Source: Thermosipho melanesiensis BI429 (GTDB lineage Bacteria > Thermotogota > Thermotogae > Thermotogales > Fervidobacteriaceae). From it: a stretch of DNA of 64,000 nucleotides. The notes beneath the pieces are model-generated. The model saw nothing but the letters and a program-made list of their open reading frames with translations. It searched no databases and was not told the DNA's origin. Below are positions 1-64,000 of this stretch, piece after piece. A program made the translations under genes and the position numbers. Within the stretch, counting starts at the first letter, position 1. The number at the start of each line of letters is the position of its first letter. The stretch spans positions 1,798,001-1,862,000 of the forward strand of contig NC_009616.1 of NCBI RefSeq assembly GCF_000016905.1, in the 5' to 3' direction.

Positions 1-144
1 TGTTTTTCCTTTAAATCTTTGATGAACTATTCCTGCTCTACTATCAGCTTTACATGTTTTTGATATATCTAACAAATACCTTATTTCATCTGTAGAAAAA
101 TCAAGTAAGGTTAATAACGATTTTCCTTTTAAATTCATTCCCAT
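1..144 (-). CDS. argF: Ornithine carbamoyltransferase, N-terminal part (cut by window edge)
   Basis: The 48 visible codons match the start of ornithine carbamoyltransferase, which joins carbamoyl phosphate to ornithine to give citrulline in the cytoplasm. The visible stretch has the family opening (LTLLDFSTDEIRYLLD) and ends at FKGKT, just before the carbamoyl-phosphate site expected beyond the edge. I chose the ATG at 142-144 because GGGAGGGG lies about five bases upstream; a second in-frame ATG lies at 136-138. It follows the cDPG-synthetase-like gene on the same strand after 42 bases that hold a hairpin covering part of the ribosome binding site. Identity rests on only 48 residues. Confidence 0.8.
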   Translation of the reverse strand, partial: MGMNLKGKSLLTLLDFSTDEIRYLLDISKTCKADSRAGIVHQRFKGKT

Positions 145-154
145 TTTAACCCCT

Positions 155-172
155 CCCGCTAAAATTAGCGGG
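155..172 (-). promoter_or_regulatory. Hairpin overlapping the argF ribosome binding site
   Basis: CCCGCTA and TAGCGGG form a perfect 7-bp stem with a 4-base loop between the upstream stop codon and argF. The downstream arm on the minus strand supplies the first G residues of the GGGAGGGG Shine-Dalgarno sequence. No T-tract follows, so it is more likely a translational or mRNA-stability element than a terminator. Its role is inferred. Confidence 0.45.
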
Positions 173-186
173 GACCCCCCCGCTTA

Positions 187-1521
187 TTATAACAATCCTT
201 TCTTTTGCAAAAATTCTTTTATTATGTCTTCAAGGGTTGGCTTTCCGATTTCTTGTAATTCGTAAGTTACTCTAACTGCTGGTTTATTTAATTTTGTAAC
301 TCTTCTAAGATCAATAGGAGTACCTATAATTACTAAATCAACATCTGCTCTATTGATTGTTTCTTCTAGCTCTTTCATTTGCTTTTCTCCATAACCCATT
401 GCTGGAAGAATCATATCAAGATGTGAATATTTTTTATAAGTATCCACAATAGAACCAACAGCATATGGCCTTGGATCAATGATTTCAGCTGCTCCAAATT
501 TTTTTGCTGCAACATAACCTGCCCCATATCTCATTTCACCGTGAGTTAGAGTTGGACCATCTTCTACTACAAGAACCCTTTTACCTTTTATCTCTTCAGG
601 ATTTTCTACAAAAATTGGTGATGCAGCATCTACAACAATTGCATTTGGATTCCATTTTTCAATATTTTTTCTTACCTTTTCAATTCCTTCAATATCAGCA
701 GTTTCTTCCTTATTTATTACAATAACATCCGCCATTAACAAGTTAGACATACCTGGATAATAAGCAATTTCATGACCAGGTCTGTGTGGATCAACTACGG
801 TAATTAAAAGATCTGTTTTATAGAATGGAAAATCATTATTTCCTCCATCCCAAAGAATAATATCTGGATCTTCAGCTTCTGCTGCTCTTAATATTGCTTC
901 ATAATCAACTCCTGCATAAATTACACTCTTTCTATCAATGTGTGGTTCGTATTCTTCTCTTTCTTCTATTGTACATTTATGTTTATCTAAATCAGAATAA
1001 TCAGCAAATCTTTGAACTTTCTGTGCAACTAAATCACCATATGGCATTGGGTGTCTAATGGAAATAACTTTTTTGCCAAAACTTCTTAAAATATCAAGAA
1101 CTCTTCTTGTTGTTTGGCTTTTTCCACAACCTGTTCTTATGGCACAAACTGAAATTACAGGTTTTGTAGATTCAATCATGGTATTGTTTGGACCCATTAA
1201 TTTGAAATCAGCACCAGCGGCTAAAACAATTTCAGCTTTTTCCATAACGTATTGGTGTGGAAGGTCACTATATGCCAAAATTACTTCATCAACTTTATGT
1301 TCTTTTATTAATTCAACCAACTTTTCCTCTGGTTCAATGGGAATACCATTTGGATATAATTCTCCTGCTAATTCCGCAGGATAAACCCTTCCCTCAATAT
1401 CTGGTATTTGCGTTGCTGTAAATGCTACAACTTCATAATCTGGATTATTCCTAAAATAAGCGTTAAAGTTATGAAAATCACGACCTGCTGCACCCATAAT
1501 AATAACTTTTTTCTTTGCCAT
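187..1521 (-). CDS. Cyclic 2,3-diphosphoglycerate synthetase-like P-loop protein
   Basis: This 444-residue cytoplasmic protein resembles the COG2403 family related to cyclic 2,3-diphosphoglycerate synthetase. An N-terminal nucleotide-binding fold (VIIMGAAGRDFHNF, about residues 6-19) is followed by a P-loop-like segment (AIRTGCGKSQTTRR, about 127-140) and an acidic WDGGNNDFPF motif near 225. The start has a clear GGAGGTGG seven bases upstream. It is transcribed towards argF, and members of this family often sit beside carbamoyl-phosphate and arginine-catabolism genes. The true reaction in bacteria is not settled; a role in carbamoyl phosphate or arginine metabolism is an inference from position. 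Confidence 0.7.
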   Translation of the reverse strand: MAKKKVIIMGAAGRDFHNFNAYFRNNPDYEVVAFTATQIPDIEGRVYPAELAGELYPNGIPIEPEEKLVELIKEHKVDEVILAYSDLPHQYVMEKAEIVLAAGADFKLMGPNNTMIESTKPVISVCAIRTGCGKSQTTRRVLDILRSFGKKVISIRHPMPYGDLVAQKVQRFADYSDLDKHKCTIEEREEYEPHIDRKSVIYAGVDYEAILRAAEAEDPDIILWDGGNNDFPFYKTDLLITVVDPHRPGHEIAYYPGMSNLLMADVIVINKEETADIEGIEKVRKNIEKWNPNAIVVDAASPIFVENPEEIKGKRVLVVEDGPTLTHGEMRYGAGYVAAKKFGAAEIIDPRPYAVGSIVDTYKKYSHLDMILPAMGYGEKQMKELEETINRADVDLVIIGTPIDLRRVTKLNKPAVRVTYELQEIGKPTLEDIIKEFLQKKGLL

Positions 1522-1670
1522 AAATCCACCTCCTCTATTTCTAATATCCCATTAAAAGTATATCCAAAAAAAATGAAATTATCAACTAAATTTCCGTATA
1601 ATTATAAAAATTTATCTTATTTATTCTCTTTTATACTTTATTATGCTTGAGTATACATAAATAGAGTTAT

Positions 1671-1710
1671 TTTAAAACAAACCCTTCCGAAACTTACGGA
1701 AGGGTTTGTT
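1671..1710 (-). terminator. Strong terminator after the chemoreceptor gene
   Basis: AACAAACCCTTCCG (1676-1689) pairs with CGGAAGGGTTTGTT (1697-1710), a 14-bp stem with a 7-base loop. It lies 31 bases after the chemoreceptor stop on the minus strand and is followed by a short TTTTAAAA tract. The rest of the 219-base gap holds the ribosome binding site of the next gene and no other gene I can see. Confidence 0.85.
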
Positions 1711-1740
1711 CATATCAAATCATATCTTAAAATTAACCAC

Positions 1741-3285
1741 CTAAATCTTATACCTTGCAACGATTTTCTTTAACTGTACTACGTTTTCTCGAATAAGTTT
1801 AACTCTAGAAGTTATCTCTTCAGCATTTGCCGTTGTCTCTTCCATCAAACTATTTATTTCTTCTATACTAGCATTAATATTTTCAACATTCTTTGCATTA
1901 TCTGTCATCGCCGTTGCTATTTCATCCACAGCCGCTGTTTGTTCTTCAACGGATGCGGCAATATTTTGAAGCATTTCATTTATTTTATCTATTGCAGCAA
2001 TTATTTCATTCAATTTTTCATCAGCTTGATCGGCAAGTTTTGCTCCTTCTTTAACGTGTTCAGTAATTTCATTGGAAACATTTCTTGCATCTGCTGCTAT
2101 CTTGCCAATTTCATCAACAACAACTTTTATTTTTTCAGAAGCAATCTTACTTTCTTCCGCCAACTTTCTTATTTCATCCGCAACTACTGCAAAACCCTTT
2201 CCAGCCTCTCCCGCTCTTGCAGCTTCTATTGCTGCATTTAACGCAAGCAAATTTGTTTGCTCAGCAATTTGATTTATTGTTTCAATAAATTGCGTAATAT
2301 CCTGTGCACCTTTGCTAAAACTTTCCACAACCCTCTCAACATCTCTTGTAGAATCAGCTATTATCTTGGTACTATTAATAACTTTTCTCAATATTTTTCC
2401 AGCTTCTTTTGCGTTCTCAGAACTCTTTTCGGCAAAAATAGCAGAATCCTGTGCACTATCGGCTATATGCTTAGTTGCAGAACTTATCTCCTGAGCACCT
2501 GCAGTTGTTTCCTGTATACTTGCTGAAATAGCTTCAACACTTTGAGAAATACTCATTAAATTATTCGTAGTCTCAACTGTTTGATTTGTAACATCTTCAA
2601 TTTCATCACTTACCACCTCTATATTTTCCGAAACAAACAGTGCTTCTTCTTGGATTTGTTTGAGATTTTCCCTTAAATATTCTATTGAAGATTTAAATTC
2701 ATCCAACATAATCCCAAATTCATCCTTACTATTTGTTCTTGTTATTTTAATAGTTAAATCGTTATTTTTTAATGAACGTGATGCTTCTATAACCGGATTT
2801 AAATATTTCAAAATTTTAGACAAGAGATACAACACTACAAATGCTGATATAATCAAAATTATTATCGGTAAATAAATTAACATCACATTTGAAAAACTTT
2901 CAAGATTCTCTTGGGTCTGAATAATTTTCTGCTTGTCTTCCTCAATTAATCTATAGAACTTTGTTTTAAAATCTTCTATTTCCCTTTCATTTACAGTCCC
3001 ATTCACTATTTTATATTTAAGAACCAAAAATTCCTTTTTTAAATTATTATCAGTAAGTATCTCTTCAATTTGCGCTAACAAATCATTTATACTTTTGTTT
3101 TCTTTTATTGACATTAAAATTTCATCCAACATTTTGTTTGTCTGAAATGCACTTGCAAAATTATCAACAACTTGCAAGGTTAAGTTTTTATAGCTATTAA
3201 TCTTAGTTACCGTAAAAAACCCCATAAAAAACAAAACCAAGAAAGGTATCATTACCATCAACAAAATTTTTACTTTTAAGCTCAT
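1741..3285 (-). CDS. Methyl-accepting chemotaxis protein, membrane type
   Basis: A 514-residue transmembrane chemoreceptor that would signal through CheA/CheW to the flagellar motor. A membrane segment at about residues 7-27 and another at 134-156 bracket a sensor domain of only about 105 residues, which is short. A HAMP region (about 157-210) follows, then a long coiled-coil signalling domain with the conserved tip ([20 protein letters not shown]). The ligand cannot be read from the sequence. It lies 24 bases downstream of the HD-GYP gene and shares its transcript, which ends at the terminator just after this gene. The start has GGAGGTGG upstream. Confidence 0.93.
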
Positions 3286-3309
3286 ATACTTCCACCTCCC
3301 TTTATAAAA

Positions 3310-4650
3310 TCAATAAAATTTAAAACCTTCATTAAACAAATCTAGACATACTTCAACAACTTTCTCGTCATATTTTTTTCTTGCATTATTTTTTAATTCA
3401 ACAATTGCTTTTTCCAATCCCAAAGAAGGTCTATACGGTCTATGAGATATCATTGCATCAACAGTATCAGCTACTGCTATAACTTTTGATTCCATCAAGA
3501 TATCATCTCCCTTTAATCCAAATGGATAACCACTTCCATCTATTCTTTCATGATGTTGAAGTACAATTTCACTTATTTTATCGTAAGGTGAAATTAAATC
3601 AGATAACAAATTATAACCTATTTTTGGATGCTCCTTAATTAAGTTGAATTCTAAGTCAGAAAGCTTTGAAGGTTTAACTAAAATTTCAATAGGAACACCA
3701 ATTTTACCAATATCATGAACCAACGCTGCATATTTTAAAATAAGTAATCGTTCATTGTCAAAACCTAATCTTTTTCCAATTTCATATGAAAGCCTAGAAA
3801 CGTTTTTCTGATGTCCCGCAGTGTACGGATCTCTTAATTCAACTATTTTTGACATAACTTCAATAATATCATCTATTGCTTCCAATAATTGATGATTTTT
3901 ACGTGAAATCTCATTTTTTAAAGAAATCCTATCTATAGTCATTGAGATAGCAACTTCAATCTCCTTTAAAAAATTAAGCAAATATTCATCAAAAAACTTT
4001 TTATCCTCTAATTCAAAAATTACTATCTCAATAACAATATTTGAATGGTAAATAGGAAAAAATAAAACATATTTTCCATTAATTTTTTCAATATAATATT
4101 TACCATTCTTATATATCTCCGTAAGCTTTAACTCAAGATTATCCGAATAAACGAAATTTTTAGATGAAGAAATTTCTTTTACTACACCATTTTCAACACG
4201 AAAAATTCCAACTGAATATACGCCATCAATTTTCATAAATTTCTCTACTAATGAATTATAAACTTCAAAGATATCTTTTGGATCTATAAAAACAGATAAT
4301 AATTCAAGCTCCAATTTATTAAAAAAATCTAATCTATTCATTTCATACTGTTTTTTCAAAAATTCAGACAAATCACTAAACACAATCCAACAAAAATCAC
4401 CTTCTGGAATAACAGTTATTTCAATAAAACCACTAAAATTTACAGAATAAACAAATAATCGACTAGGTTTATTTAAAAACATTAAATTTTTAATTTTTTT
4501 TACTATATCCTCATCTAATCTAGATGAAATATCATCAAATATTGATATTTCATTAACGTTTAAAAATTGCAAAAATTCTTCCGATGCATACAAAATCCTT
4601 AAATCTTTTTTTGATTTATCTTTCAAACATTTTATAACTCCCAAATTCAT
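3310..4650 (-). CDS. HD-GYP domain protein, probable c-di-GMP phosphodiesterase
   Basis: A 446-residue soluble protein. Its C-terminal third (about 265-446) carries HD-GYP hallmarks: RDPYTAGHQ, HDIGKIG with the HD pair, HHERIDGSGYP with the GYP motif, and ADTVDAM. These enzymes hydrolyse cyclic di-GMP. The first 250 residues have no membrane segment and may hold PAS- and GAF-like sensor folds, which I cannot assign firmly. It is the first gene of a two-gene unit with the downstream chemoreceptor, suggesting a link between second-messenger level and motility. Activity has not been shown from sequence alone. Confidence 0.85.
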   Translation of the reverse strand: MNLGVIKCLKDKSKKDLRILYASEEFLQFLNVNEISIFDDISSRLDEDIVKKIKNLMFLNKPSRLFVYSVNFSGFIEITVIPEGDFCWIVFSDLSEFLKKQYEMNRLDFFNKLELELLSVFIDPKDIFEVYNSLVEKFMKIDGVYSVGIFRVENGVVKEISSSKNFVYSDNLELKLTEIYKNGKYYIEKINGKYVLFFPIYHSNIVIEIVIFELEDKKFFDEYLLNFLKEIEVAISMTIDRISLKNEISRKNHQLLEAIDDIIEVMSKIVELRDPYTAGHQKNVSRLSYEIGKRLGFDNERLLILKYAALVHDIGKIGVPIEILVKPSKLSDLEFNLIKEHPKIGYNLLSDLISPYDKISEIVLQHHERIDGSGYPFGLKGDDILMESKVIAVADTVDAMISHRPYRPSLGLEKAIVELKNNARKKYDEKVVEVCLDLFNEGFKFY

Positions 4651-4682
4651 ATACTCACCTCATAAATAAAAAACTCAATAAA

Positions 4683-4712
4683 ATTATACCACTTCTTTAG
4701 CTTTTGAAACAA
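4683..4712 (-). promoter_or_regulatory. Promoter of the HD-GYP/chemoreceptor unit
   Basis: On the minus strand TTGTTT (4707-4712) and TATAAT (4683-4688) are separated by 18 bases, and TGG directly precedes the -10, giving an extended -10. It lies 33 bases upstream of the HD-GYP start codon. Confidence 0.7.
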
Positions 4713-4740
4713 TTAAGAATAAATTAAATTTTAGAAAACA

Positions 4741-4771
4741 ACAAAAAATTGCAATCAAAAACTGATTGCAA
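4741..4771 (-). terminator. Terminator of the trehalose/maltose-type ABC operon
   Basis: TTGCAATCA (4749-4757) pairs with TGATTGCAA (4763-4771), a 9-bp stem with a 5-base loop. On the minus strand it is followed by a TTTTTTGTT tract. It lies just downstream of the last permease gene. Confidence 0.85.
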
Positions 4772-4792
4772 AGTATTACATTTATTTAAATT

Positions 4793-5632
4793 CTATCCTT
4801 TAACTGAACCTGCGGAAAGACCTGCTATAATCTTTTTTTGGAAAATAAGTACCAAAATGACTAGAGGTGTAGTAACAATAACTGCAGCAGCCATAATTTG
4901 TCCCCAAGGAATCTCATACTGAGATGCTCCTTTAAACAAAGCAATTGCAACTGGAACAGTATATTTATTTGGTCTTTGCATAAACGTTAAAGCATACAAA
5001 AATTCATTCCATGCTGAGATAAACGTTAAAAGCCCAGTAGCTACAAGCCCCGGTGCAGCCATTGGCAAAACAATCGACCATAATGTTCTAAGCTTTGAAC
5101 AACCATCTATTGCCGCCGATTCTTCCACTTCCCTTGGAAGTTCTCTAAAGAAATTTTGTAAAATCCAAGTAGTCAGTGGCAATGTCATAGATACATATGG
5201 TAATATAAGCCCTGCATAAGTATTAATTAACTTTAATTTTCTTAAAATAACAAACAACGAACCTAAAATAGAAACTTGTGGAAACATACTAACTGCTAAA
5301 ATCAAAGACATCACAACAACTTTTCCTTTGAATTTGAACCTAGCAATAGCATAGCCAGCAAGTGAACCAATTGCCAATGATAGTATTGTTGTTATTCCAG
5401 ATACAACAATACTATTCCAAATATTTATATGAAAAGGTCTTTCAGTAAAAACCTTTATATAATTTTCAAAGGTTATTCTTTTAGGGAACAAAGAAGGGTT
5501 TAATTCAAATAAATCTTTGTCGGGTTTTAACGAAGAAATTACTGCCCAATAAAATGGAAATACACACCAAACAAAGATTAACACAACCGCAATGTATAAA
5601 AAAAACTTATATAATATCTTTTTCATTTTCAT
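4793..5632 (-). CDS. Sugar ABC transporter permease, MalG type
   Basis: A 279-residue inner-membrane permease with about six membrane helices. The EAA loop that contacts the ATPase is visible (EESAAIDGCSKLRTLWSIVLP, about 170-190, quoted here only as its key region EESAAIDG), and the C-terminus GLSAGSVKG is typical of MalG-family permeases. It is the third gene of the binding protein-permease-permease operon, 11 bases after the MalF-type gene. No ATPase gene lies in the cluster, so a shared MalK-like ATPase elsewhere is expected. Divergent TreT points to trehalose or maltose as substrate, an inference. Confidence 0.9.
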   Translation of the reverse strand: MKMKKILYKFFLYIAVVLIFVWCVFPFYWAVISSLKPDKDLFELNPSLFPKRITFENYIKVFTERPFHINIWNSIVVSGITTILSLAIGSLAGYAIARFKFKGKVVVMSLILAVSMFPQVSILGSLFVILRKLKLINTYAGLILPYVSMTLPLTTWILQNFFRELPREVEESAAIDGCSKLRTLWSIVLPMAAPGLVATGLLTFISAWNEFLYALTFMQRPNKYTVPVAIALFKGASQYEIPWGQIMAAAVIVTTPLVILVLIFQKKIIAGLSAGSVKG

Positions 5633-5643
5633 ATTATCACTCC

Positions 5644-6525
5644 CTAGTCTATCTGCAATTTTAGTGATTTAATATAAATTACGGCAAATACAGATATCAA
5701 TAAAAATATAATCACAGAAAGACTCGAACCATAACCAAACCATGTTCCTGTAAATGCCCTATCCATCAGAAGTGATCTATTATAAACAGATAACGTTTCA
5801 GTTCCTACACTTCCCCTTGTCATAACATAAACAACATCAAAAACCCTTAAAGCATCTAATGTTCTAAATATTAACGCAATACCAATTGTCTGCGTAATTT
5901 GTGGTAATGTTATTTCAAAAAATCTTTGTAACATGTTTGCACCATCAATTTTGGCAGCTTCATATAATTGTTCAGGTATAAGTTGTAATCCCGCAAGAAT
6001 CAACAACGCCATAAAAGGTGTGGTTTTCCAAACATCAACTTGAATTATCGCCCACAAGGCAAGCCCAGGTCTTCCCAAAATTGGTGTTCCAGGTTCTATA
6101 ATTCCTAAAGCCTCGTATAATCTTGAAATAATCCCAAATTGATCGTTAAACATCCATCTCCACATCTGAGAAGAAATCGCTGTTGGAATTGCCCAAGGAA
6201 TTAGCATAGCCGCTCTAATTGCCCCTCTAAATTTAAAATTTTGATGAACAACTAACGCTATCAAAAGCCCCAAAATTGTTTCAAGTGAAACTGAAATAAC
6301 AGTAAAAATAACTGTTGTTTTTAAAGAATCCCAAAACCTTGAATCGTTAAAGAGCTTTATATAATTTCCAAACCCAACAAATTCCTTGGGAAATCTTGGG
6401 TTCAAACCAAAATCAAAAAAACTATCGTAAAAAGTTTTAAAAAGCGGAAAAAATGCTATTACAGAAATAACAAATATTGCTGGAAAAATCATCCAAAAAG
6501 TTACAATTGGTTCTTTTTTATGCAT
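5644..6525 (-). CDS. Sugar ABC transporter permease, MalF type
   Basis: A 293-residue inner-membrane permease with about six helices and the EAA motif (YEAAKIDGANMLQRF, about 187-201). It would pair with the MalG-type protein encoded 11 bases downstream to form the channel of a carbohydrate importer. It is the second gene of the operon, 43 bases after the binding-protein gene; the gap holds a GC hairpin. Its length and lack of a large periplasmic loop resemble thermophile trehalose/maltose permeases more than E. coli MalF. Substrate is inferred from the linked TreT gene. Confidence 0.9.
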   Translation of the reverse strand: MHKKEPIVTFWMIFPAIFVISVIAFFPLFKTFYDSFFDFGLNPRFPKEFVGFGNYIKLFNDSRFWDSLKTTVIFTVISVSLETILGLLIALVVHQNFKFRGAIRAAMLIPWAIPTAISSQMWRWMFNDQFGIISRLYEALGIIEPGTPILGRPGLALWAIIQVDVWKTTPFMALLILAGLQLIPEQLYEAAKIDGANMLQRFFEITLPQITQTIGIALIFRTLDALRVFDVVYVMTRGSVGTETLSVYNRSLLMDRAFTGTWFGYGSSLSVIIFLLISVFAVIYIKSLKLQID

Positions 6526-6551
6526 TTTTTACCACCTCACATCAATAACTA

Positions 6552-6567
6552 GGGGGGATAACCCCCC
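6552..6567 (-). promoter_or_regulatory. Hairpin after the binding-protein stop codon
   Basis: GGGGGG and CCCCCC form a 6-bp all-GC stem with an ATAA loop, starting directly after the binding-protein stop. No T-tract follows on the minus strand, so it fits an mRNA-stabilising or partial-attenuation element that keeps binding protein more abundant than permeases, a common arrangement in binding-protein operons. Confidence 0.55.
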
Positions 6568-6568
6568 A

Positions 6569-7804
6569 TTATTTTATAAGCATTTTTAACTCCTTCTCTA
6601 AATCTTTTATAGCTTGTTCAGGTGTAACCTGTCTTGTCAAGGCCGCGTGAATATGTCTTTGAATTGCATCAGAAATTTCCGCGTAATTTACTGCCCTTGG
6701 TCTTGGAAGAGCATTAATGAATACATCAAACAACTCGACCATAAATGGATTAACTTCCTTCAATTTTGGCTCTTCATATACGGCCATTCTTGTTGGATTT
6801 TGCCCTGCATTAATTGCCTTATACAATTGTTGATTGTGACTTGTAAGGAACTTAATTAATTTCTTTGCAGCTTCTTTTTCTTTTGGTGAAGAATTTGCAT
6901 TAATTCCTAAATTCCATCCACCCAATGTTGCTGCGTGTTTACCACCAGGACCTTTTGGGAGTGGTGCAATACCCACTTTTCCTTTTATAGGTGAATCATC
7001 GGAATTTGCAAGCGACCATGCATATGGCCAATTTCTCATAAATACTGCATTACCACTTTGGAAAATTCTTCTTGCATCTTCTTCCATGTACGTTGTTACA
7101 CCTTCAGGAGAAATTCTATTTTTGTAAATTAAATCTACCATAAATTGCAATGCTTCTACCGCTTTAGGATTATTGACTACAACATTTCCATTTTCATTTA
7201 AAACATCTGTTCCAAAAGACCATAAATATTCCATAAAATCACATACTAATCCTTCGTATCTTGCACCTTGCCAAACAAAACCTTCTATACCTTCGGCTTG
7301 TGAAATCTTTTTTGCCATCTCAACCAATTCATCCCATGTTTCAGGTGGTTTTTTGTATCCATATTTTTCAAGTAAATCTTTTCTGTAATACAAAAGGCCT
7401 GCATCAGTAAACCATGGAACTGCAACAATTCTTCCCATTACTGTAACAGATTTAACTGTACCTGGTAAAAACTTATCAAGTTCAAAGTATTGATAATCAT
7501 CTGTTAAATCCTCTAAAAATGGAGCAAATTCTGGAGGCCAAATTACGTCTAACATTAACACATCAGGATCACTTTCTCCTGCAGCCAAATACGTAACATA
7601 CAAATCATGTCTTTCTGTAGAAGAATCTGGCATTGGAATAACAGTAACTACTATATCAGGATTTTCCTTCATAAACTCTTTTAGCTGTGCGTATAAAACT
7701 TCAAGTTCTTTTCCCACACCACCGGATGTCATAGTAATTGTAGTAATTCCAAGCGATAATACAAAAAGTGACAATAAAATGCCTAAAACAACTAATCTTT
7801 TCAT
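6569..7804 (-). CDS. Extracellular sugar-binding protein, trehalose/maltose type
   Basis: A 411-residue secreted solute-binding protein of the MalE-like family. A signal peptide covers about residues 1-19 (hydrophobic LVVLGILLSLFVLSLG) with no lipobox cysteine. The mature part has the expected two-lobe pattern, with DVLMLDVIWPPEFA near 80 and VAVPWFTDAGLLYYRKDLL near 130 (key residues W, D, YYRK). The early segment resembles Thermococcus/Thermotoga trehalose-maltose binding proteins. It is the first gene of the importer operon and is divergent from TreT across 331 bases carrying paired operator-like sites. Exact sugar is inferred from context. Confidence 0.88.
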   Translation of the reverse strand: MKRLVVLGILLSLFVLSLGITTITMTSGGVGKELEVLYAQLKEFMKENPDIVVTVIPMPDSSTERHDLYVTYLAAGESDPDVLMLDVIWPPEFAPFLEDLTDDYQYFELDKFLPGTVKSVTVMGRIVAVPWFTDAGLLYYRKDLLEKYGYKKPPETWDELVEMAKKISQAEGIEGFVWQGARYEGLVCDFMEYLWSFGTDVLNENGNVVVNNPKAVEALQFMVDLIYKNRISPEGVTTYMEEDARRIFQSGNAVFMRNWPYAWSLANSDDSPIKGKVGIAPLPKGPGGKHAATLGGWNLGINANSSPKEKEAAKKLIKFLTSHNQQLYKAINAGQNPTRMAVYEEPKLKEVNPFMVELFDVFINALPRPRAVNYAEISDAIQRHIHAALTRQVTPEQAIKDLEKELKMLIK

Positions 7805-7830
7805 TAAAAGAACACCTCCTTTTTTTTAAG

Positions 7831-7845
7831 TTCGAATTTATATTA
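7831..7845 (-). promoter_or_regulatory. Promoter -10 and operator-like TTCGAA of the importer operon
   Basis: On the minus strand TGTTAATAT gives an extended -10 (TAATAT at 7840-7845). Three bases further on lies TTCGAA (7831-7836), probably overlapping the transcription start. The divergent treT promoter has the same TTCGAA at the same spacing, so this is a candidate operator of the linked ROK regulator. Confidence 0.6.
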
Positions 7846-7948
7846 ACATATTTTGCACAAATTTGGAAACTTATGTGTAAAATAGATTTTTTTCATTAAA
7901 CAATTTTCAAAATGAATAAATTGATATAAACAACTATAATTTATATTG

Positions 7949-7958
7949 GAAACGTTTC
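7949..7958. promoter_or_regulatory. CG-centred palindrome in the trehalose divergent region
   Basis: GAAACGTTTC is a perfect 10-bp palindrome near the middle of the 331-base gap between the importer and treT. Its CG centre resembles LacI-family and catabolite-type operators. Two other AT palindromes lie nearby: ATCATT-T-AATGAT at 7964-7976 and AATAATATATTATT at 7993-8006. No LacI-type gene is in the window, so the binding protein is unknown. Confidence 0.45.
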
Positions 7959-8090
7959 ATAAAATCATTTAATGATATCTAATTTATTCAGAAATAATAT
8001 ATTATTCTTTATTTATAGTATTTAAAATAAACTATTTTATTTTCGATAAAAATAACTCAATATATTGTAATTTTTCATCTATTATTAATA

Positions 8091-8110
8091 TGTTATAATT
8101 ATTTCGAAAT
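8091..8110 (+). promoter_or_regulatory. treT promoter with operator-like palindrome
   Basis: TGTTATAAT (8091-8099) is an extended -10. ATTTCGAAAT (8101-8110), a perfect palindrome, begins two bases after the hexamer, with its TTCGAA core exactly three bases after the -10 as in the divergent importer promoter. AGGAGG and ATG of treT follow at about 25 bases. Confidence 0.65.
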
Positions 8111-8135
8111 TCAAAAAAATAGGAGGCTGAAAAAT

Positions 8136-9347
8136 ATGAAGGTAAAACTTCCCCAAAAAAGCATTAAAGATTATGAATTTATTTCAAAAAATGACGTTGA
8201 AGAATTAATTGAACTTGCTAAAAATTTAAAAAATCTAAAGGTTATTCATGTAAATGCTACGTCTTATGGTGGAGGAGTTGCAGAACTTTTGTACACCCTT
8301 ATTCCGTTGATGAATAACCTAGGATTGAATGCGCAGTGGGAAGTATTAGAAGCTCCAATGGAATTTTTCAACATTACAAAAAAAATACACAACGCTTTTC
8401 AAGGTGAAGATATAGAGCTATCCGAAGATGAATTGGAATTTTATGTTAAAATAAACAAAGAAAATGCTGAAAAGTTAGACCTTGATGCTGATGTTGTAAT
8501 AATTCATGATCCACAACCATATTTAATTCCAATGTTCAAGAATGGAAATTATATTTGGAGATGTCACATTGATACATCTTCACCAAATCTCAAAATATGG
8601 GACAAAGTTATTACATTAGCAAACAGAAAGTACAAAAAAGCATTATTTCACTTAAAAGAATACTTCCAAGAACCATTTAAAAGCATTGCAGTAGAATTTC
8701 CTCCAAGTATTGATCCATTAAGTGATAAAAACAGAAAGCTATCTGAAAATACAATAAAAGAAATTGTTGAAAAGTACGGTATTGATTTAAATAGACCTAT
8801 AATAACAGTTGTAGCAAGATTTGACCCTTGGAAAGATTTAAAGAGTGCTATAAATGTATACAAAATCTTAAAAGAAAGAATAGACATTCAGCTATTAATT
8901 GTCTCAGCTATGGCAAAAGATGATCCAGAAGGCTGGATATTGTTTGAAGATATACTAAGATACGCCGGCACAGATAGAGACATTCACTTCTTAACCGACT
9001 TAAAAGGTGTGGGGCATCCGGAAGTTAATGCTTTTCAGACAATATCTACAGTAGGACTTCATACGGCTACAAAGGAAGGATTTGGTTTGGTAATTTCTGA
9101 AATGTTATGGAAAGGTAACCCTGTTGTTGCAAGGCCAGTTGGTGGAATTAATTTACAGATAATTGATGGATACAATGGATTTTTAAGGTATAATATAAAT
9201 GAGCTTGCAGATGCTATCTTTGAAATTATAAAAAATAGCAAACTTAGAGAAGAAATGGGAAAAAATGCAAAAAAAGTTGTTAAAAAACATTTTTTAACAA
9301 CTTCCCATTTAAAAAGATATCTAAAAATAATTAGCGAGGTGATTTGA
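8136..9347 (+). CDS. treT: Trehalose glycosyltransferring synthase (TreT)
   Basis: A 403-residue GT-B glycosyltransferase of family GT4. TreT makes trehalose reversibly from ADP- or UDP-glucose and glucose, and in thermophiles is thought to work mainly in trehalose breakdown. The TreT-type N-terminus HVNATSYGGGVAELLY (about 39-54) and the C-terminal nucleotide-sugar site around EGFGLVISEMLWKGNPVVARP are visible. It starts with AGGAGG eight bases before ATG. Its stop overlaps the start of the ROK regulator by one base, so they are translationally coupled. The divergent importer would supply the disaccharide. A general GT4 enzyme is the alternative. Confidence 0.85.
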   Translation: MKVKLPQKSIKDYEFISKNDVEELIELAKNLKNLKVIHVNATSYGGGVAELLYTLIPLMNNLGLNAQWEVLEAPMEFFNITKKIHNAFQGEDIELSEDELEFYVKINKENAEKLDLDADVVIIHDPQPYLIPMFKNGNYIWRCHIDTSSPNLKIWDKVITLANRKYKKALFHLKEYFQEPFKSIAVEFPPSIDPLSDKNRKLSENTIKEIVEKYGIDLNRPIITVVARFDPWKDLKSAINVYKILKERIDIQLLIVSAMAKDDPEGWILFEDILRYAGTDRDIHFLTDLKGVGHPEVNAFQTISTVGLHTATKEGFGLVISEMLWKGNPVVARPVGGINLQIIDGYNGFLRYNINELADAIFEIIKNSKLREEMGKNAKKVVKKHFLTTSHLKRYLKIISEVI

Positions 9348-10461
9348 TGGAACTAACAACTTCTCAAAAAATATTGCTTGAACTTCTTATAAAAAAACGT
9401 TAACTAGAAAACAGCTCGAAGAAATACTTAAAATTTCTCCTTCTACAATCTCATATTCTCTAAACAAAATAAAAAAGTACATTTTAACTATTAACGAAAA
9501 GGAAATGGGGCTTGGTCGCCCCAAACATTCCCTTCATCTAAACCCAGAATATTGGTATTCATTAGGTATAAAGGTTGGGAGGGAATATATTAGTGCTACT
9601 GTTTTTAATTCAAAGTTTGAAATTTTAGAAAAAAATTCCATTAAAATCACAAAAAACGATATGGGAAACGAAAATGTGTCAAAACTTATTGACCAGATAC
9701 TTTCTAAAGTACATCACAAAGATAAAATCAAATCCATTGGCATAGCCTTTTCGGGAAATGTTAACAACAACGTTGTAAACTCGTATATACTAAAACTTGA
9801 AAATTTTTCTCTAGAAAGGGTTATAAAGAAACATTTTAAAGATATAGATTTTACTGCTTTAAATGATGTTGAAGCTATTGCCACAGAGGAATTTGTAAAT
9901 CATGAAGGAGTAAGGATATTGGTTATAAACTACGGTACGGGAATTGGCGCATGTTACCTAAATTCCATCGATTTTGCAAGTAAAAACCATAAAAAAATCT
10001 TAGAATTAGGACATTTTTATGCAGGTGGTAATGAAACTTGTTATTGTGGTTCTATAGGTTGTCTTGAAACATTAGCCTCAGATTACGCAGCACTAAAAAA
10101 ATACAAATTTAGGAATTTAAAAATAACAGATTTTATTGAAAACGAAGAAGATTACGAAACTGATTTAGCAGAACTTAGAAAACTATACGAATACTCAAAT
10201 AAAAAAGCAGAAATAATTTACCAAGATATATTTGTATATTTAACCGCTGCAATAATAAACATTTATAAAATCCTTACACCAAAAAAAGTTATTCTTACAG
10301 GTGAAGGCGTTACACCTTGGTTCTCGCAAAATCTTCAAAAAAAGATATTATCGATAACAAAAGACCCAATTCCTATTATTTACAGAGGATTGGAAAATAA
10401 TATTGAATTAGGTGCAGCAATAACATCTTTACAAAATCACATAATTAATAATAAATTTTAA
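9347..10461 (+). CDS. ROK-family regulator interrupted by a frameshift at an A7 run
   Basis: The ATG at 9347 overlaps the treT stop and opens a winged-helix start, but this frame meets TAA at 9401, right after seven A at 9391-9397. One extra A, or a -1 shift, joins it to the frame that reads TLTRKQLEEILKISPSTISY, a helix-turn-helix, and then the 318-residue ROK domain. That domain shows VINYGTGIGA and the zinc motif CYCGSIGCLE. The zero-frame codons around the run form A_AAA_AAA, a canonical slippery arrangement. The likely job is trehalose-responsive repression of the flanking operons. A start at 9505 would lack the DNA-binding part. Sequencing error, slippage or pseudogene are all possible. 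Confidence 0.75.
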
Positions 10462-11404
10462 CTTCTGTTCCAATCAAATAATCCGATTTTATGTCTAATT
10501 TACATCCTAAAATATTACATATATGTTTTACTATTGAAAGTCCAAGACCAGAACCAGGCGCCATTTTTATGGCATTTTTGCTTCTATAAAATCTTTCGGT
10601 TACTTTTTTTATATCTTCTTTTTTTATTCCGATACCATTATCTTTGACAGTTATACTTTCTTTATCAACAATAATATAAATTGTACTTTCCTCATAGGAA
10701 TATTTTATTGCATTTGATACAATGTTTTTAATTATTGTATACAACATAAAGCTATCAAATTTTACTTCATCTATTTTAAATTCAACAGAAAATTTTAACT
10801 TTTTGGACTCTATTTTTTCAGAAAACTCATCTAAAACCTCGTTAATCAATTTTTCCACATCAATAATATCATTTTTTGGTTCATACATTCCAAGTTCCAA
10901 CATAGAAATAATTTTTAACTGACGAATTATTCTTTCCATTCTTCTAACTGATTTTTCCATTTGATTTAACACTTCTAAAGTAAACTTATCTGAAATATTC
11001 TCCCTTAAAAAATACAAATTTCCTTTTAGTGCTGAAAGTGGAGTAAATAGTTCATGAGATATGGAAGTAGTAAAATTTACTTTTGCTTCTTTTACCTTTA
11101 CTTTCTCAGTTAAATCTTTAATAAACAAATAACTTTGAAAATATCGTATTCGTACAAATCTTTCATCTGTTAATTGAAAAAAGTAAAATTTATCTTCTAT
11201 TTTAAAACTTTCGTTTGAAATAATCCATCTAGTTATTTCATCTATTTTATTTGATGTAAAAACATCTAAAATTTCATTTCCTTCGAAAAAACCCAAGGAT
11301 TTTGCAGTCTTATTTGAATTTTTCACTTTTAAAAAATCAAGTTTAATTATCGCATCATCAAAATTATCAAAAAAACTAAAATCATTCGTTATACTTTCTT
11401 GCAT
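10445..11404 (-). CDS. phoR: Soluble PhoR-like sensor histidine kinase
   Basis: A 319-residue histidine kinase with a PAS-like N-terminal region (about 1-95), a HisKA domain with the phosphorylated histidine in SISHELFTPL, and an ATPase domain with N box NIVSNAIKY, G1 DNGIGIKKED and G2 GSGLGLSIVK. It has no membrane segment, unlike E. coli and Bacillus PhoR, so it probably senses the Pst-PhoU complex from the cytoplasm. It overlaps the regulator gene upstream by 23 bases and its 3' end overlaps the convergent ROK gene by 17. It is the last gene of the pst operon. The PhoR label comes from context. Confidence 0.85.
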   Translation of the reverse strand: MQESITNDFSFFDNFDDAIIKLDFLKVKNSNKTAKSLGFFEGNEILDVFTSNKIDEITRWIISNESFKIEDKFYFFQLTDERFVRIRYFQSYLFIKDLTEKVKVKEAKVNFTTSISHELFTPLSALKGNLYFLRENISDKFTLEVLNQMEKSVRRMERIIRQLKIISMLELGMYEPKNDIIDVEKLINEVLDEFSEKIESKKLKFSVEFKIDEVKFDSFMLYTIIKNIVSNAIKYSYEESTIYIIVDKESITVKDNGIGIKKEDIKKVTERFYRSKNAIKMAPGSGLGLSIVKHICNILGCKLDIKSDYLIGTEVKIYY

Positions 11405-12050
11405 TAAATTTATACCCCACCCCTCTAACAGTTATTATACTATCTTTTCCTAACTTATTTCTTATATTACTTATATGAACATCAACAACTCTATCAGAAA
11501 TAAATTCATCTTTCCACACAATGTCTAGAATCCTTTCTCTTGAAAAAACCACATTGGGATTTTTTGCAAGAAGACAAAGAATTTCAAACTCTTTTGCAGT
11601 AAAATCAATTATCTTATCATTCAATTTTACTAGGTAATCATCACAAAAAATTTGCAATTGCCCAAATTTTATTACTTCTCTTTCACCTGAAATTCTTCTA
11701 AAAAATGCCTTAATCCTTGCAACTACCTCTCTAGGATTAAAAGGTTTTGTCACATAATCATCTGCGCCAATTTCCAAACCATATATTTTATCACTATCGT
11801 TATCTTTCGCTGAAACTATAATTATACCAAGTTTTGGATAAAGAACCTTTATTTCAGGCAATTCATCAGTTGATAAACCATCAGGCAACATAATGTCAAG
11901 TAAAACTAAATCATACCTTTCCTTACTGAGTTTTTTTCTCATCTCAAAATTATTTTCTGCTTCATCTACCTCATATCCTTCAGATTTTATGTATCTTTTT
12001 AATAAATCGCGTAACGTTTCATCATCTTCAACTATTAATATCCTTTTCAT
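11382..12050 (-). CDS. phoB: PhoB/PhoP-type response regulator
   Basis: A 222-residue OmpR-family regulator. The receiver domain (about 1-115) has the acidic pocket ILIVEDDETL, the phospho-acceptor aspartate in LVLLDIMLPDG and the conserved lysine in VTKPFNPRE. The winged-helix domain (about 125-220) ends with the family segment SDRVVDVHISNIRNKLG. It overlaps phoU by 4 bases and the kinase gene by 23. It most likely activates the operon from the three direct repeats upstream of pstS, an inference from position. PhoP is an equally valid name. Confidence 0.88.
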   Translation of the reverse strand: MKRILIVEDDETLRDLLKRYIKSEGYEVDEAENNFEMRKKLSKERYDLVLLDIMLPDGLSTDELPEIKVLYPKLGIIIVSAKDNDSDKIYGLEIGADDYVTKPFNPREVVARIKAFFRRISGEREVIKFGQLQIFCDDYLVKLNDKIIDFTAKEFEILCLLAKNPNVVFSRERILDIVWKDEFISDRVVDVHISNIRNKLGKDSIITVRGVGYKFNARKYNE

Positions 12051-12697
12051 AATTCTAGCTCCTTCAGCTCCTTACCTGTTTCAATATAAACAATTTCTTC
12101 GCATAAATTGTTAAGATGATCCCCTATTCTCTCTAAATCCCTGGCTATTAAAATATTTAAAATTAACTCATCAATATCTTTTAAAGTTTTTTTGGATTTT
12201 TCTCTAATCTTTATTTCGATATCGTCAAGTTTCTTATCATCATCCCAAATTTTCTTTAAAAGTTTTAAATCTTTTTTTGAAAATGCAATAAAAGTATCAT
12301 GTAACATTTTCAAGGAAACCCCAAACATTTCTTTTATCTCCTCAATAATTCTATATTTTATCCCATTACGATTTATATATAAAACTTTTTCAGCTATGTT
12401 ACAGGAAAGATCTGCAATTCTTTCTAAATTATTTGAAAACTTAATCATTGTAATTACATATCTCAAATCTTTTCCCTGAGGATTATATCTTGCTATAATC
12501 TCATAAATCTTTTCCTCAATATTTCTATTTAACTGATCTATCTCATCATCTTTCTCAATTACACTTCTTGCACCTTTACTATCCAAAAACTCCAAAGATT
12601 CTACAGCACTTTCAAAAGAATTTGATACAAGAGATAACATCTTAGAAATATCTGCTTTTAAAAGTGCATATTCACGTTCAAAGTGCAATGATTCCAT
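12047..12697 (-). CDS. phoU: Phosphate transport system regulator PhoU
   Basis: A 216-residue all-helical protein with the two-fold repeated PhoU structure. The metal-binding motifs are visible as ERIADLSCNIAE (about 96-107) and ERIGDHLNNLCEE (about 193-205). PhoU damps phosphate uptake and mediates signalling between the Pst transporter and the sensor kinase. Gene order pstB-phoU-regulator-kinase, with a 4-base overlap to the regulator, supports this. The start lies 11 bases after pstB with GGGGTGAT upstream. Confidence 0.95.
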   Translation of the reverse strand: MESLHFEREYALLKADISKMLSLVSNSFESAVESLEFLDSKGARSVIEKDDEIDQLNRNIEEKIYEIIARYNPQGKDLRYVITMIKFSNNLERIADLSCNIAEKVLYINRNGIKYRIIEEIKEMFGVSLKMLHDTFIAFSKKDLKLLKKIWDDDKKLDDIEIKIREKSKKTLKDIDELILNILIARDLERIGDHLNNLCEEIVYIETGKELKELEL

Positions 12698-12708
12698 AAC
12701 ATCACCCC

Positions 12709-13461
12709 TTAACCTATTTTACCATTTAAGTATGCCTCAGTTAACTTATGTTGTGGTTTTTTAACAATTGTTGGAGTATCAGCAAACTCTATCAATTCTC
12801 CTTGATACATAAAAGCAACATAATCAGAAATTCTAATTGCTTGTGATAGATTATGTGTAACTATGGCTATTGTATAAAATTCAGATAACTTTTCAAGTAA
12901 TGCTTCAATCTTTTGAGTAGCTATTGGATCTAATGCAGAAGTTGGTTCATCCAAGAGAAGAACTTCTGGCTGAATTGCAAGTGTTCTTGCAATGCAAAGT
13001 CTTTGTTGTTGACCACCTGATAATTCACTTGCTGGCTCATTCAACTCTTGCCTTACCTCATCCCATAAAGCAGCTTGCTTTAAAGATTTTTCTACAATTT
13101 CATCTAATTTTTCTTTACGTTTAATACCATGAATCTTCAATCCAAATGAAACATTATCATAAATACTCATAGGAAATGGTACAGGTTTTTGGAAAACCAT
13201 ACCTATTTTCTTCCTCAAAATCGTTACATCAACATCGCCATCATATATATCCTTTCCTTCAAAATATATATTTCCTTCTATTTTAAATCCTGGAATATTA
13301 TCATTAATTCTATTTACACTCCTTAACAAAGTTGACTTACCGCAACCAGATGGTCCAATAATTGCCGTAATTTTGTTCTTAAAGATATCAAAACTCACAT
13401 TCTTAACAACTTTTTTTTCACCATAAAAGGCTGAAAAATTTTTTATCTCTATAATTTTCAT
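12709..13461 (-). CDS. pstB: Phosphate ABC transporter ATPase PstB
   Basis: A 250-residue ABC ATPase, the usual PstB length. It has Walker A GPSGCGKSTLL (about 36-46), the Q-loop region MVFQKPVPFPMSIYDNV characteristic of PstB, the signature LSGGQQQR and Walker B LLLDEPTSALD. It powers phosphate import through PstC and PstA. It overlaps pstA by 4 bases. Confidence 0.97.
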   Translation of the reverse strand: MKIIEIKNFSAFYGEKKVVKNVSFDIFKNKITAIIGPSGCGKSTLLRSVNRINDNIPGFKIEGNIYFEGKDIYDGDVDVTILRKKIGMVFQKPVPFPMSIYDNVSFGLKIHGIKRKEKLDEIVEKSLKQAALWDEVRQELNEPASELSGGQQQRLCIARTLAIQPEVLLLDEPTSALDPIATQKIEALLEKLSEFYTIAIVTHNLSQAIRISDYVAFMYQGELIEFADTPTIVKKPQHKLTEAYLNGKIG

Positions 13462-14270
13462 TTTCTCATACCTCCAACTTTAAATGCTATAAGATACAAT
13501 ACTAATACAAAAATCAATAAAGCTGAAGAACTTGCACTAGCCATCCAAACTGAGTCTTTTCCATATGCAGCAACTAAATAGTAAATATGTGTAGGTAATG
13601 TCATAACTGGTGAAAATATACTTTTTGGCAAAGAAGTTGAGTAGAAAACTGCTCCCGTTACTAAAACTGGAGCAGTTTCTCCTATAGTTCTTCCAAAACC
13701 AATTAACGATGCAGTTAATATATTAGTCTTTACTGCAGGTATTAAAACTTTAAAAATCACCTCATTTTTCTTGGCTCCAAGTGAATACGCAGATTCTTTT
13801 AATTCAACTGGTAAACTTAATAGCGCTTCTTTGGTAGATGAAGAAATAACTGGTAATGCCATTAATGAAAGCGTTAATGATGCAGATAAAATTGATGTCC
13901 CAAACCCCAAGGCAATTGAAAATAAAGCGTAACCAAACAATCCAAATACGATTGACGGAAGTCCACTTAAAGAGGTCACAGCTAAATCAACTATTTTAGA
14001 TAATTTGCTATCTTTGTACTCAGATAGAAAAATTCCTGTAAATATACCTAATGGTACTGAAAAAACAATACTTAATAATACTATATACAAACTACCTAAT
14101 ATTGCTGGAAATATTCCACCAGTTGTCATACCATCTGTTGGATATTTTGTAAAAAAATCCACAGAAAAATACCTTGCACCATCAAATATTATTTTGAAAA
14201 TTAACAAAAATATTATCAAAACAACGAAAAAAGTTATAATTCTAAAAATAACTGATATTATTCTATCCAT
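13458..14270 (-). CDS. pstA: Phosphate ABC transporter permease PstA
   Basis: A 270-residue membrane protein with about six helices. The family permease motif is seen in LSGLPSIVFGLFGYALF and in ELKESAYSLGAKKNEVIF (the ATPase-contacting loop, about 175-192), with the PstA-typical GRTIGETAPVL. It pairs with PstC to form the phosphate channel. It overlaps pstC by 8 bases and pstB by 4, so the operon is tightly coupled. Confidence 0.95.
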   Translation of the reverse strand: MDRIISVIFRIITFFVVLIIFLLIFKIIFDGARYFSVDFFTKYPTDGMTTGGIFPAILGSLYIVLLSIVFSVPLGIFTGIFLSEYKDSKLSKIVDLAVTSLSGLPSIVFGLFGYALFSIALGFGTSILSASLTLSLMALPVISSSTKEALLSLPVELKESAYSLGAKKNEVIFKVLIPAVKTNILTASLIGFGRTIGETAPVLVTGAVFYSTSLPKSIFSPVMTLPTHIYYLVAAYGKDSVWMASASSSALLIFVLVLYLIAFKVGGMRK

Positions 14271-15120
14271 TTAACCTACCTCTTTTCTTTGCATAATAAG
14301 TTAAAAGCAAAGATATAATCAAAAGTATTAGCCCTGCTAAAAACAAAGAATGATAATGCATACTTCCAACTCCAGCCTCTCCAATTTCACTTGCTATTGC
14401 TGCTGTTAATGGTTTCACGGGATCAAATAAAGAGCGTGGTATAATTGCTGCACCACCACCTACCAATAATACAACCATAGTCTCTCCAATAATTCTATTA
14501 AATGTTAAAATAATTGCATTTATAATACCGTTAATAGAAGATTTGGTTGTTATCTTTAAAGTAGTAATAAATTTACTTGCACCGAGTGCTAATGCACTTT
14601 CTTCAAGCTCTATCGCAACACTATCGAGTGATTCAGCCATAAGAGTTACAGAATATGGTAAAGCAAGCAAAGACAAACCTAAAGTAGCAAGTAAAAAATT
14701 TTCAGTTGTCCAAATTCCCATATCCAACAATATTGGTGATATATACATTAAAATAGCTGCACCAATTACTACAGATGGGATACCAGATAAAACTGAAATT
14801 ATATATTTTATAAGTATCTTTTCACGTTTTTTTGAATAAGCATGCAAGTAGAAAGAAATTAAATAACCTAACGGAATAGTAATTAGAGAAGAAAAAATGG
14901 TTAAAAAAAGTGTTCCAACTATTAGAGAAAGCATCCCAAACTCTGGTGGTTCATAAGTTGGATACCAATACACACTTGTAAAAGGTTTCAATTTCAAAGT
15001 TATAATTGCTGGAAATGCTTCTTTAACCACAAAATAAATCAAAAAGAAAAGCGCCGCGATCGATATCAGCGCAAATATGTATATTAATGAAAGTTGAAAA
15101 TAATATTTAAAATTTCTCAT
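14263..15120 (-). CDS. pstC: Phosphate ABC transporter permease PstC
   Basis: A 285-residue inner-membrane permease with about six helices and the paired family motifs LSGIPSVVIGAAIL and ELEESALALGASKFITTLK, followed by RIIGETMVVLLVGGGA. It forms the phosphate pore with PstA. It lies 11 bases downstream of pstS with AGGGAGG before the start. Confidence 0.95.
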   Translation of the reverse strand: MRNFKYYFQLSLIYIFALISIAALFFLIYFVVKEAFPAIITLKLKPFTSVYWYPTYEPPEFGMLSLIVGTLFLTIFSSLITIPLGYLISFYLHAYSKKREKILIKYIISVLSGIPSVVIGAAILMYISPILLDMGIWTTENFLLATLGLSLLALPYSVTLMAESLDSVAIELEESALALGASKFITTLKITTKSSINGIINAIILTFNRIIGETMVVLLVGGGAAIIPRSLFDPVKPLTAAIASEIGEAGVGSMHYHSLFLAGLILLIISLLLTYYAKKRGRLNG

Positions 15121-15131
15121 AGAAAACCTCC

Positions 15132-15953
15132 CTAAAATCCATATGCAGAAATATAACCTGCTTTTTCAACCAAATCTTGACCTTCTTTTGATAATCCAAA
15201 AGTAATATATTTCTTAATCGCACCAGCTTCAGGATATCCATTTGTCGCATCTACAAACATAAAAAGAGGTCTTGAAATTGGATACGTTCCATCTAATATT
15301 GTTTCTTTTGTTGGTAAAATACCTTCAACTTTCAATACTTTCACCTCATCTGTGACATAACCTATCCCAATATAAGCTATCGCATACGGATTTTTCTCTA
15401 CGCTTTCAACTTCAAATCTTGTACTTTCAACCATTCTAACCCAAGGAGCCATTTTTTCATTCTTTAAAACTATTTTTTCAAAAGTTTCAAATGTACCAGA
15501 TGCAGTATTTCTGGAATAAATTTGTATCTGTTTTTTTGGAAGATTTGGATCAATCTGATTCCAATACCTTATTTTACCTGTATATATTTTTTTCAACATT
15601 TCCAAAGTAATATTCTCTAAATCTATTTTCCTATTTACAATAACAGCAATTCCATCATAACCAATAACTATTGGGATAAAATATCTTCCCATACTGTGCA
15701 TCTTTTCCAGTTCACTTTCTTTTAACCACCTACTAGAATTTGCAATATCCGCTGTTTTGTTAAACAGTGCAGCTATACCAGTAGATGAACCTGCTCCCTC
15801 TAAAGTAATTTCAAGCTCTGGAGAAATTTCTTTTAACCTTTCTATCCAAAGTTGTGCAATGGGAAAAACTGTGTTTGAACCCTTTATAACCAAAGTCTCT
15901 GAGAAAAGTAAAACCGTTAAAAGTAAAATACTAAATCCCAAAACTTTTTTCAT
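15132..15953 (-). CDS. pstS: Phosphate-binding protein PstS
   Basis: A 273-residue secreted phosphate-binding protein. The ATG at 15953 was chosen because GGAGGTGAT precedes it and a standard signal peptide follows (KKVLGFSILLLTVLLFS); an upstream in-frame start at 15986 would add 11 unlikely residues. Phosphate contacts typical of the family are seen in IKGSNTVFPIA, EGAGSSTGIAAL and SRNTASGTFETF. There is no lipobox cysteine. It is the first gene of the seven-gene operon and lies behind three direct repeats that resemble a Pho box. Confidence 0.95.
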   Translation of the reverse strand: MKKVLGFSILLLTVLLFSETLVIKGSNTVFPIAQLWIERLKEISPELEITLEGAGSSTGIAALFNKTADIANSSRWLKESELEKMHSMGRYFIPIVIGYDGIAVIVNRKIDLENITLEMLKKIYTGKIRYWNQIDPNLPKKQIQIYSRNTASGTFETFEKIVLKNEKMAPWVRMVESTRFEVESVEKNPYAIAYIGIGYVTDEVKVLKVEGILPTKETILDGTYPISRPLFMFVDATNGYPEAGAIKKYITFGLSKEGQDLVEKAGYISAYGF

Positions 15954-16010
15954 AACATCACCTCCAAATTTGGTGTCCAAACACATTTTCCCAAAAAAAT
16001 TTTCAACTTG

Positions 16011-16040
16011 TTTTAAGAAATATTAAGAAATGTTAAGAAA
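16011..16040 (-). promoter_or_regulatory. Three 10-bp direct repeats, candidate Pho box
   Basis: The plus strand reads TTTTAAGAAA, TATTAAGAAA and TGTTAAGAAA in perfect succession. On the minus strand these are TTAACA/TTAATA-like hexamers every 10 bp, about 58 bases upstream of pstS. Tandem hexamers near one helical turn apart are the known layout of PhoB and PhoP sites, so this is the likely target of the operon's own response regulator. Confidence 0.65.
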
Positions 16041-16059
16041 AAAACCCTCATTAAGAGGG
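16038..16059 (-). terminator. Terminator after the aldehyde dehydrogenase gene
   Basis: CCCTC (16045-16049) pairs with GAGGG (16055-16059) around a 5-base loop, and the minus strand continues with a run of seven T. The stem is short, so efficiency is uncertain. Its T-run abuts the Pho-box-like repeats. Confidence 0.6.
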
Positions 16060-16068
16060 CTTAAACAA

Positions 16069-17397
16069 TTATTTTATCAATAATTTCCTGAATAATTTAA
16101 ATCTTTTATAAGGAGGATACCTAACCTGAAATTCAAAAATACCTTTTTTGTAGATAGGTTTATAATGAGTAAATGTTTCAAAACTATATTTCCCATGATA
16201 TCGTCCTATTCCACTTGTTTTTATACCACCAAAAGGAAAATCTTCAGGCACAAAGTGTGTAATTGTATCATTAACAGAAATGCCACCAGCTTGAATTTTA
16301 AAGATTCTTGTTAAAAAATATTTATCATTTGAAAACACATACAAAGCCAAAGGATATGGATTCTTGCTTATAATTTCAAATACATCTTCTTTATTTTCAA
16401 ACGAAATAATAGGTAAAATAGGTCCAAAAATCTCCTCACACATCAACACATCTTCAATTTTCACATTATCTACAATTGTTGGTTCAAATCTTAATCCATT
16501 TACACCACCACCATATATAACTTCTCCACTTGTGCTTGATAATAAACCTTGCAACCTTTCAATATGTCGATGATTTACAATATTTGCCATATCTTTTTTA
16601 AACTTATCCATGTAAATCTTTAATAAGTAAATAAATTCATCTTTAATCTTTTTCTCTATTAACAAATAATCCGGTGAAATGCACGTCTGACCAGCATTTA
16701 ATAATTTTCCCCATGCAATTTTTTTAGCAGTTTTTTCTAATTCATATGTTGCATCAACAATTGCTGGATTTTTACCACCTAGTTCTAATGTTACGGAAAT
16801 TAATTTTTCCGCAGCTTTTTTCATAACATATTTTCCAACGTTAGGATTTCCTGTAAAAAATATATAATCAAGATCTTCCTCAAGTAATTTTTTAGAAATC
16901 TCTACACCACCATTTATTACCCTAACATAATTATTTTGAAAGGTTTCAGAAATTATCTTTTCCAAAACTTTTGAAACATTTTCCGAATACTCAGATGGTT
17001 TTAACACCACACAATTACCAGCTGCAATTGCACCAACTAGTGGAACTAAACTTAAATTTACAGGATAATTCCACGGTGAAATAACTAAAACAACACCATA
17101 AGGTTCAGGGTACAATAGACCCTTTCCAGAAAACCCTTCTAATCCTACCTTAACTTTTTTTACTTTTGAAAATTTTTTCACATTTTTTAAAAAATAATTT
17201 ATTTCCCTTATAACTAAATAATATTCAGTAAAAAATGATTCTTGTTTACTTTTTCCTAAATCTCTATACAAAGCTTTATAGATTTCATCCTCATATCTAA
17301 CTAAATTTCTTTTTAAAGTCTTTAATTGATTAATTCTAAAAGTTACATCAAACGTTTGCCCAGAATTAAAGAACATTTTCATCTCTTTTATCATCAA
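16069..17397 (-). CDS. Aldehyde dehydrogenase, class 3-like
   Basis: A 442-residue NAD(P)-dependent aldehyde dehydrogenase. Length and the lack of an N-terminal extension fit the class 3 / fatty-aldehyde group. Visible are the cofactor segment VISPWNYPVNLSLVPL, the catalytic glutamate in LELGGKNPAIVD and the catalytic cysteine in GQTCISPDY. PFGGIKTSGIGRYHG near the C-terminus is a family landmark. It overlaps the GNAT gene upstream by 32 bases, so the two are co-transcribed. The substrate is not evident. The ATG at 17397 and a second methionine five codons on are both possible starts. Confidence 0.88.
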   Translation of the reverse strand: MMIKEMKMFFNSGQTFDVTFRINQLKTLKRNLVRYEDEIYKALYRDLGKSKQESFFTEYYLVIREINYFLKNVKKFSKVKKVKVGLEGFSGKGLLYPEPYGVVLVISPWNYPVNLSLVPLVGAIAAGNCVVLKPSEYSENVSKVLEKIISETFQNNYVRVINGGVEISKKLLEEDLDYIFFTGNPNVGKYVMKKAAEKLISVTLELGGKNPAIVDATYELEKTAKKIAWGKLLNAGQTCISPDYLLIEKKIKDEFIYLLKIYMDKFKKDMANIVNHRHIERLQGLLSSTSGEVIYGGGVNGLRFEPTIVDNVKIEDVLMCEEIFGPILPIISFENKEDVFEIISKNPYPLALYVFSNDKYFLTRIFKIQAGGISVNDTITHFVPEDFPFGGIKTSGIGRYHGKYSFETFTHYKPIYKKGIFEFQVRYPPYKRFKLFRKLLIK

Positions 17398-17920
17398 ACC
17401 ACTCCCTTTTTAATATTCCCATTACAATAACATCCCAATATTTGCCATCTCTGTATATTTCTTCTCTCAATACTCCTTCCTTCTTAAATCCCACCTTTTC
17501 ATAGCTTCTAATTGCTCTTTTGTTAAAAGAAAAAACGCTTAATCTTACCTTATTTAAATTCATCTCAGTAAATATAAAATTTACCAACAATTTCATTGCT
17601 TCTGCCCCATATCCTTTACTTAAATATTCTGGTCCAAGAAAAATTCCAACTTCACAAAAGGAATTTTTCCAATTAATATTAAATATTCCGCAACCTCCTA
17701 TATACTCTTCTATTTCTTTCAACTCAATAGCAAATGAATAAGATTTTTCGGAATGTGGATTAATTTCTTCATACCATTTTATTTCGTCCTCAACTCTAAG
17801 TGGAAAAGGAATTCCTAGAATAAGGTTTTTCTTTATCTCAAAATTATTTATAAAAGCTCGTGCTTTCTCAAGATCCTCTCTTTTATATTCTCTTAACCTC
17901 ACAAATTTTCCCTCTATCAT
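17366..17920 (-). CDS. GNAT acetyltransferase, RimJ/RimL-like
   Basis: A 184-residue GNAT-fold acetyltransferase. It opens with VRLREYKREDLEKA, typical of the RimJ/RimL type, and has the acetyl-CoA loop in LSKGYGAEAMKLLVNF (about 98-113) and the C-terminal NKRAIRSYEKVGFKKEG. Related enzymes acetylate ribosomal proteins or small amines; the substrate here is unknown. It overlaps the aldehyde dehydrogenase by 32 bases. AAGGGGGG lies before the start. Confidence 0.85.
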   Translation of the reverse strand: MIEGKFVRLREYKREDLEKARAFINNFEIKKNLILGIPFPLRVEDEIKWYEEINPHSEKSYSFAIELKEIEEYIGGCGIFNINWKNSFCEVGIFLGPEYLSKGYGAEAMKLLVNFIFTEMNLNKVRLSVFSFNKRAIRSYEKVGFKKEGVLREEIYRDGKYWDVIVMGILKREWFDDKRDENVL

Positions 17921-17952
17921 ATAAATCCCCCCTTATCATAGATATTATTTAT

Positions 17953-17961
17953 ATTATACCA
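17953..17961 (-). promoter_or_regulatory. Extended -10 promoter of the GNAT/aldehyde dehydrogenase unit
   Basis: TGGTATAAT reads on the minus strand 32 bases upstream of the GNAT start codon. I see no convincing -35 element. Confidence 0.55.
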
Positions 17962-18024
17962 AAAAATACCAATAAACAAATTTAAATGAAATTATCTCCT
18001 AATTACTGTCAAAAAACTTATTTT

Positions 18025-18073
18025 AGTTTATAGGATAAATAGTTTATAATTTAAATGGTTTAATATATAAACT
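18025..18073 (+). promoter_or_regulatory. marR promoter with three AGTTTATA elements
   Basis: TATAAT (18045-18050) is a likely -10. AGTTTATA occurs at 18025-18032 and 18041-18048 and inverted as TATAAACT at 18066-18073, just before the GGAGG of the MarR gene. Copies on both sides of the start region suggest autorepression by the MarR protein. Confidence 0.5.
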
Positions 18074-18090
18074 AATTTGGAGGAGAAAAA

Positions 18091-18516
18091 ATGGACAAAG
18101 AAACTATCTTTAAATCTATATTTGAACTAGTGGTTAATTTTACTCAATTTTTTAACCAAAAACCTATATTTTCAAAAATGACAACAAATGAATTTTATCT
18201 ATTTCTTTTCATAAATTTTTATGCTCCCGTCTCAATGAAGTACTGCTCGGAAAAAATAGAACTTTCAAAGAGTACTATTACAGTACTAATTGATAAATTG
18301 GAAAATAAAAATCTAGTAATACGAAAACGTTCTAAAAAAGATAGAAGGGTAATACATATCTTTCCAACAAATAGAGGAAAAAAATTATTTGAAAATTTTT
18401 CAAGTGAATTTTACAAGATAATTGAAGTTATATCTTCAAAAATTCCAAATAATGAATTAGAAATCATCAACAAGGGTTTTGAATTATTCATTAAAAACAT
18501 ATTTGGAGGCGAATGA
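18091..18516 (+). CDS. MarR-family transcriptional regulator
   Basis: A 141-residue winged-helix regulator. The recognition helix region KIELSKSTITVLIDKLENK (key residues SKSTITVLIDKL, about 62-73) and the wing with KRSKKDRRVIHIF are typical of MarR. It is the first gene of a two-gene unit with a nucleotide-sugar-type dehydrogenase whose ATG lies two bases after its stop. Repeated AGTTTATA elements upstream suggest self-regulation. Ligand unknown; a small aromatic or stress signal is the usual class but nothing here shows it. Confidence 0.85.
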   Translation: MDKETIFKSIFELVVNFTQFFNQKPIFSKMTTNEFYLFLFINFYAPVSMKYCSEKIELSKSTITVLIDKLENKNLVIRKRSKKDRRVIHIFPTNRGKKLFENFSSEFYKIIEVISSKIPNNELEIINKGFELFIKNIFGGE

Positions 18517-18517
18517 T

Positions 18518-19525
18518 ATGATATTCATTACTGGAGGTTCGGGGCATTTAGGGAATGTTTTAATCAGAAAGTTAAAAAACTCTGGTGAAAGAATAGTAGC
18601 ACTTGTACATCCAAAAGACAATTGTGTGAGCTTAGAAGGTTTAGATGTAAAAATCGTTAAAGGAGATATAAGAGATTATGAAACTGTAAAAAAATTCGCA
18701 AGGAATGCAGATTTAATTATTCATCTTGCCGCATATATTTCTATTTTACCCTGGAAAAAGAAAAAAGTCTTTTCAGTAAATGTTAATGGCACAAGAAATA
18801 TCATAAACATTTGCATGAAAACTGGTAAAAGACTTATATACGTAAGTTCAGTTCATGCATTTGAAGAACCAAGACAAAGAGCAATTATAAACGAAGAAAC
18901 AAAAATCGATCCAAAAAAAACTTCTGGAGTATATGGTAAATCGAAAGCAACTGCCGCACTTGAAATTTTAAATGCAGCTAAAGCTGGGCTGGATGTAGTT
19001 ACTATATGCCCCACTGGGATTATCGGACCATATGATTTTAAACCTTCTGAAATGGGAAAGTTCTTTCTAAAATACTTATCTGGAAAGTTAAAATACATAA
19101 TAGATGGTTCTTTCGATTTTGTTGATGTAAGAGATGTTGCAGATGGAATTATAGCTTTATCTGAAAAAGGAAAAAAGGGGGAATTCTATATACTTGGAAA
19201 TAAAACCTTTTCAATAACGGAAATTGTAAAATTACTTAACAAAATTACAGGTTATAAAACTATACCCAAAATAATAAATCAAAAACTTGCATACTCTGCA
19301 TCACTTTTTTCCATCACATTTGGACTTTTAACAAACAATACCCCCATATTTACCCCATACTCTATACATACTTTAACAAGAAATTACACTTTCAGCCATG
19401 AAAAAGCAAAAAAAGAAATTAATTATACACCTCGTCCCATTGGTGAAACACTATTTGACACTCTTAACTGGTTCAAATATTCCAAAGAAAAATTACTAAA
19501 TTTCACTCACCTCTATCATACTTAA
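18518..19525 (+). CDS. NAD-dependent epimerase/dehydratase-like reductase
   Basis: A 335-residue extended short-chain dehydrogenase. The Rossmann motif IFITGGSGHLGNVLI opens the protein and the catalytic YGKSKATAALE lies near 145-155, with SSVHAFEEPR before it. The overall pattern is closest to dihydroflavonol-reductase-like or 3-beta-hydroxysteroid-type members. I took the ATG at 18518, with GGAGG upstream and the MarR stop just before it, rather than a start inside the MarR gene. Its 3' end overlaps the convergent pfkB-type gene by 30 bases. Substrate unknown; co-regulation by MarR is inferred. Confidence 0.82.
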   Translation: MIFITGGSGHLGNVLIRKLKNSGERIVALVHPKDNCVSLEGLDVKIVKGDIRDYETVKKFARNADLIIHLAAYISILPWKKKKVFSVNVNGTRNIINICMKTGKRLIYVSSVHAFEEPRQRAIINEETKIDPKKTSGVYGKSKATAALEILNAAKAGLDVVTICPTGIIGPYDFKPSEMGKFFLKYLSGKLKYIIDGSFDFVDVRDVADGIIALSEKGKKGEFYILGNKTFSITEIVKLLNKITGYKTIPKIINQKLAYSASLFSITFGLLTNNTPIFTPYSIHTLTRNYTFSHEKAKKEINYTPRPIGETLFDTLNWFKYSKEKLLNFTHLYHT

Positions 19526-20416
19526 CAACCTTAACACATCATCTTTTTTACATAATTCAGTTCCTGGGGTCATAACAGCTGCATTTCCCGCGGCATTTGC
19601 CCATCTAAATGCTTCTTCTTTTCCAATTTCACTCTTCAAAACATATGCGGCAAGAAATGAATCACCAGCACCTACTGCGCTTTTTACCTTTACATTGAGG
19701 GGTTTAGCATAATAACAGCTTTCATGTGAAATCAACATTGAACCTTTTGAACCAAGCGTTAACAAAATTTCTTTTAAATTGTACTTTTCTAATAATTTTA
19801 ATCCTTCTTCCTTATATTCTTTTAATGTTCTTATTTCCTTCTCTATCAATCTTTGAATTTCATGTTCATTTGGTTTTATTACATCTGGATTTCCAAGTAA
19901 ACCCGCTCTAAGTTTTTCACCATCAGCATCAAAATAGACATAAACTCCCCACTGCTTTAATGTAAAAATTATACCGGTATAAAAATCTGGAGAAACACCT
20001 TTTGGGAGACTTCCGGATATAACAACAATATCATCTTTTCTAACTATTGCATTCAAAATTTCTAAAACTGATTGTAGCTTTTTTTTAGATACCTTCCTTC
20101 CTGGCATACTAAATCTATATTGTCCTTCAGATGTTTCAAGTATAATGTTTGTTCTTGTTTCAACATCAACTCTAATTGTACTGTAAATAACTCCTTCTTT
20201 ATCAAGCATTTCTTCTATTTTTCTACCAGTTTCTCCACCCAGTAGCGATATTGCAACCGAAACTCCTCCTAATTCCTTAATAACTCGAGATACATCAATA
20301 CCTTTTCCCGCAGGATAATCAACTACTTTTTTTACACGAATTGTATCATCTACTACCAGTTTGTCTACATACAGATATCTATCAAGGCATGGGTTCATTG
20401 TTAACGTAAATATCAT
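19496..20416 (-). CDS. PfkB-family sugar kinase, 1-phosphofructokinase type
   Basis: A 306-residue ribokinase-fold kinase. The start IFTLTMNPCLDRYLYVD and the segment PAGKGIDVSRVIKELG match the 1-phosphofructokinase / tagatose-6-phosphate kinase branch, and the catalytic aspartate lies in SAVGAGDSFLAAYV. It probably phosphorylates a sugar phosphate such as fructose 1-phosphate, but no PTS gene is nearby. It follows fabG by 39 bases that carry a terminator-like hairpin with its AGGAGG directly after, so expression may depend on read-through. Confidence 0.82.
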   Translation of the reverse strand: MIFTLTMNPCLDRYLYVDKLVVDDTIRVKKVVDYPAGKGIDVSRVIKELGGVSVAISLLGGETGRKIEEMLDKEGVIYSTIRVDVETRTNIILETSEGQYRFSMPGRKVSKKKLQSVLEILNAIVRKDDIVVISGSLPKGVSPDFYTGIIFTLKQWGVYVYFDADGEKLRAGLLGNPDVIKPNEHEIQRLIEKEIRTLKEYKEEGLKLLEKYNLKEILLTLGSKGSMLISHESCYYAKPLNVKVKSAVGAGDSFLAAYVLKSEIGKEEAFRWANAAGNAAVMTPGTELCKKDDVLRLLSMIEVSEI

Positions 20417-20431
20417 ACTTCAACCTCCTAA

Positions 20432-20457
20432 AAAAGGCCAGGTAAAGCTGGCCTTTT
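20432..20457 (-). terminator. Terminator-like hairpin between fabG and pfkB
   Basis: AAAAGGCCAG (20432-20441) pairs with CTGGCCTTTT (20448-20457), a 10-bp stem with a 6-base loop. On the minus strand it ends in TTTTTT and is followed at once by AGGAGG of the pfkB-type gene. The stem includes the first two bases of the fabG stop codon. Confidence 0.8.
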
Positions 20458-21190
20458 ATATAACTAATCCCCCATCAACACCAATAACCTGGCCAGTAAT
20501 ATATGAAGATTCATCTGATGCTAGAAATAAATACACTCTTGCTACTTCTTCAGCTTCACCCATCCTTTTTAATGGTATTTTTTCATTTAATGCATTTATT
20601 ATCCTCTCCGGTACTTTTTCCGTCATCGGTGTCTTTATAAATCCTGGCGCTACTGCATTTACCCTTATTTGTGCTCCTTTTCTCGCTAGCTCTTTTGCCC
20701 AGGTCTTTGTCATTCCTATTATTCCAGCCTTCGTTGCCGAATAATTAGTCTGTCCTATATTTCCATACACTCCTACTACCGACGATGTATTTATTATACT
20801 TCCTTTTCCCTGCTTTAACATTATCGGTGCTATTGCCTGAGTCATGTTAAACACACCCTTTAAGTTTACATTTATTACTGCGTCCCAATCTTCTTCCTTC
20901 ATCTTTAGCAACAATGCATCTCTTGTTATTCCCGCGTTATTCACCAATACATCTATCCTTCCATATTTTTCAACCACATTATCAACCATATTTTGTATTG
21001 CTTCTCTGTTTGTTACATCTAACACAAAAACATCTATTCTGTCATCTTCCTCTTTTAACTTTTTTAAATTTTCCTCAACAACATCACACGCTATGACTTT
21101 CGCTCCTTCTTGGGAAAATAAAAGTGCCGCTGCCTTTCCTATCCCACTTCCTGCTCCTGTTATTATACATACTTTCCCTTCTAACCTCAT
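20456..21190 (-). CDS. fabG: 3-oxoacyl-ACP reductase-type short-chain dehydrogenase
   Basis: A 244-residue classical short-chain dehydrogenase of FabG length, which reduces 3-oxoacyl-ACP with NADPH in fatty-acid elongation. It has the cofactor loop TGAGSGIGKA, NNAGITRD, the catalytic serine in INTSSVVG and YSATKAG. ITGQVIGVDGGLVI closes it as in FabG. No other fatty-acid gene is adjacent, so another alcohol or sugar reduction is possible. Isoleucine codons are almost all ATA and the composition is slightly richer in G than its neighbours, which may mean a different history. Confidence 0.85.
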   Translation of the reverse strand: MRLEGKVCIITGAGSGIGKAAALLFSQEGAKVIACDVVEENLKKLKEEDDRIDVFVLDVTNREAIQNMVDNVVEKYGRIDVLVNNAGITRDALLLKMKEEDWDAVINVNLKGVFNMTQAIAPIMLKQGKGSIINTSSVVGVYGNIGQTNYSATKAGIIGMTKTWAKELARKGAQIRVNAVAPGFIKTPMTEKVPERIINALNEKIPLKRMGEAEEVARVYLFLASDESSYITGQVIGVDGGLVI

Positions 21191-21229
21191 CTTTTTACCC
21201 CCTTAAAATTAGACTTATCTAACAATTTA

Positions 21230-21257
21230 ATTATACACTATAACACTTTTTCATCAA
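21230..21257 (-). promoter_or_regulatory. fabG promoter
   Basis: TTGATG (21252-21257) and TATAAT (21230-21235) on the minus strand are separated by 16 bases. The -35 overlaps the 3' end of the ecfT gene. Confidence 0.6.
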
Positions 21258-21988
21258 CTAAAAACAACTATTAAAAACAACACTAAAAAAGAAAAGACAA
21301 AAAACAATGTATCTTTAAACTTCCATTTTAGAGTATAATAACTGTTTCTCTCAAACACACCATATTTTCTTGCTTGTAATGCAATAGAAATTTCTTCAGC
21401 TTTTCTTATAGAAGAAACAAGTAATGGAACTACAATTGCAACAACTCCTTGAATTTTATACTTTAACCCTTTTTCATCGAATTTTGCCCCTCGTGCTATC
21501 TGAGCTTTAATAATCCTATCAATTTCATCAAATAAAATAGGGATAAATCTAAAAGAAATAGTCATTATCATACCAAAATCATCACGATATCTTTTCTTAA
21601 CTCCAAAAAATCTTAAAAGTTCTGACAATCCCCTTGCAATTAATAATGGAGATGTAGTATATGTTAAGAACGAAGCAAACAAAACCACAAAAATAAGTCT
21701 TAAAGAAATAAACATAGCCATTTGAAAACCACTGATAAAAAATTGAATTAACGAAGCAAAAACTATCAAAAACCACATATTTTTCACAGATTTTAAATAC
21801 AAAATCAACTTTATATTTGATAAAAATGCAATAATCAAAAAAATTCCAAATAAAAATAAATAACCCATAAATCCTTTAACAAACAAAACAGAAACAACAA
21901 ATACAAATGACGAAATAGTTTTCACTCTTGGATCTAGTGAATGGATTATAGAGCTTGTAGGTACATATCTTCCAAAAGCAAACCTCAT
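21254..21988 (-). CDS. ecfT: ECF transporter transmembrane subunit EcfT
   Basis: A 244-residue membrane protein with about five to six helices. EcfT couples ATPase subunits to substrate-specific S components in vitamin and metal importers. It shows the two coupling-helix motifs, here QIARGAKF (about 175) and ALQARKYGVF (about 210). It lies 12 bases after the pyrophosphatase gene. No EcfA or S-component gene lies in the window, so it is probably the shared module working with distant S components. Confidence 0.88.
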   Translation of the reverse strand: MRFAFGRYVPTSSIIHSLDPRVKTISSFVFVVSVLFVKGFMGYLFLFGIFLIIAFLSNIKLILYLKSVKNMWFLIVFASLIQFFISGFQMAMFISLRLIFVVLFASFLTYTTSPLLIARGLSELLRFFGVKKRYRDDFGMIMTISFRFIPILFDEIDRIIKAQIARGAKFDEKGLKYKIQGVVAIVVPLLVSSIRKAEEISIALQARKYGVFERNSYYTLKWKFKDTLFFVFSFLVLFLIVVFS

Positions 21989-22000
21989 ACCTATCCTCCA

Positions 22001-24139
22001 TTAAAAAAGATGAAACTTCATAAATAACGGTGCTAATATTAGTGAAATTACAGACATTATTTTTATCAAAATATCCAAACTTGGTCCTACTGTGTCTTTT
22101 AACGGATCACCCACGGTATCTCCAATTACTAGCGAATCATGCTCTTTTGAACCTTTTCCCACACCATCTATTTTTCCCTGCTCCAAGTGCTTCTTTGCAT
22201 TATCCCAGGCACCGCCAGCATTTGCAGTAAATAACGCTAACATAATACCACTTAATGTTGTACCAACTAAAATCCCTCCAACAAATTCCGTACCAAGTAT
22301 AAAACCTGAAATAATAGGCGTTAATACTGCAATAAATATGGGCTTACTCATCTGTTTTATTGCACCTGCTGCACTTATTTTAACACAAGTTTGATAATCG
22401 GGTTTTGCACTGCCATCCAAAATTCCCGGTTTATCCTTCACTTGTCTTCTAATTTCATCAACCATTAATCCGGCACTTTTTACAACTGATTCAATTAATA
22501 TTCCACTAAACATAAATGGTAAAGCGGCTCCTACAATAGCACCCGACAAAGTTCTTGCATTTATTATGTTTAAATTTAAAATATCAAAAATATTATTAAA
22601 TTGCATTCCAGGTGAAGTTTGAGAAAACACATAGGATGCAAATAAGGAGAGAGCAGCCAAAGCCGCTGAACCTATAGCAAAGCCTTTACCAATCGCAGCG
22701 GTTGTGTTACCAACCATATCAAGTCTATCGGTAATCTTTCTCACACCTTCTTCTAAATTTGCCATTTCACTAATTCCACCTGCATTATCCGCAATAGGCC
22801 CATAAGAATCAACAGAAACCGAAGTAGCAACAAAAGATAACATCCCAATTGAAGCCATTGCAACTCCGAATAATCCGGAAAAATAATTTGACAATAAAAT
22901 TGCCAAAAATAAGAATAAAGAAGGCAAAAATACACTCTTCATCCCAAGTGCTAGACCACCAGAAATAACAATAGCAGAGCCTTGCTTTGACTTATAACTC
23001 AACTCCCTTGTTGGTCTAAAGTCATCTGAAGTATAATATTCTGCTAATAAACCAATAATTATACCTACAAACACACCTAGAATTGAAGAAAAATATGGAG
23101 AAAACTTTCCAAATCTAAAACCAAAAACCTCTAAATTTTCAACATTAGAAAGATAGTAGTTTGTTAACAAGAAATTACCAAACAAACTTAAAATTGCAGA
23201 AACAAATAAAGCGCTATTTAGTTCTTTATGAGGATTTCCTGACCCTTTTTTTAATATTACAAAATAAATTCCAACAATGCTTCCAATCAATCCAATAGTT
23301 GTATATAAAAACGGGTAAATGATAAGTTTTCTAGCAGTTTCGTAATATACATGACCAGAAAGTGCAAAAAAATATGAAGCTAGTACAATCGCCGATAATA
23401 TAGAGCCAACATAACTTTCGAGTAAATCTGCTCCTAATCCTGCAACATCCCCAACATTATCTCCTACGTTATCTGCAATAGTTGCAGGATTTCGTGGATC
23501 GTCTTCTGGTAATTTTAATTCCGTTTTACCTACTAAGTCAGCCGCCATATCAGCTGCTTTTGTATATACGCCCCCACCAACTCTATCAAACATTGCAATT
23601 ATAGAACACCCTAAAGAATAACCTGAAACTGTCATTGCAAAAGGAATAAAATTTATTCCTAAATAATTCTTCACAATAACCAAATTCTCTTTATCAAGTT
23701 GATATGAAAAAAGTAAAAATACTATTCCCAAACCTAACAGTGCAAATGATGCAACAGAAAGTCCCATCACAGACCCACCTTGAAAAGCCAATTTTAAAGT
23801 TTTACCCAAATTTTTAGTTTCTCTTGCAATATTTGAAACCCTTACATTTGCCCTTGTTGCTATTTTCATACCAATAAATCCCGCTAAAGAACTCATCAAC
23901 GCTCCTATTAAAAACGCAATAGAAACATACCATGCAGTTATAATCCCCAAGATTATAGCAATGGGAATGGAAATTTTAAACACCACAGTGTATTCGTGGG
24001 CAATAAACGCATCAGCACCTTCCCTTATTGCAAGGGAAATTTCCTTCATCTTCTCCGTCCCCTCAGATTTTTTTGTTACCAAATAAAAATTCACTAAAGC
24101 CAAAAAAATTCCCAAAACCGGGATTAGAAGGTAATACAT
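22001..24139 (-). CDS. hppA: Membrane ion-translocating pyrophosphatase, K+-dependent type
   Basis: A 712-residue integral membrane enzyme with about 16 helices that pumps Na+ or H+ on hydrolysing pyrophosphate. Substrate motifs are DRVGGGVYTKAADMAADLVG and DDPRNPATIADNVGDNVGD (each within about residues 190-240). GNTTAAIGKG carries the alanine linked to K+ dependence, where K+-independent enzymes have lysine. Na+ pumping is suggested by relatives in Thermotoga, not proved here. ATG at 24139 follows GGAGGTGGG; an upstream in-frame start would add 22 residues without a ribosome site. Confidence 0.95.
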   Translation of the reverse strand: MYYLLIPVLGIFLALVNFYLVTKKSEGTEKMKEISLAIREGADAFIAHEYTVVFKISIPIAIILGIITAWYVSIAFLIGALMSSLAGFIGMKIATRANVRVSNIARETKNLGKTLKLAFQGGSVMGLSVASFALLGLGIVFLLFSYQLDKENLVIVKNYLGINFIPFAMTVSGYSLGCSIIAMFDRVGGGVYTKAADMAADLVGKTELKLPEDDPRNPATIADNVGDNVGDVAGLGADLLESYVGSILSAIVLASYFFALSGHVYYETARKLIIYPFLYTTIGLIGSIVGIYFVILKKGSGNPHKELNSALFVSAILSLFGNFLLTNYYLSNVENLEVFGFRFGKFSPYFSSILGVFVGIIIGLLAEYYTSDDFRPTRELSYKSKQGSAIVISGGLALGMKSVFLPSLFLFLAILLSNYFSGLFGVAMASIGMLSFVATSVSVDSYGPIADNAGGISEMANLEEGVRKITDRLDMVGNTTAAIGKGFAIGSAALAALSLFASYVFSQTSPGMQFNNIFDILNLNIINARTLSGAIVGAALPFMFSGILIESVVKSAGLMVDEIRRQVKDKPGILDGSAKPDYQTCVKISAAGAIKQMSKPIFIAVLTPIISGFILGTEFVGGILVGTTLSGIMLALFTANAGGAWDNAKKHLEQGKIDGVGKGSKEHDSLVIGDTVGDPLKDTVGPSLDILIKIMSVISLILAPLFMKFHLF

Positions 24140-24170
24140 TATCCCACCTCCTTTATTAAATCTTAACCTA

Positions 24171-24179
24171 ATTATAACA
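24171..24179 (-). promoter_or_regulatory. hppA extended -10 promoter
   Basis: TGTTATAAT reads on the minus strand 32 bases upstream of the hppA start. No clear -35 is seen. The divergent response-regulator promoter lies about 50 bases away. Confidence 0.6.
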
Positions 24180-24229
24180 ACATTTTGTTCCAAAATTATG
24201 TACAAGTATTTCCATTTTGTTAAAAAATA

Positions 24230-24238
24230 TGTTATAAT
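24230..24238 (+). promoter_or_regulatory. Extended -10 promoter of the two-component operon
   Basis: TGTTATAAT lies 49 bases upstream of the response-regulator ATG. No convincing -35 is present. Confidence 0.6.
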
Positions 24239-24287
24239 GTTTCAAGAAAATATCAGTTAACATTTGAATCTGAGAGGAGGGCCTTTT

Positions 24288-25007
24288 ATGGGTAAAAGGA
24301 AAATCATGGTTATTGATGATCAACCGGAAATTCTTGAATTAATAAGTTTTACCTTAGAGAAAGAGGGGTATGATGTCATTCCCGTTGAAGATGCTGAAAA
24401 AGCTCTTGAAGAATTAAAAGACAAAGATGTTGATATGTTTTTAGTAGATATTATGTTACCAGGAATAGACGGATTTGAATTTGTAAGACACATTAGAAGC
24501 TTAGAACAACATAAATTAACACCTGTAATCTTTTTAAGTGCAAAAGGTGAAGAATTTGATAAAGTATTAGGCTTAGAATTAGGAGCAGATGATTATATTA
24601 CAAAACCATTCAGTATTAGGGAATTACTCGCTAGAATTAAAGCAGTCTTTAGAAGAATGCAACTATCAACACAAACAAAAGAAGAAAAACCAAAAAAAAT
24701 AGTAGCAAAAGACCTTGAAATTGATGTTGACAAATACGAAGTGAAAATAAAAGGTAAAAAAGTAAATTTAACTCCTTTGGAATTTGATCTTTTAAGATTT
24801 TTAGCAGAAAACGAAGGTAAAGTTTTTTCAAGGAATGTTCTTTTAGATAAACTATGGGGATACGATTATTTTGGAGATACTAGAACTGTTGATGTTCATA
24901 TTAGAAGATTAAGGACAAAAATAGAAGAAGACCCCTCAAATCCAAAATACATTGTAACAGTAAGGGGAAAAGGATACAAATTTAGAGATCCTGGAAAGGA
25001 AGAATAA
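24288..25007 (+). CDS. OmpR-family response regulator
   Basis: A 239-residue DNA-binding regulator. The receiver domain has IMVIDDQPEI, the phospho-acceptor in MFLVDIMLPGIDG and ITKPFSIRE; the C-terminal winged helix has TRTVDVHIRRLRTKIEEDP. The ATG at 24288 follows GAGGAGGG; an earlier TTG in frame at 24264 is less likely. It lies three bases before its partner kinase gene. It resembles WalR/PhoP regulators that control wall or phosphate genes, but the targets are unknown. A separate PhoB-like protein is encoded in the pst operon. Confidence 0.92.
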   Translation: MGKRKIMVIDDQPEILELISFTLEKEGYDVIPVEDAEKALEELKDKDVDMFLVDIMLPGIDGFEFVRHIRSLEQHKLTPVIFLSAKGEEFDKVLGLELGADDYITKPFSIRELLARIKAVFRRMQLSTQTKEEKPKKIVAKDLEIDVDKYEVKIKGKKVNLTPLEFDLLRFLAENEGKVFSRNVLLDKLWGYDYFGDTRTVDVHIRRLRTKIEEDPSNPKYIVTVRGKGYKFRDPGKEE

Positions 25008-25010
25008 TAG

Positions 25011-26282
25011 ATGGTATATTTGTTTCTTGTTATTGCCGTATTAATCGCAATAAATATAACTATATTAAACACTTTTAGAAAATTAAAGAAAAATTGTAAT
25101 ATCTTAAATCTTTCACTAAAAAAAATAAAAGAATCTTTGGGGGAGGATCCAAATTCTCCTCCTCTTTATGTTTCAGAAAAGATTAGAAAAAAAATAGTTA
25201 GTTTAGAAGAAAACATATATGAATTAGAGCTTTCACTAAAGAATCATTTAACAATATTAAACAACATTGTAGATCCTATAATAATTTCCAAAAAAGATGG
25301 AACAATAACTTTTGCAAATATGGAAGCACGTAATATAACTAGACCCGGCGTTGAAGGTAGAAAATTATATGAAGTATTTGAAGATTACTATGTAAACCAA
25401 ATGTTTGAAGAAGCTCAAAATAAAAAAGAAATAACATCTGGCGAAATTAACCTCTTTGTTAACGGTGAAAAAAAATACTATGAATTAAAAATTGTACCCG
25501 TCACATTAGAACAAAATAATGAAAGATATATAATAATATTGCATGATGTAACTCAAGAAAGAATATTGGAAAATGCAAGAAAAGAATTTATTTCAAATGT
25601 CTCACACGAGCTTAGAACACCATTAACATCAATCCATGGATATGCCGAAGCACTTCTAGAGGATAATTTAGATGATAAAGAATTAATAAGAAGATTTCTA
25701 ACAATTATTGAATCTGAAGCTGCAAGAATGACTCGATTAATAAATGATTTACTTGATTTAGAAAAATTAGAATCCGGAAATACACAATTTATTTTCGAAA
25801 AAATTAACTTTACCGAAATTTTAGAACACGTTAGGAATATAATTGAACCACTTACTAAAGACTACAACGTAGATGTAGAATTTGTTTCCCCAGATAAAAT
25901 AGAACTTATTGGAGATAAAGATAGATTGACACAAATGGTTTTGAACCTCGTAGATAACGCAGTAAAATATACATCTTTAAAAGAAAAAGGTGAAAAAAAA
26001 GTTCTAGTAGAAGCGTATAAAGATAATAATCACGTTAAATTAATTGTAAAAGATACAGGAGTTGGAATTCCTGAAAAGGCTCAAAAAAAGCTATTTGAAA
26101 GGTTTTACAGAGTAGATAAAGCCAGAAGTAGAAAAATGGGAGGAACTGGTTTGGGATTATCGATAGTAAAAACAATAGTCGAAAAACATAATGGCACGAT
26201 TGAGTTTACAAGTAAGGAAGGAGTAGGTACGAAATTTATAGTAACTTTACCAGTAGGAGGTATTCAAAATGAGAGCATATGA
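25011..26282 (+). CDS. Membrane-anchored sensor histidine kinase with PAS domain
   Basis: A 423-residue kinase. One N-terminal membrane helix (about 1-18) is followed by a coiled region, a PAS domain (about 80-180) and HisKA with NVSHELRTPLTSIHGY. The ATPase domain has NLVDNAVKY, DTGVGIPEKA and GGTGLGLSIVK. It lacks an extracellular loop, so it senses at or inside the membrane. It is paired with the regulator three bases upstream and overlaps the next gene by 14 bases. WalK/PhoR-like by architecture; signal unknown. Confidence 0.92.
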   Translation: MVYLFLVIAVLIAINITILNTFRKLKKNCNILNLSLKKIKESLGEDPNSPPLYVSEKIRKKIVSLEENIYELELSLKNHLTILNNIVDPIIISKKDGTITFANMEARNITRPGVEGRKLYEVFEDYYVNQMFEEAQNKKEITSGEINLFVNGEKKYYELKIVPVTLEQNNERYIIILHDVTQERILENARKEFISNVSHELRTPLTSIHGYAEALLEDNLDDKELIRRFLTIIESEAARMTRLINDLLDLEKLESGNTQFIFEKINFTEILEHVRNIIEPLTKDYNVDVEFVSPDKIELIGDKDRLTQMVLNLVDNAVKYTSLKEKGEKKVLVEAYKDNNHVKLIVKDTGVGIPEKAQKKLFERFYRVDKARSRKMGGTGLGLSIVKTIVEKHNGTIEFTSKEGVGTKFIVTLPVGGIQNESI

Positions 26283-27573
26283 TATTATACTAAAAAAACG
26301 AAACGGAGAAATTCTTACCAAAGATGAAATTGAATATATGATAATGGGATATGTGGATGGAAATATACCTGATTACCAAATGGCTGCTTTTTTGATGGCA
26401 ATATTTTTTAAACACTTAAACAATGAAGAAAGAGCAAATTTAACAGAAATCATGGCAAAATCAGGTGATATGCTTAATTTATCAAAAATTGAAGGAAAAA
26501 AAGTAGATAAACACTCTACTGGTGGTGTTGGAGACAAAACAACACTAGTGGTTGCTCCAATTGTTGCTTCACTAGGTATACCTGTCGCAAAAATGTCAGG
26601 AAGGGCATTAGGACATACCGGTGGTACCATAGATAAATTAGAATCAATTCCAGGATTTAGGACATCACTTACTTTAGACGAATTTTTTAAGAACGTAAAT
26701 AAATATAAAATTGCTGTGGTAGGTCAAACGGCAAACCTTGCACCTGCTGACAAAAAAATATACGCTTTGAGAGATGCAACCGCAACTGTTGACGAGGTAT
26801 CTTTAATAGCTTCAAGTATAATGAGTAAAAAATTAGCTGGAGGTGCTGATGCTTTTGTATTGGATGTAAAGGTAGGTTCTGGTGCTTTCATGAAAGATAT
26901 TGATTCCGCTAAAGAACTTGCAACTGCAATGGTTGAAATCGCAAAAAGTCACAAAAAAGAAGCTGTAGCAGTTTTGACTAACATGGATGAACCTCTTGGA
27001 ACTTTTGCGGGAAATTCACTGGAAGTCCTTGAGGCAATTAACACATTAAAAGGAAATGGAGACAAAAAATTTGTTGAACTTTGCTTAACCCTTTCTGCTT
27101 GGATGTGCTATCTTGCTGGTAAAGATTCATATGAAAAATGTCATAAACTTGCGTATGATTCACTTAAGCATGGAAATGCTTTAGAAAAATTTAAAGAATT
27201 TGTTATCGCGCAAGGTGGAGATAAAAATGTAATAGAAAATCCAGAAAAAGTATTACCTATTTCAAACAAATATATAGAATTCAAAGCAAAAAATGATGGA
27301 TACATATCAAAAATAAATACTGAAAAAGTTGGTATTGCTTGTAACTATCTTGGAGCCGGTCGTAAGAAAAAAGAAGATAATATTGATCATTCAGTTGGAT
27401 TAGAATTTTTCAAAAAAATAGGTGACAAAGTTTCTAAAGGAGAAACGATTGTCAAGTTATATATTTCTGAAAATAGTGCTGCTGAAATAGCACTTGAGTT
27501 ACTTGACGAAGCATATATAATAAGTGATGAAGAAACAAAAAAATTAAATATTATCCTTGACATTGTAAAGTGA
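26269..27573 (+). CDS. pdp: Pyrimidine-nucleoside phosphorylase
   Basis: A 434-residue enzyme of the thymidine/pyrimidine nucleoside phosphorylase family, which splits uridine or thymidine with phosphate to base and (deoxy)ribose 1-phosphate. The family signature SGRALGHTGGTIDKLE and the phosphate site KHSTGGVGDKTT are present, as is the C-terminal lipoyl-like domain. It overlaps the kinase gene by 14 bases and leads into a run of nucleotide and sugar genes (apt, pgi). Length and motifs fit the bifunctional pyrimidine enzyme more than E. coli DeoA. Confidence 0.93.
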   Translation: MRAYDIILKKRNGEILTKDEIEYMIMGYVDGNIPDYQMAAFLMAIFFKHLNNEERANLTEIMAKSGDMLNLSKIEGKKVDKHSTGGVGDKTTLVVAPIVASLGIPVAKMSGRALGHTGGTIDKLESIPGFRTSLTLDEFFKNVNKYKIAVVGQTANLAPADKKIYALRDATATVDEVSLIASSIMSKKLAGGADAFVLDVKVGSGAFMKDIDSAKELATAMVEIAKSHKKEAVAVLTNMDEPLGTFAGNSLEVLEAINTLKGNGDKKFVELCLTLSAWMCYLAGKDSYEKCHKLAYDSLKHGNALEKFKEFVIAQGGDKNVIENPEKVLPISNKYIEFKAKNDGYISKINTEKVGIACNYLGAGRKKKEDNIDHSVGLEFFKKIGDKVSKGETIVKLYISENSAAEIALELLDEAYIISDEETKKLNIILDIVK

Positions 27574-27582
27574 GGTGACCTT

Positions 27583-29187
27583 TTGAAAAAAAAGATAGTT
27601 CTTTTAATTTTAATTTTTTCGTTCTTTGTTTTTTCTAATACACTTATATTTAATAACAAAGCTTTTTATATAAATTCAAATTGGGCAAATGAAGAAATTT
27701 TAAAACAACTAGGTTTTCGTTTCGTAAAAAACGATAAGATTTTTATGGTTTTTAACAATGACTTATTTATTGGCAAAGACGGTGATTTTACATTAAATTT
27801 TGAAAAAACATTCAATAATGCTTACAAAATTGATGATTCTGTTTTGTATATAAACTTAGATTTTCTGAAAAACTATCTAAAACTTAAAATTTTTGAAAAA
27901 GACAAAGAAAAAATATACTATGATAAATTACCAGAATTGAAAAGTATTAATTTAGAAGAAAATAATTTGTCTTTATACTTTTCAAGTGAAATTTCAAAAG
28001 AATTACTTAATTTAGAAATAGATAATAGGGATCTAATTATAACAATTGAACCTATACTAGGTGATCCACTTATCATTGGAAATATTAATTTTCAAAAAGC
28101 AAAAAATAAGATCTTAATTTTCATGCTAAATAACAAGCTTAAACCCGTTCCAATAATTTCGTACCAAAAAAACATTGTAAAAATTACTTTGAATTTTACT
28201 GAAGAAGAAAAAAGAATAATTAAGAATGGATTAATCTGGGAAAGAAAAGTTGAAAAATTTAATAATGAAAAATATTTGATAAATTACTTAAAAATCGATC
28301 CAAAAAAAGTCGAAATAATCCCTGTAATATCTTCAAAAGGCATAGGAACTAGAGAAGATTTACGGGAAATTTTAAAAGCAAACAATTGTATTGCTGGAAT
28401 AAATGCTAATTATTTTGATCCATCAACTAATCTTCCTATTGACCTAATTATCAAAGATGGAAAAATATTATCGGATAAATATAGTTTAAGACCTACATTT
28501 ATAATAACTTATACTAATGAAGTATTTATCAAAAGGATAAATCTAGAAATTAATATATACCTTGGTGATTTACTCTTTTTAGTCAAAGGTGTAAACACAA
28601 TAGCAAAAGGTGAAGTATTGTTGTATACAGATGAATTTTCTCTAAAGATTCCCAAAGATGAAGAAAAAGTATATTATCAAATAAAAGATAATAAGATAAT
28701 ATCAATTGGATATATAGAAAATGCACCAGAAGGTGCTATGGTTCTATCAATTTCCAAAAAATACGAAAAGTATTTAAGCAATGTAACACCGGGAACAAAA
28801 ATTGACTTGGTATTAAATTCTGATTTTCCATTTCCAATTAAACATGCAATTGGAGCTGGTCCATTATTAATTGAAAATGGTAAAAAGTTAATAGATAGTT
28901 CAGAGGAAAAGTTAAGATATAGTAATGGACTTGCACTTTCAAAAACAACTAGAACAATAATCGCCATAACCAAAGAGGGAAGAGTTGATTTTATAGTTAT
29001 AGAAGGATATAATAACACTGGTGGAATGAACTATGATATAGCAACTGATTTTCTGATCTCAAAGGGATATTTTTATGCAATGATGTTAGATGGCGGTGGC
29101 TCAGGTGCAATGGTAATACAAAACGAAGTTGTTAATCAAGATGGACAAATACAAAGGGGAATACCAGTAGGGTTAGGAATAAAATAA
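27583..29187 (+). CDS. Secreted phosphodiester glycosidase-like protein (NAGPA domain)
   Basis: A 534-residue exported protein with a signal peptide (KKKIVLLILIFSFFVFS) and a TTG start six bases after GAGGTGA. The C-terminal half carries the NAGPA / DUF2233 fold: GINANYFDP near 270, HAIGAGPLLIENG near 430 and YAMMLDGGGSGAMVI near 505. Relatives remove terminal sugar phosphodiesters or take part in cell-surface polysaccharide work. The N-terminal 220 residues look like beta-rich copper-amine-oxidase-like or AMIN-type modules. Role in this organism unknown; probably in the periplasm or toga space. Confidence 0.78.
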   Translation: MKKKIVLLILIFSFFVFSNTLIFNNKAFYINSNWANEEILKQLGFRFVKNDKIFMVFNNDLFIGKDGDFTLNFEKTFNNAYKIDDSVLYINLDFLKNYLKLKIFEKDKEKIYYDKLPELKSINLEENNLSLYFSSEISKELLNLEIDNRDLIITIEPILGDPLIIGNINFQKAKNKILIFMLNNKLKPVPIISYQKNIVKITLNFTEEEKRIIKNGLIWERKVEKFNNEKYLINYLKIDPKKVEIIPVISSKGIGTREDLREILKANNCIAGINANYFDPSTNLPIDLIIKDGKILSDKYSLRPTFIITYTNEVFIKRINLEINIYLGDLLFLVKGVNTIAKGEVLLYTDEFSLKIPKDEEKVYYQIKDNKIISIGYIENAPEGAMVLSISKKYEKYLSNVTPGTKIDLVLNSDFPFPIKHAIGAGPLLIENGKKLIDSSEEKLRYSNGLALSKTTRTIIAITKEGRVDFIVIEGYNNTGGMNYDIATDFLISKGYFYAMMLDGGGSGAMVIQNEVVNQDGQIQRGIPVGLGIK

Positions 29188-29204
29188 AAATGGAGGTGCC
29201 TACA

Positions 29205-29717
29205 TTGGAATTAAAAAAATTTATAAGAGATATCCCAGATTTTCCAGAAAAAGGGATTATATTTAGAGACATAACACCACTGTTAAAAAACCCTGAAGCT
29301 TTTAATTTTGCAATTGATCAATTAGTAAACAAACTCAAAGAAATAGAATTCAATACTATCGTTGCACCAGAAGCAAGAGGCTTTATCTTTGGTGGAGCTC
29401 TAGCGTACAAATTGGGAAAAGGACTTGTCCCGGTTAGAAAACCCGGTAAATTACCTTACAAAGTAATATCTGAAAAATACTCTTTGGAATATGGTGAGGC
29501 AGAACTTCAAATGCATATAGATGCAATTTCCCAAGGTGAAAAAGTAATAATTTTTGATGATGTACTTGCAACTGGGGGAACTGCACTTGCTTTAAAAAAA
29601 CTTGTCGAGAAAGCTGGTGGAGAGGTTGTCTCTATGGCATTCTTAATAGAATTGACTTATCTTAATCCTCGAAAGCTTCTTTCAAAAGAAAACATTATTT
29701 CTCTTATTACATATTAA
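29205..29717 (+). CDS. apt: Adenine phosphoribosyltransferase
   Basis: A 170-residue purine salvage enzyme that makes AMP from adenine and PRPP. It opens with LKKFIRDIPDFPEKGIIFRD, near-consensus for the family, and the PRPP loop is IIFDDVLATGGTAL. I chose the TTG at 29205 because GGAGGTG lies six bases upstream; an ATG at 29190 would put the ribosome site inside the gene. It lies between a secreted glycosidase and pgi in a close-packed plus-strand run. Confidence 0.95.
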   Translation: MELKKFIRDIPDFPEKGIIFRDITPLLKNPEAFNFAIDQLVNKLKEIEFNTIVAPEARGFIFGGALAYKLGKGLVPVRKPGKLPYKVISEKYSLEYGEAELQMHIDAISQGEKVIIFDDVLATGGTALALKKLVEKAGGEVVSMAFLIELTYLNPRKLLSKENIISLITY

Positions 29718-29730
29718 GGAGTGTGGTTGT

Positions 29731-31083
29731 ATGTTGAAATTTGATTTCACTAATTTATTTAGTGACGCGATTGTTAATGGAATATCAATTAACGATATAA
29801 AAAAATACGATGAAATTATTAAAAATATTACTAAAAAAATTGATGATAACAAGCCTGGATTTTTAGAAATAATATTCTCCAGAAAATGGATTGATTCAGT
29901 TTTGGACTTAAAAGATTTCATTTTCGATTTTGATAATTTAGTTGTTTTAGGAATTGGTGGCTCTGCATTGGGAAATATAGCACTTCAAAATACCTTAAGA
30001 CCTTTTAACTGGAATTATCTTTCAAAAGACGAAAGAGATGGAAAATTAAGAATATTTGTAATAGACAATGTAGATCCAGATTTTGTCGCTTCCATTCTCG
30101 ACACTATAGATGTTCACAAAACGCTTTTCAATGTCATATCAAAATCTGGTACTACTGCTGAAGCAATGTCAAACTACTTGATAGCACGTGGTATTCTAGA
30201 AAACTATGGCCTAAATCCAAAAAAACATTTGATTTTTACAACTGATCCAGAAAAAGGAGTATTAAGAAAAATCGCCAATGAAGATGGTATAAAAACATTA
30301 GAAATACCACAAAATGTTGGAGGAAGATTTAGTGTTTTAACTCCTGTTGGACTTTTGTCAGCTTATGCTGCTGGAATTAATATAGAATCTTTATACGATG
30401 GTGCAAAAAATGCATATTCTAAACTCTCAAATCCGTTAATGAAAAATCCTGCAGCATTGATTGCTTTAACACATTATTTGTACTATAATAAAGGAAGAAA
30501 CATAGCCGTTATGATGGCATATTCAAATAAACTTTATTATCTTGCCGATTGGTACAGACAACTTTGGGCGGAAAGTTTGGGAAAAAAATTTGATAAATCA
30601 GGTAATGAAATAAAAGTTGGGCAGACACCTGTCAAGGCATTAGGTGCAGTAGATCAACATTCACAGGTTCAACTATACAATGAAGGACCAGATGATAAAA
30701 TAATTACCTTCTTAAAAGTTGAAAAATTTGAAAGAGACATTAAAATACCCAGTGTACATAATAACGAAGAAGCTCTATCTTATCTACAAGGCAATAAACT
30801 TTCAGCTCTCTTAAACAATGAATTAAAAGGAACGGAAAATGCTATATTAGAACATGGAAAACCATCTATGAAAATCACGTTTCCTCAAATTAATGAATTG
30901 CATGTTGGTGAATTTTTCATGACATATGAACTTGCAACTACAATTGCAGGAGAATTATTTAATGTAAATCCTTTTGACCAACCAGGAGTTGAACTTGGAA
31001 AAAAGATAACTTACGCGTTAATGGGAAGAAAAGGATTTGAGGAGTATAAAATAACTAAAAATGGAGAAAGGATAGAAATATAA
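29731..31083 (+). CDS. pgi: Glucose-6-phosphate isomerase
   Basis: A 450-residue isomerase interconverting glucose 6-phosphate and fructose 6-phosphate. Visible are VVLGIGGSALGNIAL (about 71-85), the SKSGTTAEAM phosphate loop and QHSQVQLYNEGPDDK. The length matches short bacterial Pgi of the Bacillus/Thermotoga type. Its stop overlaps the following small gene by one base (TAATG). Confidence 0.97.
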   Translation: MLKFDFTNLFSDAIVNGISINDIKKYDEIIKNITKKIDDNKPGFLEIIFSRKWIDSVLDLKDFIFDFDNLVVLGIGGSALGNIALQNTLRPFNWNYLSKDERDGKLRIFVIDNVDPDFVASILDTIDVHKTLFNVISKSGTTAEAMSNYLIARGILENYGLNPKKHLIFTTDPEKGVLRKIANEDGIKTLEIPQNVGGRFSVLTPVGLLSAYAAGINIESLYDGAKNAYSKLSNPLMKNPAALIALTHYLYYNKGRNIAVMMAYSNKLYYLADWYRQLWAESLGKKFDKSGNEIKVGQTPVKALGAVDQHSQVQLYNEGPDDKIITFLKVEKFERDIKIPSVHNNEEALSYLQGNKLSALLNNELKGTENAILEHGKPSMKITFPQINELHVGEFFMTYELATTIAGELFNVNPFDQPGVELGKKITYALMGRKGFEEYKITKNGERIEI

Positions 31084-31298
31084 TGGATAAAACAATTAAA
31101 TTTTTAGTTGACGAATTTAAACCAATTGAAATTTACGAATCAGAATCCTACATAACTCTTATTGTAGAAAATGAGAAAGATATCTCTAAAAAACTCAAAA
31201 ATTTAGCTAGAAAATTTGAAATTAACAAAAGCTTAAGAATCTTAACCAATAACGAACTCAAAATTTTTCCTGAAGATTTAGGAGTGAAGATATATTGA
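31083..31298 (+). CDS. Small protein of unknown function
   Basis: A 71-residue, charged protein with no signal peptide, membrane segment or motif I recognise. It begins by one-base overlap with the pgi stop and its stop overlaps the coaE start, so it is translationally coupled on both sides. That position argues that it is a real gene. Confidence 0.65.
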   Translation: MDKTIKFLVDEFKPIEIYESESYITLIVENEKDISKKLKNLARKFEINKSLRILTNNELKIFPEDLGVKIY

Positions 31299-31831
31299 AA
31301 TTTATAATTTGTGTTACAGGTAAAATTGGAACAGGGAAAACTACTGTTTCAACGTTTTTCAAAAACAAAGGCTTTAAATATATAAATATGGATGAAATAG
31401 GTAAGAAAGTATTTTACGAAAAGATAAACAAGATAAAAAATTTGTTTGGAACGGAAAATAGAAAAGAAATAGCCAAAATAGTATTTGATAATCCTTCAGA
31501 GCTCAAAAAGTTAGAAGAAACCCTACATCCAGACATGCTAAAATACTTGTATGAAAGAACTAAAGATGAAGGAACATACATTGTAGAAGCTGCAATAAAA
31601 AGGAGATTAGGAATAAAATCTGATCTTACAATTACAGTAAGTTGTTCTAAAAAAATTATTTATGAAAGATTACAAAATAGAGGATTAAAAAAAGAACTTA
31701 TTGAAAAAATATTAGAGATTCAAAGTGATATTATTGATGAGGGCATAATAATTAGAAATGATGCTTCTTTAGAAGTACTAAGCGAAAATCTTGAGAAAAT
31801 ATACAAAATACTTGAAAAAACCATAAAATAA
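31295..31831 (+). CDS. coaE: Dephospho-CoA kinase
   Basis: A 178-residue P-loop kinase catalysing the last step of coenzyme A synthesis. It has Walker A TGKIGTGKTTVS (about 8-19), the dephospho-CoA-binding NMDEIGKKVF and the lid-type arginines around ERLQNRGLKKE. It is slightly shorter than E. coli CoaE (206). The TTG start overlaps the previous stop. Its own stop lies inside the terminator stem shared with the convergent gene. Confidence 0.88.
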   Translation: MKFIICVTGKIGTGKTTVSTFFKNKGFKYINMDEIGKKVFYEKINKIKNLFGTENRKEIAKIVFDNPSELKKLEETLHPDMLKYLYERTKDEGTYIVEAAIKRRLGIKSDLTITVSCSKKIIYERLQNRGLKKELIEKILEIQSDIIDEGIIIRNDASLEVLSENLEKIYKILEKTIK

Positions 31832-31857
31832 CCCCCAATTAGGGGGTTATTGTTTTT
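31827..31857. terminator. Bidirectional terminator shared by coaE and the GGDEF gene
   Basis: AATAACCCCC (31827-31836) pairs with GGGGGTTATT (31842-31851) around AATTA. GTTTTTT follows on the plus strand and TTTTAT on the minus strand. Both stop codons, plus-strand TAA at 31829-31831 and minus-strand TAA at 31847-31849, lie within the stem. Confidence 0.9.
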
Positions 31858-32659
31858 TATATTTTTTTAAAATCTTTTGTTTGTACATTTTCTTATCAGC
31901 TTTTTCAATAGCTTCAACAATATCTTTAAATCCGGCTGGAATGTTTACACTTCCCCATGAAAAGTTTGCTCTAGTATGATTCTTTATTCTACTTACAATA
32001 GCATCTCCATGTTCACTATTAACGAATATAACAAATTCATCACCGCCTAACCTTACTACAAAATCACCTTTTCTAATAAACTCTTTTGAAACATACACAA
32101 ATTCCTTTAATAATTTATCTCCTTCTAAGTGACCATGCAAATCATTAACTTTTTTTAATCCATCTAAATCAATAAATATCAGTGTACCAATTTTATTTTC
32201 CCTCTTAAGCTCGTGAAACTTTTTTGAAAGCATTTCAAACCCAGCTTTTCTTGTTAATGCACCTGTAAGTTCATCAAAAAACGCATTTTCTTTCATAATT
32301 TCAAATTTCTTTACATTGTCATAATGAATTTCCGCAATAGCTAATATATATTTTAATAAATTTTCCTCAAAATTGCTTATCTCCTTGTGATAAATCTTTA
32401 TCATTATTTTATCTAAACTAAAATCAATGAATTCACTATCAAAATTGCCATACTTATAAACTATTTTCTCATTCTCCAAAACAATAACTCCAACTACAGA
32501 ATGGAGTATATTAAAAATACTTTTACAAAGTTTTTCCAAAAATTCCCTTTTTTCAATTGTTCCTACTATATCAACCACAAATATAGAAAATAGTGGAAAT
32601 AAGGCTTTTTCTTTTAATTCATTGTTTGCTTTTAATATGATATCACCTATTTTACTCAT
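31847..32659 (-). CDS. GGDEF-domain diguanylate cyclase
   Basis: A 270-residue soluble protein. The C-terminal 165 residues form a GGDEF domain with LIFIDLDGLKKVND, HLEGDKLL and the intact active site RLGGDEFVIF, so it should make cyclic di-GMP. No RxxD inhibitory site is evident. The N-terminal 100 residues may be a GAF-like sensor. I chose ATG at 32659, which has GGAG eight bases before it, over a TTG nine codons upstream. It lies 39 bases after uvrB. It is the opposite activity to the HD-GYP gene at 3.3-4.7 kb. Confidence 0.88.
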   Translation of the reverse strand: MSKIGDIILKANNELKEKALFPLFSIFVVDIVGTIEKREFLEKLCKSIFNILHSVVGVIVLENEKIVYKYGNFDSEFIDFSLDKIMIKIYHKEISNFEENLLKYILAIAEIHYDNVKKFEIMKENAFFDELTGALTRKAGFEMLSKKFHELKRENKIGTLIFIDLDGLKKVNDLHGHLEGDKLLKEFVYVSKEFIRKGDFVVRLGGDEFVIFVNSEHGDAIVSRIKNHTRANFSWGSVNIPAGFKDIVEAIEKADKKMYKQKILKKYKKQ

Positions 32660-32698
32660 ATTATCATCTCCAAGATACCTGTTCAAAATATTTATCGC

Positions 32699-34687
32699 CT
32701 ATTTATTATAACTCTTTAACTTCTCTTTCAACATAAATAACTCATCCCTTAAACGTGCTGCATCTTCATACCTTAATTCTGATGCCGCTTTGTACATTTC
32801 TTCTTCCAATACTGCAACATACTCTTCCACCGTTAACGATTCTTTTAACATAAATATACTTTCAAGTTCTTCCTTTAACTCATTTTCATTATCCATAAAT
32901 TGTTTGAATATCTCTTCATCAAGTGGTTTAATAATAGTTTTTGGTTTTATATTATTTCTTTCATTATATTTCATTTGTAATTTTCTTCTTCTATTAGTTT
33001 CTTCAATTGCTCGTTTCATAGCTGGAGTTATCCTATCAGCATACATTATTACCCTTCCATTTTGATTTCTTGCAACACGCCCTATAATCTGAACTAAAGT
33101 GGTCTCACTTCTTAAAAATCCTTCCGTATCAGAATCTAAAATTGCAACTAATGAAACTTCTGGCAAATCTAAACCTTCCCTAAGTAAATTCACTCCTACC
33201 ACTACCTCAATATCACCACGTCTAAGTTTTTTCAAAACTTCTACCCTCTCTATAGTATCCAATTCTGAATGTAGATACAAAGCTTTAATCCCGAGTTCAA
33301 CCAAATACTCCGAAAGTCTTTCCGCAGTTTTTTTTGTCAATACAGTTACTAAAGCTCTTTCATTTCTTTTTCTAACTTTTAAAATTTCCCCAACAAGATC
33401 ATCTACTTGGTTCTTAGTTGGTCTTACCTCTACCTCTGGATCAACCAAACCGGTTGGTCTGATAATTTGCTCCACAATTTGTTGCGAGTTTTTTATTTCA
33501 AACTCTCCAGGTGTCGCTGAAACAAAAATAACCTTATCAATCTTATTCCAAAACTCTTCAAACCTTAACGGTCTATTATCAAATGCACAAGGTAATCTAA
33601 AACCATATTCTACTAAATTTTTCTTTCTAGAATAATCTCCCCTATACATAGCTCTAAGCTGTGGGATTGTTATATGAGATTCATCTATAAAAATTAAATA
33701 ATCATTTCCAAAATAATCTAAAAGACTGTATGGAGGTTCACCAGGTTCCCTACCATCAAAATGTCTTGAGTAGTTTTCAATTCCTGTGCAATATCCAAGG
33801 GCAGTTAAAAGTTCTAAATCATTTAATGTTCTTTGTTTTAAGCGTTCAGCTTCAAGAATCTTCCCTTTTTTTCTAAAATACACCAACTGTTCTTCTAATT
33901 CTTCTTTTATTGTTTTAACAGCTCTTAATATCTTTTCTTCAGAGGTTATAAATTCTCTGGTAGGATAAATAATTACCTTATCTAAACGTTCTATTACGCT
34001 TCTATTCAAAGGATCAAATAAAAAAATTTCATCTACCTCATCACCAAAAAGTTCAATCTTTATCCCATCATCCTGATAACTTGGAAAAATTTCTATGGTA
34101 TCTCCTTTTAACCTAAAAGTTCCCTTTGAATCTATCTCTTCTTTTCTTTCATAACCTATTTTTGCAAGATGTGTTAAAAACTCTCCTATTTTCAGTTTTT
34201 GGCCAATTTCCACTCTATAATTTAAATTGCTAAAATCATTTGGATCACCACAATTATATATTGCAGAGACACTAGCAACAACAATAACATCTTTTCTAGT
34301 AAGTATCGACTTTATAGCACTAATTCTCATTCGAGAAATAATCTCGTTAATATCGGCATTTTTCTCAATGTATAGATCTTTAGTTGGTATATAAGCTTCT
34401 GGCTGATAATAGTCATAATAACTGACAAAAAATTCAACTTTGTTTTCTGGGAAAAAACTTTTAAATTCAGAATAAAGTTGGGCAGCTAAAGTTTTATTTG
34501 GGGAAATAACTAAAGTCGGCTTATTTATTTGTTCAACAATCTTTGCCATGGTAAATGTCTTACCACTTCCCGTTACTCCCAATAATGTTTGAACTTTATA
34601 TCCCTTCTTTAAACCTTCAACTAATTTTTTTATTGCTTTTGGTTGATCTCCAGAAGGCTTAAAATCTGAAATTACTCTAAACATCAT
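32699..34687 (-). CDS. uvrB: Excinuclease ABC subunit B
   Basis: A 662-residue nucleotide-excision-repair helicase that verifies damage and recruits UvrC. Walker A is GVTGSGKT (about 38-45), the damage-probing hairpin is [11 protein letters not shown], and motifs [15 protein letters not shown] and the C-terminal UVR segment [14 protein letters not shown] are intact. The gene overlaps rqcH by 11 bases. Length matches the family. Confidence 0.97.
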
Positions 34688-36281
34688 CTATCCTCCTAGG
34701 ATTTACAATTATGGTTCTATAGTTATAATATAAAACCATTCCTGGTTTTAATCCCTTTACTTTTCTTACATTTTTTGCTTTTGTATAATCAACTAGAACC
34801 TTTCCAGAATTCTTTCCTTTACTATAACCCGCAGCTAAAGAAGCTGCGTATTCAATTACATCATTTGTTATTTCCCTTCCTGCATGCTTTATAATCACAT
34901 GAGCTCCTGGCATACCACTAACATGAAGCCAAATATCCTCATCTGAACTATTTCTAACTAATTCATCATTTTGTTTGTTGTTTTTTCCTATATAAATAGA
35001 ATGATTTTTAAAACTAACTTTTATAGGTTCTGATTTTACGTTATTTTTTCTTCGTTTTCTAACTTTTAATATTCCTACATCTTCCATCTCAGACTTTATA
35101 TCTTCAACTTCATTGAGGTCATCTACTTCCTCCAACGTATACCATAATTGATAAAGATAATTCAACTCTTTTTCCAAATACTTTTTTCTATTTAAAAGTC
35201 CTTTCAATTTTGTTTTCAATTTATTATACTTTTTAAAATAACTACTTGCATTCTCAATTGCATCTTTATTAGGATCCAATGGAACAATTATATTTTCATT
35301 ATTTTCCCAATCAAATAATTCAACTTCTTTAGTTCCAATGGGGATTTGATAAAAATAAGCCTTTAAAAGCTCCCCATATTTTCTATAATGCTCATAATCT
35401 TTTATTTCTTGCAATTCTCTATTTATCTTTTCAAGTGTATTTTCAATTTTCACAACATTCTTAACTATTATATTTTCCAAATTTTTCTTTAACTGTTTTA
35501 ATATATTATTTCTCTCAACAAATCCAAAAAAATCACTAATTGCATTCTCTAATTCCTTACAATACTTTTTTTTAATTGCATTTATATGATTAAGAGGGAA
35601 GGCAGAAATTTCAATAGGAACATTATTTTGATAAAAAACATATAAACAACCTTTTTCAAAGTCTCTCAAAATACTTTTTAATGCTTTATGAAAATCCAAA
35701 AATTGCATTCTATAAATTAACTCTCTAACTGTTATTTTTGAAAAACCTTGCACTTCTAAATAAAGTTTTTCAATATTTTTTATATTACTAACATTGTAAG
35801 GATTAATCTTATCCGATTTATAAAATACAAAAATTTCACCTGGATATATATTTCTAAATCGATTTTTCACACGTCTATATGCATCTAAAATCACACCGTT
35901 TTCCACTAAAATCATATTAGAATGTTTTCCCATTATATCAACATACATTTCGTATTCATGAGCTATCCCAATTTCATCAACCTTTTCCACAACAAATTTC
36001 ACAGTTCTTTCAAAACCAAAAGTAATTATATCTTTTAACCTTCCACCCTTTACCCTACTTCTTAAAAAATCAACAAAATGATGTTTAACCACATTGGAAA
36101 TATTTCTCTTTTCAAAAGTAATATATGAATAACTCGGGTTTAATGAAATTTTCAAATCAACATCCTGAAAAGCAATATATATAACATTTTTTTGAAAATA
36201 AAAATTTTTTATATAAGAACCAATAAGCCTTTTTCTGGCATAATCGATAAATCTTCTCATTACAAAACCATCGTAAGGCAT
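34677..36281 (-). CDS. rqcH: RqcH-type NFACT protein
   Basis: A 534-residue NFACT-family protein. It would bind stalled 50S subunits carrying peptidyl-tRNA and direct alanine tailing in bacterial ribosome quality control. The start [19 protein letters not shown] and NFACT-N domain, the central coiled coils (about 260-400) and the NFACT-R domain with [16 protein letters not shown] and [13 protein letters not shown] are visible. Older annotation calls these fibronectin-binding proteins. It overlaps uvrB by 11 bases. Start follows GGAGG. Confidence 0.88.
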
Positions 36282-36314
36282 CTTTTACCTCCTCCCAAAA
36301 TTAGTATACCATAC

Positions 36315-36345
36315 AAATAAAAAATGCGGCCCGAAAGGGCCGCAA
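36315..36345 (-). terminator. Terminator after the family-5 binding protein gene
   Basis: GCGGCCC (36326-36332) and GGGCCGC (36337-36343) close a GAAA tetraloop, with one extra T-A pair, and TTTTTT follows on the minus strand. It lies just after the binding-protein stop. Confidence 0.93.
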
Positions 36346-36362
36346 AACTCAAAAAACATCAA

Positions 36363-38207
36363 TTATTCTTTTCCTTCAAACCAGTATGCGTAATAATCGT
36401 CACCTGGTCTCATTGCGTTTGGATACCAACCTTTGAGCCATTTTCTGTGAACCCTCACACCAATAGGTTGATAAAGTGGAACACTAATTGCATTTTCAAC
36501 TACAAATTTTTGTACCTTTGCATACAATTCCGCCCTTTTTGCAGCATCAGTTTCAGCTGCTGCTTCTTCGATAAGATCATCTAAGCTCTTACCACCAAGT
36601 TCTGGACGCGGTGTACTTACAAACACTTGGAAGTTTTTACCTTGTCTTGAGCTATAATCACCTTTCGAATCGTAATACGTGAATATGAAGTTATCTGGGT
36701 CGGGATAGTCTGCAAGCCATCCAAGAATGAATATTGGAAGTTCACCACGTTTTGTCGCATCTAAGAATGTTGGCCATTGCAATCCAACAACATCAACCTT
36801 TATCTTTGGATTTAACATTTCAAGATACATTTTAACCATTTCAGCAGTTCTTTGTCTTGCTTCGTTACCCAAGTTATATGCAACTGAAAATTTAAATCCT
36901 TTTTTCCATGCTTCACCATTCCATGCTTGCATTAATTCTTGTCTTGCTTTAATCAAATTAAAATCATAAAGTGGTAATGATGGATCAAATCCAAGTAAAC
37001 CTTCTGGTAACGCCGTTGGTATTCTTTTTCCAAAGCCTTTCAACACATCATTGATAAGCGCATCATAATAAATTACATGTGCTATTGCTTTTCTTGCGTG
37101 TACATCGTTAAAGAAATCAACTGGAATACCATTACCATCTAATTTTCCGCTTCCAATATATTTACTATCTTCTCTAATTGACCAATTAAATGCTAATACT
37201 GTAATAGAAAGCGTTGGAAGTCCTTCTATAATTTCAATGTCAGGATTTCCTCTTACTTGATCAAGATATTGTGTTGGAATATATGCAATATCGGCATCTC
37301 CTTTTTCAAGCATAGCCTTTCTTGTGGAATATTCATCAATCCCCCAAATTACTACTTTTTTGATCTTTGCAGGTTCTTTCCAGTAATTTTCATTTGCTTC
37401 TAATATAACCTTTTGTTGTGCTCTATCCCACTCAACAAATTTGTATGGACCTGTTCCCATTGCGTTCTGATACAATGGAGAATCTTCTTTCCTTTGATTG
37501 TGCCATTTCCACCAGGTGGTTGGTTGACCATCCCAAAGTCCTTGTTCGATACACCATTCTTTATCCAATATTGCACCCCAATGCCCACCTTGTGCTATGA
37601 CGTTTAGAAATGGCCCATATGGTCTTCTAAGATGGAATACAACATTATCCCCATCTACTTCAATAGCTTTGTCAACTTCCTCGTAAACTTTTTGGAATAC
37701 TTCTTCGGCACCTGGAAGTGGATTCCCATTTTCATCAAATAACTCATCATATGATTTTCCTGAAACTTCTTCTACAAATTCCTCTACACTCCAAACACCA
37801 AATATTGAATACCAGAGCATCCACACAGGTCCACCTGCTGGATTGTAAAGCAAACCTCTTTCAAAACTGTATTCTACATCTTCTGGCGTTAAATCATTAC
37901 CGTTGTGGAATTTAACCCCTTTTCTAATTGGGAACACGTATGTTTTACCACCATCTCTAATTAAACCATTTTCAACACTTGGAACTTCTGCAGCAAGCCT
38001 TGGTAAGAATTTGTTAAGACTTGAACCATCGTACTGAACAAGATTCTCATACACCTGATAAATGACTTCACCGCTTGCCGTATCGTATGCCAAATGTGGA
38101 TCAAGAGTATCTGGTTCACCAATAGTTGCATCCACTAATACGTTTGGATCCGCCGCAAATAATGCTACAGCAAAAACTACCATCAAAAATACCAAAATCT
38201 TCTTCAC
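36363..38207 (-). CDS. Family-5 ABC substrate-binding protein (peptide/oligosaccharide)
   Basis: A 614-residue secreted binding protein of the DppA/OppA class. The signal peptide is KKILVFLMVVFAVALFAA. The mature start IGEPDTLDPHLAYDTASGEV and VKFHNGNDLTPEDVEYSFER are typical of the family, with LGWLADYPDPDNFIFTYY near 510. In Thermotogota such proteins often bind oligosaccharides as well as peptides. It stands alone: its own promoter, its own terminator and no permease or ATPase genes nearby, so it must share a transporter encoded elsewhere. Ligand unknown. Confidence 0.92.
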   Translation of the reverse strand: MKKILVFLMVVFAVALFAADPNVLVDATIGEPDTLDPHLAYDTASGEVIYQVYENLVQYDGSSLNKFLPRLAAEVPSVENGLIRDGGKTYVFPIRKGVKFHNGNDLTPEDVEYSFERGLLYNPAGGPVWMLWYSIFGVWSVEEFVEEVSGKSYDELFDENGNPLPGAEEVFQKVYEEVDKAIEVDGDNVVFHLRRPYGPFLNVIAQGGHWGAILDKEWCIEQGLWDGQPTTWWKWHNQRKEDSPLYQNAMGTGPYKFVEWDRAQQKVILEANENYWKEPAKIKKVVIWGIDEYSTRKAMLEKGDADIAYIPTQYLDQVRGNPDIEIIEGLPTLSITVLAFNWSIREDSKYIGSGKLDGNGIPVDFFNDVHARKAIAHVIYYDALINDVLKGFGKRIPTALPEGLLGFDPSLPLYDFNLIKARQELMQAWNGEAWKKGFKFSVAYNLGNEARQRTAEMVKMYLEMLNPKIKVDVVGLQWPTFLDATKRGELPIFILGWLADYPDPDNFIFTYYDSKGDYSSRQGKNFQVFVSTPRPELGGKSLDDLIEEAAAETDAAKRAELYAKVQKFVVENAISVPLYQPIGVRVHRKWLKGWYPNAMRPGDDYYAYWFEGKE

Positions 38208-38250
38208 AAAAATCCCCCCTCTTCTGGAGTAGTTTGAAAGTACATTTAAA

Positions 38251-38280
38251 ATTATACCATAAAGTTTACAGAAAAATCAA
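38251..38280 (-). promoter_or_regulatory. Promoter of the family-5 binding protein gene
   Basis: On the minus strand TTGATT (38275-38280) and TATAAT (38251-38256) are 18 bases apart, with TGG before the -10. It is among the best promoters in the window, fitting an abundant binding protein. A GGGGGG ribosome site precedes the ATG. Confidence 0.75.
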
Positions 38281-38311
38281 CTCTTTTACGATATTGAAAA
38301 TAACATTTCTT

Positions 38312-39364
38312 TTATTTAACCAAAAAATACTTTGCAGTTGGTATATATATTTTTATTCCAGACCATGGAAGCTTAAATATCTTGTACCTTGTGTACAAAA
38401 CATTTTTTTCAAAAAACAATGCTCCAATAGGATCATAAGATTCTCCAATAAAATAAACATTTTTTCCGAAAAAATTAATGTTATTAGGTTCTAAATATCC
38501 AAAATTAGAATATGTGTACTTTTGATTACCATATTTAACTATTATCTTTTCAAACATAGTCTTTTTTTCCTTTATAACGAAGGAAAGTATTGTGTATAAT
38601 CCACTTAAGTCGTTTGTTATCGCATATGCATACCTCAGATCAATCAAAATTTCATTTACATTACTTTTTGCCACATTCTTCAATTGCTTAAAATATACAA
38701 AAAAATCTTTTTTTGAAAAATTAAAAGAATAAACATTAATAAATAGCTTATCTTCATACTTTAACTTTAACGACGGTAATCTTTCAAAGCCTCCATATTC
38801 AATCAATGATATATTCGATTTTTTTATCTCACCATTATTTTTATATTGAACCACAAACGTTTTTTTCTTAAAATATCACCTAAATATGGAAAAAAGTATT
38901 TAGAAAAAAATTGATATTTTTCTTTTCCAATACCAAAACCACTAATTTTTTTAAATAGTTCCTCTATTTTAAAGTTATCAATGGAAATTATCTCAGAAAA
39001 ATTATCTATTTCACATTGACTATTTATTGCTACAAATTTTCCATCAATATATCTTATTTCAAGCGGAAAAACTTTGGACATTTTATTAGAAACAGGCAAA
39101 AACATATAGACACCAGAAAGATCAGAAAATCTTGAAATCAAAAAAAACATAAAATTCAGAAACATTCATTTTCTTTGACACTTGCACTCCAAATAGAGGA
39201 AATTCTTCAATATAATGTGTCTTTAATTGTTTAATTAAAAAATCAATATCTTTTTGTAAAGATTCTTTTGAATACGGTATATATTTGAAAATATATGGCG
39301 AAATAATGAAAAATATTATAACAAACAGCACAAAAATCAATGTAATATTTATAAACTTTTTCAA
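38312..39364 (-). pseudogene. S41-peptidase-like exported protein broken by two frameshifts
   Basis: Three overlapping reading frames together spell one protein of about 345 residues. Frame one (TTG at 39364, after GGGGTGAG) has a signal-anchor helix and runs into a T8 run, after which dropping one T continues as LISRFSDLSGVYMFLPVS. Frame two runs to A7 at about 38853-38859, where one extra A continues as TFVVQYKNNGEIKK. The C-terminal part has VNEILIDLRYAY, like the LDLR strand of S41 C-terminal processing peptidases, but no clear catalytic serine. It may be decayed or misread in sequencing. The S41 assignment is tentative. Confidence 0.6.
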
Positions 39365-39383
39365 ATTCTCACCCCGAAATTAT

Positions 39384-39389
39384 ATTATA
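39384..39389 (-). promoter_or_regulatory. -10 element upstream of the S41-like gene
   Basis: TATAAT on the minus strand lies 20 bases upstream of the TTG start. It is back to back with the tRNA-Val promoter on the other strand, whose -35 begins eight bases away. Confidence 0.45.
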
Positions 39390-39396
39390 CTATATC

Positions 39397-39425
39397 TTGA
39401 TTAAAAGAGTTTTTTATGGTATTAT
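39397..39425 (+). promoter_or_regulatory. tRNA-Val promoter
   Basis: TTGATT (39397-39402) and TATTAT (39420-39425) are separated by exactly 17 bases, with TGG before the -10. Transcription would begin a few bases before the tRNA. Confidence 0.75.
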
Positions 39426-39435
39426 TTTTTTGCAC

Positions 39436-39510
39436 GGGTGCGTAGCTCAGTGGGAGAGCGCTTCCTTCACACGGAAGAGGCCGCAGGTTCAATCCCTGCC
39501 GCACCCACCA
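39436..39510 (+). tRNA. tRNA-Val (anticodon CAC)
   Basis: A 75-base cloverleaf: acceptor GGGTGCG pairs with CGCACCC (39500-39506), followed by A and an encoded CCA. The anticodon arm is CTTCC-TTCACAC-GGAAG, giving anticodon CAC for valine codon GTG. The T-arm contains GGTTCAATCC. It has its own promoter and terminator, a single-gene unit. Confidence 0.97.
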
Positions 39511-39536
39511 AAGGGGCCATTATGGCCCCTTTTTGT
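39511..39536 (+). terminator. Terminator of the tRNA-Val gene
   Basis: AAGGGGCCA (39511-39519) pairs with TGGCCCCTT (39523-39531) around a 3-base loop, followed by a T-tract. It begins right after the CCA end. Confidence 0.9.
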
Positions 39537-39561
39537 GATAAAATAACTTAGGGGTGAAAAC

Positions 39562-40008
39562 TTGAGGTACTTTGTTTATTTATTTGGTACAATACTTGCA
39601 ACTTTTGGACTTATTTTACTTGCTATCTACATTTCTCTTTTCTTTTTTTCACCTGTTGTTGAAAATGTTTTTGCAATTAATGTAAATATATCTTATGCAT
39701 TATTAGTTATATCCGTTTCGTTTGCAACTACAGGTATCTTTCTTGGATTTTATGCAATTTCACAAAACACATGGGAATATGCCAACATATGGTTAATTGT
39801 TTCGCTTGTTTTAAGTATAATATCTTTCCTTTTCCAATTATATAAGCTTGCTTCAATGGGACCTACATGGATTGGTCTTGAATTTTTTGGCTCTGAAGGA
39901 AACAGAATTGAAGCAATGTATATAGATATGCTTTTATTTTTGACAAACCTTATAGTATTAATTACAACATCAACATTAACATATTTATCTGTAAGAGGTG
40001 GAGAATGA
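39562..40008 (+). CDS. Small four-helix membrane protein of unknown function
   Basis: A 148-residue protein with four predicted membrane helices (about 4-30, 42-66, 73-92 and 118-140) and no motif I recognise. It starts with TTG after GGGGTGAAAAC and overlaps the tmcAL start by 4 bases, so it heads a plus-strand operon with tmcAL and mfd. No function can be given from sequence. Confidence 0.7.
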   Translation: MRYFVYLFGTILATFGLILLAIYISLFFFSPVVENVFAINVNISYALLVISVSFATTGIFLGFYAISQNTWEYANIWLIVSLVLSIISFLFQLYKLASMGPTWIGLEFFGSEGNRIEAMYIDMLLFLTNLIVLITTSTLTYLSVRGGE

Positions 40009-41282
40009 AAGTTTTAGGTGTTATAGTAGAGTACAATCCTTTCCACAATGGTCACTTATATCATTTACAACAGGCAAAAAAAATTGTTTCTCCAGATTAC
40101 GTTATTGCAATTATGAGTGGAAATTTTTGTCAGAGAGGGGAACCAGCTATTATAAATAAATTTGCTAGGGCTGAAATTGCACTAAAAAATGGGATTGATG
40201 TTGTATTTGAACTTCCTACAGTATATGCTTTACAAGATGCTGGAGGTTTTGCTTTCGGTGCAATAACTCTGTTAGACAAATTAACTGTCGTAACAGATGT
40301 TGTTTTTGGAAGTGAAAGCGCAGACAAAAATTTTATAACAACAGTTGCAAAAACTTTATTAGAAAACCCTGATAAATTCGATAATTTATTAAAAATTGAA
40401 CTCAAAAAAGGACTTTCTTTTCCAAATGCAAGAAAATTTGCCCTAAAAAAATTCCTAAATGAAAACGAAGATTTTCTTAAAATGATAGAAAATTCAAATG
40501 ATATTCTCGGTATTGAGTATGTAAAATCTATCTTAAAATTAAAAAGTAAAATAAACTATCATCTCATAAAACGCATAGGTGCAAAATACAACGATACAGA
40601 ACTAGAAAGCAAATATTCATCTGCAACTGCAATACGGAATGCAATAGTGAGGAATAATCCATTTGAAACTTACGTACCACAAACATCTTACAAAGTATTA
40701 AAAAGGGAATTTTCCTATGGAAGAGGACCCGTTTCTTTAGAAAACATGGAACAATTTATTTTAACTTTTTTAAGACTAAAACACAGAAAAGATTTTGAAA
40801 GTATATATAGCTTCACCGAAGGGTTAGATCAAAGGTTCATAAAAGCAATAAAAACTTCCAAAAAACTCTCTGATTTTTTAGAAAAAGTTAAAACAAAAAG
40901 ATTCACTTACTCAAGAATTAGAAGAGCTATTTTCCATGCACTGTTTGACTTTAAAAAAGAATATATTGAATTTTCTAATAAACTTGGAACTCAATATGCT
41001 AGAATTTTGGGTTTTACAAAAAAAGGTCAAAAACTGTTATCCAAAATTAAAAAAGCATCAAAAATCCCCATCATTTCTAACCCTTCATTGCATGAAAAAG
41101 TTCTAAAAAAAGTATTAACAGATAAAGATAGAAAATGGGAAGTAAATAAAAAACTATTTATCTGGCAATTTGAAAAAGATATTGTTGCAAGTAATATCTA
41201 TACTATGTTTTATCCTCAAAAAAATGAAAGAAAATATGGCCTTGATTTTAGAAAACCTATAATTGAGGGTGAAAATGAATAA
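40005..41282 (+). CDS. tmcAL: tRNA(Met) cytidine acetate ligase TmcAL
   Basis: A 425-residue protein of the former DUF795 / YlbM family. TmcAL activates acetate with ATP and acetylates the wobble cytidine of elongator tRNA-Met. It opens with GVIVEYNPFHNGHLYHLQQA, a nucleotidyltransferase HIGH-like site, followed by MSGNFCQRGEPAI and FELPTVYALQDAG. Length agrees with the Bacillus enzyme. It overlaps both neighbours by a few bases. Confidence 0.92.
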   Translation: MKVLGVIVEYNPFHNGHLYHLQQAKKIVSPDYVIAIMSGNFCQRGEPAIINKFARAEIALKNGIDVVFELPTVYALQDAGGFAFGAITLLDKLTVVTDVVFGSESADKNFITTVAKTLLENPDKFDNLLKIELKKGLSFPNARKFALKKFLNENEDFLKMIENSNDILGIEYVKSILKLKSKINYHLIKRIGAKYNDTELESKYSSATAIRNAIVRNNPFETYVPQTSYKVLKREFSYGRGPVSLENMEQFILTFLRLKHRKDFESIYSFTEGLDQRFIKAIKTSKKLSDFLEKVKTKRFTYSRIRRAIFHALFDFKKEYIEFSNKLGTQYARILGFTKKGQKLLSKIKKASKIPIISNPSLHEKVLKKVLTDKDRKWEVNKKLFIWQFEKDIVASNIYTMFYPQKNERKYGLDFRKPIIEGENE

Positions 41283-43980
41283 AATATTAATTCTTCCAAA
41301 TGAAAAAGATTGCAACATAGAAGGATACTTATATATTCCTTCATATGATGTTTTCCCATTCGAAAAAATAAATAATTCGTGGTTTGTTCGTTCACAACGA
41401 ATATATGCATTGTACTTAGCTTTAAAAAATAATTTGAAAGCCACAGCTACTTTATATTCAATAACTAGATATGTAATGCCTCCAGATATATTAAAAAAAC
41501 ACATCTTCGAATTGAAAATTGGTGATAAAATAACATCACCTGAAGTTTTGTTTTCAAATCTTGGTTATGAACGAGTATTTAATGTAACAGACGGTGGACA
41601 ATTTTCCACTAGAGGAGATATAATAGATTTCCTTGGCCCAAATCAAATACCAACTAGAATTGAACTCTTTGACAATATCATTGAAGATATAAGAACATTC
41701 GATATTGCAACACAAAAAAGTATCAAAAAATTGGAATATGCAATTATTTTGCCGGCCAAAGAATATATTGAACCTGTTTTACACGAAACAATATTGGGAG
41801 AGAAATACAAAGGTACATTTTTAGATTACAACATTACATTTGAGGTAGTAAATAAAGAAAAGGTAATAGAAGAATATATAAAAAAAGAGAGAGAAATAAG
41901 GGAATTAATAATTGATCCTCAATTGAGAAAAAAATATATAAATTTTTCTGGTATTGATTATAACAAGATTTTAGAAGTTTCAAAAGAAAAGATATTAGAA
42001 AATACTAAGAAAAGAAAAGAAAAAGCATCAGATGAGATAAACTCAATTCCAGTAATTAGTCAAGAAGATTTTCAAATTGGCGATTATGTAGTACATAAAG
42101 AATATGGTATTGCAAAATTTTCTGGAATAACTAAAATTACTCAAAAAAATCTTGAAAGAGAGTTTTTAATTCTACAATTCAAAGATTCAAAGCTTTTTGT
42201 ACCAACTGATAGGTTAGACCTTGTTCAAAAATATATAGGCGCAAGTGAAACAGTTAAACTAGATAACTTAAGAAAAAGTAATTGGATTAGGAAAGTAAAT
42301 AAAGCAAAGAAAGAAATACAAAATACTGTAAAAGAACTTTTAAGATTAAACGCACTAAGAAAAATGACAAAAGGTTTACCACTTCCTGGAGATCCAGAAC
42401 TTGAAAAAGAATTTGCCAATACATTTCCACATATAGAAACAGAAGATCAACTAAAAGCCATCGAAGAAGTTAGTGAAGACCTTTCAGCCGATAAAAATAT
42501 GGATAGACTTATAGCAGGTGATGCTGGTTATGGAAAAACAGAAGTTGCAATGAGAGCGGCATTCAAAACCGTAGTCTCTGGAAAACAAGTTGCATTACTC
42601 GTTCCCACAACAGTTTTGGCAAGACAACACTTTGAAAACTTTCAAAAAAGATTTAAAAAGTTTGGAATTAAAGTTGAATTATACGACAACTCCCTTACAC
42701 CAAAACAAAAAGAAAATGTAAAAGAAAATGTAAAAAAAGGAATAACGGACATTGTAATAGGAACTCACGGAATCATAGCATCAATGAAATTTTCAGATCT
42801 AGGGTTATTAATTATAGATGAAGAACAAAAGTTTGGCGTACACCAAAAAGAATCGTTTAAAAAAATTAGAGTAAATATTAACATACTTTCAATGAGTGCA
42901 ACCCCAATTCCAAGAACACTACATATGGCACTTAGTGGGATTAAAGATATGTCAATTTTAAAAACTCCTCCAATTGGTAGAAAAAACATACAAGTTTTTG
43001 TTAGTAAATTTGACGAAAGAATTGCAAGACAAGCCATTCTAAGAGAAGTAAATAGGGGAGGACAAGTTCTTTATGTACACAATAGGGTAAATACTATTAA
43101 AGATGTTGCAGATAATCTTAAAAAAATAGTACCAGAAGTAAAAATTGAAATAGCTCACGGCCAAATGTCTAAAAGAAAAATGGAAAAGATTATAAAAGAA
43201 TTCTACGATGGAAACCTTGATGTACTAGTTTCAACTTCGATAATTGAAAACGGCATTGATATTCCAAATGCAAATACACTAATTGTAGATGATTCACATA
43301 GATACGGATTATCACAACTTTATCAACTTAGGGGTAGAGTGGGTAGAAGTGAGAAAAGAGCATTCGCATATTTTTTCCATCCATCAAAAATAAATAAAAC
43401 TGCACAAGAAAGGCTTAAAGCAATAAAAGAAATAATGGGACCGGGCAGTGGACTACAAATTGCTTTAAAAGATATGGAAATTAGGGGAATTGGTAATATA
43501 CTTGGACTAGAGCAACATGGGTTTATAAACGACATAGGGCTTAATTATTATCTAGAAATATTAAACGAAGTTCTATCCAACTTAGAAGGTAAAATTGAAC
43601 CAAAAATAAACACTGAATTAATCGGAATGAAAGGTTCAATAGTAATTCCAGAAAATTATGTTAGTGATCCTGTTGAAAGGTTAAGACTATACAGAAGAAT
43701 ATCCTCGCTTTCAACCGAAAAAGAAGTTGATGAAATACTAAATGAACTTGAAGATAGGTTTGGAACTCCTCCAGAAAGTGTTATTAATCTCCTAAAATAT
43801 ACAAAATTAAGGATTTTATCATCAAAAATGGGAATTTCAAAAGTTATTTTCAACGAAAACTCAATAATATTATATTCAAAAAACAACCTTAATCTAAATA
43901 TCCCTCATATTTACAATGAAAAAGAAAAAGCATATGTAATTTTTCTTAGTGAAGAAGAATTTATTGAGTTTCTAAAATAG
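41275..43980 (+). CDS. mfd: Transcription-repair coupling factor Mfd (short form)
   Basis: A 901-residue SF2 translocase that removes RNA polymerase stalled at DNA damage and recruits UvrA. The CarD-like polymerase-interacting domain starts at GDYVVHKEYGIAKFSG (about 268); motor motifs are AGDAGYGKTEVAMRAAF, IIDEEQKFG and QLRGRVGRS. It is about 250 residues shorter than E. coli Mfd: the N-terminal UvrB-homology part is reduced, as known for Thermotoga Mfd. ATG at 41275 follows GAGGGTG; the stop of tmcAL overlaps by 8 bases. uvrB is also in this window. Confidence 0.95.
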   Translation: MNKILILPNEKDCNIEGYLYIPSYDVFPFEKINNSWFVRSQRIYALYLALKNNLKATATLYSITRYVMPPDILKKHIFELKIGDKITSPEVLFSNLGYERVFNVTDGGQFSTRGDIIDFLGPNQIPTRIELFDNIIEDIRTFDIATQKSIKKLEYAIILPAKEYIEPVLHETILGEKYKGTFLDYNITFEVVNKEKVIEEYIKKEREIRELIIDPQLRKKYINFSGIDYNKILEVSKEKILENTKKRKEKASDEINSIPVISQEDFQIGDYVVHKEYGIAKFSGITKITQKNLEREFLILQFKDSKLFVPTDRLDLVQKYIGASETVKLDNLRKSNWIRKVNKAKKEIQNTVKELLRLNALRKMTKGLPLPGDPELEKEFANTFPHIETEDQLKAIEEVSEDLSADKNMDRLIAGDAGYGKTEVAMRAAFKTVVSGKQVALLVPTTVLARQHFENFQKRFKKFGIKVELYDNSLTPKQKENVKENVKKGITDIVIGTHGIIASMKFSDLGLLIIDEEQKFGVHQKESFKKIRVNINILSMSATPIPRTLHMALSGIKDMSILKTPPIGRKNIQVFVSKFDERIARQAILREVNRGGQVLYVHNRVNTIKDVADNLKKIVPEVKIEIAHGQMSKRKMEKIIKEFYDGNLDVLVSTSIIENGIDIPNANTLIVDDSHRYGLSQLYQLRGRVGRSEKRAFAYFFHPSKINKTAQERLKAIKEIMGPGSGLQIALKDMEIRGIGNILGLEQHGFINDIGLNYYLEILNEVLSNLEGKIEPKINTELIGMKGSIVIPENYVSDPVERLRLYRRISSLSTEKEVDEILNELEDRFGTPPESVINLLKYTKLRILSSKMGISKVIFNENSIILYSKNNLNLNIPHIYNEKEKAYVIFLSEEEFIEFLK

Positions 43981-44023
43981 AATTTAATTTTTTATTTTCT
44001 ATAATGATTATGGAGACGAAAAT

Positions 44024-44490
44024 ATGCCAGATCTCCTTGTAAGGTTGTATGATCTTGAAAATTTAGATATTTCTATTCCAGAAAATGTTTCAATTAAAAG
44101 ACCAATTGGTCCGGAAAAAAAGTTATTGTTGAATGGATAGAAAAAAATTTTGGCAAGCTTTGGGTCAGCGAATGTGACGTAGCTTTTTCTAAAACCCCCA
44201 TTTCATGTTTTGTTGCATATTTAAAAGATACAAAAGAAATTCTAGGTTTTGCCTGTTATGATGCTACTGCAAGGGGATTCTTTGCCCCTACAGGAGTTAT
44301 AGAAAAATATAGGGGAAAGGGTATAGGAAAAGCTTTGTTAATATATACTTTGAAAGATATGCTAAATACAGGCTATGCATACGCAATAATTGGTAATGCT
44401 GACCCTATAAAATATTACCAAAAAATAGTTAAAGCTACAATAATTAAAAACTCTACACCTGGAATTTATAAGGATCTTTTAGGGATTTAA
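44024..44490 (+). pseudogene. GNAT acetyltransferase-like gene with frameshift at an A7 run
   Basis: The ATG at 44024 (after GGAGACGAA) opens a frame ending at TAG 44138-44140. One extra A in the run 44115-44121, or a -1 shift, continues for another 115 codons to TAA at 44488. The joined protein of about 154 residues has the GNAT acetyl-CoA loop EKYRGKGIGKALLIYTL. In the zero frame the run reads A_AAA_AAG, the same heptamer as the E. coli dnaX slippery site. Whether it is a pseudogene, a slippage gene or a sequencing undercall is open. It follows mfd by 43 bases. Confidence 0.65.
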
Positions 44491-44741
44491 AAACTTAAGC
44501 CTTAGTAGGTTTTTCAGCATGAATGGCTTAACTATTCCTAAAAATTTCCCTGTGATTTTGTTTTTTTGCCATTTACATGCTAGTATCTTTATTCATTTCT
44601 CTTTGAGCATTTTTTGAATTTTCAACAACCAATTTAAAGTTAAATATTTCCGCTATATCTGCTCTTTTAAACTATATAAAACTATATAAATATGAAAATA
44701 TCATTATTAAGAAAATTTATCCACAAAACTACATCATTTAA

Positions 44742-45809
44742 TTATTTCATTCTATTTCTCATAGAATTTATACTATCGAGTATAGCTGTAGCTCTTTTCT
44801 CACCAATACCTTCAACTTCTTTTAAAGCCGAAAAATCAGCATTACTTAATGAAAAGACATTACCAAATGCTTTTACAACATTATGAGTTATATTCATGGG
44901 AATTTTTGCAACGTTCCTTAACAATCTGTAACCTCTTGATTGTACATGATAATCACTTAATTGACTTATATTAGCGACGTCATCATAGCCTAACAACCTA
45001 GAAGTAGAAATTGGTCTTCTTTCTTTGTAATTTTTTAGAGTATTTATTATTTGTTCCACCATATTCTCATCTTCAATATCCTCTTTATAATAATCCAATA
45101 TAAGATTTCTAATAATATCCTCCATATCCACCATAATTTCTTCAAGTTGCATTGAAGCTAATCTACCTTCCACACCAAGCTCAATAACATATGGATCTAT
45201 TTCTTCTCGTATTTTTAATATTTCTATTCCTTTATTTATTATTTCAACAACATCTATTAAATTTACTCTATTTTCAATCTCTAAAATGTCCAAATTCAAA
45301 ATCATCTTATCGAAATTCTGCCTATACTTTTCCAAGGTATTTAAAGCTTGATTAACTCTTGTAATCAAAAAATTAATATCATTAATTATATACCTATAAT
45401 TCTTGTAATACAAACTAATTACATTTCTTCTTTTAGATACAGCTATTACTAATTCTCCTATCTGTTTTGCCACTCGTTCAGCTGTCCTATGTCTTGTTCC
45501 TGTTTCACTAGTTGGAATACTTGCATCAGGAACAAGATGTACATTTGCCGCAAGAATTTTGGTTATGTTATCATCAATAACTATAGCTCCATCCATTTTT
45601 GCAAGTTCATAGAGCTTTTCTGGCATAAAGGGTATATCAAGCCAAAATCCCGATTGAAATAAACTTTTATATCCTTCCAATTTTTCTTCATTTAAAATAA
45701 CTACTAACGCGCCAAAATTTGCCAAAACAATATCATCTAATGCTTTTCTTAGTTTCGTACCTGGAGCTAATAATTTAATTTTTGACACTAACTCTTGCGG
45801 TATAGCCAT
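44742..45809 (-). CDS. disA: Diadenylate cyclase / DNA integrity scanning protein DisA
   Basis: A 355-residue protein that makes cyclic di-AMP from two ATP and scans DNA. The cyclase domain has DGAIVIDDN and GTRHRTAERVAKQ, both catalytic landmarks; the C-terminal helix-hairpin-helix region has VEGIGEKRATAILDSI. I chose the ATG at 45809 with GGTGG six bases upstream over one seven codons earlier that lacks a ribosome site. It has its own promoter right after the pdxT terminator. The 251 bases between the GNAT remnant and its 3' end hold no gene I can support. Confidence 0.95.
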   Translation of the reverse strand: MAIPQELVSKIKLLAPGTKLRKALDDIVLANFGALVVILNEEKLEGYKSLFQSGFWLDIPFMPEKLYELAKMDGAIVIDDNITKILAANVHLVPDASIPTSETGTRHRTAERVAKQIGELVIAVSKRRNVISLYYKNYRYIINDINFLITRVNQALNTLEKYRQNFDKMILNLDILEIENRVNLIDVVEIINKGIEILKIREEIDPYVIELGVEGRLASMQLEEIMVDMEDIIRNLILDYYKEDIEDENMVEQIINTLKNYKERRPISTSRLLGYDDVANISQLSDYHVQSRGYRLLRNVAKIPMNITHNVVKAFGNVFSLSNADFSALKEVEGIGEKRATAILDSINSMRNRMK

Positions 45810-45841
45810 AAAATCCCACCTTTTCCCCATTATTCATAAAG

Positions 45842-45850
45842 ATTATATCA
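45842..45850 (-). promoter_or_regulatory. disA extended -10 promoter
   Basis: TGATATAAT reads on the minus strand 32 bases upstream of the disA start and two bases after the pdxT terminator region. Confidence 0.6.
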
Positions 45851-45851
45851 T

Positions 45852-45882
45852 AAAAAAAGTGCTTGGTACTAAACCAAGCACT
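45852..45882 (-). terminator. Terminator after pdxT
   Basis: AGTGCTTGG (45858-45866) pairs with CCAAGCACT (45874-45882), a 9-bp stem with a 7-base loop, and the minus strand runs into TTTTTTT. It closes the long minus-strand operon. Confidence 0.92.
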
Positions 45883-45900
45883 CAAAATCATAAAATCACT

Positions 45901-46464
45901 TTATTTCACCATACTTAAGAAATATTCATGTACTCTGGTATCTTCAGTTAATTCGGGATGAAAAGAAGCTACTAATACTTTTTTTTGTCTTAGTAAAATT
46001 GGCGCATCTTCATATATTGATAACACTTCAACATCATTCCCATAATCTACAACTTTTGGTGCTCTAATAAAAATTGCTCTATATGATTTATCAAATCCCT
46101 TGATTTCAACATCCGTCTCGAAACTGTCAACCTGTCTACCATATGCATTTCTCTCAACCTTAATATCTATAACCCCTAGCGAATCTTGTTTAAAGTTAAC
46201 AACCTCTTTCGACAATAAAATCATACCAGCACAAGTTCCAAACACGGGAAAACCAGATAATATCTTTTCTTTTAGCTTTTCATATAAATTAACCATTTTC
46301 ATTATTCTAATCATCGTTGTTGATTCTCCACCAGGAATAACTAATCCCTCAACTTCATCTAATTCTTCAGGTTTTCTAACAACTAATACTTCAACTCCAA
46401 GTCTTTCAAGCATTACTTTGTGCTCTCTAAAATCTCCTTGGATACCAGAAACACCAATTTTCAA
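45901..46464 (-). CDS. pdxT: Pyridoxal 5'-phosphate synthase glutaminase subunit
   Basis: A 187-residue class I glutaminase that releases ammonia from glutamine for PdxS. It shows [12 protein letters not shown], the PdxT signature [12 protein letters not shown], the nucleophile in [11 protein letters not shown] and the His-Glu pair in SFHPELTED. It is one base after pdxS and last in the operon. Confidence 0.97.
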
Positions 46465-46465
46465 A

Positions 46466-47344
46466 TTACCAACCCCTTTCTTGGAGTTTCACATCAAGCT
46501 CCTCTATTTCCAATCCCTCCATTGGTTGACCAATATCCTCTGAAATTTTTAATAACATTTCTGGATCATTCCAATAAGTAACTGCCATTACTATTGCTTT
46601 TGCCATTTTAGCGGGATCTTTGGATTTAAAAATACCACTACCAACAAATACTCCATCAGCTCCTAACATCATCATAAGTGCAGCATCTGCTGGAGTTGCA
46701 ACACCACCTGCTGCAAAATTAACAACTGGAAGCCTTCCTAATTCTTTTACCTTTGCAACTAAATTTACTGGTGCACCTATGTTTTTAGCAAATGTTACCA
46801 GTTCCTCATCAGGCATATTTTGAACCATTCTTATTTCATCCATAACCGTTCTCATATGCTTTACTGCTTCCACAACATTACCAGTTCCCGCTTCTCCCTT
46901 TGTCCTAATCATTGCAGCACCTTCAGCAATTCTTCTTAAAGCTTCTCCTAAATTTCTTGCACCACATACAAATGGAACATTAAAATCCCATTTATTTATA
47001 TGATATTTATCATCCGCAGGAGTGAGAACTTCTGATTCGTCTATAAAATCAACCCCTAAAGCTTCCAAAATTCTTGCTTCAGCAATGTGACCAATCCTTA
47101 CTTTTGCCATAACTGGGATTGACACTGCTTCAATAATTTCCTTAATTTTTGAAATATTTGCCATTCTAGCTACTCCACCTGCTTTTCTAATGTCAGCAGG
47201 AACTCTTTCTAAAGCCATTACAGCCACCGCTCCTGCTTCCTCTGCAATCTTTGCCTGCTCTGCAGTAGTAACATCCATTATAACTCCACCTTTAAACATT
47301 TCAGCAAAACCCTCTTTAACCATCCATGTTCCTTTTTCACTCAT
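46466..47344 (-). CDS. pdxS: Pyridoxal 5'-phosphate synthase subunit PdxS
   Basis: A 292-residue TIM-barrel enzyme making PLP from ribose 5-phosphate, glyceraldehyde 3-phosphate and ammonia. [20 protein letters not shown], the catalytic lysine in VMAKVRIGH and the second lysine region [12 protein letters not shown] are intact. I took ATG at 47344, after GGAGGTG, instead of an in-frame start five codons upstream. It lies 14 bases after the mutase gene; pairing of PLP synthesis with this operon may be only convenience. Confidence 0.97.
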
Positions 47345-47358
47345 AATAAACACCTCCA

Positions 47359-49038
47359 TTAAATTACTATTGTTTCTGTATATTCACCAAAAACTTCCCT
47401 CAAAGCATTACTAATTTCTCCAACTGTTGCATAAGCTTTAACAGCTTCTAAAATATATGGCATTAAATTTTCACCAGATGAAGCTGTATTCTTTATATTC
47501 TTTAAAACTTTCTCCACTTTACTATTATCCCGTTTTTTCTTTAACTTTTTCAATTTCATCTTTTGCTTTTCTTCTAGTTCAGGATTAACCTTCAACACTT
47601 CTTTTTGCGTCAAATCTTCCTCAATATTAAATTTATTAACCCCAACAATTACTTCTTCTCCTTTTTCAACAGCCAGCTGCATCTTGTACGCACTTTCGTG
47701 AATCTCCTTTTGCACATACCCACTTTCTATTGCTTTTACCATTCCTCCCATTTCATCGATTTTCTTAATATATTCCATAGCTTTCTCTTCTATATTGTTT
47801 GTTAATGCTTCTATTACATAGGAACCGCCTAATGGATCAATTGTATCCGCCACTCCAGATTCATATGCTATTATCTGTTGAGTTCTTAAAGCTATTCTAA
47901 CTGATTCTTCTGTTGGCAAACCAAGTGCTTCATCATAACTATTCGTATGTAATGATTGAGTTCCACCTAGAACAGCTGCCAATGCTTGAATAGTAACACG
48001 TATTATGTTATTCAATGGTTGTTGGGCCGTAAGTGTAGAACCTCCAGTCTGTGTATGGAAACGTAACATCATTGCTTTTTCATTCGTTACTCCAAACCTT
48101 TCCTTCATAATCTTTGCCCATAATCTCCTTGCTGCCCTAAATTTTGCAATTTCTTCAAGGAAATTATTATGTGCAGCAAAAAAGAAAGAAAGCCTTCTTC
48201 CAAAAACATTTGGATCCAAACCTGCTTTAATAGCAGTTTCAACATATGCAATTGCATCGGCAAGTGTAAAGGCCACTTCTTGAACAGCCGTTGAACCCGC
48301 TTCCCTAATATGATATCCACTAATACTAATTGGGTTCCATTTGGGCATATTTTTTGAACAAAATTCAAATATATCGGTTATTATCCTCATTGAAGGTTGT
48401 GGTGGAAAAATATATGTTCCTCTTGCAATGTATTCCTTTAATATATCATTCTGAATAGTTCCAGAAAGTTTTTCCATTGGAACTCCTTGTTTCTCCGCAA
48501 CTGCAATATACATAGCCAAAAGAATAGCCGCCGTACTATTAATTGTCATAGATGTACTTACTTTATCCAAAGGTATACCATCAAATAATATTTCCATATC
48601 TTCTAATGAATCAATTGCAACACCAACTTTTCCTACTTCTCCCTCTGCCATTGGATCATCCGAATCATAACCTATTTGTGTTGGCAAGTCAAATGCAACC
48701 GATAATCCCATTTGCCCTTGTTCCAACAAATATTTATACCTCTTATTAGATTCTTCGGCTGTTCCAAATCCAGCATATTGCCTCATTGTCCAAAACCTAG
48801 CCCTGTACATTGTAGGTTGAACACCTCTAGTAAATGGATACATACCAGGAAATCCTAAATCATTTAAATAATCAAATCTTTCTACATCAAGTGGTGTATA
48901 TAATCTTTTAAATTCATATCCAGATGTAGATTTAAATTCTTCTTTTCTTTCAGGAAATCTTTCAATTGCTTTTTTTACATTTCCATCATAGTCTCTCATT
49001 TTATCTTCTATATCTTTTAATTTTTCTCTATCAAACAT
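47359..49038 (-). CDS. Methylmalonyl-CoA mutase large (catalytic) subunit
   Basis: A 559-residue TIM-barrel subunit of the cobalamin-dependent mutase that interconverts methylmalonyl-CoA and succinyl-CoA. Characteristic segments are [40 protein letters not shown] and [16 protein letters not shown], and [17 protein letters not shown] near 400. The C-terminal cobalamin-binding domain (DxHxxG motif) is absent, as in split mutases, so a separate small subunit must be encoded elsewhere; it is not in this window. It shares an operon with a carboxyltransferase subunit and pdxST. Confidence 0.93.
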
Positions 49039-49072
49039 ACTTTTTACCTCCCCACAAAGTTTTACATAAATA

Positions 49073-49711
49073 TTATCTTACATCTTTCCCCATATGTCTA
49101 TAACTATTTAAATACTTATTTCTAAGCATAACCGCGTCCTCATTACTAATTGTTGAAAAATTTCCAATATTTAAGGCATATAAATATATTTCGGCAGTCT
49201 TTTCACAAATTAAACTTGCAGTTAACGCCTCATCAATATTTGTTCCCACGGTAATTAAACCATGATTCTTTAGTATAACAGCATGATTATCAGAAAGCGC
49301 ATCAACAACATTTTTTGCAAGTTCCCAAGTACCTGGCAATGCATATTCAGACACCTTTATTTCCGGTCCTAAAATCATAACTGCATCCTCAATTATAGGT
49401 GGTATCTCACTTGAAACAACGGAAATTGTTGACGAAAACACTGGATGTGTATGAACTATTGCCCTTACATCTTTTCTTGATTTGTAAATCTCAATATGCG
49501 TTGGAAGTTCTGATGAAGGTTTTAATCCCTCTACTAAATTCCCATTAAAATCTACTACACTTATCATACCTTCTTTTAACTTATCATAAGGAACACCTGA
49601 AGGAGTAATATAAATAATATTTCCTTCTCTTATTGAAACATTCCCCCAGGTTCCCTTTACCAAGTTGTTATCAACTATAAATTTTACCGCTCTCAATATC
49701 TCTTTTTTCAT
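49073..49711 (-). CDS. Class II aldolase/adducin-family protein, FucA-like
   Basis: A 212-residue zinc-dependent class II aldolase. [11 protein letters not shown] and [11 protein letters not shown] bind the phosphate, [12 protein letters not shown] holds the catalytic glutamate, HTHPVFSS holds two zinc histidines and [10 protein letters not shown] the third. Family members cleave fuculose 1-phosphate, rhamnulose 1-phosphate or related sugars, or act in methionine salvage as MtnB. No sugar-catabolic partner is adjacent, so the substrate is open. It overlaps the upstream coiled-coil gene by 4 bases. Confidence 0.88.
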
Positions 49712-50010
49712 CCTTTTCCTTTAAACCTCCCACCTTCATTTTTTAAACCATACAAATTTCCATAACCTTTCAATGCCTTCTCACCAAGTCTTAAATTTTT
49801 GGCTTGTTGTTTTAAACTAGCAATTATTTTCTTAATTTTTTCCATTCTAGTCTTATCCTTTTCATGTAACATTTTCAGGATTTCTTTTGGAAGTTCCAAT
49901 TTCAAAAACTCTTCTCTTTTCTCCAATAATTTATTTAAAGTTTCAAAATCTTCCTTTTCTATACATTCATCTATTTTTTTTTCTAATTCTATTATCTTCT
50001 CAACTTCCAA
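49708..50010 (-). CDS. Small coiled-coil protein, possibly FliT-like
   Basis: A 100-residue highly charged protein that is almost entirely helical up to about residue 80, followed by a glycine-rich basic tail ([19 protein letters not shown]). Size and pattern (a leading EKKIDECIEKEDFETLNKLLEKRE hairpin, key repeat EKxxExLxKLLEKRE) resemble flagellar chaperones such as FliT, but I cannot confirm that. It overlaps the AcpS-FolK gene by 19 bases and the aldolase gene by 4. Confidence 0.6.
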   Translation of the reverse strand: MEVEKIIELEKKIDECIEKEDFETLNKLLEKREEFLKLELPKEILKMLHEKDKTRMEKIKKIIASLKQQAKNLRLGEKALKGYGNLYGLKNEGGRFKGKG

Positions 50011-50804
50011 TCTATTACCTCCCAGTTTTTCTCGAAATTTCCCATCAAAGATTCAATAGTTTTTCCAAATTTAGGATGTACAAAATCTTTAGATATTTCA
50101 ACCATAGGAACAACAAAAAAATCCCTATTTACAAAATCATAATGTGGTATTTTTAATTTTTCTAAATCAATTACAAGATTTCCATAAAATAGAATATCAA
50201 TATCTATTATTCTTGGCCCCCACTTTATCGTTCTTTTTCGCCCCATGTTTTTTTCAATTTTTAATAAACATTCCAAAAGTTTTTTTGGACTCAGAACTGT
50301 ATCAATTTCAACAACTATATTGTAGAAATTATCTTGATTGGTATATCCATATGGTTTGGTAATATAAATACTTGAAGTTTTTAATATTTTTATCCCAACC
50401 TTTTCCAAGTAATCTAATGCAGTTGATAAATTTTTTTCTTTTTCACCTAAATTTGTACCAATTCCAAGAAAAACATTTCCTTGACGTTTTTCTAAAATAA
50501 CATTTGAAAGCGCAAATGTATCATGAGAAAGTGAAACATGACAAAAATTAAATCCCTCAAAATCTTTATGTAAAACAATATAGGGTTTTCCCTCATCATT
50601 ATTCAAAATCGAAATATCCTTAAAAGAATTACCATTAAGACCTGTTCCAAGTGCTTTAAAAAATGCCTCTTTTAGAGAAAAACGCCCAGCTAGATATTGG
50701 GCGTTTAATTTCTTTCCTTTTTCCAATCCTGTTAGTATCCTATCGGCAATTTTTAACGATATACGTCCAATATCAATAATGTCAATCCCAATTCCAACAA
50801 TCAA
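49992..50804 (-). CDS. Fused holo-ACP synthase (AcpS) and HPPK (FolK)
   Basis: A 270-residue protein with two enzyme domains. Residues about 1-107 are AcpS, which transfers phosphopantetheine to acyl carrier protein: GIGIDIIDIGRI with the metal aspartate, LAGRFSLKEAFFKALGTG with the glutamate, and HVSLSHDTFALSNVILE. Residues about 108-260 are FolK, which pyrophosphorylates 6-hydroxymethyldihydropterin in folate synthesis: VFLGIGTNLGEKEKNL, YITKPYGYTNQDNFYN and WGPRIIDIDILFYG. No stop or frameshift lies at the join. It overlaps the carboxyltransferase gene by 4 bases. Both active sites look intact. Confidence 0.88.
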   Translation of the reverse strand: MIVGIGIDIIDIGRISLKIADRILTGLEKGKKLNAQYLAGRFSLKEAFFKALGTGLNGNSFKDISILNNDEGKPYIVLHKDFEGFNFCHVSLSHDTFALSNVILEKRQGNVFLGIGTNLGEKEKNLSTALDYLEKVGIKILKTSSIYITKPYGYTNQDNFYNIVVEIDTVLSPKKLLECLLKIEKNMGRKRTIKWGPRIIDIDILFYGNLVIDLEKLKIPHYDFVNRDFFVVPMVEISKDFVHPKFGKTIESLMGNFEKNWEVIDWKLRR

Positions 50805-52177
50805 ACAGGATAACCTCCTCCATACTCCTCCACAAGTTCTAAATCTACCAATATTTTTTCTTCATATTTTTCCCTTAGATATTTTCTACCAACTTCACCT
50901 AAAATGACATATATCAACAAATCTTCATCTGAATCTGCTAATATACCTATTTCTTTCTTAAATTTTTCCAATTCAAATTCCAAAAGATCTGCAGGCCTAC
51001 ATTCAATAGGTTTTTCATCGCCTAAAATTGCTTCCATTAATTCACCGTCAATTGGTGCAGGTGGTCTACCATACATACCCTTTACATAATTCTTCACTTC
51101 ATTCGTAACCTTTTTGTATCTTTCACCTGTTAAAACGTTTAAAACAGCCTGCACCCCCACAATCTGACTAGTTGGTGTAACAAGTGGTGGATATCCCAAA
51201 TCTTTCCTTACCTTCGGAATCTCTTCTAAAACTAAAGGAAGTTTATTTAGCATTTTTTGCTCAGAAAGCTGTTTTACAAGGTTTGAATACATACCACCAG
51301 GCACTTGTGAAACCAATATTCTATAATCAATACTTTTCATAGCAACATCGTAATCTTTATACTTCTCCCTTACCTTCGTAAAATGATCTACAAGATAAGC
51401 TATTCTTTTCCAATCAATTTCAGGAAGTGCTCTGTACTCTCTAATTGCAAAATACATAGACTCATAAGGTGGCTGTGATGTCCCAAGTGCAAACGGTGAA
51501 AGTGCTGTATCTAACATATCTACACCTGCTTCAACTGCAGCAATATAATTTAAATCTCCCAATCCAGAAGTACAATGAGTATGCAATTCCACTGGAACGT
51601 TAAACCTTTCCTTCAATTTTTTAACTAACTCATAGCTTCTTTTGGGAGTTAATAATCCTGCCATATCCTTTATACAAAGAGAATTCACCCCTCGCTCAAC
51701 TAGCTGTTGAGCAAAGGATAAATAGTAATCAACAGTATGAACAGGACTTACTGTGTAGGAAATTGCCCCTTGTACATGTGCTCCATTTTTTAATGCAACT
51801 TCTATACTTTTTTCTAAGTTTCTAATATCATTCAAAGCATCAAAAACCCTTATATTATCAACACCATTTTCAATTGCTTTTTTTACAAACAATTCAACAA
51901 CATCGTCAGCATAATGTCTATATCCAACTAAGTTTTGTCCCCTAAGAAGCATCTGAGTTTTTGTATTTTTTAATTTAGATTTTATCACTTTAATACGTTC
52001 CCAAGGGTTTTCCTTTAAAAATCTTACACATACATCAAAAGTTGCTCCACCCCAAACCTCCATTGCATTAAACCCCAATGAATCCATTGCATCAAGTGCT
52101 GGAAGCATATCAATAAGTCGCATTCTCGTTGCTATTAAAGATTGATGACCATCTCTTAATGTAGTATCAACAAACAT
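50801..52177 (-). CDS. Biotin-enzyme carboxyltransferase subunit (OadA / 5S type)
   Basis: A 458-residue carboxyltransferase of the oxaloacetate decarboxylase alpha / transcarboxylase 5S / PycB family. Metal and substrate motifs are DTTLRDGHQSLIATRMR, VWGGATFDVC, the carbamylated lysine in LCIKDMAGLL, ELHTHCTSGLG and VPGGMYSNL. It ends before a biotinyl domain, so biotin is carried by another protein. It could decarboxylate oxaloacetate or exchange carboxyl groups with methylmalonyl-CoA; the mutase in the same operon favours the latter. ATG at 52177 has GGAG overlapping the infB stop. Confidence 0.9.
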   Translation of the reverse strand: MFVDTTLRDGHQSLIATRMRLIDMLPALDAMDSLGFNAMEVWGGATFDVCVRFLKENPWERIKVIKSKLKNTKTQMLLRGQNLVGYRHYADDVVELFVKKAIENGVDNIRVFDALNDIRNLEKSIEVALKNGAHVQGAISYTVSPVHTVDYYLSFAQQLVERGVNSLCIKDMAGLLTPKRSYELVKKLKERFNVPVELHTHCTSGLGDLNYIAAVEAGVDMLDTALSPFALGTSQPPYESMYFAIREYRALPEIDWKRIAYLVDHFTKVREKYKDYDVAMKSIDYRILVSQVPGGMYSNLVKQLSEQKMLNKLPLVLEEIPKVRKDLGYPPLVTPTSQIVGVQAVLNVLTGERYKKVTNEVKNYVKGMYGRPPAPIDGELMEAILGDEKPIECRPADLLEFELEKFKKEIGILADSDEDLLIYVILGEVGRKYLREKYEEKILVDLELVEEYGGGYPV

Positions 52178-52181
52178 ATTA

Positions 52182-54260
52182 TTACTCTCCTTTTTCCTCA
52201 TCAAAATTTAATTTTTTAGAAACTTTTTTCAAAATATAAAACTCCAATTCATCTCCTTCTTTTATATCATCAAAAGCTTCTAATTTAATTCCACATTCTT
52301 GAGGAGCTTCAACTTTTTTCACATCCTGTTGATAATGTTTTAAAGATTCTATCTTACCCTCAAAAATTAATTTACCTTCCCTATATAGTCTTACTATTCC
52401 ATCGCTTTCGACATACCCTTCCTTCATTTGAACACCTGCAATACTTCCGACCTTTTTTATTTTAAATACCTTTCTAATTTCACCTCTACCACTTATCTCT
52501 TCTATCTCTTCTGGTTCAAGCATACCTTCAAGAGCCGCTTTTAGATCTTCTATTAATTTATATACAATTGAATATGTTTTAATTTGAATACCCTCAGCTT
52601 CTGCCATTTTTCTAGCCTTACTATCAGCCTTCACACGAAAACCAAAAATTATAGCATCAGATGCAGTAGCAAGCATAACATCACTACTCGTAATTGCTCC
52701 AACACCAGAATGTATCACATTAATTTTTATTTCATCACTTTGAAGTTTATTTATTGCACCATTTAACGCAAGAACTGATCCATTTGTATCAGCTTTTAAT
52801 ATTAGGTTTAACTCTTTTCTATCAGATTGTTCCATCATTTTCAAAATTTCTTCTAATTTCATATGCCTTTTTCTTCTAAGTTCCTTTTGCTCAAGCTCGG
52901 CAATCTTACTAGTTATTTCTCTTGCCTTGGATAAACTTTCAACACTATACACCATACCATGGGAATCTGGGAGCTCTTCAAAACCAACAATCATAACTGG
53001 CATTGATGGTCCCGCTTCCCTTATCCTTTCCCCCCTATCATTTACCAAAGCCTTTACTTTTCCCATTACTTTTCCAGAAATCACATAATCACCTACATGT
53101 AATACTCCATCTTTTATAATGACATTTGCAACAGGTCCAAATCCTCTTTCCATTCGAGTTTCAATCGTTACAGCTCTTACTGGTCCATCTGGTAATCCCT
53201 TTATTTCTTGCATTTCTGCTACTAGCAAAATCATTTCAAGTAAAGTATCAACATTTTGGCCTTTTTTAGCAGAAATAGGTACTACTATAGTATCTCCACC
53301 CCATTCTTCTGGGATCAAGTTAATTTTATTAACAAGCTCCTGTTTTGTTTTTTCTACATTTGCGTTTGGCTTGTCTATTTTATTTATTGCTACAATAATA
53401 GGAACATTTGCGGATTTTGCATGGTTAAAAGCTTCTACAGTTTGAGGCATTACACCATCATCTGCTGCTACTATAAGCACTACAATATCCGTAGCTTGCG
53501 CACCTCTTGCACGCATTTCAGTAAAAATTTCATGCCCAGGTGTATCAATAAATGTAATTTTCTTACCATTTACTTCGACTTGATATGCACCTATACTTTG
53601 GGTAATTCCACCTTCTTCTCTCTCAGCTACCCTAGTATTTCTTATATAATCCAAAAGTGTAGTTTTTCCATGGTCAACATGTCCCATAACAGTTACAACA
53701 GGTGGTCTTTCACTTAAGCCTTCCCCCTCTGAATATTTTTCTTCAAAATATCTCTCAACTTCTTCAAGGGGATTAACCTTTTTTTCTTCTCTTTCTTCTA
53801 CTTCAAACGAAATTTTTATATCATATATTTTTGCAATTTTTTTTGCAAGTTGAAGATTCAAAGTTTGACCGGGTTTTAAAATTTCACCTTTCATAAAAAA
53901 ATCTTGTATTATTCTATTTTGAGGAATACCTATTTTTTGCGCAAACTTATCCAGCTTTAAATCTTCTTCCTCAAGCTTTATCACACCTTTTTTCTTTTTT
54001 ACTACCTCCGATTTTTCTACAAATTCTTTGCTTTTCCTTTTTATTTCTTTTTCTACTTCTTCTTCATACTCTTCATAAATCAATTCATCTTCTAATTCAT
54101 CCTCTTCGCTGTACATTTCAAGAAGTAAATTAACCGTCTCTTCATCAATATAACTCATATGACTTTTTACTTCAATTCCCAACTCTTTTAATTCCTTCAT
54201 TAAATCTCTTGTGTCCATTTCCAACTGCCTTGCAAGTTCATATACTCTTAATCGAGCCAT
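52182..54260 (-). CDS. infB: Translation initiation factor IF-2
   Basis: A 692-residue GTPase that positions fMet-tRNA on the ribosome. The N-terminal IF2_N module opens the protein ([20 protein letters not shown]), then an acidic linker and second IF2_N segment, then the G domain with [32 protein letters not shown] and NKIDKPNAN, and C-terminal beta domains. The linker is short, as in compact thermophile IF-2. It lies 21 bases after the DUF3783 gene. Confidence 0.97.
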
Positions 54261-54281
54261 TATTTCACCTCCAAAATACAG

Positions 54282-54482
54282 TTATTTCTTCATCTTTTTC
54301 ATATACTCATGCTCCTTCTCAATTTCGGATATTAAATCTGAGAGTTTCCAATTTAAATTTGTAGGTGTCGTTGTTGCAAAAATCAACTCCTTCTCTGGAA
54401 ATTTTTCTTTTAAAATCTTCATTAAATCAAACAATTCTTCCTTTTTAAAACCATGTAATATAACAAAGTTTTTTTTATCCAT
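54282..54482 (-). CDS. DUF3783-family small protein
   Basis: A 66-residue protein matching the DUF3783 pattern: FVILHGFKKEELFDLMKILKE, then IFATTTPTNLNWKLSDLISEIEKEH (key residues HGF, TxTNxxWxLxxL, E). No function is known. It lies 21 bases from each neighbour in the operon. Confidence 0.78.
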   Translation of the reverse strand: MDKKNFVILHGFKKEELFDLMKILKEKFPEKELIFATTTPTNLNWKLSDLISEIEKEHEYMKKMKK

Positions 54483-54503
54483 GCAACCTACCTCTTTATA
54501 TGT

Positions 54504-55343
54504 TTATAATTTTATTTCTTTTAACGAATTCTGCGCCTTTATAATTGATTTTATAACCTCCACAATAACATTAAATTCATTAGATGATTCTTTAAGAACC
54601 TCTACAGATTTTGATAACAAATCTGCTTCATCAGATAACTTACCCTCTGTTATTTCAAACAGCTCTTTGGAATTCTTCAAAACATTTAAATTTTGTTTCA
54701 TATAATCCATTGAGTTTTTCAAAGCATTTTGAATTGCATTAAACAATATTTCTATTTCTTTTAACGATTCTAATGAGGTTCTTACAGACTCTGATATTTC
54801 ACCGACTATTTTGGAAATATCTTTAGAAGTATTTTGAGATTCCTCAGCAAGTTTTTGGATTTCAGACGCAACTACGGAAAAACCTTTCCCATATTCCCCA
54901 GCTCTTGCAGCTTCAATTGAAGCATTTAAAGCAAGTAAATTTGTTTGCTTTGCAATTTTTTGAATATTCTTTACTAAATCTTTTATTACTTCAAAGTTCT
55001 CAAATGTCTTAGATGTTTTATTAATCGTCTCTTTGAATTTATCAGCAACATTACCAACATTAGTCCCTAGTTTTTTCAAATCCTCGTCAATCTTAGAATT
55101 AATCATAGTAGCATATTCTATATTTCCAACGATCTCATTACTTTCATTTGAAAAATCTCTTAACAAATTTTCAATTCCATTACTAAGATTCTCAAAATCA
55201 CGTGCAATGTTTTCAATTTCGTTTCTAATACCAGAAATTCTAGAGACTAATACTTCATCTAATTGCGACATAAATGATAGCATTAAATTTTGTATATAAA
55301 ATGCAGATGAAATAGTTGTTAATGTTTTTCCATCTATTTTCAT
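54504..55343 (-). CDS. Soluble chemoreceptor-like signalling protein
   Basis: A 279-residue methyl-accepting-type protein with no membrane segment. A short N-terminal stretch precedes a coiled-coil signalling domain with the conserved tip [22 protein letters not shown] at 55343 is nine bases after GGGAG; an ATG three codons earlier overlaps the upstream stop (ATGA) but directly abuts the ribosome site. It is translationally coupled to the ODP-type diiron gene. In Treponema and Thermotoga such receptor-ODP pairs act in oxygen or iron sensing, so this protein probably relays the ODP state to CheA. Confidence 0.88.
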
Positions 55344-55348
55344 ACATA

Positions 55349-56113
55349 TCATCTCCCATAAAACTCATTTATTAAATCTACTCCACATTTTAATCCCTTA
55401 AACCAATTTAAAAATTCTCTTACAACTTTTCCTTTCATTACAGCACCATGTTGAGGTGCAATTGCATCAATATCATAACTTTGAACTTTCTCAACCCAAG
55501 CTTTACATGCACTATTTGAGCTCATATATCTTTTATGAAATCCTTCCATATAAACTTTATACTTTTCAAAATCGGTTTCTATTATCTGCATACGTTCTTT
55601 AAATGAAAATACTGCTACACCTATATCTCCTGAAAATAGAATCTTTGAAATTGGATCATACACATTAAAATGACCTGGAGAATGTAAAAAATGCGCAGGT
55701 AGAAAATCCAAAACATAACCAGAAAACCTAACACCTTTCTCTCCGGCATCTTTTAACCCCACAACCCTTTTCTTATCAAAAACACCAAAATGAGGCAGAA
55801 ATCTTGTCCATAATTCTGAAATATATATTTTAGCTTTACTTGCTATTGTCAACCACATTGTAATTCCCGAGGAAACATCTGGATCCTGATGCGAATAAAA
55901 TATGCCTTCTATATCATCAGGTGATATAACTTCTGAAACATTTGCCAAAACTCTTGGAAATACGTGTGCACCACCTGGATCAATTAAAAATCCTTTTCTA
56001 TTATGAATTATCAAATATTGATTTGTTTGAACCAACCCTTCTTCTTCTGACTCTTCCCAACCTAGCAAATAATATTTATGTTCGCCATTATCAAATAAAC
56101 ATATATTTCTCAT
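55349..56113 (-). CDS. ODP-type diiron metallo-beta-lactamase-fold oxygen sensor
   Basis: A 254-residue metallo-beta-lactamase-fold protein related to the diiron domain of flavodiiron proteins, without the flavodoxin domain. Metal-site segments are [38 protein letters not shown] and [12 protein letters not shown] proteins bind oxygen at the diiron site and partner soluble chemoreceptors. The next gene is exactly such a receptor, within a few bases. Metabolic oxygen reductase activity is the alternative, but no rubredoxin or flavodoxin gene is adjacent. Confidence 0.85.
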
Positions 56114-56133
56114 TTTACCACCTCCACATTCTT

Positions 56134-56142
56134 ATTATATCA
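56134..56142 (-). promoter_or_regulatory. Extended -10 promoter of the ODP-infB-pdxT run
   Basis: TGATATAAT on the minus strand lies 21 bases upstream of the ODP start. Genes from here to pdxT are separated by 34 bases or less, so it may drive the whole run, though internal promoters cannot be excluded. Confidence 0.55.
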
Positions 56143-56281
56143 GAATAAATAAAAAATATTAAGCAATTATTATAGGTAAAATGAAAACTCATTAAATAAA
56201 AAAATTTACTTAAATTTTACTTGAAGTATATTACATAATATTATACAATATAGTGCTAAAAATGGTAAAAGGAGGAAAAAC

Positions 56282-56911
56282 ATGGAAAAATATTATGAAA
56301 AACTAATGCTACTATCAAGTTTGTTTGTTTCTGTTATAATAATCTCAAACATTATTGCTGGAAAATTAGTAAATATTGGTCCTTTTGTTATTACGCTTTC
56401 AGTTTTAATATATCCTGTAAGCTTTGGAATTTCAAATATCATTTTTGAAATTTACGGGGAAAAAATAATCAAAAAAGTTATTCTAATTGGGTTTATCGCT
56501 TCAATAATTTTGGCAATTTATTCTTTTATTGTTATCCTTTATCCACCTTCACAAATCTTCGATAAAAATGAATCTTATGTCACTGTTTTTAACAACACGC
56601 CAAGAATAATTTTAGCAAGTTTTTTGGCATACCTTTCTGCACAATTTTCAAACATTTGGATTTTTAAATTTTTAAAAAATTTAAAAGTAAATAATCTAAC
56701 AATTAGAAATACAATTTCAATGATAATTACTCAATTTATAGATTCTGTAGTTTTTGTAGGTATTTCCTTTTTAGGAAATTATAGTTTTGATACAATAATA
56801 AGCATGATCTTATCACAGTATATTATAAAACTCGTTATTTCCATCCTAAATGGTCCAATAATAAACTTTAGTGTCAAAAGAATAAAAAATACACTAGTTT
56901 ATGATAAATAA
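56282..56911 (+). CDS. Queuosine precursor transporter (YhhQ/VUT family)
   Basis: A 209-residue membrane protein with about six helices of the COG1738 family, which imports preQ0 or preQ1 for tRNA queuosine. It shows ISNIIAGKLVNIGPFVIT, YPVSFGISNIIFEIYGEK, YLSAQFSNIWIFKFLK and TQFIDSVVFVGISF, all family landmarks. AGGAGG lies seven bases before ATG. It stands alone before the cobalamin riboswitch. Confidence 0.9.
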   Translation: MEKYYEKLMLLSSLFVSVIIISNIIAGKLVNIGPFVITLSVLIYPVSFGISNIIFEIYGEKIIKKVILIGFIASIILAIYSFIVILYPPSQIFDKNESYVTVFNNTPRIILASFLAYLSAQFSNIWIFKFLKNLKVNNLTIRNTISMIITQFIDSVVFVGISFLGNYSFDTIISMILSQYIIKLVISILNGPIINFSVKRIKNTLVYDK

Positions 56912-56947
56912 CTACACATATTTTTTTATTTTCACAATACTTAATAA

Positions 56948-56976
56948 TTTTCAAAAATTAAACAAGTTGATATAAT
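56948..56976 (+). promoter_or_regulatory. Promoter of the cobalamin-riboswitch operon
   Basis: TTTTCA (56948-56953) and TATAAT (56971-56976) are 17 bases apart, about 20 bases upstream of the riboswitch P1 stem. Confidence 0.55.
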
Positions 56977-57002
56977 ATAAGTAGGAAAAATGAATAACCA
57001 AT

Positions 57003-57162
57003 GGAATAAAGGTGCCTTAAAGGCTTAATAGGGAAGCTGGTGAAAATCCAGCGCGGCCCCGCCACCGTAACTGGGGACGAAAGTCGCAAAGTGCCACTGG
57101 GATTTCCTGGGAAGGTGCGACGAGTAGGTTGATCCAGAAGCCGGGAGACCTGCCTTTGTTCC
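57003..57162 (+). promoter_or_regulatory. Cobalamin (B12) riboswitch aptamer
   Basis: P1 is GGAATAAAGG (57003-57012) with CCTTTGTTCC (57153-57162), complementary apart from one G-U pair. Core landmarks are GGGAAGCTGGTGAAAATCC, GCCACTG (57093-57099) and the B12 box AGCCGGGAGACCTGCC (57139-57154). A terminator follows directly. Aptamers of this class normally switch the downstream genes off when adenosyl- or methylcobalamin is plentiful. The genes controlled here are succinyl-CoA ligase and a transporter rather than B12 synthesis or uptake genes. Confidence 0.96.
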
Positions 57163-57168
57163 AAAGTG

Positions 57169-57210
57169 TTTCTCAATCTCGAGGGCAGATTGAGAAAAAT
57201 TGTTTTTTGA
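57169..57210 (+). terminator. Riboswitch-controlled terminator before sucC
   Basis: TTTCTCAATCT (57169-57179) pairs with AGATTGAGAAA (57187-57197), an 11-bp stem with a 7-base loop, followed by TTGTTTTTT. It forms the expression platform, with sucC starting 26 bases later. Confidence 0.88.
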
Positions 57211-57235
57211 TTATATTAAAAAGGGAGGTATCTAT

Positions 57236-58252
57236 ATGAAAATTTATGAATTTGTGGGGAAACAGCTCTTTAAAGAACATGGTGTAAAAATTCCAGAAGG
57301 TTATTTAGTAACTTCTAAAGATGAGTTAACCATAAAATTTCTTCCAGCTGTTTTAAAAAGTCAAGTATTAGTTGGAGGGAGAATGAAAGCTGGTGGAATT
57401 CTCTTTGCAAATAATCAGAGAGAATTTTATGATTATGGAAATATTCTATTGAAAAAAAATATAAAAGGTGAAAAACCATACGGAATATTAATTGAAAAAA
57501 TGATTAATATAAAAAGGGAATATTATTTATCAATGTATATCGATAAATTGGAAAAAGATTTTATGATACTCTTCTCAGAATATGGCGGAATAAATATAGA
57601 AGAAAACGCAGATAAAGTTATTAAAATAAACTTTGACAAATATAAAGTACTTCCCAAAAAATTTCACAAAATTATTCTAACATTATACAAACTCATGAAA
57701 GAAAAAGATTTAACACTAATTGAAATCAACCCTTTAGCCGAAACTTTAAATGGTGATTTAATTGCATTAGATGCTGTATTACATTTAGATGACAATTCTA
57801 TTTTTAGACAAAAATGGGCTAAACAATTTTCCTCTGAAACACAACCTTTTCATTTCGTAAAACTAAATGGTGATATTGGAATAATCGGTTGTGGTGCTGG
57901 AATTGTAATGGCTACAATGGATGCCGTAACATTTTATGGTGGAAAACCAGCAAACTTCCTTGATCTTGGTGGTGGAGCAGATACCAAAACTACAACTCTA
58001 GCACTCGAATATTTAAAAAATCTTTCAATTAACAAAATAATAATGAATATCTTTGGTGGAATTACAAAATGCGATGAAATTGCTCAAGCTATTGTCAGGT
58101 TTAAACAAAAAAATCCTCAAATATCACTATACGTTAGATTAACTGGGACAAATGAAGAAATTGCTAAACAAATTTTAAAAAAATACAATATTGAATTATT
58201 TAGCGATATGTACGAAATGATTGAATGTGCAGTAAAGGAGGAGAAAAAATGA
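57236..58252 (+). CDS. sucC: Succinyl-CoA ligase beta subunit
   Basis: A 338-residue ATP-grasp subunit that binds nucleotide and succinate. It opens with KIYEFVGKQLFKEHGV, has VLVGGRMKAGGI, EINPLAE at the metal site and, in the C-terminal half, FLDLGGGADTKT and IFGGITKCDEIAQAI. It is about 50 residues shorter than E. coli SucC. ATG at 57236 follows GGGAGG and clears the terminator; a start at 57200 lies within the hairpin region. It overlaps sucD by 4 bases. Confidence 0.92.
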   Translation: MKIYEFVGKQLFKEHGVKIPEGYLVTSKDELTIKFLPAVLKSQVLVGGRMKAGGILFANNQREFYDYGNILLKKNIKGEKPYGILIEKMINIKREYYLSMYIDKLEKDFMILFSEYGGINIEENADKVIKINFDKYKVLPKKFHKIILTLYKLMKEKDLTLIEINPLAETLNGDLIALDAVLHLDDNSIFRQKWAKQFSSETQPFHFVKLNGDIGIIGCGAGIVMATMDAVTFYGGKPANFLDLGGGADTKTTTLALEYLKNLSINKIIMNIFGGITKCDEIAQAIVRFKQKNPQISLYVRLTGTNEEIAKQILKKYNIELFSDMYEMIECAVKEEKK

Positions 58253-59091
58253 TTAACGGTACAGAAAGGGTATGCGTACAAGGTATTACTGGAAGATACG
58301 GTTCATTCCATACAAAAAAAATGCTAAAATATGGAACAAATATAGTTTGCGGAGTATCAAAAAATAAAGTTGTAAAAGAATTAGATGGGATACCTGTACT
58401 TAACGACATGTACGATGCTGTTGAAAAATATAACTGCGATACGTCTATCGTATTCGTTCCTGCTAAACACGCCAAAAATGCTATTTTTGAAGCTATAAAT
58501 GCCGGAATAAAAAAAATAATTACAATTACAGAACACATTCCAATACATGATATGATGGAAATTTATAAACTTTCAAAGCAAAATAATGTAACTTTTATCG
58601 GACCAAATTGCCCAGGAGTTATACTTCCAGGTATAAGCAAAATAGGAATCATGCCTGAAAATGCATTTAAACCAGGCGACATTGCTATTATTTCTAAAAG
58701 TGGTACACTTATGTATGAAATTTCAAATCTCTTATCAAAAAAATCGACAGGTATAAAGATTGGAATTGGCTTAGGAGGCGATCCTATAATCGGCACAAGT
58801 ATTGAAGAAGCACTTGAATTTTCCATAACCCTAAATCCCAGAAAAATAATTATTATAAGTGAAATTGGTAGCAACGATGAAGTTATTGGTATAGAAAAAT
58901 TCTTAAATAAAGGTTATAATGCTAATATACAGGTATTTTTCGCAGGAAGAACCGCACCACGGGGGAAAAAAATGGGACATGCTGGTGCCATTGTCGATGG
59001 AATTAAAAGCTCTATTGAATATAAAGAAAAAAGATTAAAAGCCATAAAAATTCCAGTTGCTAAATATATACCAGAATTATTGGAGGGATAA
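58249..59091 (+). CDS. sucD: Succinyl-CoA ligase alpha subunit
   Basis: A 280-residue subunit with the CoA-binding Rossmann fold (VCVQGITGRYGSFHTKKML at the start), GPNCPGVILPG, SKSGTLMYE and GIGLGGDPIIGTS. The phosphorylated histidine lies in KKMGHAGAIV. ATG at 58249 follows AAAGGAGGAG and overlaps the sucC stop by 4 bases. With SucC it interconverts succinyl-CoA and succinate with ATP or GTP formation. In a fermenter without a full citrate cycle this fits a methylmalonyl-CoA/succinate branch. Confidence 0.94.
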   Translation: MINGTERVCVQGITGRYGSFHTKKMLKYGTNIVCGVSKNKVVKELDGIPVLNDMYDAVEKYNCDTSIVFVPAKHAKNAIFEAINAGIKKIITITEHIPIHDMMEIYKLSKQNNVTFIGPNCPGVILPGISKIGIMPENAFKPGDIAIISKSGTLMYEISNLLSKKSTGIKIGIGLGGDPIIGTSIEEALEFSITLNPRKIIIISEIGSNDEVIGIEKFLNKGYNANIQVFFAGRTAPRGKKMGHAGAIVDGIKSSIEYKEKRLKAIKIPVAKYIPELLEG

Positions 59092-59094
59092 AAA

Positions 59095-60225
59095 TTGCAA
59101 AATCCATACTTTTTGTTGTTTCTAACCATAACTACTGGATTATTAATCGGAAGTATTAAAGTCAAAAACTTCAAACTTGGCTCATCAGGAACTCTGTTTA
59201 CTGGTATTTTCTTTGGTTGGATTTTTCAAAATTTTATACATTCTGCTCAAAAAATTAACGAACTGCAAATTACCTTTCAAAATATCTTCCAATTTTCACT
59301 AATTTTATTTGTTTCATCTATCGGATTAATCGCTTCAAAAGAAATAAAATTCATATTAAAAAAATTCGGTTTAAAGTTCATCATCCTTGCCTTTCTCATA
59401 ACATTCTCTGGTTTCATATTTATTCTCATTTCAATCTTTATAACCAAAATTAATCCATATAACTTAATAGGCGTTTTTTCAGGAAGTTTAACAAGCTCAC
59501 CTGGTCTAGCTACTGCAATAGAAGGTTCGACAAAAAGTAATGAAATTATATATGGATATACAATTGGTTATATTCCAGGAATTTTAGCAGTTATCTTTTC
59601 AATTTATCTCATTCCACCTATTTTCAAAATTAACATTGAATCAGAAAAAAACACAATCTATATTCAAAGCGAACAAAGTAACATAAAAAGTTTTAATCTC
59701 TTATCTTATTCTTTAGTAATTTTAATTGGTATTTTAATAGGAAATATAGATATACCACTAAAATTTTCAACGGTAAAATTAGGAAAAACTGGAGGAATAC
59801 TATTGAGTGCTCTGTTTTTTGGAAACATTGAAAAATTAGGGAATATCAATTTTTCTTTTAACAAAGACACATTAAAATCTCTCCAAAACATAGGACTCGT
59901 GATGTTTTTATCATCTATTGGTTTAAAATCAGGATACAATATCATTGAAAATTTTAATAAGTATAGCGCTATGCTTATGCTAATTTCATTCATTACTGCA
60001 ATATTTTCTATACTAGTTGGCTTTATAATTGGCAGATACATCTTCAAACTAAACTGGACAATCCTTGCCGGTACAATCACAGGTGGTATGACAAGTACAC
60101 CAGGATTAGGAGCAGCATTAGATTCTACAAAAAGTGAGCATGCATTAGCTGGTTACGGAGCAACATATCCTTTTGCATTACTTGGAATGGTTATCTTTAA
60201 CAAAATTTTAATATTATTAACCTAA
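59095..60225 (+). CDS. AAE-family transporter with YidE/YbjL duplication
   Basis: A 376-residue membrane protein with about ten to twelve helices in two repeats, each with the signature GxxTSxPGL: GSLTSSPGLATAIE (about 137-150) and GGMTSTPGLGAALD (about 335-348). The aspartate-alanine exchanger family includes AspT and the Corynebacterium succinate exporter SucE. It lacks the TrkA-C domains often found between repeats. Start TTG at 59095 lies 3 bases after the sucD stop. Being third in the sucCD operon makes succinate or a related dicarboxylate the likely substrate, an inference. Confidence 0.82.
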   Translation: MQNPYFLLFLTITTGLLIGSIKVKNFKLGSSGTLFTGIFFGWIFQNFIHSAQKINELQITFQNIFQFSLILFVSSIGLIASKEIKFILKKFGLKFIILAFLITFSGFIFILISIFITKINPYNLIGVFSGSLTSSPGLATAIEGSTKSNEIIYGYTIGYIPGILAVIFSIYLIPPIFKINIESEKNTIYIQSEQSNIKSFNLLSYSLVILIGILIGNIDIPLKFSTVKLGKTGGILLSALFFGNIEKLGNINFSFNKDTLKSLQNIGLVMFLSSIGLKSGYNIIENFNKYSAMLMLISFITAIFSILVGFIIGRYIFKLNWTILAGTITGGMTSTPGLGAALDSTKSEHALAGYGATYPFALLGMVIFNKILILLT

Positions 60226-60251
60226 AAGTAATTTTAAAAACTAATAATTTC

Positions 60252-60260
60252 TGTTATAAT
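60252..60260 (+). promoter_or_regulatory. Extended -10 promoter of the lysine operon
   Basis: TGTTATAAT ends 10 bases before the riboswitch P1 stem. No clear -35 is seen. Confidence 0.65.
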
Positions 60261-60270
60261 GAGAACAAAT

Positions 60271-60442
60271 ACGATCGGAGGTGCGTCCGAGATGAGTAGG
60301 ATTCTCCATCAAGGGGAGAATATCGGGAGAATCTGAAAGGCGAGGACGCCGAAGGGTGTGAGGTTTCTCCCGCTTCACACGCCTGGTGGTACAGGGAATA
60401 CCTGTATCACTGTCACGGGATAATCCGTGGAGAGCCGATCGT
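60271..60442 (+). promoter_or_regulatory. Lysine riboswitch (L box)
   Basis: P1 is ACGATCGG (60271-60278) with CCGATCGT (60435-60442), 8 bp. Class landmarks are GGAGGTGC, GATGAGTAGG, GGCGAGGACGCCGAAGGGT, CTGTCACGGGATAATCC and GGAGAGCC. It precedes a complete run of lysine-pathway genes, and lysine binding would favour termination. A 12-bp hairpin TCGTTGAGAAAA/TTTTCTCAACGA (60439-60450, 60460-60471) shares bases 60439-60442 with P1, so the two compete. Confidence 0.96.
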
Positions 60443-60471
60443 TGAGAAAATACATATATTTTTCTCAACGA

Positions 60472-60497
60472 CGCCTCTTCACGAGGCGAATTTTTTT
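60472..60497 (+). terminator. Terminator of the lysine riboswitch
   Basis: CGCCTC (60472-60477) pairs with GAGGCG (60483-60488) around TTCAC, followed by AA and seven T. It sits directly after the competing hairpin and 17 bases before asd. Confidence 0.85.
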
Positions 60498-60514
60498 ATT
60501 CAGGAGGTGTCACA

Positions 60515-61477
60515 ATGAAAATTGGAATTGTAGGTGCAACTGGCGAAGTTGGAAGAGCTATGATAAAAGTATTGGAAAAATTCAACATTCCCGTAAAAGA
60601 GTTGAGACTTTTCGCATCAAAAAACTCGAAAGGTAAATATTTAAAATTCAAAGGACAAGAAATTATGGTCGAAGAACTTACTGAAGACACAATGAAAGAA
60701 AAATATGATTTTCTTTTATTTTCAGCTGGAAAAAATATATCGAAACATTTTGCACCAATAGCAGCAAAGTATGGAAATACAATTATTGACAATTCTTCTG
60801 CCTTTAGAATGGAAAAAGATATACCATTAATTGTTCCAGAAATAAATGGATATCTAGTCAAAAGTTATAAAGGAATTATTGCTAATCCCAATTGTTCAAC
60901 AATTCAAATGGTTCTTTCCTTGCATAAAATTCATGAAAAACTAAAAATAAAAGAAATTTACGTTTCAACTTACCAAGCGGTTTCTGGAGCTGGGCACAAA
61001 GCCATTGAAGAATTCTCAGAACAATTAAATGGAAATAAAATAAATGCTATCTTTCCAAAACAAATTGCATACAATATAATACCAGTTATTGGAAACATTC
61101 TTTCCAACAACTTTTCAGAAGAAGAATATAAGATGATAAATGAAACGAAAAAGATTTTAAACGATTATTCAATAAAAGTTTACCCCACAACAGTACGTGT
61201 GCCAGTAATTTATGGGCATTCAGAAGCCATAGTAGTAAGAACCAAAAAATCGTCTAGTTTAAATGAACTTAAAGAACTAATTTCAAAATCAAAGAATGTA
61301 ATATACACAGAAGAAATTATTACGCCTTTAGATGTTGAAGATAAAGACGAAGTATTTGTCACAAGACTTAGACAATTTGATACAAATACATTTTCAATAT
61401 GGAACGTTGCAGATAACATAAGAGTTGGAGCAGCAACCAACGCAGTACGAATCTTGGAGGTGATGATAAATGAATGA
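60515..61477 (+). CDS. asd: Aspartate-semialdehyde dehydrogenase
   Basis: A 320-residue NADP enzyme that reduces aspartyl phosphate to aspartate semialdehyde, the entry to lysine synthesis. The cofactor loop is GIVGATGEVGRAM, the nucleophile lies in IANPNCSTIQM and the active-site histidine region is VRVPVIYGHSEA. AGGAGGTG precedes the ATG. It is the first gene behind the lysine riboswitch and overlaps dapF by 8 bases. Confidence 0.96.
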   Translation: MKIGIVGATGEVGRAMIKVLEKFNIPVKELRLFASKNSKGKYLKFKGQEIMVEELTEDTMKEKYDFLLFSAGKNISKHFAPIAAKYGNTIIDNSSAFRMEKDIPLIVPEINGYLVKSYKGIIANPNCSTIQMVLSLHKIHEKLKIKEIYVSTYQAVSGAGHKAIEEFSEQLNGNKINAIFPKQIAYNIIPVIGNILSNNFSEEEYKMINETKKILNDYSIKVYPTTVRVPVIYGHSEAIVVRTKKSSSLNELKELISKSKNVIYTEEIITPLDVEDKDEVFVTRLRQFDTNTFSIWNVADNIRVGAATNAVRILEVMINE

Positions 61478-62168
61478 AAAAAAGTATACAGCAAATGGTA
61501 ATTCCTTTATCTTGTTTGACATTACTGACACCTCATTAACAAGTAATGAGAAAAAAGAATTAGTAATAAAAAAATGCCAAGATAGAGATGGTGCATTATT
61601 TGTAGAAACAAAAGATGGAATGTATTTCATGGAATACTATAACAAAGACGGAAGCAAAGCGCCATTTTGTGGTAACGGAGCAAGAGCTTTTTTATTTTAC
61701 CTAATCAAAGAGAAGAAAGCAAATGTGGATAAGTTTCTCACTGAAAGTGGAATAGTATCAGGAAAAATACTAAATGAAAAAATTTTAATAAAAATGCCTA
61801 ATCCGTTGGTTGCCAGAAAGATTAATGTAGAAAATTTTTCAGGTTATCTATTAACGGTAGGTGTACCACATTTTGTGACATTTGTAGATGATATAGAACA
61901 TATTGACGTTAAAAATATAGGCAAAAAAATCAGGAATAAACTGGACGCAAATGTAAACTTTGTTGAAAAAATTTCTAAAAATGAAATCAAAGTTCGTACA
62001 TTTGAAAGAGGCGTGGAAGACGAAACATTATCATGTGGAAGTGGAGTAACAGCTTCAGCTATTGTATTGAATGAATCTAAAGTTAAGGTTCACACTAGAG
62101 GTGGAATATTGCATATCTATACATTAAATGATGGATTTTATTTAGAAGGAGATGTGGAAAATGTTTAG
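61470..62168 (+). CDS. dapF: Diaminopimelate epimerase
   Basis: A 232-residue cofactor-free racemase converting LL- to meso-diaminopimelate. The two catalytic cysteines are in PFCGNGARAF and LSCGSGVTAS. It is about 40 residues shorter than E. coli DapF but both halves are present. It overlaps asd by 8 bases and dapA by 8. Confidence 0.95.
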   Translation: MNEKKYTANGNSFILFDITDTSLTSNEKKELVIKKCQDRDGALFVETKDGMYFMEYYNKDGSKAPFCGNGARAFLFYLIKEKKANVDKFLTESGIVSGKILNEKILIKMPNPLVARKINVENFSGYLLTVGVPHFVTFVDDIEHIDVKNIGKKIRNKLDANVNFVEKISKNEIKVRTFERGVEDETLSCGSGVTASAIVLNESKVKVHTRGGILHIYTLNDGFYLEGDVENV

Positions 62169-63027
62169 CGGAATTGGAACTGCTATTATAACACCATTTA
62201 AAAATGGTGAAATTGATTATCATGCTCTTAAAAATTTTCTTGAAACCCAAAGAATGGTTGACGCAATAATACTTTTAGGTACTACTGGTGAAGCTCCAAA
62301 TATTTCAATTGAAGAAAGAGATAAACTAATTCCTTTTGTAAGAGAATACTTTCCTGATAAACCTTTAATTGTTGGTGTGGGAACAAATAGTTCACATCAT
62401 ACAATGGAACTAGTTAAAAATGCAGAAAAAAACAAAGCAGATGCACTACTTGTAGTAACGCCATATTATAACAAACCTACCCAAATTGGATTGTATCATT
62501 ACTACAAATATATATCTGAACATACAGATTTAGAAATAATAATTTACAACGTTCCTGGAAGAACAGGAGTTAATATTGCTCCTGAAACTGTCTATAAACT
62601 TGCTTCCGATTGTAAAAATATTACCGCATTAAAAGAAGCAAATTCTTCTTTTGATCAAATAAACAAAGTTTTGCATTTAAAACCTGAAACATTTAAAGTT
62701 TTTTCTGGAAATGATGATATCTCATTCCAATTTCTTGCAAGTGGAGGTAACGGAGTAATTTCTGTGGCCTCAAATGTAATTCCAAATCAAATGGTTGAAA
62801 TGTATAAAAATATAATATCAGGAAATATTTCAAATGCTAGAAAAATTTTTTATACATACTATCCACTATTTAAGGCTTTGTTTATTGAAACCAATCCAAT
62901 ACCAGTTAAACAGGCTTTAAACATTATGGGATTAATTGAAAACGAATTAAGATTGCCGTTATATCCTGCAAACAAAGAAACTAAAAACATTTTAGAAAAA
63001 ATTCTAAAGGAGTGTAAGATAATATGA
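62161..63027 (+). CDS. dapA: 4-Hydroxy-tetrahydrodipicolinate synthase
   Basis: A 288-residue TIM-barrel aldolase joining pyruvate to aspartate semialdehyde. Visible are [20 protein letters not shown], the catalytic tyrosine in [10 protein letters not shown] and the Schiff-base lysine in [12 protein letters not shown] at 62161 lies nine bases after AAGGAG; an ATG three codons earlier touches the ribosome site. It overlaps dapB by 4 bases. Confidence 0.96.
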
Positions 63028-63677
63028 AATTTGGCGTAATAGGATACAAAGGAAAAATGGGCAAACTAATTACTAAAACTTTTTCAAACAGAGGACATAA
63101 TTGTGTACTTTTTGTTGACAAAGATGAAATAGAACAAATAGATATCCCAGAAGTCATAGTTGATTTTTCTTTAAAAGATGCGTTAGATAAAACAATAAAT
63201 CTTTGCAAGAAAAACAAATCAAATCTCGTTATTGGTACAACAGGATTTTCAAATGAAGATTTAGAAAAGTTACAAAAACTTTCAAAAGAAGTTGCTTTAA
63301 TCCAATCATATAATTTCTCACTTGGAGTAAATATTATTGTTGAAATACTAAACAAGTTAAACAATATTTTAAAGGATTGGGATTGTGAAATTTTCGAAAT
63401 ACACCATTCTCAAAAAAAAGATAAACCATCAGGAACTGCTCTTATGTTTAAAGACGCACTAAAAAAAGAAGTAAATATCAATTCATCAAGACTTGGTGGA
63501 ATCCCAGGTGACCATACTATTTTTTTTGCAAATCAGGGTGAATTAATCTCAATTTCACACCGTACAATTTCACGTGAAGTTTTTGCATTAGGTGCATTAA
63601 AAGCTGCAGAATGGATTTTAAATAAAAAAAATGGTTTTTACACATTCAAAGATATACTTAAGGAGGAGTTAGAATGA
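63024..63677 (+). CDS. dapB: 4-Hydroxy-tetrahydrodipicolinate reductase
   Basis: A 217-residue short-form reductase, as in Thermotoga. The cofactor loop is [13 protein letters not shown] and the substrate site is [16 protein letters not shown] with its histidine pair and lysine. [13 protein letters not shown] corresponds to the conserved GTTG segment. It overlaps dapA and dapH by 4 bases each. Confidence 0.95.
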
Positions 63678-64000
63678 ATACTCAGGAAATTATAAACTTA
63701 ATAGCAAATTCCAAAAAAAGGACAATTGCAAAGGCATATGTTTCGGGGAATCTTAAAAACATCAAACTTGAAAATGTTGAGTTTGTCGGCAATGAATTAT
63801 TTGGTGTTCTATTTGGTGACTTAAAAGATATAGAAAATACAATAAATAAAAATGATATCAAAAACTACAAAATAGAAATTCTTGCTAAAAATTCCGCCAT
63901 TCCACTTGCTGATATAAAAAAATATAATGCACGCATCGAACCAGGTGCAATAATTCGCGATATGGTTGAAATTGGCGATGGTGCTGTAATCATGATGGGT
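63674..64000 (+). CDS. dapH: Tetrahydrodipicolinate N-acetyltransferase, N-terminal part
   Basis: 109 codons are visible before the window ends. The start [19 protein letters not shown] and the following [12 protein letters not shown]-like stretch, then [24 protein letters not shown] at the first hexapeptide repeats (key residues [11 protein letters not shown]), match DapH of the acetyl branch rather than succinyl-type DapD. It would acetylate tetrahydrodipicolinate. The ATG overlaps the dapB stop (ATGA) with AGGAGG upstream. Confidence 0.92.

Follow-up and report, generated by a model that had tools for sequence, protein, structure and literature searches.

Why should a cobalamin riboswitch stand ahead of genes for succinyl-CoA ligase? 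The question is posed by a stretch of 64,000 nucleotides from the genome of Thermosipho melanesiensis BI429 (NC_009616.1, positions 1,798,001 to 1,862,000), hereafter the window, to which all coordinates refer. The riboswitch ahead of this operon is a confirmed feature. On the forward strand a promoter-like site (56948-56976) is followed by the aptamer (56993-57171), an intrinsic terminator, and an operon comprising sucC, sucD and a gene for a membrane transporter. The aptamer match to RF00174 is full-length (model positions 1-189 of 189) and scores 123.6 bits (cmscan, E 1.5e-30), where the gathering threshold is 31.5. The promoter-like site, of the extended -10 type (TTTTCA-17-TATAAT, with TG before the -10), is a pattern match only, from a consensus scan, and agrees with the consensus at 10 of 12 positions. 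sucC and sucD overlap by 4 bases and a gap of 3 bases separates sucD from the transporter gene. The initial annotation had the riboswitch controlling all three genes, a prediction that both the RF00174 match and the anatomy of the operon support.

At the level of the gene cluster this linkage is already published: the Thermosipho 'SucCoA' cluster (Swithers et al. 2012, as cited in PMC6211235) is from the same genus, has the same linkage, and is one of four riboswitch-associated B12 clusters. The genome studied here agrees with that list, having four cobalamin riboswitches, of which the other three precede cob/cbi and btu genes. The passages of PMC6211235 that deal with the 'SucCoA' cluster offer no mechanism, function, wider survey, analysis of terminator or L13, or pathway direction; neither the three-phylum clade nor the branch switch proposed below was found in the literature searched.

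The direction in which the switch is likely to act can be read from the expression platform. A terminator scan and folding assign to the platform (57169-57208, forward strand) an 11-bp terminator-like hairpin (57169-57197, loop CGAGGGC; fold z = -2.5) with a T tract after it. This hairpin doubles as P13, and two partners are available to its G-rich loop. One is the C-rich loop L5 of the riboswitch (GCGGCCCCGCC), which is complementary to the terminator loop L13 with a duplex energy of -8.3 kcal/mol; the other is an alternative, antiterminating helix between GAGGGCAG of the platform and CTGCCTTT in the 3' strand of the aptamer, with a duplex energy of -12.6 to -14.4 kcal/mol. For the antiterminator we relied on a narrow test, a broad duplex search having often chosen other helices. 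Similar hairpins are present in nearly all the Thermotogota leaders examined, their stems altered and their G-rich loop conserved. Computed across 18 leaders, the L5-L13 pairing is complementary in most relatives and weak in Fervidobacterium-like and Dictyoglomota leaders, and the matches across lineages include both a C-rich/G-rich pair and a CCCA/TGGG variant. The evidence for P13 comes from per-sequence folding and duplex energies; covariation statistics were dropped because the MAFFT alignment left the stems out of register. A terminator loop able to pair with either L5 or the B12-box strand predicts a cobalamin OFF switch that works by transcription termination.

What, then, would be switched off? 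SucC (57236-58252, forward strand; 338 aa) and SucD (58249-59091, forward strand; 280 aa) carry the domains expected of the beta and alpha subunits of succinyl-CoA ligase, ATP-grasp_2 with Ligase_CoA and CoA_binding with Ligase_CoA respectively, Pfam and NCBIfam being concordant. Both match the corresponding subunits of succinyl-CoA synthetase (SCS) structures in the PDB, SucD down to E 6e-72. SucC retains the invariant metal-site and catalytic positions E163, N165 and D179, and SucD the catalytic histidine motif GHAGAI. SucC is some 35-40 ATP-grasp residues short relative to the 386-aa family model. Because both proteins score under the curated NCBIfam cut-offs (SucC 291 against 375.6 bits for TIGR01016; SucD 286 against 353 for TIGR01019), we describe the pair as a divergent succinyl-CoA ligase, as predicted from domains and key residues, and do not file it under the equivalogs.

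The likely B12-dependent partner of the operon is methylmalonyl-CoA mutase (MCM). The gene for its large subunit (47359-49038, reverse strand; TIGR00641, 872 bits) lies upstream of the riboswitch at a distance of about 8 kb. In MCM an Arg binds the succinyl carboxylate, and this subunit has it (ARGTY); 2-hydroxyisobutyryl-CoA mutase carries Gln instead. Targeted family searches, on which the gene inventory of the genome is based, place the small subunit elsewhere, in one cluster with epimerase, MmdA, an OAD_gamma-like subunit (27.8 against 27 bits), a biotin carrier and MeaB; MmdA scores 869 bits with the mmdA model, below its cut-off of 998.8. With Arg-bearing large subunit, B12-binding small subunit, MeaB and epimerase all present, the expected parts of the mutase are encoded. 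A 2-oxoglutarate:ferredoxin-oxidoreductase-like enzyme is also encoded, with a KorB that scores under its family cut-off and a KorA-like gene that adjoins a single OadB-like gene away from the mmdA cluster. The OadB family is common to oxaloacetate decarboxylase and occurs in 101 of 103 genomes, some without MCM, so it is not specific to a Na+-translocating methylmalonyl-CoA decarboxylase and we dropped it as proof of one. A biotin-dependent carboxyltransferase of the pyruvate carboxylase subunit B/OadA type (50801-52204, reverse strand; PYC_OADA; NF010644, 884 bits, cut-off 734) is mentioned for context only. The targeted searches detected no flavoprotein of succinate dehydrogenase or fumarate reductase in the genome. 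The epimerase, the decarboxylase-type subunits, the oxidoreductase-like enzyme and this last result together suggest that the mutase probably consumes succinyl-CoA en route to propionyl-CoA, although the MmdA-type subunits could belong to a carboxylase. The initial annotation, which had the mutase making succinyl-CoA, was on the same grounds probably wrong in that assumption.

These observations lead us to the following reading, to which we assign a probability of about 0.57: the riboswitch is an OFF switch acting by termination, and SucCD with the transporter forms a B12-independent outlet from succinyl-CoA to succinate. Succinyl-CoA would come, probably, from 2-oxoglutarate by way of the ferredoxin oxidoreductase. 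When B12 is plentiful, adenosylcobalamin would bind the aptamer, L5 would pair with the loop of the P13 terminator, and transcription would end before sucC; the mutase, the epimerase and a biotin/Na+-type decarboxylase would in turn convert succinyl-CoA to propionyl-CoA. Under B12 shortage the G-rich loop would pair instead with the 3' side of the aptamer base and the operon would be expressed, SucCD turning succinyl-CoA into succinate with formation of ATP and release of CoA, and the transporter carrying succinate out of the cell. The riboswitch, terminator, operon, gene families and conserved linkage are read from the sequence; ligand response, direction of flux and the substrate of the transporter are inferred. 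A role for SucCD as a helper feeding the mutase was rejected as a misfit to an OFF switch, because the mutase needs the very ligand that switches SucCD off.

The transporter (59095-60225, forward strand; 376 aa) is of the AAE or YidE/YbjL type, with two Asp-Al_Ex domains (PF06826, two stretches, 219 bits) and a TIGR01625 match above cut-off. SucE-type exporters fall in the same broad family by virtue of the Asp-Al_Ex domain. The likeness to the succinate exporter SucE of Corynebacterium glutamicum (cited in PMC3620386) stops at that level: full-length AAE proteins have a central TrkA_C domain and about 530-560 aa, whereas the Thermosipho protein is shorter, gave no TrkA_C match in the Pfam search, and does not qualify for the full-length AAE equivalogs of NCBIfam. 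Moreover, unlike the SucE system, the downstream slot is filled in relatives variously by AAE, YitT or EamA family membrane proteins. Such swapping fits one kind of transport step, and since the family in the slot varies, succinate is a predicted substrate and the protein a candidate succinate exporter.

The linkage is conserved. Among the 26 sucC genes of Thermotogota with available upstream DNA, 25 have a riboswitch directly upstream, far beyond chance, so that the conservation anticipated by the initial annotation is borne out; two genomes each of Dictyoglomota and Cloacimonadota share the linkage. In the SucC tree the riboswitch-linked sequences form one cluster (2 label changes, compared with 13 when labels are shuffled), which the Dictyoglomota adjoin via a very short, midpoint-rooted branch; other, more distant fused or tandem SucCD of Cloacimonadota were scanned and have no riboswitch. 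A single origin of the riboswitch-linked SucC is likely. The proposed tie between operon and mutase gains support from the detection of MCM in all 25 riboswitch-sucC Thermotogota genomes, and in all three non-Thermotogota ones tested. The one sucC without a riboswitch belongs to the only sucC-bearing genome without detected MCM, although that genome is fragmented and 92% complete, and a mutase gene may lie in absent sequence. MCM is found in 90 of 103 genomes overall, so its co-occurrence with sucC is weakly informative (Fisher p 0.11; hypergeometric P about 0.02, kinship uncorrected) and we do not treat it as strong evidence.

The ligase reaction is reversible, and SucCD could instead make succinyl-CoA. 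On this account, close to that of the initial annotation, the mutase normally makes succinyl-CoA from propionyl-CoA, and at low B12 succinate is imported and converted by SucCD and ATP. An OFF switch suits a substitute for a B12-dependent supply, the transporter is from a family handling C4 acids, and propionate is listed among the growth substrates of Kosmotoga pacifica. Against this, the cluster is of decarboxylation type with no evident propionyl-CoA carboxylase, the 2-oxoglutarate oxidoreductase-like genes provide a B12-free source of succinyl-CoA, and no clear step consuming succinyl-CoA was found in searches that excluded biotin carboxylase and MetA; the lysine branch is of the N-acetyl type (TIGR03532, partial match). 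We consider supply of this kind unlikely. The initial annotation is partly supported: its suggestion of balancing CoA when the mutase stalls comes close to the outlet proposed here, while the direction of its bypass, towards succinyl-CoA, is probably reversed judging from the gene set. More doubtful still is that SucCD acts on another dicarboxylate, such as methylmalonate, malate or itaconate, piling up at a stalled mutase and exported by the transporter. Stalling might indeed also raise methylmalonyl-CoA, and SucC is divergent, shortened and under curated cut-offs, with a specificity predicted from sequence; yet the best family matches are succinyl-CoA ligases, malate-CoA ligase scoring much lower, and the Dictyoglomota SucC beside the riboswitch-linked cluster (437 against 375.6 bits) and the SucD part of a Cloacimonadota protein pass their cut-offs.

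Two further accounts were weighed. Hitchhiking, in which a riboswitch-operon block is passed around and its control has no effect on fitness, would be consistent with a riboswitch-linked SucC cluster that spans three phyla, and with a genome (G079) in which the riboswitch persists beside a sucC interrupted by stops. But aptamer, L5-L13 pairing and hairpin have been retained through changes in stems, genes and downstream transporters, and we give the idea very little credence. Almost none attaches to the proposal that the operon serves cobamide synthesis by providing succinyl-CoA for 5-aminolaevulinate. The company of the other three riboswitches, and the inclusion of 'SucCoA' among the B12 metabolism clusters (PMC6211235), speak for it; however, B12 synthesis in Thermotogales reportedly starts from glutamate, a route without succinyl-CoA (PMC8123684), and within the phylum a complete corrin pathway is reported for Thermosipho only (PMC6211235), whereas the linkage extends to other families. 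We reject it on these grounds.

The proposed outlet to succinate has precedents. MetE is the textbook case of a B12-repressed alternative to a B12-dependent enzyme. Isozymes of B12-dependent enzymes are a recognised category of B12-riboswitch target (PMC3766115), and here likewise B12 would repress genes needed when a B12-dependent enzyme fails; unlike an isozyme, SucCD catalyses a reaction different from that of the mutase, offering an alternative exit from a shared substrate. Physiological parallels exist in Xylanibacter ruminicola, which accumulates succinate without cobalamin and makes propionate with it, via mutase and a Na+ methylmalonyl-CoA decarboxylase (PMC11575231), and in Pseudothermotoga elfii, which turns peptides into propionate with some succinate (PMC7746679). 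None of the four X. ruminicola riboswitches lies near the pathway genes, whereas that of Thermosipho directly precedes the branch enzyme.

More tentatively, and at somewhat less than even odds, a B12-sensing RNA chooses directly between two fates of succinyl-CoA that both yield energy, propionate in the presence of B12 and succinate in its absence. The RNA would belong to a riboswitch-SucCD-exporter module that can be transferred, and whose transporters are interchangeable, shared by Thermotogota, Dictyoglomota and Cloacimonadota. The sucC that lacks a riboswitch where no mutase was found would then be a natural control. YitT/DUF2179, a family of unknown function sharing the same operon slot, gains a substrate guess open to testing, and like this EamA group would be assigned to the export of dicarboxylates. 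Should all this hold, a coenzyme riboswitch governs a fermentation branch point, not synthesis or uptake, nor an isozyme of a B12 enzyme, and indicates when these anaerobes should release succinate in place of propionate.

The window occupies 1798001-1862000 of the single contig of 1,915,238 bases that makes up the T. melanesiensis genome. In it, a cobalamin riboswitch (RF00174; 56993-57171, forward strand; 123.6 bits with cmscan, full model) is preceded by a promoter-like site with an extended -10 element (56948-56976, pattern scan) and followed by a terminator-like hairpin and T tract (57169-57197, terminator scan; z -2.5). Next come sucC (57236-58252), sucD (58249-59091) and a transporter gene (59095-60225), which overlap or almost abut, an arrangement that makes a single transcript likely. 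The family match, the hairpin and the close packing of the genes bear out the riboswitch-led operon described in the initial annotation, and its domain assignments for SucC, SucD and the transporter agree with our profile searches. In these searches SucC and SucD score below the curated cut-offs, and the transporter, a membrane protein with two Asp-Al_Ex domains (AAE protein), lacks TrkA_C. SucC lacks some 35-40 residues of the ATP-grasp region; metal-site and catalytic residues are retained, and this is the sole sucC detected in the genome.

Several neighbouring features deserve mention in their own right. A queuosine precursor transporter (56282-56911, forward strand; TIGR00697, above cut-off) lies immediately 5′ of the riboswitch, and a second YhhQ-like protein was seen at another fetched locus (L135:4521-5147). 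On the reverse strand (54504-56113) an ODP-type metallo-beta-lactamase-fold protein adjoins a chemoreceptor-like protein with no evident membrane segment, and the two form a possible oxygen-sensing pair. Lysine riboswitches are known from most Thermotogales; one is present here (RF00168, 121.1 bits, 60268-60445, forward strand), with asd, dapF, dapA, dapB and an N-acetyl-type dapD/dapH on its 3′ side (60515-64000).

The layout of hairpin and loops in the sucC leader predicts an OFF switch. The hairpin 3′ of the aptamer doubles as terminator and P13. The loop of this hairpin, CGAGGGC, has two complementary partners: the C-rich aptamer loop L5 (GCGGCCCCGCC; -8.3 kcal/mol for the computed duplex) and, as the alternative, CTGCCTTT on the 3′ side of the aptamer (-12.6 kcal/mol, likewise computed); it is pairing of the loop with one or other of these partners that leads us to expect OFF control. 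In related leaders the sequence of the hairpin stem varies, its pairing and G-rich loop are kept, and a T-rich tract and ribosome-binding site follow. Fervidobacterium-like leaders carry GGTCGG in L5 and an ACC-containing loop in L13, with weaker pairing; the T tract is absent from the Kosmotogales leader (genome G018), and the Dictyoglomota leaders, judged by eye, resemble control at the ribosome-binding site.

Relatives of the window SucC were found in 28 of 103 Thermotogota genomes, one gene per genome, and in 25 of these 28 the riboswitch lies immediately 5′ of sucC. In two others (G046 and G012) the contig stops upstream of sucC, so that the riboswitch region is missing from the sequence; the last, G087, has sucC with no riboswitch upstream. 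Outside the Thermotogota, two closely related Dictyoglomota-type MAGs have the riboswitch ahead of sucC, and two Cloacimonadota genomes have it ahead of a fused sucCD that encodes a protein of 670-673 aa (L163:3813-5834; L269:2805-4817); no further case came out of a regex scan across the other SucC loci retrieved. Riboswitch-linked SucC proteins cluster in the SucC tree (2 label changes versus 13 in shuffles), one of the two changes being G087, which is nested within the riboswitch-linked group. Other Cloacimonadota SucCD, where scanned, have no riboswitch and are placed elsewhere in the tree. In one Thermosipho genome (G079; L031, G079:C1:401758-402947) many stops break sucC, the mutase is intact, and the riboswitch 5′ of the broken gene has the top score of all (144.7 bits). 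Four to six cobalamin riboswitches occur in some Thermotogota, among them G046, G053, G054 and G055.

The position 3′ of sucD is filled by an AAE protein in Thermosipho and at the related loci g5, g32, g35 and f8, by a YitT/DUF2179 protein at g2 and g3, by both in G015, by EamA in G018 and the Dictyoglomota, and by EamA with YitT in the Cloacimonadota; G063, G087 and G046 show no evident partner. That three unrelated membrane families occupy the same slot suggests that it may serve to transport the SucCD product. In C. glutamicum, succinate is exported by SucE (PMC3620386).

The initial annotation saw a bypass in which succinyl-CoA would be made independently of B12, or CoA would be balanced when the mutase stalls; this interpretation is partly supported, and the direction of flux it assumed is probably reversed. 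The large subunit of the B12-dependent methylmalonyl-CoA mutase (MCM) is encoded at 47359-49038 and has the Arg that in true MCM binds the succinyl carboxylate. Elsewhere in the genome a single decarboxylase-type cluster holds epimerase, MmdA, an OAD_gamma-like subunit, biotin carrier, mutase small subunit and MeaB. The only OadB and an adjoining KorA-like gene share a strand; KorA adjoins OadB in G100 and G042 too, and KorB/KorC-like genes are also present. A family search for a succinate dehydrogenase or fumarate reductase flavoprotein in T. melanesiensis gave just short dinucleotide-binding matches. The simplest reading of this gene content is a route from 2-oxoglutarate through succinyl-CoA and methylmalonyl-CoA to propionyl-CoA. 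Every one of the 25 Thermotogota with riboswitch-linked sucC has MCM, as do the three genomes tested from outside the phylum, and the search in G087 came up empty; since MCM is common in the phylum (90 of 103 genomes), this co-occurrence is supportive only.

A passage in PMC6211235, after Swithers et al. (2012), describes the B12 genes of Thermosipho as four riboswitch-associated clusters, one called SucCoA; the three other cobalamin riboswitches of T. melanesiensis correspond to the remaining clusters. The main text of a 255-genome RNA-regulon survey names no suc gene. Pseudothermotoga elfii grown on peptides forms propionate and some succinate (PMC7746679). In Xylanibacter ruminicola (PMC11575231) cobalamin determines whether propionate or succinate is formed, yet the pathway genes have no riboswitch in their vicinity. 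How the switch responds to its ligand, which way the flux runs and what the transporter carries are predictions here, and we read riboswitch-linked sucCD as a probable B12-repressed alternative exit and not an isozyme: the mutase would consume succinyl-CoA on the way to propionyl-CoA, and SucCD with the predicted exporter would offer succinyl-CoA a B12-free way out.
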